From NCBI GenBank assembly GCA_030019025.1, contig JASEFR010000011.1:15339-54270 (forward strand): a stretch of 38,932 bases of DNA, read 5' to 3'. The DNA comes from a bacterium (lineage in GTDB: Bacteria > Hydrothermota > Hydrothermia > UBA1063). A program made the translations under genes and the position numbers. Positions within the stretch are counted from its first letter, which is position 1. Every line of letters begins with the position of its first letter. Shown here in pieces: positions 1-38,932 of the stretch. A model generated the notes under the pieces. It did no database searches. It was not told the origin of the DNA and saw nothing but the letters and a program-made list of their open reading frames with translations.

Positions 1-764
1 ATAGACCTTGAAGTTACATCTAAGATTGTAAAATTATGTTGCCTAAAGAGTGTCAGGGCATAATTTACCTCTTTTTTGATCTCCTCTAAATTCACATAGG
101 GATCACTCAACTCCATTTTTAATTTGCTGGCTCTCACAAGTCTAATATCCCTTAGACGCTCGGGATCGACGGTAAGCCCTATTACTTTTGAAGAAGGAAG
201 ACTTAAAACAGGTTCTGGTAAAGGTCTCCCATAAACTACCGGAACGTTAGCGGTCTTTATCCCCCTGTAGGCCAGATAAATTGATATGGGAGTTTTAGAA
301 GTACGCGAAACTCCTAAAAGGACGAGGTCTGCTTGATCAATGCTTTTGATGTTTCTTCCATCATCGTGTTTAACGGCAAAGTTTATGCATTCAATTCTTT
401 CATAGTAATCCTGATTCAGATGTCTAAAAAGGCCTGGAACCGCCATTGGGGAGAGTTCCAGTAAATCTTGAAGACGCGAAAGCACAGGCCCTAAAATGTC
501 AATTACAGGAACACCGAGCTGAAGTGATAGTGCAATAATTTCTTTTCTCAACTCAGTGATCACAAAAGTGTAGGCAACAACAGCAACATATTGAGCTGCT
601 TCTTTCATTATTCCTCTAAGCTGTTCCACAGTTCTCACCTGGGAATATTTCTTAACATAAACGTTGGTGGTTTTAAACTGTGTTAACGCCGCTTTAACCA
701 CAGTTTCACAAGTAAGGCCCGAAGAGTCAGATACGATAAATATCCAACGCTCTCGCGTGTTCAT
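1..764 (-). CDS. ppsR: PEP synthase / PPDK regulatory kinase-pyrophosphorylase (DUF299), C-terminus cut by window edge
   Basis: Members of this family phosphorylate (ADP-dependent) and dephosphorylate (Pi-dependent) the catalytic histidine/threonine region of PEP synthase or pyruvate phosphate dikinase, switching gluconeogenic PEP synthesis on and off. My translation from the ATG at 764 gives an N-terminal VSDSSGLT segment, matching the family VSDGTGxT motif, a nucleotide-binding GVSRTSKTP loop near residue 150, and a GLTVDPERLRDIR segment. The frame stays open to the window edge at about 254 residues and ends in DVTSRS, which in this family lies near the C-terminus, so only a few residues are missing. 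There is no Shine-Dalgarno before the ATG; a promoter ends 6 bases upstream, so the mRNA is probably leaderless. Family assignment is firm. Which dikinase it regulates cannot be told, because neither target gene is in the window. Confidence 0.88.
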   Translation of the reverse strand, partial: MNTRERWIFIVSDSSGLTCETVVKAALTQFKTTNVYVKKYSQVRTVEQLRGIMKEAAQYVAVVAYTFVITELRKEIIALSLQLGVPVIDILGPVLSRLQDLLELSPMAVPGLFRHLNQDYYERIECINFAVKHDDGRNIKSIDQADLVLLGVSRTSKTPISIYLAYRGIKTANVPVVYGRPLPEPVLSLPSSKVIGLTVDPERLRDIRLVRASKLKMELSDPYVNLEEIKKEVNYALTLFRQHNFTILDVTSRS

Positions 765-770
765 TTTATG

Positions 771-799
771 ATTTTAATCTCAGGGATGTAAAAATTCAA
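771..799 (-). promoter_or_regulatory. Promoter of the ppsR-like gene, probably leaderless
   Basis: On the minus strand, TTGAAT (794-799), a 17-base spacer and TAAAAT (771-776) form a good sigma-70-type promoter. The -10 box ends 6 bases before the ATG at 764, so transcription should begin at or next to the start codon. The short leader contains no Shine-Dalgarno. Confidence 0.6.
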
Positions 800-870
800 T
801 CATCAAAAGGCACTCTAAAAATTGATTTTAGACTTGCTGAAAAACGGATTTGTATTAGAGGTTGGTCTTT

Positions 871-1614
871 TTATGCATAAAGCCGCTGGCAATTTTCACA
901 ATAAAAGGTTTTTCTTCGACTACTTCCGACATACCTTACCCGGAGCTTAGAATCGCAGAGAGGACAAAATTTCCTGTTATATACCATTAGGACCTTTTTC
1001 AATGGCCAGCCCTTTTTTCTATGTTCAAGGAAAATAAGGGAAAACTGGATGCTTTTATCAACCAAATCCCTGGCAACCCCATCGGGTATTTTACAGGCAA
1101 TGCTTTCAGGATGGACCTTAGCAAGAAACAGGGCTTCATTTTTAATTATGTTACCAATCCCCGCAAAAATTTCCTGATCGAGAAGAACATCGCTTATTAT
1201 CCTCTGATCTAATTTAATTCTCTCAAGGGCCCATTCTCGATCAAAATTTTTGTTCAAAACATCCCTAAAGTGTTCAAGATTTAGCTCAGCCTGATTTACA
1301 AGCCTCAAAGAAGTGTTGTAGAAGTACACAATAACAGGATTCCTACCTTCCTTAAAGAACTTCAGCTGTAAACGAGGTTTTTTACCAGGTTTTTGACTAT
1401 TTATACGAAAAGAACCATACATTCCAAAATGCACTCTCAAGGCAGTCTCCTGAAAAAGTAAATACAGTTGTTTCCCAACAGAATCAACAGAAATCAATTT
1501 ATCTCCAATTAGCCTATCCTTTTCAATCTTTGAACTTCCTGAAACTTCAACGACATTAAAGCCTTTAAGGAAAGTCAATTTTTCCCTAATAAGATAAACA
1601 CCGGGACCTTCCAT
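871..1614 (-). CDS. Nei/Fpg-family DNA glycosylase-like protein lacking the N-terminal catalytic proline
   Basis: Family members excise oxidised bases and cleave the abasic site. This 247-residue protein has a family-like core: the beta-hairpin RVHFGMYGSFRI, a lysine in VGKQLYL matching the conserved beta-strand lysine, a helix-two-turn-helix segment IFAGIGNIIKNEALF (about residues 149-163), and a C-terminal zinc finger with CPLC and CENC pairs. The N-terminus reads M-E-G-P, whereas Nei and Fpg begin M-P-E; the proline that becomes the N-terminal nucleophile is absent. The in-frame codons just upstream (CTC, TTT, AAA) are not starts and are preceded by a TAA stop, so no alternative start restores it. 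The gene lies 24 bases downstream of tRNA-Val on the same strand, with no Shine-Dalgarno. It could be a binding-only or altered enzyme, a branch with another nucleophile, or carry an in-frame codon loss. Confidence 0.85.
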   Translation of the reverse strand: MEGPGVYLIREKLTFLKGFNVVEVSGSSKIEKDRLIGDKLISVDSVGKQLYLLFQETALRVHFGMYGSFRINSQKPGKKPRLQLKFFKEGRNPVIVYFYNTSLRLVNQAELNLEHFRDVLNKNFDREWALERIKLDQRIISDVLLDQEIFAGIGNIIKNEALFLAKVHPESIACKIPDGVARDLVDKSIQFSLIFLEHRKKGWPLKKVLMVYNRKFCPLCDSKLRVRYVGSSRRKTFYCENCQRLYA

Positions 1615-1638
1615 GAGAAATTTTTAATAAAATTAAAA

Positions 1639-1712
1639 TGGGCGGTGGAGGACTCGAACCTCCGACCTCTGCCTTGTAAGGGCAGCGCTCTCACCAGCTG
1701 AGCTAACCGCCC
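1639..1712 (-). tRNA. tRNA-Val (anticodon TAC)
   Basis: The reverse strand folds as a 74-base cloverleaf. The 7-bp acceptor stem pairs GGGCGGT with ACCGCCC, with discriminator A. The D-loop contains GG, the 5-bp anticodon stem is CTGCC/GGCAG with loop CTTACAA (anticodon TAC at 1676-1678), and the T-arm is GGAGG-TTCGAGT-CCTCC. CCA is not encoded. It sits between rpsT and the glycosylase gene and is probably co-transcribed with rpsT. Confidence 0.97.
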
Positions 1713-1724
1713 TGTTAAATATAT

Positions 1725-2006
1725 TTAGTTCTGAGCGGTTTGGCTCTGAAGCGCTTGATTTAAAAGTTTTGCCAGCTTACTCTTCTTTCTTGCAACGGTG
1801 TTTGGATGGTAAATCCTTTTATCTGCTGCCCTATCAAGGTATTTGTATAGCTGAGTTAGGAGCTCTTTCTTCTTTTCAATATCTTGCTCTGTTAAAAATT
1901 TCTTCGTCAGGGTTTTAACAAAACTCTTATAGGCCTTATTACGAAGTCTCCTTTTCTCGTCTTTTCTTTGCTTCTTTAAAGCAGACCTATTTACACGAAC
2001 TCCCAT
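1725..2006 (-). CDS. rpsT: 30S ribosomal protein S20
   Basis: This 93-residue, strongly basic protein has the S20 pattern: SALKKQRKDEKRR near the N-terminus and the conserved C-terminal segment RIYHPNTVARKKSKLAKLLN. S20 binds 16S rRNA early in small-subunit assembly. Family proteins are typically 85-95 residues. An AGGAGG site precedes the ATG by 10 bases, and a TTGACT-17-TATAAT promoter lies upstream. The gene is flanked by tRNA-Val 12 bases downstream and tRNA-Glu upstream on the same strand. Confidence 0.96.
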   Translation of the reverse strand: MGVRVNRSALKKQRKDEKRRLRNKAYKSFVKTLTKKFLTEQDIEKKKELLTQLYKYLDRAADKRIYHPNTVARKKSKLAKLLNQALQSQTAQN

Positions 2007-2032
2007 TTCTAAATTTCCTCCTGTGCAGGTAA

Positions 2033-2061
2033 ATTATAAATTTCCAAAACTGTACAGTCAA
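2033..2061 (-). promoter_or_regulatory. rpsT promoter
   Basis: TTGACT (2056-2061), a 17-base spacer and a perfect TATAAT (2033-2038) on the minus strand lie in the gap between tRNA-Glu and rpsT. The transcript would have a leader of about 20 bases containing the AGGAGG ribosome site, and probably continues into tRNA-Val. A run of T follows the 3' end of tRNA-Glu just upstream. Confidence 0.65.
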
Positions 2062-2073
2062 AAAAAAATAAAC

Positions 2074-2146
2074 TGGCCCCAAGGGGACTCGAACCCCTAC
2101 TGCCGCCTTGAAAGAGCGGTGTCCTAGCCTCTTAGACGATGGGGCC
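2074..2146 (-). tRNA. tRNA-Glu (anticodon TTC)
   Basis: The reverse strand gives a 73-base cloverleaf. Its acceptor stem is GGCCCCA/TGGGGCC with discriminator A, the anticodon loop is CTTTCAA (anticodon TTC at 2110-2112), and the T-arm is AGGGG-TTCGAGT-CCCCT. CCA is not encoded. A T-rich run follows the 3' end and could end transcription. Confidence 0.96.
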
Positions 2147-2158
2147 TGAAGTGCTTAT

Positions 2159-2187
2159 ATTATTATCTCAAACTTTCGGAAAGTCAA
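2159..2187 (-). promoter_or_regulatory. Probable tRNA-Glu promoter
   Basis: TTGACT (2182-2187), 17 bases and AATAAT (2159-2164) on the minus strand put the start of transcription about 5-7 bases before the mature tRNA 5' end. A short hairpin (ACTTTC/GAAAGT, 2172-2184) lies in the spacer and may be a weak 3' structure of the upstream gene. Confidence 0.4.
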
Positions 2188-2193
2188 CCTGTG

Positions 2194-3771
2194 TCAGCCA
2201 CCCATCATTTTTATGTATGAATCACACTTGTCAAGGTAAAATTTTGCCTCTTTATTGTTAGGATCAAGCTTTAAAGCCTTCTCAAAGTAAGTCTTTGCGT
2301 CCCTATACTTCCCTTCAAAGAAAAGCTTCTTACCCCTATCAATGAGGTCAGGAACAGACACCTTTTCCTTCTTAGGCTCTGGTTTAGGTTTTGCTGAGGG
2401 TGGTGGAGTGACCTTCTGAACGGGCCGCGGGGTTTCCTTCTTTCTCTCCTCAAGCATTACAATTCGAATACTGTCAATTCTTTTTCTTACTTCCTGATTC
2501 TGGGGATCAAAACTCAATATCCCTTGAAGCTCGTTTATCGCATCCCGATATCTCTTGCTCTTAAGATAATTCTCGGCCCGTAAAGTTTTTTCTTTAATCA
2601 TGTTAGATTTTACAGCGTACAGCGAATCTTTCACCTTCAAACCTTCCTCATCTTCAGGGAAAAGCTTTAACGCTTTATTTATTTCAATTTCCGCATTTTT
2701 TATATCGCTCTTTCTCAAAAACTCTCTCGCCCTTTCAAGTATTGCAAGATAGTCCAAATACTCGTTGCTGTACCTTAGCTTGACCTCAAGGGTTACACTT
2801 TTCTGCTTGGGCTTAATTTCCAATAAACTGCTTAAAGGTGCATACTTGCTGTTACCAGTGACCTTGAATGGGTAAATTCCCGGTTTTAACGCCGTAGTTA
2901 TCTCACCACTCTCATTCGTTATAAGGGTGGGGAATTTGCCCTCTGGCGAGATTACCTGTGCACCATTAACAGGTTTTCCAGTGACCTGTTCTTTAACTAT
3001 CAGTTTCACTTCTGAAATGGCAGGTTTAAAAATAGTTTCTCCAGGAATCTCAGCTCTTACTCCAACAAAACCCTGCTGGACAGCAAATTTATCTTCAGGG
3101 GGGTAGGCACAATACCGGAAAGCGGTAACAAGCTCAATCCCTTTAAAAGGGCCGAGGACAATTCCAAGATTTCTTTTCCAAGTGGATGTGTAGCCTTCCC
3201 AGTATATCTTAATAAACTCTACAGGTTTAATAGCTACAGTTGCAAAAAAACCAGGAACTTTCAGAGGCTGTTCCAGATACTTGTTCTGGGCAAACCTTCC
3301 GAGGCCAACTCCTACACCTGCTTCGACGTATTTTAGAGGCTTCATATATAACTCTGCAAAAAGTGGTATACGTAGGAACTTCGATGTAGATTCTGCAGGA
3401 ATATAATCGGTACCTTCAGATTCAATATCCGGTACGATGAGTCCATTCACTCCCCATAAAGCGTAAAATTTCTCATTATTCCAGATTGTATGTTGAAAAG
3501 TAATTTCCGCATTTCTATTCTGAATATAGCCTGCGTGGAAGTATAAATTCCTATAGGCAATTCCAAGAGAAATACCGAAGGGAGGAAGGATGCTTTTATA
3601 TGTTTCAGAGGCATAAGGGCCCGATTGTATTTTAGAACCACCAAATCCAGACACATAAAGTGTAAATTTATCCGAAACCAAAGGGACAGGGACATCACTC
3701 TGATTACCTGTAAAAATTTGAGCGCTTATAACCCCTGAGCTTAACAAAACCACTATTAACAACCTTTTCAC
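2194..3771 (-). CDS. Exported envelope protein with predicted beta-barrel, carboxypeptidase-regulatory-like domain and TPR repeats
   Basis: The protein has 525 residues and starts with a signal peptide (KR, then a hydrophobic stretch ending ISAQ, about 18 residues). Residues 25-245 alternate short beta strands rich in Gly and aromatic residues, as in small outer-membrane barrels. Residues about 253-335 look like a carboxypeptidase regulatory/PEGA-like beta-sandwich (VKEQVTGKPVNGAQV, then GEITTALKPGIY). The C-terminal half carries TPR-like helices in at least three blocks (345-385, 395-430, 480-520), with a Pro/Lys-rich linker (PPPSAKPKPEPKK) before the last block. Such proteins usually scaffold envelope complexes. 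I do not recognise a specific orthologue, and function is unknown. It is a single gene upstream of tRNA-Glu on the same strand. Confidence 0.7.
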   Translation of the reverse strand: MKRLLIVVLLSSGVISAQIFTGNQSDVPVPLVSDKFTLYVSGFGGSKIQSGPYASETYKSILPPFGISLGIAYRNLYFHAGYIQNRNAEITFQHTIWNNEKFYALWGVNGLIVPDIESEGTDYIPAESTSKFLRIPLFAELYMKPLKYVEAGVGVGLGRFAQNKYLEQPLKVPGFFATVAIKPVEFIKIYWEGYTSTWKRNLGIVLGPFKGIELVTAFRYCAYPPEDKFAVQQGFVGVRAEIPGETIFKPAISEVKLIVKEQVTGKPVNGAQVISPEGKFPTLITNESGEITTALKPGIYPFKVTGNSKYAPLSSLLEIKPKQKSVTLEVKLRYSNEYLDYLAILERAREFLRKSDIKNAEIEINKALKLFPEDEEGLKVKDSLYAVKSNMIKEKTLRAENYLKSKRYRDAINELQGILSFDPQNQEVRKRIDSIRIVMLEERKKETPRPVQKVTPPPSAKPKPEPKKEKVSVPDLIDRGKKLFFEGKYRDAKTYFEKALKLDPNNKEAKFYLDKCDSYIKMMGG

Positions 3772-3884
3772 AGCGCTCCTCCTGTTAATGTTAATATTCT
3801 AATTCGCAAAACAAATTAAGTCAAGATTTTTAAGGAAAAGCAATACCAACCTTAAAAACCGCAAATTTCGAGCAAAGGCACTAC

Positions 3885-5681
3885 TCAACTCTTTAGACCA
3901 AGCCTCCTTAACGTGTCATCAGTTGGGATACCATTTTGATCCCATCCCCTTAGAGCGTAATATTCATCCAGCATCTCGTTCAATATTGAAGCTGTAATTA
4001 CCTTCCCCTCAGCTGGACCTACAGGAGATGGTTCCTCCATGATGCGCGGCGGTAAAGTATCATCCTTTCTTGAAATTCCCTCCCTAACATTGAAAAGCCT
4101 TGTGAGGTTCCAAATTCTTTCACCTGTTAGCATGTACTCATCGGTGTTTAAGCTAATCCCGGTGGCATTATATAAAAGTTCTGCAAAATCCTCAACAGCA
4201 AATGGTGCAAAATCACATAAAACAAGGGAAAAACAGACCGCCCTTTCATCTTGAGTTTCTTTGACAAATTTTGCCACTCCTTCCGTTGAGAACCTGGGGA
4301 GAACGCCTTTTAATTCCGCCGTTGGAGTCCATGCCCTCTGGTGACAGCCTCCCCTGTCTGCTGTTGCAAAGGCAAGGGCCATCCCCCAGGAACCCCTTGG
4401 TTCCACACCAGGTAGTTCAAGACCCTTTACATGAATTGCAAACCGCTCACTCCCTTGCCCTATCTTTTCAGCGGCTTTTCTCACTCCTTGAGCGAAAAGC
4501 TCACCAATTCCCTGACGGTATGCGATTTTCTTCAAAAGCTCAGAAGCCGCATCTGCATTACCGAATTTTAACTCCAGCCCGTCCGTGTCCTTCAAAAGGC
4601 CCCTTTCAAAACACTCCATTGCAAAGGCTACCACTCCACCAGCAGATATAGTATCAAGTCCAAGATTATCACAAATTCTATTTAAAAATGCAACACTTTC
4701 GATAGGTGTAATTTCACAATTAGATCCAAGTAACGCTATAGTCTCATATTCAGGGCCTTCGACTTCATTGCATTTATATTTTCCCTCCTTCACATGGGTC
4801 AGTTTACCGCAGGCAATAGTACATCCAAAGCAGGCTTTATTCCTAACCCAGATTCTCTCTTTCATCGTTTCCCCGGAAATGTCATCAGCCCTCTCAAATA
4901 CTCCCCTTGAAAAGTTCCTTGTGGGCAAAAAACCGCCTTCGTTTGACATTTTAACCCACATCGGGGTGCCGATTTCCGTTCTCCGCTTCATAACCGGATG
5001 TTCCTTTATCAGTTTCAATAACCTTTTCACAGTCTCTTTCATCCCCTTTTCATCAAAATATCCTACTTCTGAGTTAGGTTTTGCGACAACAGCCTTCAAT
5101 TTCTTAGAACCCATTACAGCGCCTGCTCCGCCTCTTCCCGCCTGTCTATAGTAATCAAATCCTATTATTGCAAAAGAAACAAGGTTTTCACCAGCAGGCC
5201 CTATTGAACCAACCTTTGCTCCTGGATGGATTTTTTTGAGTTCATCCTCTGTTTCAAAAATCGTTTTACCCCAAAGATGTCTCGCATCACAGATCGTTAC
5301 TTTTCCATTTTCTATGTATAGATAAACAGGTTTTTCAGCCTTCCCTCTGATAATCAAAATATCAATCCCTGCCCTCCTCAAGGCAGCACCAAAATGTCCA
5401 CCCACCTGTGAATCAAGAAAAATGCCGGTGTGAGGCGATTTTGTAACCACCGCCCACCTTCCAGAAGTTGGAGCAATCGTACCAGTAAGTGGTCCCGGTG
5501 CAAAGATCAACATATTCTCAGGAGAAAGAGGATCGACCTGAGGTGACAGCTCGTCATAAAGAATCTTCGCTCCAATACCCTTTCCGCCAATGAACTTCTC
5601 TACCAACTTCTCTGGAAGTTCATAATAGTTTACTTCACCTTTTGAAAGATTCACATCTGCAACCTTGCCAAAGTACCGCAT
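3885..5681 (-). CDS. aor: Tungsten-type aldehyde:ferredoxin oxidoreductase
   Basis: AOR-family enzymes oxidise aldehydes to carboxylic acids in the cytoplasm, passing electrons to ferredoxin through a tungstopterin and a [4Fe-4S] cluster. The protein is 598 residues, close to the family norm of about 600. It starts MRYFGKVADVNL, has the pterin-binding SGRWAVVTKSPHTG region (73-86), and has cluster cysteines C284, C287 and C291 with a fourth at C489 (LVLCDF). The GRGGAGAVMGSKKLKAV segment (182-198) is also typical. A strong AAGGAGG site precedes the ATG. It is transcribed divergently from the cyclase-hydrolase/NSS operon. Aldehydes from amino-acid breakdown are a natural substrate class, but the exact substrate cannot be deduced. 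The enzyme is oxygen-sensitive, which fits the oxygen-defence genes nearby. Confidence 0.95.
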   Translation of the reverse strand: MRYFGKVADVNLSKGEVNYYELPEKLVEKFIGGKGIGAKILYDELSPQVDPLSPENMLIFAPGPLTGTIAPTSGRWAVVTKSPHTGIFLDSQVGGHFGAALRRAGIDILIIRGKAEKPVYLYIENGKVTICDARHLWGKTIFETEDELKKIHPGAKVGSIGPAGENLVSFAIIGFDYYRQAGRGGAGAVMGSKKLKAVVAKPNSEVGYFDEKGMKETVKRLLKLIKEHPVMKRRTEIGTPMWVKMSNEGGFLPTRNFSRGVFERADDISGETMKERIWVRNKACFGCTIACGKLTHVKEGKYKCNEVEGPEYETIALLGSNCEITPIESVAFLNRICDNLGLDTISAGGVVAFAMECFERGLLKDTDGLELKFGNADAASELLKKIAYRQGIGELFAQGVRKAAEKIGQGSERFAIHVKGLELPGVEPRGSWGMALAFATADRGGCHQRAWTPTAELKGVLPRFSTEGVAKFVKETQDERAVCFSLVLCDFAPFAVEDFAELLYNATGISLNTDEYMLTGERIWNLTRLFNVREGISRKDDTLPPRIMEEPSPVGPAEGKVITASILNEMLDEYYALRGWDQNGIPTDDTLRRLGLKS

Positions 5682-5707
5682 TTTGACCTCCTTAATCCTT
5701 AATTTTT

Positions 5708-5735
5708 ATTATAACTCAAAAACTGGCAAAATCAA
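5708..5735 (-). promoter_or_regulatory. aor promoter
   Basis: TTGATT (5730-5735), a 16-base spacer and a perfect TATAAT (5708-5713) on the minus strand place the start about 20 bases upstream of the aor ATG. The -35 box is separated from the divergent promoter's -35 box by only 2 bases. Confidence 0.6.
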
Positions 5736-5737
5736 AC

Positions 5738-5766
5738 TTGACAAAATTCAACACTTGATTTAGAAT
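5738..5766 (+). promoter_or_regulatory. Promoter of the hydrolase/porin/transporter operon
   Basis: A perfect TTGACA (5738-5743), a 17-base spacer and TAGAAT (5761-5766) make one of the best sigma-70-type promoters in the window. The predicted start at about 5773 gives a leader of about 48 bases containing a perfect inverted repeat (5786-5807) and the AAAGGAGG site at 5808-5814. Confidence 0.7.
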
Positions 5767-5785
5767 TCATTATAGTGTCAGAATA

Positions 5786-5807
5786 TGTGCATAGTTACCT
5801 ATGCACA
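5786..5807. promoter_or_regulatory. Perfect 9-bp inverted repeat in the operon leader, candidate operator or RNA hairpin
   Basis: TGTGCATAG (5786-5794) and CTATGCACA (5799-5807) are exact reverse complements separated by TTAC. The element starts about 13 bases after the predicted transcription start and ends just before the AAAGGAGG ribosome site. As DNA it has the size of a dimeric-repressor operator; as RNA it would be a stable stem next to the Shine-Dalgarno. There is no T-run after it, so it is not a simple terminator. Confidence 0.55.
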
Positions 5808-5820
5808 AAGGAGGTTTCAT

Positions 5821-6747
5821 ATGCGTCGTGTAGTCCCCACATTAATAATAGTAGCACTGATAAGCATGGCAGGTTGTAAAAAATCTGCCCAATTCCCCCT
5901 CTGGCAGGTCTACAATGACTACTTTGTCAATGCAAAATACGTAGACCTAACCCACGCATTTATGCCCAAACAACCAGTATGGCCCGGTTTTGGTAATGCA
6001 GAGTTCTACCCTACCAAAGCAGGAAAAGACATACCAGGGTATGTGAAAAAGGGAGAGGTATTCACATATGAGAAGCATGGATTCGTGGCCACCGCTTACT
6101 GGCTCCCAACAGACCAGTATGGCACCCAGCTTGATCCTCCAGCTCACTGGGAGCCGTATGGAGCCACAATTGACGAGCTTCCTCCCACCTATACAATCAG
6201 GCCGCTTGTAGTAATAAACATCAGTGAAAAAGTGGCTAAAAATCCGGGCTATCACTGCGATATAGAAGACATTCAAGCATGGGAAGAGAAATACGGAAAA
6301 ATACCTGAGGGTGCAGTGGTAATGATAAGATCAGACTGGTACAAACGCTGGCCAAATAAGGAATTTTCCGACTTTCCATTCCCTGGTATAACCTTAAGAG
6401 CCCTCAAGTTCTTACATGAAGAGCGCCATATCCTGTTCCACGGTCATGAAGCCCTTGACACCGATACAACACCAAACTTAGAAGGTGAATATTGGCTATT
6501 GCACAATGGCTACTGCCAAGCAGAAGGTGTAGCGAATCTTGATAAAGTTCCAGAAGCTGGTGCGCTGATAGCCATTGGCTATGCAAAGCCAAAAGGAGGC
6601 ACAGGAGGATACGCCAGATATATTGCTATTTGCCCGCCTGACTGGCCCTATGGGGTCAGTATAAAAGAAGCTTTTGGTGCACCTCTTCCAAAATATGACA
6701 AACCACTTGTTTGGGATGAAAAGGAAGGCATGAGAGTTAGAAAGTAA
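5821..6747 (+). CDS. Exported lipoprotein of the cyclase/kynurenine-formamidase-like metal hydrolase family
   Basis: This family (Pfam Cyclase) includes kynurenine formamidase and isatin hydrolase, which open amide or cyclic bonds with bound metal. I choose the ATG at 5821, preceded by AAAGGAGG, over the in-frame ATG at 5785, which lies inside the inverted repeat. The resulting 308-residue protein has a signal peptide and lipobox ending at Cys19 (SMAGC), so it should be membrane-anchored outside the cytoplasm. The family metal motif HxGTHxDxPxH appears as QYGTQLDPPAH (residues 99-109): both early histidines are glutamine while D105, P107 and H109 remain. A second conserved block GHEALDTD follows near residues 215-222. 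It is first in an operon with an outer-membrane barrel and an amino-acid transporter, which suggests hydrolysis of an imported compound in the periplasm. Substrate unknown. Confidence 0.8.
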   Translation: MRRVVPTLIIVALISMAGCKKSAQFPLWQVYNDYFVNAKYVDLTHAFMPKQPVWPGFGNAEFYPTKAGKDIPGYVKKGEVFTYEKHGFVATAYWLPTDQYGTQLDPPAHWEPYGATIDELPPTYTIRPLVVINISEKVAKNPGYHCDIEDIQAWEEKYGKIPEGAVVMIRSDWYKRWPNKEFSDFPFPGITLRALKFLHEERHILFHGHEALDTDTTPNLEGEYWLLHNGYCQAEGVANLDKVPEAGALIAIGYAKPKGGTGGYARYIAICPPDWPYGVSIKEAFGAPLPKYDKPLVWDEKEGMRVRK

Positions 6748-6757
6748 GGAGGTTAAA

Positions 6758-8035
6758 ATGAAAAAAATCGCAGCGCTAATTGTAACAATAAGCATAATAT
6801 CACTTGCTACCCCAGTAAAGGCACAGCCTGATATCTCCTGGGGTGGCACCTACTACTCATACACATTCTTCTGGCAAAATCAAGACTTCAATAAAGACAC
6901 AAAAGATGGAGATAACTTTACCTACCTCCATGGTCATCTTCATGCCCTGGCCGATTTTGGTGGTGGTGTTAAAACATTTATAAAAGTCGGCGCCTGGGGA
7001 GAGTTTGGAACCCACCCAGTGTGGGGTACAAATCTCGATGGCGGAGCCGATCCCAAAGTGGGTATCCTGGAAGTCTATGTAGAATTGAACAATATCTTCA
7101 ACACGCCTCTGAGCCTTAAGATTGGAAAATTCAATCAGCTATATGGGGATGGCGCTGTATTGTTTGACGGTGGCGAAGATGGAATTCTCGGCGTAAAAGC
7201 CAATTTAAATGTTGGCCCTGTCTCTCTCGATCTCCTTTATGACAGACTTGCAGAAGCCGGCGGAATTGAACAAGTTGGAGCTATGCCTTCGCAAATTGCA
7301 CCTGATCTTAACTTTATGGGTGGATATATGACCATTTCCTTAATGGAAAATAAAATTGCAATCTCGCCTTACGGCTTTATGAGAAAAGAGGGTGTTGATA
7401 AACCTATGTGGATTGGGGGAAGAGCTGAACTTTCACCGGTAGAGTTTGCAAATGCAACAGTAGAATTTATTCAAATGGCCGGAAAGGACGACACTGACGT
7501 TGAGTATAAAGGAAGACACCTTCTTGCAAAACTTGGCCTTAGCATTCCCGAGATGCCAGTTTCCCTTGGTGGTGCATATGTGATGTTCAGCGGAGATGAT
7601 CCGGCCACGCCAGAAAACGAACTTTATCAATCAGCTGCTGAAAATCCGTACACCTTCGGATTCTATAAATGGTGGCCCGGCCTTGGTCCAGCACACCTTA
7701 TGACCACAGGGTATGGCTTTGGATGCGTTGCTGCCTGGAACCCTACGATGGTCAACCTGAACGTTATTAATGGTTATATCGGTGCATCTTTTGAATCAAC
7801 CGATCTAAGAGTTGACTTTTTCAATTACTCAAGAAATCTGGTGCCTTCAGGGACAGACAAGGCACTGGGTAATGAAATTGCATTGCATATTCACCACTCT
7901 TACAAAGGTCTTATCGACATTGGTGCAGCTCTCGGCTACTGGATACCTGGTGATGGCCTTAAGACAGAACTTGCTCTTGGAGACAATGCTTCCGGACTCT
8001 TTGGCGGGTTTGTTTACATATTCAAGAGCTTCTAA
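6758..8035 (+). CDS. Predicted outer-membrane beta-barrel (porin-like) protein
   Basis: The 425-residue product has a clear signal peptide (MKKIAALIVTISIISLATPV, cleavage after VKA before QPD). The mature part is rich in Gly, aromatic and amphipathic beta segments, has few cysteines, and ends in phenylalanine (YIFKSF), the usual terminal residue for barrel insertion. Strand pairs such as LKIGKFNQLYGDGAVLF resemble alginate-export or phosphate-selective porin folds, but I cannot fix the family. It lies 10 bases after the hydrolase with an AAGGAGG site, so the two are co-expressed. The likely role is outer-membrane passage of the compound handled by the hydrolase and the NSS transporter. A strong palindrome follows the stop codon. 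Confidence 0.72.
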   Translation: MKKIAALIVTISIISLATPVKAQPDISWGGTYYSYTFFWQNQDFNKDTKDGDNFTYLHGHLHALADFGGGVKTFIKVGAWGEFGTHPVWGTNLDGGADPKVGILEVYVELNNIFNTPLSLKIGKFNQLYGDGAVLFDGGEDGILGVKANLNVGPVSLDLLYDRLAEAGGIEQVGAMPSQIAPDLNFMGGYMTISLMENKIAISPYGFMRKEGVDKPMWIGGRAELSPVEFANATVEFIQMAGKDDTDVEYKGRHLLAKLGLSIPEMPVSLGGAYVMFSGDDPATPENELYQSAAENPYTFGFYKWWPGLGPAHLMTTGYGFGCVAAWNPTMVNLNVINGYIGASFESTDLRVDFFNYSRNLVPSGTDKALGNEIALHIHHSYKGLIDIGAALGYWIPGDGLKTELALGDNASGLFGGFVYIFKSF

Positions 8036-8055
8036 ATGGCTTAATAAACCACTTG

Positions 8056-8087
8056 GAAGGGGGAAGGTGGATCCACCTTCCCCCTTC
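8056..8087 (+). terminator. Perfect 32-bp palindrome between barrel gene and transporter gene, likely partial terminator or mRNA stabiliser
   Basis: Two 16-base arms (8056-8071 and 8072-8087) are exact reverse complements; the arms run from GAAGGGGGAAGG inward to a central GGATCC. It is followed by TATTTTC, only a modest T-run. The next gene starts 20 bases later with its own GGAGG site. The RNA hairpin would reduce transcription into, or protect mRNA upstream of, the NSS gene. Confidence 0.6.
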
Positions 8088-8106
8088 TATTTTCATGGAG
8101 GCCTAA

Positions 8107-9567
8107 ATGGAAAGGGAAAGATGGGATAAAAGGTTGGAGTTCATTCTTGCATCTATGGGTGCAGCCATAGGGCTTGGAAACGTTTGGAGATTCCCTTATA
8201 TGGTTTACCAAAACGGAGGCGGCGCATTTCTAATACCATTCATTATAGCGTTATTTACCGCAGGAATACCCCTTATGATTGTTGAATATACCTTAGGCAC
8301 AAGAATGCAAGGAGGCGCACCTCAAGCTTTCAAAAAAATATCTCCGAAGCTCGAATGGATAGGATGGTTTCAAATAACACTTGTATTTTTCATCGCAACT
8401 TACTATACTGTTATAATGGCCTGGGCATTTGACTACCTTTTCTATTCATTCAAATTATCGTGGGGAAAAGATACAGCAAACTTTTTTTACAACTCCCACC
8501 TGCAACTTTCAGGATCACCATCAAAGCTTGGTTCTATAAGACTACCCGTCGTTGTTGGGCTTATCCTTTCCTGGGCATGGATATTTTTCAGCATTTTCAA
8601 GGGACCAAAAGCAACGGGTAAGGTGGTCTATTTCACAGTGCTAACTCCCTGGATTATCCTGATTATAATGTTTATCAGGGGGCTAACATTACCCAACTCC
8701 ATTGAAGGTCTAAAATACTATTTAACGCCTAACTTCAAAGTCCTCGCCAACCCCCGCGTTTGGCTCGCAGCTTATGGACAGGTATTTTTCTCTTTGTCCC
8801 TTGGAATGGGAACACTAATAGCTTATTCCAGCTATCTTAAACCTGACTCGGACGTGAACAACAACTCTTTCATGGTCTCCTTGGCAGATGCAGGAACAGC
8901 CTTTTTCGCAGGATTTTCTGTTTTCTCAGTCCTCGGTTATCTTGCCATGGCTCTTAACACAACAGTACCAAAGGTTGCCGAATCGGGATTCGGCCTTGCT
9001 TTCATAACATACCCCACCGCGATAAACTTTCTTCCCCTTGCGCCACTTTTCGGGGTACTGTTCTTCCTACTCCTTTTGACATTGGCTGTAGATTCAGCCT
9101 TCTCCCAGATCGAGGGAATAACAACCGGTATCATGGATAAGTGGGAAATCTCGAGAATAAAAGCAATTGTTATAACAATACTTCCTGCTTTTTTAATTGG
9201 CCTTTTATACACTACCAAGGGTGGTTTTTACTGGATCGATGTCGTGGACTACTTCGTTTGCACCTTCGGTTTAACCCTTGCAGGGCTTCTTGAGGCCATC
9301 GCTGTAGGCTACATCTGGGGGGCGAAAAATGCAAGAGAGAAAGCTAATGAATTCTCCGACTTCAAAATAGGAGTATGGTGGGACATCTGTCTTAAGTACA
9401 TCACGCCTTTAGTTCTGCTGATTACTTTTGGAACTTCAATTTATTCAATCCTCAAACAACCATATGGAGGATACCCTCTCTGGGTCACAATTGTGGGTTT
9501 TGTAGTATTTTTAATCTCCTTAATTGGAGCTTTTGTGCTACAAAAATTAAAGGGAAAGGAGGATTAA
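8107..9567 (+). CDS. Sodium-dependent amino-acid transporter, NSS (SNF) family
   Basis: NSS transporters (LeuT, MhsT, TnaT, MetP) import amino acids with sodium. The 486-residue protein has the diagnostic TM1 sequence GAAIGLGNVWRFPYM and GGGAFLIPF (about residues 18-43) and about 11-12 hydrophobic segments. In the TM8 region, VDSAFSQIEG carries the sodium-site serines. The start is the ATG at 8107, preceded by GGAGG. A 34-residue one-helix protein of MetS type follows after 1 base, as in methionine/alanine transporters of the MetP-MetS type. Homoserine dehydrogenase follows that. The substrate is probably a neutral amino acid, but specificity cannot be read safely from sequence. Confidence 0.94.
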   Translation: MERERWDKRLEFILASMGAAIGLGNVWRFPYMVYQNGGGAFLIPFIIALFTAGIPLMIVEYTLGTRMQGGAPQAFKKISPKLEWIGWFQITLVFFIATYYTVIMAWAFDYLFYSFKLSWGKDTANFFYNSHLQLSGSPSKLGSIRLPVVVGLILSWAWIFFSIFKGPKATGKVVYFTVLTPWIILIIMFIRGLTLPNSIEGLKYYLTPNFKVLANPRVWLAAYGQVFFSLSLGMGTLIAYSSYLKPDSDVNNNSFMVSLADAGTAFFAGFSVFSVLGYLAMALNTTVPKVAESGFGLAFITYPTAINFLPLAPLFGVLFFLLLLTLAVDSAFSQIEGITTGIMDKWEISRIKAIVITILPAFLIGLLYTTKGGFYWIDVVDYFVCTFGLTLAGLLEAIAVGYIWGAKNAREKANEFSDFKIGVWWDICLKYITPLVLLITFGTSIYSILKQPYGGYPLWVTIVGFVVFLISLIGAFVLQKLKGKED

Positions 9568-9568
9568 G

Positions 9569-9673
9569 ATGCCCGCTTCTGCAATCATAATGTTGATCTT
9601 TGCAAGTTTAATAATTTATGGAGGTCTTGCCATTTGTATTGCGGTGGCCCTAAAAAAAAGAAACAGGAGTTAG
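9569..9673 (+). CDS. MetS-family small subunit of the NSS transporter (34 residues)
   Basis: This short gene encodes 34 residues, starts 1 base after the transporter stop codon, and has AAAGGAGG inside the end of the transporter gene. The product has one hydrophobic helix (about residues 4-28, including a YGG motif in the middle) and a basic tail KKRNRS, placing the C-terminus in the cytoplasm. Position, size and sequence style match the MetS-type NSS subunit, which in Corynebacterium is needed for methionine uptake by MetP. It is close enough to the next gene (3 bases) that all three should be translated together. Confidence 0.85.
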   Translation: MPASAIIMLIFASLIIYGGLAICIAVALKKRNRS

Positions 9674-9676
9674 AAT

Positions 9677-10717
9677 ATGGCAAAAGTAATTAATATTGGA
9701 ATGTTTGGGTTTGGTGTTGTGGGTCAGGGCTTTGCAGAGATTCTTTTAAAGAAACAGGAAGAAATCGCACGGAAATTTGCTACTACCATAAAAATATGTG
9801 GCATCTATGATCCAGTGAAAGGATGCATTTTTGATAAAAATGGTATCGATCTAAAAAAGGCACTTGATGCAGTAAGTAAAGGGCAGAAAATTCACGAAGT
9901 CTTAGATGGACTTGGCGAGTTTGATGAAGAATTTCTCCTCACAAACGAAAATGTAAATCTCATCATAGAGGTAACGCCAACCAATCTAAAGACAGGGGAG
10001 CCAGGATACACTCACATAAAAAAAGCGATTGAAAACGGAAAGCACGTTATAACGACCAACAAAGGGCCAATTGCTCTTTATTATAATGAGTTAAAGGCGC
10101 TGGCAGATAAAAACAGCGTCCAGCTTAAGTTTGAGGGCACAGTTCTTGCTGGAACGCCTGCAATTCAATTCGCGCTAAAAGAACTTGCTGGGTGTGAGAT
10201 AAAGGAAATAAGGGGAATTGTGAATGGCACAACAAACTACATTCTGACAAAAATGTCCGAAGGTATATCTTACGAAGATGCTCTGAAAGATGCTCAGAAA
10301 AAAGGTTATGCAGAAACAAATCCTGAAGCAGATGTTGAAGGTTACGATGCTCAAGCAAAAGCACTTATTTTGTCCAATGTCGTCCTTAATGGGGATCTAA
10401 AACCCGACGACGTTGAAAGAGAAGGAATAACAAAGATCACAATAGATGACATAAATAATGCGAAGTCATCAAACAAAAAAATAAAACTGATCGCAAGAAT
10501 TAAGAAGACTGAAAAAGGAGTTACTGCCACTGTGAGACCCGAACTCCTAAATTATAACGACCCTCTCTATCATGTGGATGGTGTTCTTAATGGACTTGTT
10601 TTCACAACGGACCATCTCGGTGATGTTTTTATAATGGGGCCAGGTGCGGGAAAAATTGAAACAGGACAGGCAATTTTACATGACCTTTATTCGATCTTAG
10701 AGGAGCTTAAAGAGTAA
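9677..10717 (+). CDS. hom: Homoserine dehydrogenase (short form without ACT domain)
   Basis: The enzyme interconverts aspartate semialdehyde and homoserine with NAD(P)H, the branch leading to Thr and Met. The 346-residue protein has an N-terminal Rossmann motif GMFGFGVVGQGF, the substrate-region motif GIVNGTTNYIL (about residues 180-190), and EADVEGYDAQAKA, which carries the acidic residues and the catalytic lysine. Typical enzymes of about 430 residues carry a regulatory ACT domain; this one stops after the catalytic part, so threonine feedback through ACT is not expected. It is 3 bases downstream of the MetS-type gene with AGGAG inside that gene, so it belongs to the transporter operon. No other threonine or methionine gene is adjacent, which raises the chance that it works on imported amino acid. 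Confidence 0.92.
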   Translation: MAKVINIGMFGFGVVGQGFAEILLKKQEEIARKFATTIKICGIYDPVKGCIFDKNGIDLKKALDAVSKGQKIHEVLDGLGEFDEEFLLTNENVNLIIEVTPTNLKTGEPGYTHIKKAIENGKHVITTNKGPIALYYNELKALADKNSVQLKFEGTVLAGTPAIQFALKELAGCEIKEIRGIVNGTTNYILTKMSEGISYEDALKDAQKKGYAETNPEADVEGYDAQAKALILSNVVLNGDLKPDDVEREGITKITIDDINNAKSSNKKIKLIARIKKTEKGVTATVRPELLNYNDPLYHVDGVLNGLVFTTDHLGDVFIMGPGAGKIETGQAILHDLYSILEELKE

Positions 10718-10731
10718 ACTTAAAGAGTAAA
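10706..10731. repeat. 13-bp perfect tandem duplication at the end of hom
   Basis: CTTAAAGAGTAAA occurs twice in direct tandem (10706-10718 and 10719-10731). The first copy contains the hom stop codon, so the second adds a spare copy of the last codons and stop downstream. It looks like a replication-slippage duplication without effect on the protein. Confidence 0.85.
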
Positions 10732-10820
10732 TTAGTTTAAGCTTCAAAATTAATTTTGCCAATATATCACTATATTGAGTGTTTAATAGGTTTGCTTTAA
10801 ACTTAAAATTGGAGGTGCTT

Positions 10821-11306
10821 ATGGTGCGTTTCGAAGCGGTTAAAATTCAAAAACCTGATGATGTAAATGCAATTTTAGGTCAATCACACTTTATCAAAAC
10901 TGTTGAAGACATTGAGGAGATTCTGATAACCTCAGTTCCAAACATCAAGTTCGGATTGGCCTTCTGTGAATCTTCCGGTCCAAGATTAATAAGATACGCA
11001 GGAAATGATGAAGAGCTTGTGAATTTAGCCATTGAAAATGCTAAAAATGTTGCATCGGGTCACTTCTTCATTCTCCTAATGAGAAACGCCTATCCCATAA
11101 ATGTTCTCAATGCAATAAAGCACTGTCAGGAAGTAGTTAATATATATTGTGCTTCTGCTAACCCCATAGAGGTAATTATAGCTGAAACCGAGCAAGGCAG
11201 AGGTGTTATGGGGGTGATAGATGGACAACCTCCCTTAGGTGTAGAGGGGCCTGAGGATAAAAAGACACGTCACGAATTTCTCAGAAAAATAGGGTACAAG
11301 AAGTGA
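10821..11306 (+). CDS. Adenosine-specific kinase family protein (DUF355)
   Basis: The 161-residue product matches the small archaeal/bacterial family described as adenosine-specific kinase (Pfam Adenosine_kin): [36 protein letters not shown], and the near-terminal [12 protein letters not shown] and [11 protein letters not shown] blocks. I choose the ATG at 10821, preceded by GGAGG, rather than the longer in-frame start at 10779. GTG at 10824 is a less likely alternative. A role in purine salvage is expected from the family name, but the biochemistry rests on few members. The next gene overlaps it by 4 bases (GTGA), so the two are translationally coupled. Confidence 0.85.
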
Positions 11307-12715
11307 AGAAATTTTTTGTTCTCCTGGGTTTTGCTTTAACTTTTGAATCCTGTATCACGTTTAAAAGCAAAAAAAACGCGGTCCCACGTGTTGAATTTAC
11401 CTTTGAAGACTTTGAATATGAAGATGGTTTTGTCGAAGAAGATACCTTAGGCATTGAGCATATACCACAAAAATACCTCAAAGAAGACCTACAAAAAGTA
11501 GAATACGCGCTAAAGGGACGCCTTGCTCACTTTGGTTTAATCCTCTCCAAAGAAGAAGAAATGGAAATTGCTAAATGGCATCACTTTTATGAAACACGAG
11601 GAAAAGATAGGGTACTGAGAGCACTGAGAAGAGGAGCCCCATATTTCAAGAAGATCGCAGAAATCATTAGAAGTTACGGATTGCCAGAAGATCTCGCTTT
11701 CCTACCTGTAATCGAGAGTGGATTCAATTTAAATGCTGTCTCAAGAAGAAGAGCTGTGGGACCATGGCAGTTTATATCTTACACCGCAAAAAAGTATGGA
11801 CTTTTAGTTGATTGGTGGATCGACCAGCGTTTAGATCCAATTTTCTCCACCCACGCCGCCTGCAAGTATTTAAAGGACCTGTTTGACTTCTTTGGAAGAT
11901 GGGATCTTGCTATTGCAGCATACAATGCAGGGGAAGGTAAAGTCTATTCGAGACTGGTGAAAACCAACGGAGAAAAATTTTGGGACATCAGAAGGCAGTT
12001 AAAAAGAGAAACGAGAAACTACGTACCTTCTTTCCTCGCCCTCATAATTTTTATTAATAATAACAAGGCTCTCGTAGATTCTGTTTTAAATGTTCCTGAA
12101 TTTACTTACGATAGTGTTCTTGTGCCGGCACAAGCCAACATAAAGCAACTGGCCTCTTGGGCTGGGATTAGTGAACGCGAATTTAGATTCTACAATCCCT
12201 ATTTCCATAGATTTGCCACACCTCCGGATCTGAAAAACTATTATGTCAGGATCCCCGTTGGAACTAAAGAACAATTTATTGCCCGAATGAATAACACACC
12301 AAAGGATAAATGGTTTAAGGCAGAAACCCACGTAGTAAGAAAAGGCGAAACTCTATATCAAATAGCCAGAAAATATGGAGTTACAGTGAGCGCAATCCGG
12401 CAAGCAAACAATAACATCAATCCCAGAAGATTAAGACCCGGTATGATCCTCGTTATACCATACGGTCCAACTGCTTCAGCTAAAACATACACCTACCCGA
12501 AAAAAACAAAAAACTACACCAGCAAAAGTAATTCAAATCCCACTTCGTCCTCCAAAGAACAGAGTGGAATTATTAAACACAAGGTAAAACCTGGTGATAC
12601 TCTATACTCAATTTCAAAAAGATATGGCATTTCCATCCAAAAGCTAAAAAAATGGAATAACCTTAATTCAAATTATATCAGGTCTGGCCAGACCCTAATT
12701 ATTTATGCCAATTAA
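11303..12715 (+). CDS. MltD-like membrane-bound lytic transglycosylase with two LysM domains
   Basis: This enzyme cleaves the MurNAc-GlcNAc bond of peptidoglycan. The 470-residue protein starts with GTG overlapping the previous stop. It has a hydrophobic leader ending at Cys17 (LTFESC), a weak lipobox. An SLT domain spans about residues 120-250 and shows the catalytic glutamate motif PVIESGFN, then GPWQF and [12 protein letters not shown]. Two LysM peptidoglycan-binding domains follow: [17 protein letters not shown] and [17 protein letters not shown], separated by a Ser/Lys/Thr-rich linker. Architecture and length fit MltD. The coupling to the adenosine-kinase-like gene has no obvious functional meaning. 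Confidence 0.92.
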
Positions 12716-12877
12716 TTATTCAATCGGCTCAAAATCTTCTTTAGAAGCGCCGCAAATCGGACAGACCCAGTCATCGGGTATCTGTTCAAAGGGGGTACCC
12801 GGCGCTATCCCGCCATCAGGGTCACCAACGGCGGGATCATAAACATAGCCACATATGGTACATCTATACTTTTTCAC
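12716..12877 (-). CDS. Rubredoxin
   Basis: This 53-residue one-iron electron carrier starts at GTG (12877) with GGAG overlapping the end of the upstream superoxide reductase gene. It has the classical C-x2-C pair at C6/C9 (CTICGYVYD) and C39/C42 (CPICG), the [13 protein letters not shown] loop, and DDWVCP. It is the last gene of the oxygen-defence operon and is the expected electron donor to superoxide reductase and rubrerythrin. Its stop codon abuts the stop of the convergent transglycosylase gene with no spacing. Confidence 0.97.
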
Positions 12878-12883
12878 AACACG

Positions 12884-13249
12884 TCACTCCGTTACTTTAA
12901 TTTGTTTGTAATTTTCCCAGACGCCGTGAAGATTGCAGTACTCAAGAACAAAAATAGTAGCGTTTGTATCAAGTTTCATCCTGAAGGTAACCTTTGGATC
13001 TCCATAAGTTGGTCCCAGATCAAAAGTCGCCACATGAACAGGGTTGTAAGGTCTTCCCTCAATTACCGCAAAAACCTGAATCCACTTTATATGGTGTTCA
13101 ATCGTATTGGGATGAGGCACATCTTTACCCACTATTACAGTGACTTCAAAGAATTCGCCCTTCTTGACCGTATCTGGTGCCTCAATATACGGTACGTGTT
13201 TTTCTTTACCTTCTTTTTCCGCAGGCATTATAAAATCACCAAATTTCAT
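12884..13249 (-). CDS. Superoxide reductase (neelaredoxin-type, one-iron)
   Basis: Superoxide reductase turns superoxide into hydrogen peroxide without releasing oxygen, using electrons from rubredoxin. The 121-residue protein shows the full Fe(His)4Cys set with family spacing: H18 in EKHVP, H46 and H52 in HPNTIEHHIKW, and C105 and H108 in CNLHG. The catalytic-loop residues E16 and K17 are present. There is no N-terminal desulforedoxin domain, so this is the one-iron class. Its TGA stop is 7 bases from the rubredoxin start, and the rubredoxin Shine-Dalgarno lies in its last codons. Confidence 0.96.
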   Translation of the reverse strand: MKFGDFIMPAEKEGKEKHVPYIEAPDTVKKGEFFEVTVIVGKDVPHPNTIEHHIKWIQVFAVIEGRPYNPVHVATFDLGPTYGDPKVTFRMKLDTNATIFVLEYCNLHGVWENYKQIKVTE

Positions 13250-13262
13250 AGTTTTACCTCCT

Positions 13263-13496
13263 TTATGCTGCCTTTTTACCCTCTTCTGTAATCACATACT
13301 TCCCTTTCTCAGGACTATCCACAAGTCCCTTTGTTTTCATTCCTCTTAACTTTCCCATCACCTTAGCAACTTCTACATTAAGTGCCCTGGCTATATCCCC
13401 ACAACCCATAGGTTGGGATGCACCCTTTAGCACCTCGAGAATTTTCTTTACCATGTCATCTGGGCCTGTTGACTTTGGTTTCCTTGCACAAGGCAT
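13263..13496 (-). CDS. Small winged-helix DNA-binding protein, candidate regulator of the oxygen-defence operon
   Basis: The 77-residue protein has a basic N-terminus (MPCARKPKST) and a winged helix-turn-helix: helix KKILEVLKG, helix CGDIARAL, recognition helix KVMGKLRGMKTKGL, then the wing PEKGKYVITEEG. Two cysteines (C3 and the one in MGCGD) could sense redox state or bind metal, but this is a guess. It lies between rubrerythrin and superoxide reductase in the same operon. Comparable small winged-helix proteins occur beside such genes in other anaerobes, and autoregulation is the simplest hypothesis. Confidence 0.75.
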   Translation of the reverse strand: MPCARKPKSTGPDDMVKKILEVLKGASQPMGCGDIARALNVEVAKVMGKLRGMKTKGLVDSPEKGKYVITEEGKKAA

Positions 13497-13510
13497 TTTA
13501 AAACCTCCTC

Positions 13511-14014
13511 TTAAAATTTTACAAATTTTTCCTTAGAAACACCACAAATGGGGCATTTATCGGGTGGTTCTTCTTCAACGGTGTAACCGCAGACAGGACA
13601 AATGTAAATGTCCCCGATCTTAATGTCTTCCTTTTTCTCGGCTTTTTCCTTTGCATCAGCATACATAGCTTTGTGGATCTTCTCTGCTTCCAGAGCGTAC
13701 ACAATACTCCTTAATGCCTGCTTTTCTTCTTGAAGTTCAGCCACAGCCTTATAGGCAGGATACATCTCCTCAACTTCAAAAGATTCACCCTCATATCCTG
13801 TTTGGAGGTTATGAGCGGTATCCTTTACCTTACCAAGAGCCATGAGATGGTTCTTAGCATGGACCAACTCAGCGTATGCTATTGCACGGAAAAGCCTTGC
13901 AATATTAGGAAAACCTTCACGCTCAGCAACTTCTGCAAATATCATATACTTCATGTGTGCCATACTCTCGCCTGCAAAGGCACCGTTTAAAAATTCCTCT
14001 GTCATTTTACGCAT
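13511..14014 (-). CDS. rbr: Rubrerythrin
   Basis: Rubrerythrin reduces hydrogen peroxide with a di-iron centre fed by rubredoxin. The 167-residue protein has a ferritin-like four-helix part with paired E-x-x-H type ligands (AGESMAHMKY, AYAELVHAKNH, YALEAEKIHKAMY) and a C-terminal rubredoxin-like domain with CPVCG and CPICG. I choose the ATG at 14014, preceded by AAGGAGG, over an in-frame ATG at 14038 that would run into the upstream gene. It is the core gene of the operon. Confidence 0.95.
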   Translation of the reverse strand: MRKMTEEFLNGAFAGESMAHMKYMIFAEVAEREGFPNIARLFRAIAYAELVHAKNHLMALGKVKDTAHNLQTGYEGESFEVEEMYPAYKAVAELQEEKQALRSIVYALEAEKIHKAMYADAKEKAEKKEDIKIGDIYICPVCGYTVEEEPPDKCPICGVSKEKFVKF

Positions 14015-14015
14015 A

Positions 14016-14429
14016 CTATTCCTCCTTCTGCCTCGCATTCTCTAATTTTTTTAGATGACCATCTTCAAAGTTTATAAGCTGAAAAATAATCTCTTTATCC
14101 TCCCAACTATCAACCATACAGAAGAGGTCCATGTAATACCTCTTCGACTCCCTCTCTTTTTCAATTCCGATGTCAATAAGCTCTTCTAATGTTTTAACTT
14201 CAAAGTCAGGCAGTTCTGCTTTTCCTACTGCTTTTATTTGTCCGGGTTCTTCACCAAAGAGACGCTTATAGAGATCTCTCAGAAACCTTTCGTGCTCCAT
14301 CTCCTCTACAGACAAATATTCCAATAGGAGTTTCATCTCGCCCTTCACTTTCCCACTGAGTTTTTTGTAAAATTCTGCAGAGGATCTTTCTCTCCAAATT
14401 CCAGCTTCTATAATGTTTTTAAGGTCCAT
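14016..14429 (-). CDS. Ferritin-like four-helix protein, first gene of the oxygen-defence operon
   Basis: The 137-residue protein has two ferritin-like helical pairs with E/E-x-x-H patterns (ERSSAEFYKKL, VEEMEHERFL, EKERESKRYY, FEDGHLKKLE) consistent with a di-iron site as in rubrerythrin-related proteins without a rubredoxin tail. It may act as a peroxidase or iron-binding protein; specific function is unknown. The stop lies next to the rubrerythrin start, so the genes are coupled. A near-consensus promoter ends 6 bases before the ATG, without a Shine-Dalgarno, so the operon mRNA is predicted to be leaderless. Confidence 0.82.
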   Translation of the reverse strand: MDLKNIIEAGIWRERSSAEFYKKLSGKVKGEMKLLLEYLSVEEMEHERFLRDLYKRLFGEEPGQIKAVGKAELPDFEVKTLEELIDIGIEKERESKRYYMDLFCMVDSWEDKEIIFQLINFEDGHLKKLENARQKEE

Positions 14430-14435
14430 GTTTAG

Positions 14436-14464
14436 ATTTTAAGCATAACCTCATAGTCTGTCAA
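14436..14464 (-). promoter_or_regulatory. Promoter of the oxygen-defence operon, leaderless
   Basis: TTGACA (14459-14464), a 17-base spacer and TAAAAT (14436-14441) on the minus strand differ from consensus by one base. Six bases separate the -10 box from the ATG at 14429, so the A of ATG is the predicted first transcribed base. Confidence 0.7.
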
Positions 14465-14500
14465 ATCGATTAATGATTTCAACATTAAACTCATTACAAA

Positions 14501-14529
14501 TTGAATGAACACGCCCATGGTTAGATAAT
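14501..14529 (+). promoter_or_regulatory. Promoter of the Nudix/histidine-kinase pair, leaderless
   Basis: TTGAAT (14501-14506), 17 bases and GATAAT (14524-14529) lie 7 bases before the ATG at 14537, with no Shine-Dalgarno. This promoter is divergent from the oxygen-defence promoter. Confidence 0.6.
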
Positions 14530-14536
14530 TAAAACA

Positions 14537-14986
14537 ATGAAAACGGTTTTTGAAATTTCTGCAGGGGGAGTAGTTTACAAAAGAGATGAAAAAGGTTATT
14601 CATTCCTCCTCATTGCAGTTAAAGATGGTAAAGTCTGGACTTTACCTAAGGGTTTAGTAGAAAAGGGGGAAAAGCCCGAAAGTGCTGCTTTAAGGGAGAT
14701 CAGGGAAGAAACTGGAATTTTAGGGCGAATTGAAACCTTTCTCGATAAGATCGAGTTATGGTTTATTCAAAAAGAAAATGGAGAACCGACAAGACACCAC
14801 AAAATAGTCTATCATTACCTTGTAGAATATATAGAAGGTGATATAACCCAACACGACTTCGAGGTGAACGAGGTGAAATGGTTTACCCCTGAAGAAGCAT
14901 TGAAAATTTGCAATTACCAAAAGGATAGAGAAATTATAAAAAAGGCAATAGAATATTTGAGGTCAAAAGATGCTGGAAACACCTGA
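14537..14986 (+). CDS. Nudix hydrolase
   Basis: Nudix enzymes hydrolyse nucleoside diphosphates linked to another group. The 149-residue protein carries a complete Nudix box at about residues 35-57: G-x5-E-x7-REIREETG. The N-terminal SAGGVVYKR and the later HKIVYHYLVEY resemble the diadenosine-polyphosphate hydrolase branch, but substrate cannot be fixed. Its 3' end overlaps the histidine kinase start by 17 bases, so the two are coupled. The transcript appears leaderless. Confidence 0.92.
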   Translation: MKTVFEISAGGVVYKRDEKGYSFLLIAVKDGKVWTLPKGLVEKGEKPESAALREIREETGILGRIETFLDKIELWFIQKENGEPTRHHKIVYHYLVEYIEGDITQHDFEVNEVKWFTPEEALKICNYQKDREIIKKAIEYLRSKDAGNT

Positions 14987-16298
14987 TTTACTCAGGACCG
15001 TAAATACTTTAGCCAGTGTTCTTGAAGAGTCCACAGATTTAAACGAGATTCTCTTTGCAACCCTCACCGCCATAACATCAGGTGAAAGTTTCGGATTTAA
15101 CAGGGCTTTCGTGATGCTATTTGAAAACGATGTTTTGAAACCAGTATTTGCCCTTGGCCCTAAAGACAGAGGAGATGCAGAGCTAATTTGGAAGGAACTT
15201 ATAGAAAAGAAATATACATTGGACGATTTGATACGAGGATACTCAATTGAAAAGTTCAAAAAAGAATGGGAAAAATTGAAACCCTTCTTTGAAAACATTA
15301 CCATTACGAGAGAAGAACTCATTAAAGAGAATTCCGAAATTGAAAGAGCCTTGACCGAGAGAAAGGCGCGTAGTTTTCGCATTGACAATCCTGAACTTCT
15401 TGAATACCGAAAATTTAAAGAGCTTGGAGCAAAGGAATTCGCAGTCGCACCAATCGTCACATTAAAGAAGGAATTAGGAGTTATAATTGCAGACAATTTT
15501 CTAACGGAAACCCCCATAAATAGAAGCAAACTCATGGCCTTAGAAACCTTCGTAGCCCAGGCATCGATGGCTATTTCAAGGGCCCTTCTCTTTAAGCAAT
15601 TGGAGGAAAAAGACAAATTGATCCTTGAGTTACAGAAAAAAGCAATCTACCAAGAGCTGATTTTCCAGCTCAGCCACGAGATTAAAAATCCACTTACGGT
15701 CCTTGGAGGTGTGGCAGCAATCTTGAAAGAAGAAATTGGGCCAGAGCATCCACTCAGAATTTACGTAGACGCTATAATAAGCAATGTTACCAAAATGGAG
15801 AATATTCTCAAACAGACCATTGAAGGGCTAAAATCTCAAATTGATACAAAAAGGGAAAGAACAAATTTAAACGACTTAATCAACTCCAAACTAAATGAAC
15901 TCAGCGGACTTTTCAAAGCTCATAAAGTTGAAGTCGAATTCAAGCCTTTAATCGAAGTTCCTGACCTTCTTTTGCCCAAGGATCATCTATCGGAAGTGTT
16001 GGAGTATATAATTTTTAACGCGGTAGAAGCAATGCCAAGCGGAGGAAAACTTGAAATATGGCTGGAACGGGAAAATAGCGGAGTATCGATATACATCAAA
16101 GACTACGGTGTAGGCATTCCTCCCGAGGTCCTTCCCAGAATTTTTGATCCCTTTTTTAGTACAAAGAAAGAGGGATATGGGCTTGGGCTCTATAATGCAA
16201 AACAGATACTACTGGGACTCGGGGGGGATATCGATTGCCAATCGGAAGTAGGAAAGGGAACAACCTTTCGCATATTTATACCAATCCCCGTCCCCTGA
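14970..16298 (+). CDS. Cytosolic sensor histidine kinase (GAF-like sensor, HisKA, HATPase)
   Basis: The 442-residue protein has no membrane segment. An N-terminal region with GAF-like character (about 1-205) is followed by a coiled-coil linker, the phospho-acceptor H236 in LSHEIKNPLTVLGG, the N-box IIFNAVEAMPSGG, the G1 box DYGVGIP, the F-box FDPFFSTKKEG, and the G2 box YGLGLYNAKQ. All catalytic boxes are intact. No response regulator is adjacent, so it is an orphan whose partner is elsewhere. The start sits inside the Nudix gene, suggesting the enzyme and sensor answer the same need. Confidence 0.92.
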   Translation: MLETPDLLRTVNTLASVLEESTDLNEILFATLTAITSGESFGFNRAFVMLFENDVLKPVFALGPKDRGDAELIWKELIEKKYTLDDLIRGYSIEKFKKEWEKLKPFFENITITREELIKENSEIERALTERKARSFRIDNPELLEYRKFKELGAKEFAVAPIVTLKKELGVIIADNFLTETPINRSKLMALETFVAQASMAISRALLFKQLEEKDKLILELQKKAIYQELIFQLSHEIKNPLTVLGGVAAILKEEIGPEHPLRIYVDAIISNVTKMENILKQTIEGLKSQIDTKRERTNLNDLINSKLNELSGLFKAHKVEVEFKPLIEVPDLLLPKDHLSEVLEYIIFNAVEAMPSGGKLEIWLERENSGVSIYIKDYGVGIPPEVLPRIFDPFFSTKKEGYGLGLYNAKQILLGLGGDIDCQSEVGKGTTFRIFIPIPVP

Positions 16299-16302
16299 TT
16301 TT

Positions 16303-16319
16303 TTTAAGCGAGGCTTAAA
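16303..16319. repeat. 7-bp inverted repeat before the formiminotransferase gene
   Basis: TTTAAGC (16303-16309) and GCTTAAA (16313-16319) are perfect reverse complements around GAG. The element ends 3 bases before a perfect TATAAT (16323-16328), in the place of a -35 region; no clear -35 box is present. It could be an operator or activator site, or a weak stem after the kinase gene. Confidence 0.4.
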
Positions 16320-16347
16320 TATTATAATTTACCATAGGGAGGAGTGA

Positions 16348-18006
16348 ATGAAGAGGATAATTGAGTGTGTTCCAAATTTTTCTGAAGGAAGGGACCCATC
16401 AGTGATAAACGCTATTTCGAAAGAAATTGAAAGTGTGTCCGGAGTAAAATTGCTGGACGTTGATCCAGGATATGCCGCAAATAGGACTGTTTTCACCTTT
16501 GCTGGTGAGCCTGAAGCAGTTAAACTCGCCGCAATGAAGGCAATTAAGAAAGCCACAGAACTCATTGATATGACCAAACACAAAGGAGAACATCCGAGAA
16601 TCGGAGCCTGTGATGTCGTACCCTTTGTACCCATAAGCGGAGTAACAATGGAAGAATGTGTTCAAATCGCACATGAAGTTGGTAAATGGGTCGCTGAAGA
16701 ATTGAACGTGCCCGTTTACATGTACGAAGAAGCAGCAACCAAACCAGAAAGAAAAAGTTTACCTAACATTAGAAAAGGAGAATATGAAGGGCTTCCAGAA
16801 AAACTGATGGATCCAGAGTGGCACCCGGATTATGGAAAGCCTGAATTTAATCCAAAATCCGGTGCATACGTTATAGGAGCAAGAGAGTTTTTAATTGCCT
16901 ACAATGTCAATTTAAATACCAAAGACAAAAAGCTTGCCAATAAAATTGCGAAACGAATCAGGGAAACAGGTTACACCGTTAAGGACGAGAACGGAGAAAC
17001 GAAACAAATTCCCGGTCTCTTGCAATACGTCAGAGCAATTGGCTGGTACATTGACGAATACGGCATCGCTCAGATTTCCATAAATTTGACAAATTACAAA
17101 AAAACCCCTCTTTGGAAAGTTTTTGAAACTTGCATAGAAGAGGCACAAAAAGAGGGGCTTCGGGTTACAGGAAGTGAAATAGTTGGACTGGTCCCGAAAG
17201 AAGCACTTTTAGAAACAGGAAGGTACTATTTAAAGAAACAGGGGAAAAACACGGGTATTCCTGAGAAGGAAATCATACACATAGCAATAAAATCTCTCGG
17301 GCTAAACGATGTAGCCAGATTTGAGCCAGAGAAAAAAATAATAGAATACTTGCTTGAAAACCCTGAAGAATCAAAACTCCAGAACATGTCACTCATAGAT
17401 TTCACCAATGAACTTTCTACTGACTCTCCAGCACCCGGTGGCGGAAGTGTCTCGGCACTATCGGGCGCCCTTTCTGCTGCCCTTACTTCAATGGTTGCAA
17501 ACCTTACTCATGGGAAGAAAGGATATGAGGACGTAAAGGACCTCATGGAAGAAGTATCTATTGAAGCCCAGGCGTTAAAAGATACTCTATTAAAAATTAT
17601 CGACGAAGATACCCAGGCCTTCAACAAAGTAATGTCTGCCTATTCACTGCCAAAGAAAACTGAAGAAGAAATCAGAATAAGGGAAGAGGCTATTGAAAAG
17701 GCCAATCAAGAAGCCACTTTAGTACCGTTGAAAGTTACGGAATTGAGCGAAAAGCTCGTAGAAATTGCGCAAAAAGTTGCAGAAAAGGGGAACAAGAACG
17801 CTCTGAGCGACGCTGGATGCGCGCTGATACAGGCAAGGAGTGCCTGTGAAGGAGCATACCTTAACATAACAATAAACTTGAAAAATCTAAAGGATGAAAC
17901 CTTTAAAAAAGAAGTCCGTGAAAAAGCAGAAAAAATACTTAGCAGAGTGAGGAAGGTAGTTGAAGAAAACCTGAAAAAGGTTGAAGAAAGTCTGAAAGCG
18001 GAGTAG
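16348..18006 (+). CDS. Bifunctional glutamate formimidoyltransferase / formiminotetrahydrofolate cyclodeaminase
   Basis: This fused enzyme passes the formimino group of N-formiminoglutamate (from histidine degradation) to tetrahydrofolate and then deaminates it to methenyl-THF, feeding one-carbon metabolism. Its 552 residues are close to the 541 of mammalian FTCD. The N-terminal half has CVPNFSEGRD and KHKGEHPRIGACD with the active-site histidine at position 82, as in the mammalian enzyme. The C-terminal domain starts at about residue 345 and shows SPAPGGGSVSALSGAL. A GGGAGGAG site precedes the ATG. In many bacteria these are two genes. No other histidine-degradation gene is in the window, so the formiminoglutamate source is elsewhere. 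Confidence 0.95.
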   Translation: MKRIIECVPNFSEGRDPSVINAISKEIESVSGVKLLDVDPGYAANRTVFTFAGEPEAVKLAAMKAIKKATELIDMTKHKGEHPRIGACDVVPFVPISGVTMEECVQIAHEVGKWVAEELNVPVYMYEEAATKPERKSLPNIRKGEYEGLPEKLMDPEWHPDYGKPEFNPKSGAYVIGAREFLIAYNVNLNTKDKKLANKIAKRIRETGYTVKDENGETKQIPGLLQYVRAIGWYIDEYGIAQISINLTNYKKTPLWKVFETCIEEAQKEGLRVTGSEIVGLVPKEALLETGRYYLKKQGKNTGIPEKEIIHIAIKSLGLNDVARFEPEKKIIEYLLENPEESKLQNMSLIDFTNELSTDSPAPGGGSVSALSGALSAALTSMVANLTHGKKGYEDVKDLMEEVSIEAQALKDTLLKIIDEDTQAFNKVMSAYSLPKKTEEEIRIREEAIEKANQEATLVPLKVTELSEKLVEIAQKVAEKGNKNALSDAGCALIQARSACEGAYLNITINLKNLKDETFKKEVREKAEKILSRVRKVVEENLKKVEESLKAE

Positions 18007-18045
18007 CGAAGAAAATTTCGCACTTCTACGAAATAAAAATCGAGC

Positions 18046-18074
18046 TTGTCTTTTCTTTTGTAGTCTGATAGAAT
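18046..18074 (+). promoter_or_regulatory. radC promoter, near-leaderless
   Basis: TTGTCT (18046-18051), 17 bases and TAGAAT (18069-18074) are followed after 8 bases by the ATG at 18083, with no Shine-Dalgarno between. Confidence 0.5.
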
Positions 18075-18082
18075 TTTACTCG

Positions 18083-18748
18083 ATGAAAATAAAAGAACTT
18101 CCCCTGGAGGCAAGGCCCAGAGAGAAATTAATGCTACTCGGCGCCTCATCCCTTAAAAATTACGAGCTCCTTGCCTGCGTTCTTGGGAAGGGTACAGTAA
18201 AAGAAGATGTTATTTCCCTGTCAAAGAGAATTATAGAGCAATATGGTAACAGCCTGTTTTTGCAGAATTTCAAAGTGGCGGATCTCCAGGAATTATTTGA
18301 AATAGGTTTCGTTCAGGCCTGTCAGATAACCGCCATGGTAGAGCTCTCAAGACGCCTATTTAAGGAAAAATCCGCAAATCAATTCTTGAAGCCACAGGAC
18401 GTATTTGAATACTGTAAAAACATGCAATTTTTGAAGAAGGAACATTTGAGAGGACTATTCCTTGACGTTAAAAATAAACTTCTAAGAGATGAATTGATAT
18501 CAATCGGTACCGTAGATAAAACCCTATCCCATCCCCGTGAAATATTTCGTCCCGCCTTTGAGATTTCTGCAGTCTCCTTTATTCTTGTTCACAATCACCC
18601 TTCAGGCGACCCCACCCCCTCGGTAGAAGATGTTGAATTTACAAGGAAAATAAAAGAAATAGCTGAAATCATGGAAATTGATTTTCTCGACCACATCATC
18701 ATAGGTGATAACGCCTTCGTGAGTTTAAAAGAGCTTCTCAAATTCTAA
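18083..18748 (+). CDS. radC: RadC-family JAMM/MPN+ protein
   Basis: The 221-residue protein has the N-terminal RadC helical region (LPLEARPREKLMLLGASSLKNYELLA) and a C-terminal JAMM metalloprotease-like domain. The metal motif is HNHPSGDPTPSVEDVEF, and the family segment ISIGTVDKTLSHPREIFRPA is also present. Family length is about 220-230. The molecular role of RadC is unsettled; the old DNA-repair assignment in E. coli was withdrawn. It is a single gene here. Confidence 0.93.
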   Translation: MKIKELPLEARPREKLMLLGASSLKNYELLACVLGKGTVKEDVISLSKRIIEQYGNSLFLQNFKVADLQELFEIGFVQACQITAMVELSRRLFKEKSANQFLKPQDVFEYCKNMQFLKKEHLRGLFLDVKNKLLRDELISIGTVDKTLSHPREIFRPAFEISAVSFILVHNHPSGDPTPSVEDVEFTRKIKEIAEIMEIDFLDHIIIGDNAFVSLKELLKF

Positions 18749-18776
18749 GATAAGACCCTTGACAAGCCTTAAAACT

Positions 18777-18805
18777 TTGTAAATTCATGCTTTAGATTTT
18801 AAAAT
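18777..18805 (+). promoter_or_regulatory. Promoter of the HIT/riboflavin gene run, leaderless
   Basis: TTGTAA (18777-18782), 17 bases and TAAAAT (18800-18805) end 6 bases before the ATG at 18812, with no Shine-Dalgarno. A perfect TTGACA at 18759-18764 could be an alternative -35 for a TAAATT at 18780-18785. Confidence 0.5.
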
Positions 18806-18811
18806 TTCACT

Positions 18812-19279
18812 ATGAAGAGAATCTGGGCACCATGGCGGATAGAATATATAAAGGTTGCCAACCAAACCAAAGGATGCATCTTTTGCGAGAGAAAACAATT
18901 TGTTCTAAAAGAAACGCAAAATGCTTTTGCAATGTTAAATCTCTTTCCTTACAATCCTGGGCACTTTATGGTCGCTCCAAAACGGCATATTAAGGAAACA
19001 ACCGAATTAACTCCAGAAGAATTAAAGGAGATCTTTGAACTGATAAACCATGGTATTGAAGCGTTGAAAAAAGAAGCCAATCCTGATGGCTTTAACATTG
19101 GCGTAAACATCGGAAAGGTTGCCGGTGCGGGATTTGAAGGGCACCTTCACTTCCACGTCGTTCCAAGGTGGAACGGCGACACAAACTTCATGCCCGTAAT
19201 CGGAGAAGTGAGAGTCGTACCTGAGGGCATAGAAAAAACCTTTGAAAAACTTAAAAAATATTTTGAAAGAGAGGAATAA
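18812..19279 (+). CDS. HIT-family nucleotide hydrolase/phosphorylase
   Basis: HIT proteins act on nucleotide phosphates such as Ap4A or AMP-amidates. The 155-residue protein has the active-site histidine triad HLHFHVV (about residues 110-116) and an N-terminal C-x2-C pair (CIFCERK) consistent with a zinc site. The N-terminal MKRIWAPWRIEYI is typical of the Ap4A-phosphorylase-like branch. It lies 2 bases upstream of ribBA, so they share a transcript. Confidence 0.92.
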   Translation: MKRIWAPWRIEYIKVANQTKGCIFCERKQFVLKETQNAFAMLNLFPYNPGHFMVAPKRHIKETTELTPEELKEIFELINHGIEALKKEANPDGFNIGVNIGKVAGAGFEGHLHFHVVPRWNGDTNFMPVIGEVRVVPEGIEKTFEKLKKYFEREE

Positions 19280-19281
19280 AA

Positions 19282-20502
19282 ATGCCTTTTTCCACCGTTG
19301 AAGAAGCCATTGAAGATATTCGAAATGGTAAAATTGTAATCGTTGTAGATGACGAAGATAGGGAAAATGAAGGCGATTTCGTGGTAGCAGCAGAAAGGGT
19401 CACGCCGGAACACATCAACTTCATGACAAAGGAAGGAAGGGGACTCGTCTGCCTGGCTTTACCGGAAGACCGATTCCACGAGCTGGAATTGGACCTCCCT
19501 ATTTCCAACACCTCAAAACATGGAACCAATTTTGGAATCCCAATAGATGCTAAAGAGGGAACCACGACGGGGACTTCGGCTTTTGACAGGGCATTGACCA
19601 TCAGATTTGCTATTGACAAAACTAAAAAGGCCGATGACTTCGCAAAACCTGGACATGTATATACATTGATGGCAAAAAATGGCGGAGTTTTGAGGAGGGC
19701 AGGACATACAGAGGCTTCCGTAGATCTGGCAAGGCTTGCAGGCCTCTACCCTGCTGGTGTGATTTGTGAAATCATGGATGAAGACGGCAGTATGATGAGG
19801 CTTCCGAAACTGGAAAAACTTGCTGAAAAGTTTAATCTGAAAATCATAATGGTCAAGGACATTATAGCCTACCGAATGAAACATGAAAAACTCATAGAGA
19901 AGATTGCGGAGGCTGATTTGCCAACAAAATGGGGCCACTTTCGCATCGTTGGCTACAAAGACAAACTCACAGGGGAAGTCCATGTTGCCCTGGTAAAGGG
20001 GGACGTTAAGCAAAAAGACAATGTACTCGTAAGGGTCCATTCAGAGTGCCTAACTGGTGATGTCTTTGGTTCTTACCGATGCGATTGTGGAGATCAGCTA
20101 CATAAGGCTATGGAAATGATCAACAGAGAAGGAACCGGTGTTCTACTTTATATGAGGCAGGAGGGAAGAGGGATCGGTCTTGAAAACAAGATAAAAGCCT
20201 ATCACCTTCAGGATGAGGGATATGACACCGTTGAAGCCAATGAAAGGTTAGGACTACCCGCGGATTTAAGGGATTATGGAATAGGCGCACAGATACTAGT
20301 AGATCTCGGGCTCAAAAACATAAGACTGATGACAAATAACCCTAAAAAAATTGTGGGACTTGAGGGCTTCGGGCTAAAGGTTGTAGAAAGAGTTCCCATC
20401 GTGGTGAGCCCAAGGCCCGAAAACCTAAGATATTTAAAAGTAAAGAAGGAAAAATTGGGTCACCTCTTCGACGAATCAGATCTTGAAATAACGGGCGAAT
20501 AA
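19282..20502 (+). CDS. ribBA: Bifunctional DHBP synthase / GTP cyclohydrolase II
   Basis: The N-terminal half makes 3,4-dihydroxy-2-butanone 4-phosphate from ribulose 5-phosphate. The C-terminal half opens GTP, the first step of the pyrimidine branch of riboflavin synthesis. The 406-residue protein has DDEDRENEGDFV (metal/substrate site, about residues 24-35), a join near residue 205, and in the second domain the zinc cysteines in SECLTGDVFGSYRCDCGDQ. The GTP-site block MRQEGRGIGLENK follows. Length is normal for the fusion. It is followed by ribH; ribD and riboflavin synthase are not here. Confidence 0.97.
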   Translation: MPFSTVEEAIEDIRNGKIVIVVDDEDRENEGDFVVAAERVTPEHINFMTKEGRGLVCLALPEDRFHELELDLPISNTSKHGTNFGIPIDAKEGTTTGTSAFDRALTIRFAIDKTKKADDFAKPGHVYTLMAKNGGVLRRAGHTEASVDLARLAGLYPAGVICEIMDEDGSMMRLPKLEKLAEKFNLKIIMVKDIIAYRMKHEKLIEKIAEADLPTKWGHFRIVGYKDKLTGEVHVALVKGDVKQKDNVLVRVHSECLTGDVFGSYRCDCGDQLHKAMEMINREGTGVLLYMRQEGRGIGLENKIKAYHLQDEGYDTVEANERLGLPADLRDYGIGAQILVDLGLKNIRLMTNNPKKIVGLEGFGLKVVERVPIVVSPRPENLRYLKVKKEKLGHLFDESDLEITGE

Positions 20503-20534
20503 CATAAAAATTTGTAGTAAAAGGAGAGAAAAAT

Positions 20535-20999
20535 ATGGAATACATAGGGGAAATTTCAGGGAAGGGCAAAAAAGTGGCCATTGTAGTTTCAAGATTCAAC
20601 GAATTTGTAACGGAGAGGCTTGTCAAAGAAGCAGTCGAAGAATTTATACAGCATGGTGTTGAAAAGAACGATATTGATATTTACAAAGTACCCGGTTCCT
20701 TTGAAATTCCCGTCGTAATAAAGAGACTACTGGAAAAGAAAAAATACCACGGGATACTGGCTCTTGGTGCGGTTATAAGAGGTGACACACCCCACTTTGA
20801 GTACATCGCCGGGGAAGTCACAAGGGGAATCGGAAGGCTTACCCTTGATTATGGGATACCCATTGTATTCGGAATCATTACTGCCGATACCATGGACGAC
20901 GCCATTGAGAGAGCAGGAGGAAAGAAAGGAAACAAAGGCAGGGATTCTGCAAGGGCACTCCTTGAAACCCTTGGGCTCTTAGAGAAAGCACAGCTTTAA
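20535..20999 (+). CDS. ribH: 6,7-dimethyl-8-ribityllumazine synthase
   Basis: The enzyme condenses DHBP with the ribityl-amino-pyrimidine to form lumazine. The 154-residue protein shows VSRFNEFVTERL, VPGSFEIPVV, LGAVIRGDTPHFEYI with the catalytic histidine, and the GRDSARALLE tail. AAGGAGAG precedes the ATG. Its TAA stop overlaps the next ATG by one base. Confidence 0.97.
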   Translation: MEYIGEISGKGKKVAIVVSRFNEFVTERLVKEAVEEFIQHGVEKNDIDIYKVPGSFEIPVVIKRLLEKKKYHGILALGAVIRGDTPHFEYIAGEVTRGIGRLTLDYGIPIVFGIITADTMDDAIERAGGKKGNKGRDSARALLETLGLLEKAQL

Positions 21000-21760
21000 T
21001 GATAAAGGACGGAGATTTTTTAATTCTCTATGGTGGGCGAAAAGCCCATTACTTTCTACAATACAAGCCGGGTTTAAAATTTTCCTCGCACCTCGGTGAA
21101 ATTCTCTTAAAAGAGGAGCTCAATTACGGTGATGTGATAGAGTCTCACACCGGTCATAAATTTTTAGTCTTGAAGCCCTCTACTTCGGATTTTCTGCTGA
21201 ACATCAGAAGAAAAACCACTATAATGTATCCCAAAGACATAGGTTATTTAATCCTTGAAACAGGCCTCAGAGACGGTTCAATAGTTGCAGAAGTGGGTTC
21301 TGGCTCGGGAGGTCTCACCTTTGTTCTCGCCAGCATTGTTGGAGAGAGGGGGAAAGTTTACTCCTTTGAAAGAAGAGAAGACTTTCACAACCTTGCCAAG
21401 GAAAACCTCGAAAGATATGGTCTTTCTGACAGAGTAGTCTTTATTCTAAGAGATGTAGCACGAGAGGGATTTGGCGTGCAAGACCTGGATATCATCTTTG
21501 TTGATGTACCCGAACCATGGGAAATTGTAAGGTGGGCAAGGGAATCCCTAAAAGGAGGTGGATTCTGGGCTTCCCTTTCACCCAATGTTGAACAGGTTCA
21601 AAAAACGGTCTTTGAGCTCTCCAGACAAAACTTCGCACTAATAAAAACTGTTGAAATTCTGGAAAGAGAAATCCTCGTAAGGGATGTGGGAACGAGGCCA
21701 AAGGAGAGAATGATCTCCCATACAGGCTATCTTACGGTGGCAAGGAAAGTTAATCTCTGA
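20999..21760 (+). CDS. trmI: tRNA (adenine-58-N1)-methyltransferase
   Basis: TrmI makes m1A58 in the tRNA T-loop, a modification that stabilises tRNA, notably in thermophiles. The 253-residue protein has an N-terminal barrel-like region (about 1-80), the SAM-binding motif VAEVGSGSGGLTFVLA (about residues 98-113), SFERREDFHNLAKENLERY, and the catalytic-region LDIIFVDVPEPW. It overlaps the ribH stop codon by 1 base, so it is part of the riboflavin operon; the link is probably co-expression only. Confidence 0.92.
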   Translation: MIKDGDFLILYGGRKAHYFLQYKPGLKFSSHLGEILLKEELNYGDVIESHTGHKFLVLKPSTSDFLLNIRRKTTIMYPKDIGYLILETGLRDGSIVAEVGSGSGGLTFVLASIVGERGKVYSFERREDFHNLAKENLERYGLSDRVVFILRDVAREGFGVQDLDIIFVDVPEPWEIVRWARESLKGGGFWASLSPNVEQVQKTVFELSRQNFALIKTVEILEREILVRDVGTRPKERMISHTGYLTVARKVNL

Positions 21761-21833
21761 AAATTTAACAAGAAGCCCCTTCTCATTTTTGTCTCCTTCT
21801 CTCACGACTTATAATTCACAAGGAAGTGCTTTA

Positions 21834-22424
21834 ATGAGGATTGTTCTTTTTTATTGTTTAATTTTTCTGCAAACTCCCGACTATTTAAGAAGAGAAGCAC
21901 AAGTTGACCTGAATGGTGACGGGTTTCTTGATTTGGTAAATTTAACCAACACATACGCCGAAGGGGAATTCACACTAAACATTAAAAATCTACAGTTTTA
22001 CGGTGAATTGTGTGACTCTGTAAAAGGCAACACGATAAAACCTCTCAGGAAACTGAGCCGGTGGCCCCACTTTTCAGGTAACGGAATAATTTATATAGAC
22101 GACTGGATGGGATTATGGAAAAAACGCGAAAAATATGTACTTAATCAGCGGACAGAAGAGCTTGAAAGGGTTCCTCAGGAATTTTACTATGTGGGAGCAG
22201 AGGCACCGTTAACAAAATCTTTTCCCATTTACAGAACCCGAGAAAATAATAAAGTTGTTGCATACTTAAGAGAAAAAAGCAATATCTTTATAATCTTCTG
22301 TGAACCTAAAGATTCAAACCTTTTTAAACACCAGTATCTGATAAAATCAAAGTCGGGTCTTCTCGGATGGGCAAGCCTTGAATCTTTTGAATATAAGGTG
22401 GAAGGCCTACTTTGGCCAGACTGA
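21834..22424 (+). CDS. Hypothetical exported protein with a calcium-like DxNxDGxxD motif and SH3-like C-terminus
   Basis: I choose the ATG at 21834, preceded by AAGGAAG, giving 196 residues, over a longer in-frame start at 21789. The N-terminus (MRIVLFYCLIFLQ) looks like a signal or anchor. DLNGDGFLDLV (about residues 24-34) resembles an FG-GAP/VCBS or EF-hand-type calcium loop. The C-terminal 70 residues (FPIYRTRE, then SGLLGWASLE) resemble a bacterial SH3 fold. I do not recognise the family. It is 15 bases upstream of another envelope-type hypothetical gene. Confidence 0.6.
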   Translation: MRIVLFYCLIFLQTPDYLRREAQVDLNGDGFLDLVNLTNTYAEGEFTLNIKNLQFYGELCDSVKGNTIKPLRKLSRWPHFSGNGIIYIDDWMGLWKKREKYVLNQRTEELERVPQEFYYVGAEAPLTKSFPIYRTRENNKVVAYLREKSNIFIIFCEPKDSNLFKHQYLIKSKSGLLGWASLESFEYKVEGLLWPD

Positions 22425-22439
22425 TAAAAAGGAGGAGTT

Positions 22440-23039
22440 ATGCTAAAAATTTTCATTTTAACACTGCTATTTGAGGTAAGAATTGACACCGTTACCGTAA
22501 AAACTCCAAAGGGAGAGGCGCCCGTAAGAATCTCTCCGGAAAAGGCAGAGATCCTTAAGATACCTCATGTAGAACAAGAGCTTATTTTGAGATTAATAAA
22601 AGAAGACCTCCGAATCCTTCAGAAAAACTACATTACGAGGATACCCGGGGAATTGGCGAGACAACAGGCTACTGCACTCATTTTTGAGTTAGAAGATCTT
22701 GTAAATGTCCTTTACCTTTACACAATGGAATTCCAGCAAGAATTGGCAATACCTGAACCCATGGATGAAAATCGTTTTCAAAAACTTTTAGAACAAATTG
22801 GTAGAGAATGGAACACGCAAAACCGTCTTGCCATCCTTGAGATAGCTGCTAAAAACAATTACTTTACTACGGAACAGATTGTTCGTATCATGAAAATCTT
22901 TTTCCGCGATGATGATAGAATAGAAGTCGTAAAAATTACTATGCAGAAGATTATTGACCAGGAGAACCTCCACTTGCTTCTGAATGAGTTAACCTTTTCC
23001 AGCTCCAAGGAAGAGCTGAGAAAAATTCTGCAAAATTAG
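22440..23039 (+). CDS. Hypothetical protein with DUF4476-like C-terminal domain
   Basis: The 199-residue product has a short hydrophobic N-terminus, a middle helical region, and a C-terminal part (about residues 105-198: FQKLLEQIG, NYFTTEQIVRIMKIFFRDDDRIEVVK, ENLHLLLNELTFSSSKEEL). This resembles DUF4476, an uncharacterised domain found in exported proteins. GGAGG precedes the ATG. It probably forms an operon with the preceding hypothetical gene. Function unknown. Confidence 0.62.
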   Translation: MLKIFILTLLFEVRIDTVTVKTPKGEAPVRISPEKAEILKIPHVEQELILRLIKEDLRILQKNYITRIPGELARQQATALIFELEDLVNVLYLYTMEFQQELAIPEPMDENRFQKLLEQIGREWNTQNRLAILEIAAKNNYFTTEQIVRIMKIFFRDDDRIEVVKITMQKIIDQENLHLLLNELTFSSSKEELRKILQN

Positions 23040-23086
23040 AAACTAAATTTCAAACCGAGCTTATGTCGTAAGGTCTGAGCTTTTTT

Positions 23087-24385
23087 CTAAAATTCTGTCT
23101 TTGAGCTAAAATTAAAATCCTTAACTAAGAGTGCTGGCATGTACATAGCAATACTTGCCTCTTCACCTACTACCCTCTTCCCCTTACCTATGTCAATGAG
23201 GTTCGCTAAAACTCGTGCTGGAGATTCGTTGAACCTGAAATTTTTCACTGGGTACTTTATTTCTCCATTTTCAATGTAGAAAAGACCATCCCTTGTCATA
23301 CCTGTTATAGTTATGCTTTTTCTATCAACAAATCGGATGTACCAGAACCTCGTAACCAACAACCCTTTTTCCACCTGTTTGATAAGATCGCCAACGGACT
23401 TTTGCGTATCCTCAAAGATCACTGCAAAAGGTCGACCGGTAGGCTTTTTATTCTGCTTCATCGCCCAATAGCGGTCGTAGTAAAGATTTTCAAGAACTCC
23501 ATGTTTAATCCAATCAACTCTTCTTAATAGAAGTCCATCTCCATCAAAGGGTATAGAGGGATTTAAAGGAGACATAGGGTCAGAGTACATATTTACCCTT
23601 TCATCAAAGATCTTCTGGCCAAGTTTGCCTGAGAAATAAGTGATTCCCTCATCCGCTCCCCTTGCATCCATTGTCCAAAGCATGAAAGCGAGAAAATCTG
23701 CAACAGCAAGAGGTTCCAGCACCACATCATACTGGCCAGGCTCCAGGTCCCTTGGGTTCTGTCCCATTAGTGCTTTTTCTCTGGCAGTATGGTAAATTTC
23801 CTTAGGCATAAGATTTCTCACGTCCTCCGCCTGATCCCTCGCATAACCTGAAGAAGACTCTGTTTGAACCGTATTTGAAAAACTGGCCATTGTGGTTTCA
23901 TAGTAAGCCTCAAGGCCATTGGAATTAAAAACCCCGTACTGGTAGAGGCCATTGGTAAAAAGACCTGCAACTTTAAGGTTTTTCTTTTTTGCGTCCTCAA
24001 AAATTTCCTTTAAAACTTCAGCCTTCTTATGTGGCGGAAGTTCCTCCGTTTCTCTGAAAGCCCGAGAAATAACCGGTATATCTTGTTTTTCCACAGGTGG
24101 GACATATTCGGGGTCTTCCACACTGCTCTTTGCAATATCCATTGCCCTTGAGAGCAGTTCACCGATTTTAAGATCTTCCGAGAGTGTCACCTGAACAGCC
24201 CCTGTTTTCTTTCCCGAATGAACCTTTATAGTCAAGTAGGTGATGTCCTTTGCCATATTCTGAGTAATCCTCGATTCTCCGAAGCGGGTGTTATCTTCCT
24301 TCACTCTGTAAAGGAAAATCTCGGTATGATCCGCCTTTGAGCTATCAATAATCTTTTTTGCCACATTTTTAAATTTTTCCATCAT
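23087..24385 (-). CDS. pmbA: TldE/PmbA-type partner of the TldD metalloprotease
   Basis: TldD and TldE (PmbA) form a heterodimeric protease; in E. coli it trims the microcin B17 leader and degrades CcdA. This 432-residue protein has the TldD/PmbA fold motifs but no HExxxH zinc motif, so it is the non-catalytic subunit. Conserved segments include YDVVLEPLAVADFLAF and the C-terminal INGMTRDGLFYIENG-type region, seen here as ITGMTRDGLFYIENGEI. Its ATG overlaps the tldD stop by 4 bases, so the two are translationally coupled. Confidence 0.92.
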   Translation of the reverse strand: MMEKFKNVAKKIIDSSKADHTEIFLYRVKEDNTRFGESRITQNMAKDITYLTIKVHSGKKTGAVQVTLSEDLKIGELLSRAMDIAKSSVEDPEYVPPVEKQDIPVISRAFRETEELPPHKKAEVLKEIFEDAKKKNLKVAGLFTNGLYQYGVFNSNGLEAYYETTMASFSNTVQTESSSGYARDQAEDVRNLMPKEIYHTAREKALMGQNPRDLEPGQYDVVLEPLAVADFLAFMLWTMDARGADEGITYFSGKLGQKIFDERVNMYSDPMSPLNPSIPFDGDGLLLRRVDWIKHGVLENLYYDRYWAMKQNKKPTGRPFAVIFEDTQKSVGDLIKQVEKGLLVTRFWYIRFVDRKSITITGMTRDGLFYIENGEIKYPVKNFRFNESPARVLANLIDIGKGKRVVGEEASIAMYMPALLVKDFNFSSKTEF

Positions 24386-25827
24386 CTTCTACCCCTCCCA
24401 ACTTTTATATTTCTAAACCTGGCATAAGGTGCCCCATTGGTCATCTGGGCAATTTGAGTTGGTTCACCCTTACCACAGGTCACAAACCCCCTCGGCTCCC
24501 AGAACCTTTCGTCGGTAACACCATCCATAGAATTCCAGAACTGAGGCGTAATAGATTGATAAATAACATTTTTCAATACCCTGCCTTTTTTACCGTCCTT
24601 AATTTCATAAAACATGTCACCACCAAATTGGAAGTTAAGCCTCATCTGGTCAATGGAAAAACTCCCTCTTCCTTCAATGTAAATTCCCCTTTTAACGCCT
24701 GCAATCAAGTCTTCCGGAGTTACAGGCTCATTGCCCGGCATCAAGGAGAGATTAGGGATTCTGTTTATTGGGAAGGAGGCAAAGCTGTCAGCCCTCGCCG
24801 AACCCCTTGATCTTGGAAAGCCAAGGATTGAAGCCACCTCTCTTGTAGAGCTGTAATCTACAAGGATTCCCTCTTTAATAATGTACCACTTTTGACATTC
24901 CACACCTTCATCGTCGTAGCCAGTTGTGGCAAGACCGCCAGGTAAAATATTATCTGCTACAAAATTCACAAGAGGCGAACCGTACTTGAAGTTACCCAGT
25001 TTTTCAGGTGTAGCAAAACTTCTGCCCGCATAGTTGGCTTCATAACCAAGAACTCTGTCCAGCTCCGTTGGATGTCCGACTGATTCGTGAATGGTTAAAG
25101 AAAGGTGTGCAGGGTCCAGCACAAGATCCATAATTCCCTCGTCAGGCTCATCGGCGTAAAGTTTCATAACCGCTTCATTTGCAATTCTTTCTGCATTTTC
25201 AAGGAGACCAAGGTTTTTAATATGCTCATATCCCTTATTCAGTGGATAATCCTGAAAACTGCGAGATTGAGAATCATTGTTGCCGACCGCAAAGGCGGTA
25301 TATCCCGCATTTGATGTAAAGATTATCGTTTCGATTAAAGAACCCTCTGTAGAGGCAAACACCTGATCTCTTCGCCGTAGCTCCATATGAGAAAAGGTTT
25401 TAACGATACCTTTAACCTTCAGCATTGTGTCATTTACCCTGTAAAGTAGGTCTATCTGCTCCTCTATTGGCACCGAAAATGGGTCTATTTCAATAGGAGT
25501 AATGTATCTGTCCACATGTACGGGTTCCGGTGCCAGCTTTACCCTGTAGTCTCCTCTCACCATACTGGATGCTTTTGCTATTTCGATCGCTCTTTTAAGA
25601 ACAGTTTCAATCTCTTCCTTTGTGACCTTAGTAGAGGAAGCAAATCCCCAGGCTCCGTCGTAGAGTACTCTTATTCCAAATCCGAACTTCTCTTCATCAA
25701 CAATTGCCTTAGGACTCAGATCCTGGAAGAAGAGATCCCGTATCCGGTATCGGCCGATTCTAATATCGGCGTACTCAATATTCTCCCTTTTTGCTACATC
25801 CTGAAAAAATTGCGCCAGCTCTTTCAT
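24382..25827 (-). CDS. tldD: TldD metalloprotease catalytic subunit
   Basis: This is the zinc-bearing half of the TldD/TldE protease, which cleaves short unfolded peptides. I choose the ATG at 25827, preceded by GGAGGG, giving 481 residues; an upstream in-frame ATG at 25872 would include the promoter and operator region. The zinc motif HESVGH is at residues 247-252, followed by PTELDRVLGYEANYAGRSF. The C-terminal VTCGKGEPTQIAQMTNGAPYARFRNI is typical. No candidate peptide substrate gene is visible next to it. A divergent MFS exporter shares the upstream region with paired palindromes. Confidence 0.94.
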   Translation of the reverse strand: MKELAQFFQDVAKRENIEYADIRIGRYRIRDLFFQDLSPKAIVDEEKFGFGIRVLYDGAWGFASSTKVTKEEIETVLKRAIEIAKASSMVRGDYRVKLAPEPVHVDRYITPIEIDPFSVPIEEQIDLLYRVNDTMLKVKGIVKTFSHMELRRRDQVFASTEGSLIETIIFTSNAGYTAFAVGNNDSQSRSFQDYPLNKGYEHIKNLGLLENAERIANEAVMKLYADEPDEGIMDLVLDPAHLSLTIHESVGHPTELDRVLGYEANYAGRSFATPEKLGNFKYGSPLVNFVADNILPGGLATTGYDDEGVECQKWYIIKEGILVDYSSTREVASILGFPRSRGSARADSFASFPINRIPNLSLMPGNEPVTPEDLIAGVKRGIYIEGRGSFSIDQMRLNFQFGGDMFYEIKDGKKGRVLKNVIYQSITPQFWNSMDGVTDERFWEPRGFVTCGKGEPTQIAQMTNGAPYARFRNIKVGRGRR

Positions 25828-25839
25828 AAACCCTCCTGC

Positions 25840-25868
25840 ATAATATATATAGTTCACAATGCGAACAA
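25840..25868 (-). promoter_or_regulatory. Possible tldD promoter
   Basis: TTGTTC (25863-25868), 17 bases and TATTAT (25840-25845) on the minus strand is the best fit I find. It would start transcription right at the Shine-Dalgarno, so a start a few bases further upstream (TATATA boxes at 25844-25850) is possible. The palindrome 25852-25866 overlaps it. Confidence 0.35.
25852..25866. promoter_or_regulatory. Operator-like palindrome 1 (GTTC-N7-GAAC)
   Basis: GTTCACAATGCGAAC has inverted GTTC/GAAC ends and shares 12 of 15 bases with a second copy at 25889-25903, with centres 37 bases apart. It overlaps the candidate tldD promoter, so binding there would block tldD transcription. Confidence 0.55.
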
Positions 25869-25888
25869 TCAAATTTTTGAGGGAATGT

Positions 25889-25903
25889 GTTCGAAATACG
25901 AAC
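25889..25903. promoter_or_regulatory. Operator-like palindrome 2 (GTTC-N7-GAAC)
   Basis: GTTCGAAATACGAAC is palindromic at its outer 5 bases (GTTCG/CGAAC) and is related to the copy at 25852-25866. It lies 23 bases before the MFS start and overlaps the candidate -35 region of that gene. Confidence 0.55.
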
Positions 25904-25918
25904 GGATGGTTTTATCAT
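25890..25918 (+). promoter_or_regulatory. Possible MFS promoter
   Basis: TTCGAA (25890-25895), 17 bases and TATCAT (25913-25918) end 8 bases before the ATG at 25927. The -35 match is weak. No Shine-Dalgarno precedes the ATG, which would fit a near-leaderless mRNA. Confidence 0.3.
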
Positions 25919-25926
25919 ATTGCAAG

Positions 25927-27168
25927 ATGAAAAGGAGACTTGGCATAAGAATTCCCAACACCTTTAGGTCGCTTAAATACTATAACTTCCGCCTCTACTT
26001 CATTGGCCAATCCATTTCCCTTATTGGTACATGGATGCAAAGAGTAACGGTACCGTGGGTTGTTTATAGATTAACAGGCTCTTCTTTACTTTTGGGAGTT
26101 ACCGGTTTTGCCAGCCAGCTTCCTACCTTTATCCTTGCGCCTTTCGCAGGTACTATAGTAGATAGGGTAAATCGGTATAAGTTGCTTTTTGTTACCCAAA
26201 CCATTGCTATGGCTCAAGCCCTTGCTCTATACTTCTTTTATGTGACAGGCCATGTAAACGTTCAACTTATCATATTTTTAAATACAATTCTCGGGACAGT
26301 GAACGCCTTTGACATGCCTGCAAGACAATCCCTATTTATCCACCTCGTGGAAGGGAAGGAAGACCTTAATAACGCCATTGCCTTGAATTCATCAATGGTA
26401 AACCTGGCCAGGCTTATTGGACCTTCCATCGCTGGAATTATTATTACAACAAGGGGAGAAGCCGCTTGCTTCCTCATTAACGCTATTAGCTATCTTTTCG
26501 TGATAGGAAGCCTGGCAATGATGAGGCTGAACTTGCCCGAACCTGCCAAGTTACCCCACCAAATATTAAAAGACTTGAAGGAAGGAGTAGCTTACATTAA
26601 AAGTCACAGTGTCATTTTTCATGTAATTACACTCCTTGCAATTGTTAGCCTTATTGGAATGCCCTATACCATCTTATTGCCTGTCTATTCCAAAGAAGTT
26701 TTAAAAGGAGGGGCACACACATACGGTTTTCTGATGGGCAGTATAGGTATAGGTGCATTAGTCGGGGCTCTGGCAATGGCATCAAGGAAAAATATCAAAG
26801 GAATAGGTAAAACTCTACCATACGCATGCTTTATCTTCGGAAGTGCATTGCTTTTTCTTTCCCTGGTTAACAATTTTTACGTCGCTGCAGTCCTAATCGC
26901 AATAGCCGGTTTTGGAATGGTATCGGAAACAATAACCAGCAACACCTTGCTACAATTAACAACGGAAGAGAAGAAACGGGGAAGGGTCATGAGTTTTTAT
27001 ACCTTTTCCTTTACGGGCATGGCACCCTTCGGAAGTCTATTAGCGGGCTGGTTATCACAAAATTTAGGTGTCCGAAAAGCATTTTTAATAAGTGGTCTTG
27101 TGCTAATAGTCGGTGGACTTCACTTTCACAGCAAAATGAAAAGCTTCAAGGAGAAGGAGTATTTTTGA
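25927..27168 (+). CDS. MFS exporter (EntS/MFS_3-like)
   Basis: The 413-residue integral membrane protein has about 12 hydrophobic segments and resembles the MFS_3 group that includes the enterobactin exporter EntS. It begins SLKYYNFRLYFIGQSISLIGTWMQRVTVPWVVYRLTGS, with the loop motif GTIVDRVNRYKLL (MFS motif A type) after TM2 and PARQSLF in the first half. I place the start at 25927; an in-frame ATG at 25906 adds seven residues. Reading further upstream would take the frame through tldD, so longer starts are rejected. Export of a siderophore-like or drug-like molecule is likely for the family. Transcription is divergent from tldD, with shared palindromes. Confidence 0.88.
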   Translation: MKRRLGIRIPNTFRSLKYYNFRLYFIGQSISLIGTWMQRVTVPWVVYRLTGSSLLLGVTGFASQLPTFILAPFAGTIVDRVNRYKLLFVTQTIAMAQALALYFFYVTGHVNVQLIIFLNTILGTVNAFDMPARQSLFIHLVEGKEDLNNAIALNSSMVNLARLIGPSIAGIIITTRGEAACFLINAISYLFVIGSLAMMRLNLPEPAKLPHQILKDLKEGVAYIKSHSVIFHVITLLAIVSLIGMPYTILLPVYSKEVLKGGAHTYGFLMGSIGIGALVGALAMASRKNIKGIGKTLPYACFIFGSALLFLSLVNNFYVAAVLIAIAGFGMVSETITSNTLLQLTTEEKKRGRVMSFYTFSFTGMAPFGSLLAGWLSQNLGVRKAFLISGLVLIVGGLHFHSKMKSFKEKEYF

Positions 27169-27202
27169 AGCTCATCAGCATCCTTGAAATAGCGAGAAAA
27201 AA

Positions 27203-28078
27203 TCAGTTGGTTTTACTTTCTCTATTTTGCTTTGTGAAGGCCAAATTACTTGTTGTCTTAACATTGCCTGCCTCATCAAGGTAAAACTCACCTCCATAAG
27301 GATCTTCCGGAATGGACTTTAAAAAACCGGTCTTAACAAGTTCCTGAATATTTTCAGGGTTTCTTCCTATCTTTTCTCTGAAAGCTTCTACTGCCTTTTC
27401 GATAGTATAAATTCCTTCTAAAGCTTTTAGCCGGATCTCAAGACTCTTCCTCCAGCCTTCATCCTTAGTGTTTTCCAGCATGTTCTTCACAATCCTAATA
27501 GCAATTTCTGTCCTTCCTGAAGCGTAGAGCAATTTTGCAGCAAGGTGTGCATAAAAAGGTCTTCCTGACAATTCACTAGCTTTAAGAAGATAGTGTGCGC
27601 CCTTTTCGTAATCTTTGAGAAAATAAAAGTAATTGAAACCAAGGTAAAGGTGAAAAATCCACCTTTTAGGGTAATAACTAATACCCTTTTTCAAAAATCT
27701 ATTTGCAGTTTCAACATCTCCGAAATCCCAGCTGAGATAACCGTTGGCAATGTAATAGATATCGTAGTAATAAGGGCATAGTCTCGTAACCACCTCCGCC
27801 GTCCTCACGATGGGCTCTTTCGCAAAAGGGGGTGGAGTTAAGTATTTTTCAGATAGTTTCCCAAGATAAACCCTGAGTGAAAGGGTATAGTAAAAGGCTT
27901 TAAGAAAACTGAATTCAAAAGCAGACCACTTTTCAAAGCCGGGCTTCGCAAAAAGCCTGAAACTTTCGGATTCTCCCCTTTTAAAATGATATTTAACTTT
28001 TGTTTCAAATACAAAGTTTGTAAGGGCCAGAAAACCCAGAAGGGCCAGAAAACTGAAAACCCAGGTTTTCCTCTTCAT
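27203..28078 (-). CDS. Membrane-anchored TPR-like helical protein of the ABC operon
   Basis: The 291-residue protein has one N-terminal hydrophobic anchor (WVFSFLALLGFLALTNFVF) and helical TPR-like repeats through about residues 80-215 (YDIYYIANGYLSWDFGDVETANRFLKKG, HLYLGFNYFYFLKDYEKGAHYLLKASEL, LAAKLLYASGRTEIAIRIV). The C-terminal segment EKIGRNPENIQELVKTGFLKSIPEDPYGGEFYLDEAGNV resembles the tail of pilin-like processing domains. It lies 6 bases after the ABC permease gene. It may support the exporter or an envelope complex; no specific function is recognised. Confidence 0.65.
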   Translation of the reverse strand: MKRKTWVFSFLALLGFLALTNFVFETKVKYHFKRGESESFRLFAKPGFEKWSAFEFSFLKAFYYTLSLRVYLGKLSEKYLTPPPFAKEPIVRTAEVVTRLCPYYYDIYYIANGYLSWDFGDVETANRFLKKGISYYPKRWIFHLYLGFNYFYFLKDYEKGAHYLLKASELSGRPFYAHLAAKLLYASGRTEIAIRIVKNMLENTKDEGWRKSLEIRLKALEGIYTIEKAVEAFREKIGRNPENIQELVKTGFLKSIPEDPYGGEFYLDEAGNVKTTSNLAFTKQNRESKTN

Positions 28079-28084
28079 ACCAAA

Positions 28085-28885
28085 CTAAAGAATCTCTTTT
28101 CGCTCAAAAAGAACCACCGCAAGGCCAAGAATTATAAGTCCATATAAGATTCCATAGCCAATTGATAAAAGCAGGAAAACAGGGTTTATTCCAACATTGT
28201 ATATGAAGTTTGTTTTAACATCAAAGAGGGAGAGATTGGGAAAGAGATACTTTGCAACATTAATAACAACTTTAGAAAAGACGGGCATTTGCATTCCCAT
28301 TCGAGTTCTCAAAAATTCGGCAACCTCGTCTATCGTATGACCTGTTATGTAAATCCCAACTACACCAAACATCGAGACTATAGCCCTGGAAGTCAGGGAG
28401 ATAAAAAAAAGAGCAAAGGACACAAGGATCTGGATTTCAACAAGGAGAAAGACGCCATATAGGAAATAGTAACCTACATAAAAAGGTGCATCTGGCCTCA
28501 ATCTGGAAAAGTAATAGATAAAAGGAAATAGCAAAACCAAAACCAGATAAACCAAAAATCCTGAAAAAGCCAAAAAGCCGAAATATCTTCCTATAACGTA
28601 ATCCCTCCTCTTTATGGGAAGAGAAATCACATATTGGAGGGTTTTCCTCTCAAGATCGGTCTGTATAAGCCCAAGAATTAAAAAGAGCATAAGCACCAGA
28701 ACGACGAAATTGGCAAAGGAAAGGGCAAATCCCGTAAGTATTCTCGGAACTTCAAACATTGTAAAACTGTAAAGAACCGGCATTCCGAGCATTGCAAGCA
28801 GAAGTAAAACAAGGATTATGTGAAAACTCCTTTCTCTAAGAGCCTGTTTAAAGGTTATCCTTGCAATTTCAAGAGTTCTTTTCAT
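28085..28885 (-). CDS. ABC-2 type transporter permease
   Basis: The 266-residue protein has about six hydrophobic helices and the ABC-2 permease layout. A cytoplasmic amphipathic N-terminus (TLEIARITFKQALRERSFHI) is followed by LIQTDLERKTLQYVISLPIKRRDYVIGRYFGF, the family segment for exporters of the CcmA/NatAB-like group. It overlaps the ATPase gene by 17 bases. The exported substrate is unknown. Confidence 0.9.
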   Translation of the reverse strand: MKRTLEIARITFKQALRERSFHIILVLLLLAMLGMPVLYSFTMFEVPRILTGFALSFANFVVLVLMLFLILGLIQTDLERKTLQYVISLPIKRRDYVIGRYFGFLAFSGFLVYLVLVLLFPFIYYFSRLRPDAPFYVGYYFLYGVFLLVEIQILVSFALFFISLTSRAIVSMFGVVGIYITGHTIDEVAEFLRTRMGMQMPVFSKVVINVAKYLFPNLSLFDVKTNFIYNVGINPVFLLLSIGYGILYGLIILGLAVVLFERKEIL

Positions 28886-29606
28886 ATTCCTCTAATGTCT
28901 TTATAAATTCCTTTTCAAGGCTTTCAACTTCCTTTGTTTCAACAAATTTCAAAATTCTCCCCCGGTGAATAATGCAAACCCTGTCGCAGATCTTTTCAAT
29001 ATCCTCCAGAATGTGAGAGGTAAAGAAAATGGTGGCCCCATCTGCTAGCGCCTCAGCTATCAAATCCCTTGCCATTTTTCTTCCCAGTGGATCAAGCCCA
29101 TTTAAAGGCTCATCAAGAATTATAAGTTCAGGATTCCCGATAAAGGCCTGGGCAAGGCCAAGCCTCTGAACCATACCGCGGGAATACTTTTTTATGAGTT
29201 TCCCTCCTTCCTTTTCAAGACCTACCTTAAAAAGCCACTTTTCTACTTCTTCTTTCAAGCTCTTTCCTGTTAAACCCCTCAGTCTTCCGCCCCACTCAAG
29301 GAGTTCAAAACCTTTCAAATTTTCATAAAAGTTAGGATTCTCAGGCAAGTAAGACAACCTTCTTTTCACATCCTCTTCAAAGGGAAATTTACCGAAGACT
29401 TTAACCACTCCGCTATCGGGAAAGATAAGACCGAGGATAATCTTTATAGTAGTACTTTTTCCCGCACCATTTAATCCGATAAGGCCAAAAGACTTGTTTC
29501 TTTCAACCTCAAAGGTAATACCATCAAGTGTCCTGAAGGGCTTTTCAAATAGCTCCCCCTTATAGGTCTTGCAGACATTATTAAGTTCAATTACATTGTC
29601 TTGCAT
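28869..29606 (-). CDS. ABC transporter ATP-binding protein
   Basis: The 245-residue ATPase has Walker A GLNGAGKST, the signature YSRGMVQRLGLAQAF, Walker B LIILDEPLNGLD and the switch histidine in FFTSHILEDIEKI. It pairs with the downstream permease as an ABC-2 exporter. There is no Shine-Dalgarno before the ATG at 29606. A short upstream reading frame ends 1 base before it (TAA-T-ATG), so translation may depend on coupling. Confidence 0.94.
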   Translation of the reverse strand: MQDNVIELNNVCKTYKGELFEKPFRTLDGITFEVERNKSFGLIGLNGAGKSTTIKIILGLIFPDSGVVKVFGKFPFEEDVKRRLSYLPENPNFYENLKGFELLEWGGRLRGLTGKSLKEEVEKWLFKVGLEKEGGKLIKKYSRGMVQRLGLAQAFIGNPELIILDEPLNGLDPLGRKMARDLIAEALADGATIFFTSHILEDIEKICDRVCIIHRGRILKFVETKEVESLEKEFIKTLEEYEKNS

Positions 29607-29607
29607 A

Positions 29608-29700
29608 TTAGCTACAAGGCTCGCAAATGCGTTCCTGCGAGTTTATCATAACACCCTCATCTTTAAGTGCAACATAAACTCTTGCGCTCTTAAGATTCAT
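29608..29700 (-). CDS. Possible 30-residue leader peptide of the ABC exporter operon
   Basis: A small frame starts at ATG 29700, 6 bases after a GGAG, and stops (TAA 29608-29610) one base before the ABC ATPase ATG. The product begins MNLKSARVYVALKDEG and ends QERICEPCS, with two cysteines near the end. An in-frame ATG at 29712 would add four residues. Support comes from its ribosome site and its exact abutment on a gene that lacks its own site. Against it are its short length and the absence of any recognised family. Confidence 0.4.
   Translation of the reverse strand: MNLKSARVYVALKDEGVMINSQERICEPCS
29620..29641 (-). promoter_or_regulatory. Hairpin at the end of the leader frame, before the ABC ATPase
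   Basis: CTCGCA (29620-29625) and TGCGAG (29636-29641) are exact reverse complements around a 10-base loop, within 35 bases of the ATPase start and inside the last codons of the leader frame. A ribosome moving through the leader would melt the stem. This is compatible with translational coupling or attenuation. Confidence 0.35.
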
Positions 29701-29712
29701 AGGGGACTCCAT

Positions 29713-29952
29713 AAAAGACCTTTAGTTCTAAAACCAATTTCACATGCCAACATCATATTCTAAGTTATAGGATAATGCCGATGGCATGCATAGACAAGCC
29801 CGAGAAAATTTGAAGAAGAAAATGTCCGTGCTGTGATCAACGTTGGGAAACCTGTACGATCACGTTCCAGAAACAAAAATTTTTGGTGAATTGAAAACTC
29901 AGACTGTTGCACGTAATGCCGAAATTAAAGTATTTATAAAATTTCTACAAAA
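29713..29952. other. Gap without a supported gene
   Basis: This stretch lies between the leader of the ABC operon and the pilin terminator. On the plus strand, a frame starting at 29786 stops after 16 codons and then stays open (LYDHVPETKIFGELKTQTVARN...) to the terminator, which could be the debris of a lost gene. I recognise no family, and no terminal repeats or transposase remains are visible. Confidence 0.3.
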
Positions 29953-29982
29953 ATTTTGGGGCCCCGAGAGGGGCCCCAAAAT
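29953..29982 (-). terminator. Rho-independent terminator of the pilin gene
   Basis: Arms ATTTTGGGGCCCC (29953-29965) and its exact reverse complement (29970-29982) flank a GAGA loop. On the minus strand the GC-rich stem is followed by a T-run. It starts 18 bases after the pilin stop codon and would also work partly in the other direction. Confidence 0.92.
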
Positions 29983-30000
29983 GACTTAGCTTTTGCAATT

Positions 30001-30504
30001 TTACTGAAGCGTCCAGTTACCTACACCTGTGAAATCGTCCTGTTGTGGAACAGATGTAGGTGGCGTAATATCGCCAGGGAAATCCACCCCTATGAATGCT
30101 CTATCTCTCCAGTAAAAGATACCCTGTACATCGGAATCCGCACCAAAGCCCGTATCACCCTGTGTATGGTGAGTAGCCATTGTATAAGAGGCATTTGTAG
30201 CATCAGTAAGAGCCTGGAAGAAAACCGAGGTGGACAAGTTGAAAGTATCAACTGCATTCGTGGGGCCACCTGTCCAAGCAACGGCAATTAGTCCAGAATC
30301 CGGACCTACAGCATCAGGGTAATGTTGCCAATCTGCAAAAAATGCTTCATATGTCGTTCTTACATTTCTTAGATCGCTTTCTGCTGCACCGTTGTATGCC
30401 CTTATTCTGTATCTTGCAAACTGCGGTATGGCTATTGCGGCCAGGATCGCAATGATTGCGATCACTATGAGTAGCTCTATTAGTGTGAAGCCTTTACGCC
30501 TCAT
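30001..30504 (-). CDS. pilA: Type IV pilin (prepilin), major pilin candidate
   Basis: The 167-residue protein has a short basic leader MRRKG and the prepilin cleavage site before FTLIELLIVIAIIAILAAIAIPQF, with Glu at mature position 5, followed by the assembly helix. The C-terminal globular region has no cysteines and is rich in Thr, Asp and Phe. It follows pilR on the same strand but has its own sigma-54-type promoter, an AGGAGGT site and a strong terminator. It is therefore expressed as a single abundant transcript, which supports the major-pilin role. Confidence 0.93.
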   Translation of the reverse strand: MRRKGFTLIELLIVIAIIAILAAIAIPQFARYRIRAYNGAAESDLRNVRTTYEAFFADWQHYPDAVGPDSGLIAVAWTGGPTNAVDTFNLSTSVFFQALTDATNASYTMATHHTQGDTGFGADSDVQGIFYWRDRAFIGVDFPGDITPPTSVPQQDDFTGVGNWTLQ

Positions 30505-30545
30505 GTTTATACCTCCTGTTTAAGGTTTTGTGTTAATAAAATATC

Positions 30546-30561
30546 TGCAAACCTTGTGCCA
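30546..30561 (-). promoter_or_regulatory. Sigma-54 promoter of the pilin gene
   Basis: The minus strand reads TGGCACAAGGTTTGCA, which fits the sigma-54 consensus TGGCAC-N5-TTGCA exactly, with GG and GC in the -24 and -12 positions. The predicted start near 30535 leaves a leader of about 30 bases with an AGGAGGT ribosome site. The sigma-54 activator PilR is encoded directly upstream. Confidence 0.88.
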
Positions 30562-30605
30562 AAATATAAACCTTTTATTTTCAGGCCGTTTTGGAGGTTT
30601 GCTAT

Positions 30606-30637
30606 TTGCATTTTGCAAATCTTTTTGCAAAATGCAA
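30606..30637. promoter_or_regulatory. Perfect 14-bp inverted repeat, candidate PilR enhancer site
   Basis: TTGCATTTTGCAAA (30606-30619) and its exact reverse complement (30624-30637) flank TCTT. Each arm is itself a near-palindrome (TTGCA-TTT-TGCAA), so the element could hold two dimers. It ends at the pilR stop codon, and its centre is about 85 bases upstream of the predicted pilin transcription start, a normal distance for an NtrC-type activator. No T-run follows on the minus strand, so a terminator role is unlikely. Confidence 0.65.
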
Positions 30638-31972
30638 CTATTTTTTTTCATGTCCTATCTCCTTTAACTTTCTGTAAAGAGTTGAAAGATCAATGCCGAG
30701 GACCTTTGAAGCCTCCCTTTTATTATATCCTGTCGACTTGAGGACATTCAAAATGTGCTCTCTCTCAACCTCTTTCAAACTCTTGAGTCTTCTTTCTTCA
30801 AATGTCGTTTTAATAAGCAGGCTTCGAACTTCTCCTGTCTTTATAACTCTGCCCTCATCAGAGGTGATAACAAGCTGTTCAACGAAATGTTCCAATTCTC
30901 TCACATTACCAGGCCAATCGTAAGATTCGAGAATCTCAACTATGCCACTTTCTATTCCTACTTTTTTACCGTACTTTTTCGAGTATCTGTTCAAAAAGTA
31001 ATTAAACAAAAGCCCTATATCTTCTTTCCTCTCCCTAAGAGGGGGAATATAAATGCTCGTAACATTAAGCCTGTAGTATAGGTCCTCCCGGAACTTGCCT
31101 TCCTTAACAAGCTCCGGCAAATTTCGGTTTGTTGCAGCAATTATCCTGACATCAATCTTTTCTTCCCTCGTGCCACCTAAAGGAGTTATTACCTTGAAAT
31201 CAAGCACCCGGAGGAGTTTTGCCTGCAACCGGGGTGATGCTTCAGAAATCTCATCAAGAAATAAAGTACCCCCCTCTGCCACCTTAAAAAGACCGTCTTT
31301 ATCCGAAAACGCTCCGGTAAAGGCACCTTTCTTGTAACCGAAAAGTTCGCTTTCCACCAGTTCCTCGGGCATAGCTGCCATGTTCAAGGCTATAAAGGGT
31401 CTATCCTTTCTCGGTGAGTTGTAGTGAATAGCTCTCGCTACCAGTTCTTTTCCCGTACCCGTCTCTCCGTATATTAGGCAGGTGGTATCGTATGGTGCAA
31501 TCTGTTTTATTTTATCAAGAACTTCCAGCAAAGATTTTGATCTACCCACTATTTCATACTCTTTTAAAAACTTAAGCTCTTTTTTAAGGCGAAGGTTTTC
31601 CTCTTTAACAGCCAAGTACTTCTCAGCCCTTGCAAGGGCTGCTTCAAGGTCTTGTAATCTGAAAGGCTTCAGCAGAAAGTCGTCTGCCCTCCTTCTGATT
31701 GCTTCAATGGCAGAATCGAGAGTTCCGTAGGCAGTTATCAAAATTACGTAGATATCAGGATTCAACCTTTTAAGTTCACTTAAAAGATCCATCCCCGCCA
31801 TTTCTGGCATTTTTAGATCCAGAATGGCAAGATGAGGATTAATTCTTTCCGCTTCACTTAGCGCGGATACCGGATTTTCGAAGGCAAAGACTTCATATCC
31901 CGATGCAGTGAGATACTTTTCAATGCTTACAAGGATACCTTTGTCATCATCCACAACTAATACTTTTTTCAT
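30638..31972 (-). CDS. pilR: Sigma-54-dependent response regulator, PilR type
   Basis: The 444-residue NtrC-family activator has three domains. The receiver (about 1-120) carries phospho-acceptor D52 in LAILDLKMPEM. The AAA+ sigma-54 interaction domain carries Walker A GETGTGKE, the sigma-54 contact GAFTGA, and FLDEIS. The C-terminal Fis-type HTH is EREHILNVLKSTGYNKREASKVLGIDLSTLYRKL. All key elements are intact. It overlaps pilS by 4 bases and lies directly upstream of the pilin gene. Its likely target is the sigma-54 promoter found there. Confidence 0.94.
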   Translation of the reverse strand: MKKVLVVDDDKGILVSIEKYLTASGYEVFAFENPVSALSEAERINPHLAILDLKMPEMAGMDLLSELKRLNPDIYVILITAYGTLDSAIEAIRRRADDFLLKPFRLQDLEAALARAEKYLAVKEENLRLKKELKFLKEYEIVGRSKSLLEVLDKIKQIAPYDTTCLIYGETGTGKELVARAIHYNSPRKDRPFIALNMAAMPEELVESELFGYKKGAFTGAFSDKDGLFKVAEGGTLFLDEISEASPRLQAKLLRVLDFKVITPLGGTREEKIDVRIIAATNRNLPELVKEGKFREDLYYRLNVTSIYIPPLRERKEDIGLLFNYFLNRYSKKYGKKVGIESGIVEILESYDWPGNVRELEHFVEQLVITSDEGRVIKTGEVRSLLIKTTFEERRLKSLKEVEREHILNVLKSTGYNKREASKVLGIDLSTLYRKLKEIGHEKK

Positions 31973-33489
31973 GATAATTTGAATTCAAGAATAACATCCG
32001 TCCCTTTTCCAGGAACGGAATAAATTAACAGATTACCACCGTGGGCCTTCATGATTCTCTCACAAATAGCAAGTCCAAAACCGGTTCCACCTTTCTTTGT
32101 GGTAAAAAAAAGTTCTTTCGACCTTTTAAGGACATCACTATCCATACCTTTTCCATAATCTCTGACAATGACTGCTGGATTTTTCGCCAGATAAATCGAC
32201 CCATCGATAAGTTTTATCTGCTCCCCAGGCTTGAGAAATAAAGTATCAATATATTCCTTGGTATCTGCTTCTATACTATTGCGGAAGAGATTAATAAAAA
32301 GCTCCTCTAATTTTGTCTCGTCAGCTGGTATCATAAAATCAGGAGGAATGCTGTTCCTGAGTTTATAATTCCCTTGATACAACGAGACTACGTTTTTAAA
32401 GGCTCTTGCAACGACATCAGCAATCTTTACCTCGGCGATCCTCAGCTCTGGAATTTTTGCATATTGCAAAAAGCGGTTAACAACCTCCGATAGCCTTTCT
32501 GCATCGTACATCACGCTCCTTAAAAGTTGTTCGTCAGGATTGACCTTTTTTGACAAAATGAGTTCCATTGCCATATTTATAGCCTGTACGGGATTCCTTA
32601 TTTCATGGGCAAGATTTGCCGAAAGTTCACCGAGAAAAGCAAGCCTCTCCAGCTCCCTTCTTTCATTTTCAAGTTTCTTCACCTCAGTCAGATCCTGAAA
32701 AACAACGATTCTTGTCCCATCTTTGAGGATTTTTAGGGAATAACCAAGAACTTTTCCTCCTATTTCAAGCTCACTTCTTAAAGTAGCCTTTTCCTCCAGG
32801 ACCAACCCGAGGAACTGTGAAAGTTCAGAATCACTCAAGATCTCCCTTGCACTCTTGTTAGCAAAAATTATCTCGCCTGCTGGAGAAATCGTCAAAATCC
32901 CACTTGGCACAATACTCAGTATCTCCTCGCTGGAAAGTCTGTACTTAATAAAGTCCTTCTCCTGACGCTTCAACAGATTGCTGAAGTAGAGAGTTACTCC
33001 CGTCAATGAAGCAAAAATGAAGATATAGACAAGAAAATAGGTAAGTTTTTTAGTAAAAGGAGAAGGGGCTATAGAAAGATGCTCACCGGGCATATTATAA
33101 TGAAAGCGGGTCAAAAAGTATAGAAAAAGTAAGGCTATTAAGGATTGAACAATCCCCCCTTTTAACCCCTGAAAATATACCACAAATACAATGGGTAACG
33201 CGAAAAGAAAAGTTATCCTGGAATCAATTCCCCCTGTGGCAATAGACATGACTGCGACCACAATGTCAAAAAGGACGAGAGAAATCCAGAAAGGCCATAA
33301 AGTGTTTTCAGGAAAGAGAAGGAATAAAATCAAGTTAGCAAGGATCGTTAGGAATGAAATACCAATGAAAAGTTCAGTTAAAGAATCTGCGCCAATTCCT
33401 TTTAAATAAATTAAAGCTACTAACGTTATGAAGAGTACTACAAAAGAATTTACGCTTAAAAAATACCTTAGCTCTCGCCTTCCAAGCAA
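31969..33489 (-). CDS. pilS: Membrane sensor histidine kinase, PilS type
   Basis: The 506-residue kinase has about six N-terminal membrane helices (residues 10-175), a PAS-like domain (about 185-270), and the phospho-acceptor H295 in LSANLAHEIRNPVQAI. The N-box LFINLFRNSIEA, G1 box DYGKGMD and G2 box GGTGFGLAICERIMKAHGG follow. Six helices followed by PAS matches PilS, which in Pseudomonas senses pilin in the membrane. It lies between pilC and pilR, 1 base after pilC. Confidence 0.92.
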   Translation of the reverse strand: MLGRRELRYFLSVNSFVVLFITLVALIYLKGIGADSLTELFIGISFLTILANLILFLLFPENTLWPFWISLVLFDIVVAVMSIATGGIDSRITFLFALPIVFVVYFQGLKGGIVQSLIALLFLYFLTRFHYNMPGEHLSIAPSPFTKKLTYFLVYIFIFASLTGVTLYFSNLLKRQEKDFIKYRLSSEEILSIVPSGILTISPAGEIIFANKSAREILSDSELSQFLGLVLEEKATLRSELEIGGKVLGYSLKILKDGTRIVVFQDLTEVKKLENERRELERLAFLGELSANLAHEIRNPVQAINMAMELILSKKVNPDEQLLRSVMYDAERLSEVVNRFLQYAKIPELRIAEVKIADVVARAFKNVVSLYQGNYKLRNSIPPDFMIPADETKLEELFINLFRNSIEADTKEYIDTLFLKPGEQIKLIDGSIYLAKNPAVIVRDYGKGMDSDVLKRSKELFFTTKKGGTGFGLAICERIMKAHGGNLLIYSVPGKGTDVILEFKLS

Positions 33490-33490
33490 G

Positions 33491-34690
33491 TTATTTTATC
33501 GTTCCTGCAAGGCCAAAAATAGGCAAGTACATTGCAATTAACATTCCGCCAACAAAAACACCAATAATCACAATCATTATAGGTTCAATTGTTGATGCAA
33601 GTGTAGAAACTGCTGTATCCACCTCATCGTCATAAAAATCAGCAATTTTAGAAAGCATATCACCAAGTCTTCCACTTTCTTCCCCAACGGAAATCAAATG
33701 CACCACAAGAGGTGGAAAGATCCCTGTTTCCTGAATGGGTTTGGTGATGGTTTCACCCGCTGAAATTTTCTGAGCTACCTTATCCATTGCCTTTTCAAGA
33801 ACCTTGTTACCCGAGGCTTTACCCGTAATTTTCAAGCTCTGTAAAATTTCAACACCACTGGATATTAAGATGGATAACGTCCTTGCAAAGCGAGCTATTG
33901 CGACCTTTTTAATTAACGGGCCAAAGATCATAACCCGCATAGTGAAGTTATCCCAAAGGAACTTACCTTTTTCGGTTTTGATAAAGCGTCTGAGGGCCAA
34001 TATGGCAACAATAAGTGCACCGGCTATGATAAAGAAATATCTCTGCAAGAATTTACTTATCCCAATTACAAAGAGAGTAGGTCCTGGTAGTTTTGCACCA
34101 ACTTCTTCGTACATTTTGGCAAAGGAAGGAATTACAAAAAGGAGCATAGCCGTTGAAACTACAATTAAAACTAAGAAGACCACAGCAGGGTAAGCCATGG
34201 CGGACACGACCTTTCTTTTTATTGAATCCATCTTTTCATAGAACGTGGCTGCCTGTTTTAGGGTATTTACAAGCTGTCCGGATTGTTCACCAACAGTCAC
34301 CATCTGGACTATTAAATCCGGGAAAATACTCGGGTGCTCTTTCATAGCATCGCCGAGACTCTTACCACCTTCAACATCCCGCTTTATTTTAAGAATTGCG
34401 TCTTTCAATTTTCTTTTTTCGGTCTGCTCACCAAGAATTTCAAGGGCACGTGTTAAAGAAACCCCAGATTCAATCATGACTGCAAATTGCCTGCAGAAGA
34501 TTGCAAGGTCCTTAAATCCTGGCTTCCCTCCAAAGGGTAGGCTGAATCCCTTCCGCTCTTCTTCCACCTTGACAACTATAAGACCTATATTTCTAAGCCT
34601 TGCCACCACCTCATCACTGGATTTGGCATTTACCACACCTGTTCTTATCCTTCCTTCTTTATCCTTTGCAGTGTAAATAAAACGTGCCAT
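33491..34690 (-). CDS. pilC: Type IV pilus inner-membrane platform protein PilC
   Basis: The 399-residue protein has two T2SSF domains (FCRQFAVMIESGVSLTRALEIL in the first and FARTLSILISSGVEILQSLKIT in the second), each ending near membrane helices, three in total. The N-terminal FIYTAKDKEGRIRTGVVNA is typical of the family. It links the PilB/PilT motors to the pilus base. AAAGGAGG precedes the ATG; pilT lies 12 bases upstream. Confidence 0.95.
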   Translation of the reverse strand: MARFIYTAKDKEGRIRTGVVNAKSSDEVVARLRNIGLIVVKVEEERKGFSLPFGGKPGFKDLAIFCRQFAVMIESGVSLTRALEILGEQTEKRKLKDAILKIKRDVEGGKSLGDAMKEHPSIFPDLIVQMVTVGEQSGQLVNTLKQAATFYEKMDSIKRKVVSAMAYPAVVFLVLIVVSTAMLLFVIPSFAKMYEEVGAKLPGPTLFVIGISKFLQRYFFIIAGALIVAILALRRFIKTEKGKFLWDNFTMRVMIFGPLIKKVAIARFARTLSILISSGVEILQSLKITGKASGNKVLEKAMDKVAQKISAGETITKPIQETGIFPPLVVHLISVGEESGRLGDMLSKIADFYDDEVDTAVSTLASTIEPIMIVIIGVFVGGMLIAMYLPIFGLAGTIK

Positions 34691-34702
34691 AAAATCCTCC
34701 TT

Positions 34703-35785
34703 TTATCTTCCAGATTTGGGTGCCATGCTGACCATTTTTTTCAACTCCTCGGGCCGAGGTGAAGCAAGCAACGCGGTTTGCAGGGTGATAAGTCCCTGCG
34801 TAAAGAGGCTTGCAAGAGACATGTTCATTGTCTGCATTCCAAAAGCCTGACTCGACTGCATAATACTATACATCTCATGAGTCCTTGATTCACGAATAAG
34901 GGTTTGAACGGCAGGAGTAGCAAGTAATACTTCCGAGGCCAGCACCATTCCTTTACCACCCGCCCGCGGCAGGAGCTTTTGAGAGATTACTCCTTCCAGA
35001 ACGCTGGCAAGTTGCACCCTTACCTGATCCTGCTGATAAGGAGGGAAAACGTCAATGATACGGTTCACAGATTCAATTGCGGTACCTGTGTGCAAGGTTG
35101 CAAGAACCAGATGGCCCGTTTCAGCAGCAATTAAGGCGGATTGAATGGTTTCAAGGTCCCTCATCTCACCCACCATTATCACATCGGGGTCCTGCCTCAA
35201 TACGTACTTCAAAGCAGTTGCAAAAGATTTAGTATCCTGTCCAACTTCTCTCTGAGCAATTACAGCTTTTTTATTCCTGTGAAGGTATTCAATTGGGTCC
35301 TCAAGAGTAATAATATGGCACGCCCTCATCTGATTTATTCTATCTATCATAGCAGCCAGAGTTGTGGACTTTCCACTACCCGTAGGGCCAGTAACCAGAA
35401 TCAATCCCTTATCTTTTTCCACGAGGGAGTGTACTACCGGTGGCAACCCAAGGGATTCTATAGGGGGGATCTTGAAAGGAATCCTTCTTATCGCACAGGC
35501 GACAGTTCCCCTCTGGAAGAAAGCATTGCATCTAAATCTTGATAAGCCTTCGATGGAAATAGCGAAATCCAGCTCCAGCTCATTTTCCAACTTAGCTCTT
35601 TGGGACTCGGAAAGAAGACTGTACACGAGATTTTTCACATCTAATGGTGTGAGCACTTTGTATCCTGACGGAACAAGGGTTTTGTCAATCCTGAAATAGG
35701 GCTCTGCACCTGCGGAGAGATGTAAATCCGTTGCGTTTTTTCTTACCATTTCTTCCAAAAGTTCTTTAATTGTAACATCTGGCAT
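34703..35785 (-). CDS. pilT: Twitching motility retraction ATPase PilT
   Basis: PilT depolymerises the pilus. The 360-residue ATPase begins IKELLEEMVRKNATDLHLSAGAEPYFRID. It has Walker A GPTGSGKST, the Asp box ITLEDPIEYLH, Walker B PDVIMVGEMRDLETI, the His box ATGHLVLATLHT, and the retraction motif as AVQTLIRE. Length and all motifs are normal for PilT rather than PilU. It lies 3 bases after pilB. Confidence 0.95.
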   Translation of the reverse strand: MPDVTIKELLEEMVRKNATDLHLSAGAEPYFRIDKTLVPSGYKVLTPLDVKNLVYSLLSESQRAKLENELELDFAISIEGLSRFRCNAFFQRGTVACAIRRIPFKIPPIESLGLPPVVHSLVEKDKGLILVTGPTGSGKSTTLAAMIDRINQMRACHIITLEDPIEYLHRNKKAVIAQREVGQDTKSFATALKYVLRQDPDVIMVGEMRDLETIQSALIAAETGHLVLATLHTGTAIESVNRIIDVFPPYQQDQVRVQLASVLEGVISQKLLPRAGGKGMVLASEVLLATPAVQTLIRESRTHEMYSIMQSSQAFGMQTMNMSLASLFTQGLITLQTALLASPRPEELKKMVSMAPKSGR

Positions 35786-35788
35786 AAA

Positions 35789-37513
35789 TTATCCCTCCAT
35801 AGTTACTCTAATAACTTCTTCAAGAGAAGTTAAGCCTCTCTGGAATTTGAGGAGGGCAGCTTCTCTCAGCGTCAACATGCCCTCCTCCCTTGCCTTTTCT
35901 CTAATTTCATGAATTGGGCGTTCCTCAAGAATCATTTCCCTGATTGTCGGAGTAATTAACATTACCTCATAAATACCTTCTCTTCCCTTATATCTTGAGC
36001 CCTTGCAAACATCACAGTTGCCTTCCCCTTCACCATATACAACTTTTCCTGCAAGGAAGCTCGGATCAAGGCCAACTAATTTAAGCTTCTCAGGCGTTGG
36101 TTGAACAGGTTTCTTACACTGGGGGCACAGTTTCCGAACAAGACGCTGAGCCATAACGAGAATCAAAGAATCAGCAATAAGATAAGGTGGAATCCCCATA
36201 TCCACAAGACGGGCAATTGTACTGGGAGCGTCATTGGTGTGCAATGTTGAAAGCACCAGGTGACCTGTTAATGCTGCCTTAACTGCAATGGAAGCGGTTT
36301 CACTGTCACGAATCTCACCGACCATTATGATATCTGGGTCCTGACGCAGGAAAGATCTCAGGGCAGCAGCAAAAGTCAAACCGATTTCTTCTCTCACCTG
36401 AACCTGGTTTATTCCCTCAAACTCGAACTCTACAGGATCTTCAGCAGTCATAATGTTAACTTCCGGCCTATTCAAAATAGATAGCGCTGAATACAATGTC
36501 GTGGTCTTACCACTTCCTGTTGGCCCTGTCACCAAAATCATACCATAAGGTCTTGTAATAGCATACTCAAACTTTTTCAATGAATCAGGTTCAAATCCGA
36601 GTTTTTTAAGATCCAGAGTAAGACTACTTTTATCCAGAATTCTCAACACCACTTTCTCGCCATGCTTAACCGGAAGCGTAGAAACACGGAAATCAATAAT
36701 CCTTCCCAGTTTATCTTTAATCTTTAGATGGCCATCCTGTGGTAATCTTCTTTCCTCAATTTTTAGATTGGACATGATCTTTACAACTGAAACAATGCCC
36801 CGGGCATACCTATATGGTGGGGGTTCTATTTCTCTTAGTGTTCCATCAATCCTAAATCTTATCCTCAATTTTTTCTCAAAAGGTTCAATGTGAATATCGC
36901 TGGCCTTTCTCTCTATAGCTTCCCTCAATAGAGTCAACACATAGCGCTGAACAGTAGAATCCTTTGCAGCTGCAGCGGCATCCGTAAGCTCCTCCTCTTC
37001 TTTTTCTTCTACTACTTCCAGCTCCTCAACCTGAGATTCTTCAGCAAGTTCTTTAGCAATCTCCGATACTTCGGATTTCTCTCCATAGGCTTTAATTATC
37101 AGATTCTGAATCTTTTCAGGGCTCATAAGTAAAGGTTCAATACTAAAATTAGTCAAAAATCTCAAATTATCAAGAACTTCCCATTTTGTGGGATCAGCCA
37201 TTGCAACAAACAAAACTCTACCCTTTCTTCTTAAAGGAAATACTTCATTCTTCTCACAGAACTCCCTCGGAATCAATTGTACTAAAGTAGGATCAATAGG
37301 TTCATTTCCAAGTTCAGCAATCTGAACCTTAAACTCTCTGGCCAAAATCTTTAAAAGTTGCTCTTCTGTCATAAGTCCCATTTCCTGGATCACTTTATAC
37401 GGGGACTTATTGGTCCTTTTTACCTCTTCCCTGATCTTCATCGCCGTTGCTTCGTCAACCAGCCTGTACTTTAATAGTACAGAAACTACCTTTCCAACAT
37501 CCATTTTCCTCAC
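35789..37513 (-). CDS. pilB: Type IV pilus extension ATPase PilB
   Basis: PilB powers pilin polymerisation. The 574-residue protein has the MshEN-like N-terminal domain (about 1-150) and an acidic linker with a Glu/Val stretch (about residues 155-180). It carries Walker A GPTGSGKTT, the Asp box TAEDPVEFEF, Walker B PDIIMVGEIRDSETA, the His box LTGHLVLSTLHT, and a zinc site from CPQC and CDVC. It is the first gene of the pil operon, with a good promoter and a GGGAGGTGAGG site. Confidence 0.96.
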   Translation of the reverse strand: MRKMDVGKVVSVLLKYRLVDEATAMKIREEVKRTNKSPYKVIQEMGLMTEEQLLKILAREFKVQIAELGNEPIDPTLVQLIPREFCEKNEVFPLRRKGRVLFVAMADPTKWEVLDNLRFLTNFSIEPLLMSPEKIQNLIIKAYGEKSEVSEIAKELAEESQVEELEVVEEKEEEELTDAAAAAKDSTVQRYVLTLLREAIERKASDIHIEPFEKKLRIRFRIDGTLREIEPPPYRYARGIVSVVKIMSNLKIEERRLPQDGHLKIKDKLGRIIDFRVSTLPVKHGEKVVLRILDKSSLTLDLKKLGFEPDSLKKFEYAITRPYGMILVTGPTGSGKTTTLYSALSILNRPEVNIMTAEDPVEFEFEGINQVQVREEIGLTFAAALRSFLRQDPDIIMVGEIRDSETASIAVKAALTGHLVLSTLHTNDAPSTIARLVDMGIPPYLIADSLILVMAQRLVRKLCPQCKKPVQPTPEKLKLVGLDPSFLAGKVVYGEGEGNCDVCKGSRYKGREGIYEVMLITPTIREMILEERPIHEIREKAREEGMLTLREAALLKFQRGLTSLEEVIRVTMEG

Positions 37514-37542
37514 CTCCCAAATTTCACTTCATAAACTATATA

Positions 37543-37571
37543 AATTTAATTCAAAAAGCAGTTACTGTCAA
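37543..37571 (-). promoter_or_regulatory. pilB operon promoter
   Basis: TTGACA (37566-37571), 17 bases and TAAATT (37543-37548) on the minus strand give a leader of about 25 bases with a strong ribosome site. It is divergent from the pilD promoter, with the -35 boxes 13 bases apart. Confidence 0.6.
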
Positions 37572-37584
37572 GAACAAGCTTTTT

Positions 37585-37612
37585 TTGATAAACATAGGCA
37601 AGCGTTTAAAAT
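37585..37612 (+). promoter_or_regulatory. pilD promoter, leaderless
   Basis: TTGATA (37585-37590), 16 bases and TAAAAT (37607-37612) end 6 bases before the ATG at 37619. There is no Shine-Dalgarno. Confidence 0.55.
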
Positions 37613-37618
37613 TTTTAC

Positions 37619-38341
37619 ATGATTTTACTTGGTATTTTTTTCTTTCTTATAGGACTTGCGGTTGGAAGCTTTCTCAACGTAATTATTTACAGATTACCTA
37701 AGGGAATCTCCATCATTAAGCCGCCCTCTCACTGTCCATCCTGCGGCACCAGGATAAAATTCTATGACAACATTCCATTAATCTCTTTCATAATTCTGAG
37801 AGGAAAATGCAGATACTGTGGATCAAAAATTTCGCCCATTTACCCGGTAGTTGAAGGTCTTACAGGTTTTGCCTTTTTGCTTGTCTATCTCAAATTCAAT
37901 TTCAATATTTTTATAGCTATCAAGTTTATGATTTTCACTGCGCTCCTTATTACCATTTCTTTCATTGATTTAAAAGAAAAGGTTATCTTTGATAGCCTTA
38001 CAATCCCCTGGATTGGGATCGGACTTATATCCACACTATTCCTTAAAGACATCCCTTTTTTAAACGTTTTTTTGACAGCGGTTATTTCAGGGTTCTTATT
38101 CTGGATTTTGCGAATTACCTTTTCCAAAATACTCAAAAGGGAAGCCATGGGAGAAGGAGACATACTTCTCATTATGTTAATAAGCTCCTTTACAGGGTTC
38201 AAAGGTGCATATTTTTCCATGCTTCTTGGTTCTATTTTTGCACTCCTCGCACACATTATTTTCCCTAACAAGATAAAAGACGAAATACCCTTTGGCCCTT
38301 TTCTTTCTCTCGGCGCATTTATTGGCATCTTTACACTATAA
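37619..38341 (+). CDS. pilD: Prepilin peptidase / N-methyltransferase PilD
   Basis: PilD cuts the prepilin leader and methylates the new N-terminus at the inner membrane. The 240-residue protein starts with GSFLNVIIYRLP, then a cytoplasmic domain with two zinc pairs (CPSCG and CRYCG). Catalytic aspartates lie in FIDLKEKVI and GEGDILL. About seven to eight membrane helices are present. It is divergent from the pil operon and probably matures the pilin encoded at 30001-30504. Confidence 0.95.
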   Translation: MILLGIFFFLIGLAVGSFLNVIIYRLPKGISIIKPPSHCPSCGTRIKFYDNIPLISFIILRGKCRYCGSKISPIYPVVEGLTGFAFLLVYLKFNFNIFIAIKFMIFTALLITISFIDLKEKVIFDSLTIPWIGIGLISTLFLKDIPFLNVFLTAVISGFLFWILRITFSKILKREAMGEGDILLIMLISSFTGFKGAYFSMLLGSIFALLAHIIFPNKIKDEIPFGPFLSLGAFIGIFTL

Positions 38342-38352
38342 GAGGAGGAACT

Positions 38353-38775
38353 ATGGAAGGTAGGGTTCTTGCATGTTGTATTGCCGATAAAAAAGGAATA
38401 CCTAAAAAGGAAGTTCATGAATTAACACTAATAGAGAATTTTGGCGTAGAGGGTGACGCCCATGCAGGTGGTGAAAGGCAGGTAAGCCTTCTCGCCAAGG
38501 AGAGTGTTGAAAAATCAGGTTTGGAGGTGCCCCCAGGAGCTTTTGGCGAAAATATTCTCATCGAGGGCATAAATTTAACCAAGATCCAAATCGGAGATAA
38601 AATCGCGATTGATGAGGTAATTTTAGAAGTAACCCATAAAGGGAAAAAATGTCATACAAAATGTGCAATTTTTTACAAGACCGGAAAATGCATAATGCCA
38701 GTAGAAGGAATTTTCGCAAAAGTCTTAAAGGGTGGCAAAATTAAAAAGGGTGCCAAAGTAAAAATTGAGAAATAA
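38353..38775 (+). CDS. Stand-alone MOSC domain protein
   Basis: MOSC proteins handle sulfur on the molybdenum cofactor or related chemistry. The 140-residue protein matches the small single-domain group: GVEGDAHAGGERQVSLLAKES, PGAFGENILIEGI, and a cysteine-bearing KKCHTKCAIFYKTGKCIMPVEGIFAKV tail. GAGGAGG precedes the ATG, 11 bases after pilD. A cofactor role would fit a genome that also carries a tungstopterin AOR, but that link is inference. Confidence 0.88.
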   Translation: MEGRVLACCIADKKGIPKKEVHELTLIENFGVEGDAHAGGERQVSLLAKESVEKSGLEVPPGAFGENILIEGINLTKIQIGDKIAIDEVILEVTHKGKKCHTKCAIFYKTGKCIMPVEGIFAKVLKGGKIKKGAKVKIEK

Positions 38776-38932
38776 AGCGAAATTCTTATTCAGGTTTATT
38801 CTATCATTGAGCATTTTTGCTTTTGCTATTGCTCAAATTTTTTACGCAATGAAAACGCAAGACGTATTGATTTTAGTCGTGGGGTTTGTCATCAGCTCAG
38901 TTTTTGCCCAATATTCGCTTTTAAATTTGACC
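38765..38932 (+). CDS. Start of a membrane protein gene, cut by window edge
   Basis: A frame beginning at TTG 38765, overlapping the MOSC stop by 11 bases, stays open for 56 codons to the window edge. The product starts with basic residues (RNKAKFLFRF), then a hydrophobic helix FILSLSIFAFAIAQIFYAM, a short polar turn TQD, and a second hydrophobic helix VLILVVGFVISSVFA. This hairpin of two helices looks like the N-terminus of a membrane protein. No family can be named, and the exact start is uncertain. Confidence 0.5.
   Translation, partial: MRNKAKFLFRFILSLSIFAFAIAQIFYAMKTQDVLILVVGFVISSVFAQYSLLNLT

Follow-up and report, generated by a model that had tools for sequence, protein, structure and literature searches.

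In an uncultured bacterium, what drives transcription of a type IV pilin gene, and what is the inverted repeat that separates this gene from the preceding pilR-type gene? The questions arise from a stretch of 38,932 nucleotides (the window), which lies on contig 11 of a genome of 1.73 Mb (58 contigs, 98.9% complete). Judged by the regulator protein, the nearest named relative is WOR-3 bacterium UBA5631 (candidate division), with 71% identity. The reading that we favor, at a probability of about 0.82, is that the pilin gene is transcribed from a sigma-54-dependent promoter with a tandem two-site enhancer, worked by the adjacent PilSR-type system.

Gene order and the predicted pilin promoter

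The genes of the locus follow each other on the minus strand in the order pilB, pilT, pilC, pilS-type kinase, pilR-type response regulator, and type IV pilin. The features, listed in the direction of transcription, are:

35789-37513, minus strand: pilB, above the TIGR02538 cut-off
34703-35785, minus strand: pilT, above the TIGR01420 cut-off
33491-34690, minus strand: pilC (T2SSF)
31969-33489, minus strand: pilS-type histidine kinase, about six hydrophobic segments (membrane segments called from hydropathy alone), then HisKA and HATPase_c
30638-31972, minus strand: pilR-type response regulator with receiver, AAA+ domain (GAFTGA at residue 216), and Fis-type HTH, helix DLSTLYRKLKEIG
30625-30637, minus strand: distal palindrome TTGCATTTTGCAA, exact, centered at about -96 from the inferred start; predicted activator site 1
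30606-30618, minus strand: proximal palindrome TTGCAAAATGCAA, exact, centered at about -77; predicted activator site 2
30546-30561, minus strand: sigma-54 -24/-12 element TGGCAC-N5-TTGCA, TGGCACAAGGTTTGCA, exact and kept in relatives
30512-30518, minus strand: ribosome binding site AGGAGGT, read from the sequence
30504, minus strand: ATG of the pilin gene
30001-30504, minus strand: type IV pilin gene, 167 aa, MRRKGFTLIELLIVIAIIAILAAI, with N_methyl (PF07963) and IV_pilin_GFxxxE above cut-off
29953-29982, minus strand: strong intrinsic-terminator-like hairpin with T run, 3′ of the pilin gene

Regulator domains, kinase domains, and linkage to pilB, pilT, pilC, and a pilin gene are all present, as in a PilSR-type system. 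The pilR stop and the pilin start are 133 bases apart, and this interval houses the inverted repeat, the sigma-54 element, and the ribosome binding site. Together with a promoter in the interval, the hairpin at 29953-29982 would make the pilin gene a transcription unit of its own. We also noted a remnant of a second prepilin gene at 29730-29807 (minus strand; 26 residues, 50% identical, E 2e-5). Matches to this second gene lie between the pilin gene and an ABC transporter in the related genomes G001, G003, and G004, the one in G004 with one stop; in the window, the gene seems to be decayed.

In the sigma-54 element, the gap between GG and GC is 10 bp, as such an element requires. It is the sole match in the window at up to 1 mismatch (mean in shuffled sequence, 0.45), and base composition predicts about 0.013 exact matches in the window. 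From its position, we infer a pilin transcription start near 30535. The gene for the sigma factor itself, rpoN, was found in the genome as one match (C17:3845-4318; 145.7 bits against a cut-off of 22.8) in an open frame of 413 aa. Thus, what an earlier sequence-only reading of this DNA had described as an exact sigma-54 promoter was found at 30561-30546 on the minus strand, and the absence of rpoN, which that reading had named as grounds for rejecting the promoter, does not apply. The same reading had reported a perfect 14-bp inverted repeat with symmetric arms directly after the pilR stop, which is indeed present; its distance to the start had been put at about 85 bases, and the actual gap to the ATG is 101 bases.

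Tandem palindromes and the hairpin alternative

The two arms of the inverted repeat (30606-30619 / 30624-30637) pair without mismatch over 14 bp around a 4-nt loop, and extension brings the repeat to 17 bp at 94%; its first base directly follows the pilR stop. Each arm holds one exact palindrome of the form TTGCA-N3-TGCAA, and the step from site 1 to site 2 is 19 bp. The most fitting description of the repeat is a tandem pair of self-symmetric palindromes that jointly also form a hairpin. The first base of the distal palindrome lies 76 bp from the TGG of the -24 element.

Single palindromes of this form are only mildly rare: three exact copies were found in the window and seven in the genome, a mild excess over the approximately two expected per genome. 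Since about two are expected, lone copies next to no sigma-54 element were taken as chance-level. These comprise the third exact copy in the window (32457-32469, inside pilS), beside which no strict sigma-54 match was found, and four further copies in the genome (L002, L003, L004, and L008), none of which adjoins any of the genome's eight strict sigma-54 matches. For two palindromes in tandem at a spacing of 19 bp, the expectation from base composition is about 2e-6 per genome.

Conservation of the site was analyzed in two families of the order. In the family set of five genomes, pilR and the pilin gene are assembled together in four, i.e. the genome holding the window, G003, G001, and G004; the regulators of the latter three are 83%, 71%, and 58% identical to that of the window, respectively. 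All four testable genomes keep both palindromes (0-1 mismatch each) and the 19-bp step, and in all four the -24/-12 element lies 75-76 bp from the first palindrome. The tandem pattern drawn from this family was searched in nine genomes of the order at up to 3 mismatches. A second family (G005-G008), which had played no part in drawing the pattern, displayed a perfect tandem match in front of the orthologous pilin gene in four of four genomes, with the sigma-54 site 83-84 bp away. The tandem pair is thus present in eight of the nine order genomes, and their 16 palindrome copies carry 2 mismatches in 160 fixed positions. Near matches to the sigma-54 element were found in the same eight genomes. 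An additional tandem match at 3 mismatches was detected in G001.

The ninth genome, G002, showed no tandem match at up to 3 mismatches and contains neither a pilR nor a pilin orthologue. Because its contig starts inside pilS, it is uninformative on the link between pilR and the site; a co-loss of pilR, pilin gene, and site was considered and dropped, as the contig start explains the absence.

Gene order in the second family separates the site from pilR. In G005 and G007, the pilB-T-C-S-R operon lacks the pilin gene and an epimerase gene comes after pilR; the assembled pilR end of G008 is likewise followed by the epimerase (identity by Pfam PF01370, run on G005 and G008). In all four genomes, a frame of 451-452 residues (L143, L144, L145, and L146) precedes the pilin site in place of pilR; the one copy scanned (L145 in G006) had no Pfam match. 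As pilR is followed by the epimerase gene and not by the pilin gene in three of these genomes (G005, G007, and G008), adjacency to pilR does not account for the site. Its presence before the pilin gene while pilR lies elsewhere means that the element tracks the pilin gene and not the end of pilR.

These data bear on the alternative that the repeat acts at the RNA level, as a hairpin (terminator or processing site) that ends the pilBTCSR operon and is conserved as the end of pilR. The 156-nt stretch folds strongly (z = -5.73), the repeat exactly abuts the pilR stop, and its plus-strand copy scores as terminator-like. A weaker hairpin (-11.6 to -13.1 kcal/mol) is still possible in G005-G008, as some hairpin always remains because two tandem palindromes pair in part. 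Against this, no T run follows the repeat on the pilR strand, where the minus strand reads ATAGCAAACC, and in the terminator scoring only the plus strand gave a hit at the repeat. The central triplets of the arms are complementary in just 2 of 12 genomes, and the 32-mer, which folds at -16.0 kcal/mol in the window and G003, reaches just -7.2 in G001 and -4.4 in G004 with the palindromes retained. Moreover, the site precedes the pilin gene and does not follow pilR in G005, G007, and G008. The hairpin explanation, which we regard as very improbable, was set aside because the palindromes are kept and full pairing of the arms is not, and because the site is kept where pilR is elsewhere. A second inverted repeat near the promoter (GCAAACC...GGTTTGC), suggested by the fold, was not evident by eye in the relatives.

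Hence, the sequence-only proposal of a sigma-54/PilR control region stands as far as promoter and enhancer are concerned, both being supported by conservation, and changes in its unit: in place of a single 14-bp repeat or the full hairpin, what is conserved is a tandem pair of 13-bp palindromes, TTGCA-N3-TGCAA, with a step of 19 bp.

Candidate binder and distribution of the site

Besides the pilR-type regulator, four other proteins with strong PF00158 matches (199-234 bits) are encoded in the genome holding the window, giving five in total; five weak matches (22-37 bits) were left out as not belonging to this class. For the other order genomes, proteins matching the regulator of the window at E up to 1e-30 were collected. 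Across the nine genomes, 49 enhancer-binding proteins were obtained, 48 of them with a readable HTH. Seven genomes each encode a single protein with the helix ST[LV]YRK, always the regulator nearest to the pilR of the window; the helix is absent from the rest of the 48. A kinase phosphorylation motif precedes the ST[LV]YRK regulator in G001, G003, and G004; in G005 and G007, a pilS-type kinase does so. No regulator with this helix was found in G002 and G006, both uninformative on account of the contig start in G002 and of the missing PilC in G006.

The adjacent PilR-type regulator is therefore the likeliest binder of the palindromes, a candidate suggested by its helix. It is improbable that the palindromes are a real enhancer read by another enhancer-binding protein. 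The four other strong PF00158 proteins would be candidates for such a role, and G006 retains pilin gene and site with the PilR orthologue absent from the assembly. However, none of the other readable proteins of the class carries the helix, and PilC is missing from G006 as well, so that its operon is probably unassembled. Palindromes of this kind suit many dimeric proteins, and an unrelated dimeric regulator or nucleoid protein, e.g. a repressor, could occupy them, with the sigma-54 promoter activated from elsewhere. However, the distance to the -24/-12 element hardly varies in either family (75-76 and 83-84 bp), as would suit an enhancer, which leaves this option with very little weight. One feature that counts against an enhancer is the 19-bp step, which corresponds to a non-integral number of helical turns.

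With the adjacent regulator as the probable binder, the following course of events may be proposed. Promoter match, tandem palindromes, conservation, spacing, regulator and kinase domains, and rpoN enter it as read from the sequence; the regulator as binder, its control by phosphorylation, and the transcription start are taken over from what is known of the activator family. The PilS-type membrane histidine kinase would phosphorylate the PilR-type regulator encoded just upstream of the pilin gene. Dimers of the regulator would bind the two palindromes centered at about -96 and -77 and assemble as a hexamer, whose GAFTGA loops, with ATP, would open the closed complex of RNA polymerase and sigma-54 at 30561-30546. 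The resulting transcript would comprise the pilin gene alone, terminated by the hairpin at 29953-29982.

To what extent the same site occurs elsewhere was assessed at three levels. In the genome holding the window, the strict pattern TGGCAY-N5-TTGCW matched eight times. When the 250 bp preceding each match were examined, a palindrome with no more than 2 mismatches was found at one of these, the pilin promoter; at the remaining seven, the best upstream palindromes carry 3 or 4 mismatches. The search for palindromes near other sigma-54 sites, which had been suggested together with the original reading, thus returned the pilin promoter alone. Within the limits of such strict patterns, the regulator seems to have a single target in this genome. 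In the relatives, the strict sigma-54 pattern skipped sites that were found by scoring, among them those of the pilin genes of G006 and G133 and of ribonucleotide reductase. Two other exact TGGCAC-N5-TTGCA elements of the genome holding the window (L012 and L013, contig 9) stand without palindromes before frames whose beginnings by eye resemble those of secreted proteins, and these are likely targets of other activators.

At the level of the phylum, a scan of 147 genomes at up to 2 mismatches yielded 16 sites in 14 genomes, and the reversed pattern, used as a control, was found in 1 genome. Twelve of the 16 sites precede pilin-type genes, in the eight order genomes as well as in G026, G067, G133, and G016 (the last with pseudopilin-like genes downstream). 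As the four sites that gave the pattern are not independent evidence, we also state the count without them, which is 8 of 12. In G133, the -12 element of the promoter is weak and lacks the GC. Two sites from one genus (G017 and G024) precede ribonucleotide reductase genes and have a sigma-54-like site 72-73 bp away; identity of the gene was established from PF02867 and PF00317 on L180, with Pfam run on G017 only. For the remaining two sites (G017:C118 and G006:C44), neither an obvious target nor a sigma-54 site was found.

Taken together, conservation in eight genomes of two families and the phylum scan make the assignment of a putative sigma-54 promoter with upstream enhancer to the pilin gene well supported.

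Two of the other sites deserve description. In the ribonucleotide reductase pair (L180, plus strand, and L179, minus strand), tandem palindromes and TGGCAG-N5-TTGCA stand right before the reductase gene, on L180 at about 744-850, and the predicted transcript start falls very near the reductase ATG. Ribonucleotide reductase may thus represent another type of target for the palindromes. The site on G006:C44 (L151, 4837-4868) is a second tandem site in that genome with 1 mismatch; the next gene, at a distance of about 200 bp, is a small frame of cupin-like appearance by eye, and no good sigma-54 match was found beside the site.

Outside the order, 36 regions between pilR and pilin genes with an ST-YRK helix in the regulator were collected, of which three over 420 bases were left out. 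Among the resulting 33 regions, six had a palindrome at up to 1 mismatch (in 300 shuffles, 0.48 on average and 4 at most). Because at least one of these six (L068) overlaps the -12 element, the test was rerun upstream of the promoter only; seven regions in which the best sigma-54 match left fewer than 25 bases on its upstream side were omitted, and 26 remained. In this set, a palindrome with no more than 1 mismatch was seen in five regions, against 0.21 on average and 3 at most in 500 shuffles; with 2 mismatches allowed, the number rose to 12, against 1.99 on average and 7 at most. The reversed motif matched in no region. Not all of the 26 regions are independent, as close relatives contribute some of them (three of the five at up to 1 mismatch are Krumholzibacteriota). 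No palindrome within 2 mismatches was found in 14 of the 26, and in several Zixibacteria regions the nearest palindrome has 3-5 mismatches. The box is therefore widespread for regulators with an ST-YRK helix but not universal. In the distant genomes with pilin sites, G016, G026, G067, and G133, an ST[LI]YRK regulator is present among the 2, 5, 4, and 2 read, respectively; this is weak evidence, because the helix is common among PilR-like loci (68 of 95).

Comparison with known regulators

Control of a pilin gene by PilSR and sigma-54 is textbook knowledge; what appears to be new is the operator. The system of Pseudomonas aeruginosa (also Geobacter and Dichelobacter) shares with the window a membrane kinase, an NtrC-type regulator, pilBTC nearby, and a sigma-54 promoter with an upstream element before the pilin gene. 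The recognition helix of P. aeruginosa PilR presumably differs from that of the window regulator. The DNA hallmark of P. aeruginosa PilR is TGT-N11-AGA with nearby GTCT elements (PMC6058289), whereas the conserved element in the window is TTGCA-N3-TGCAA, present twice, and not of the GTCT type. Among the papers listed in literature searches, titles and the beginnings of abstracts did not describe this operator for a PilR or in WOR-3.

For the whole protein as well as for the HTH, the top-scoring solved structure was an NtrC-family regulator (PDB 4l4u / 4l5e), which we take to be Aquifex NtrC1. Its helix reads PLRTLYRRLKE in 4l4u, and that of the window regulator reads DLSTLYRKLKE (a comparison of the proteins).

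The closest counterpart of the operator comes from quorum sensing, in which LuxO controls the qrr small RNAs. LuxO presumably also carries a recognition helix of the ST-YRK type. A search of the literature for the helix letters gave no match, and no LuxO-named entry was among the 60 listed of 1,986 plasmid records. LuxO chains in the PDB search comprise at most 396 residues, and the match ends at residue 377. The window regulator itself, judged by its score, is not LuxO: it reaches 333.2 bits over residues 7-376 against an equivalog cut-off of 800 (NF041946), and here the target is a pilin gene and the partner a PilS-type kinase.

In the Vibrionaceae, the LuxO upstream site is the 13-bp TTGCAWWWTGCAA, according to a 2023 paper (PMC10162802), and both palindromes of the window match this box exactly. 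An operator specific to this lineage, as initially predicted, is thus not what was found, because the sequence equals the LuxO box as given there. The likeness extends to the class of protein, a group I enhancer-binding protein acting with sigma-54, and to the presence of two boxes upstream at qrr1 of V. fischeri (PMC10162802; a comparison by number of boxes). As stated in that paper, altering the C or the A of the box lowered both LuxO- and SypG-dependent expression of qrr1 in V. fischeri, and altering the G affected SypG only (PMC10162802).

For a pilus regulator of an uncultured phylum, the analysis provides a concrete candidate operator together with its spacing and a predicted single target, and it suggests that promoters in uncultured genomes may be readable by pattern. 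Tying this operator to that of LuxO would offer a handle on how the sequence of the helix sets the sequence of the operator in the activator family. Tentatively, one might go further and suppose a single operator code, TTGCA-N3-TGCAA read by an ST[LIV]YRK Fis-type helix, that serves a single promoter in the present lineage and is common to pilus regulators of the WOR-3 phylum and its relatives (Krumholzibacteriota, KSB1, and GN15) and to LuxO of Vibrio; the quorum-sensing box would then either have been recruited from an ancient pilus-type operator or have arisen convergently, as dictated by the shared helix.
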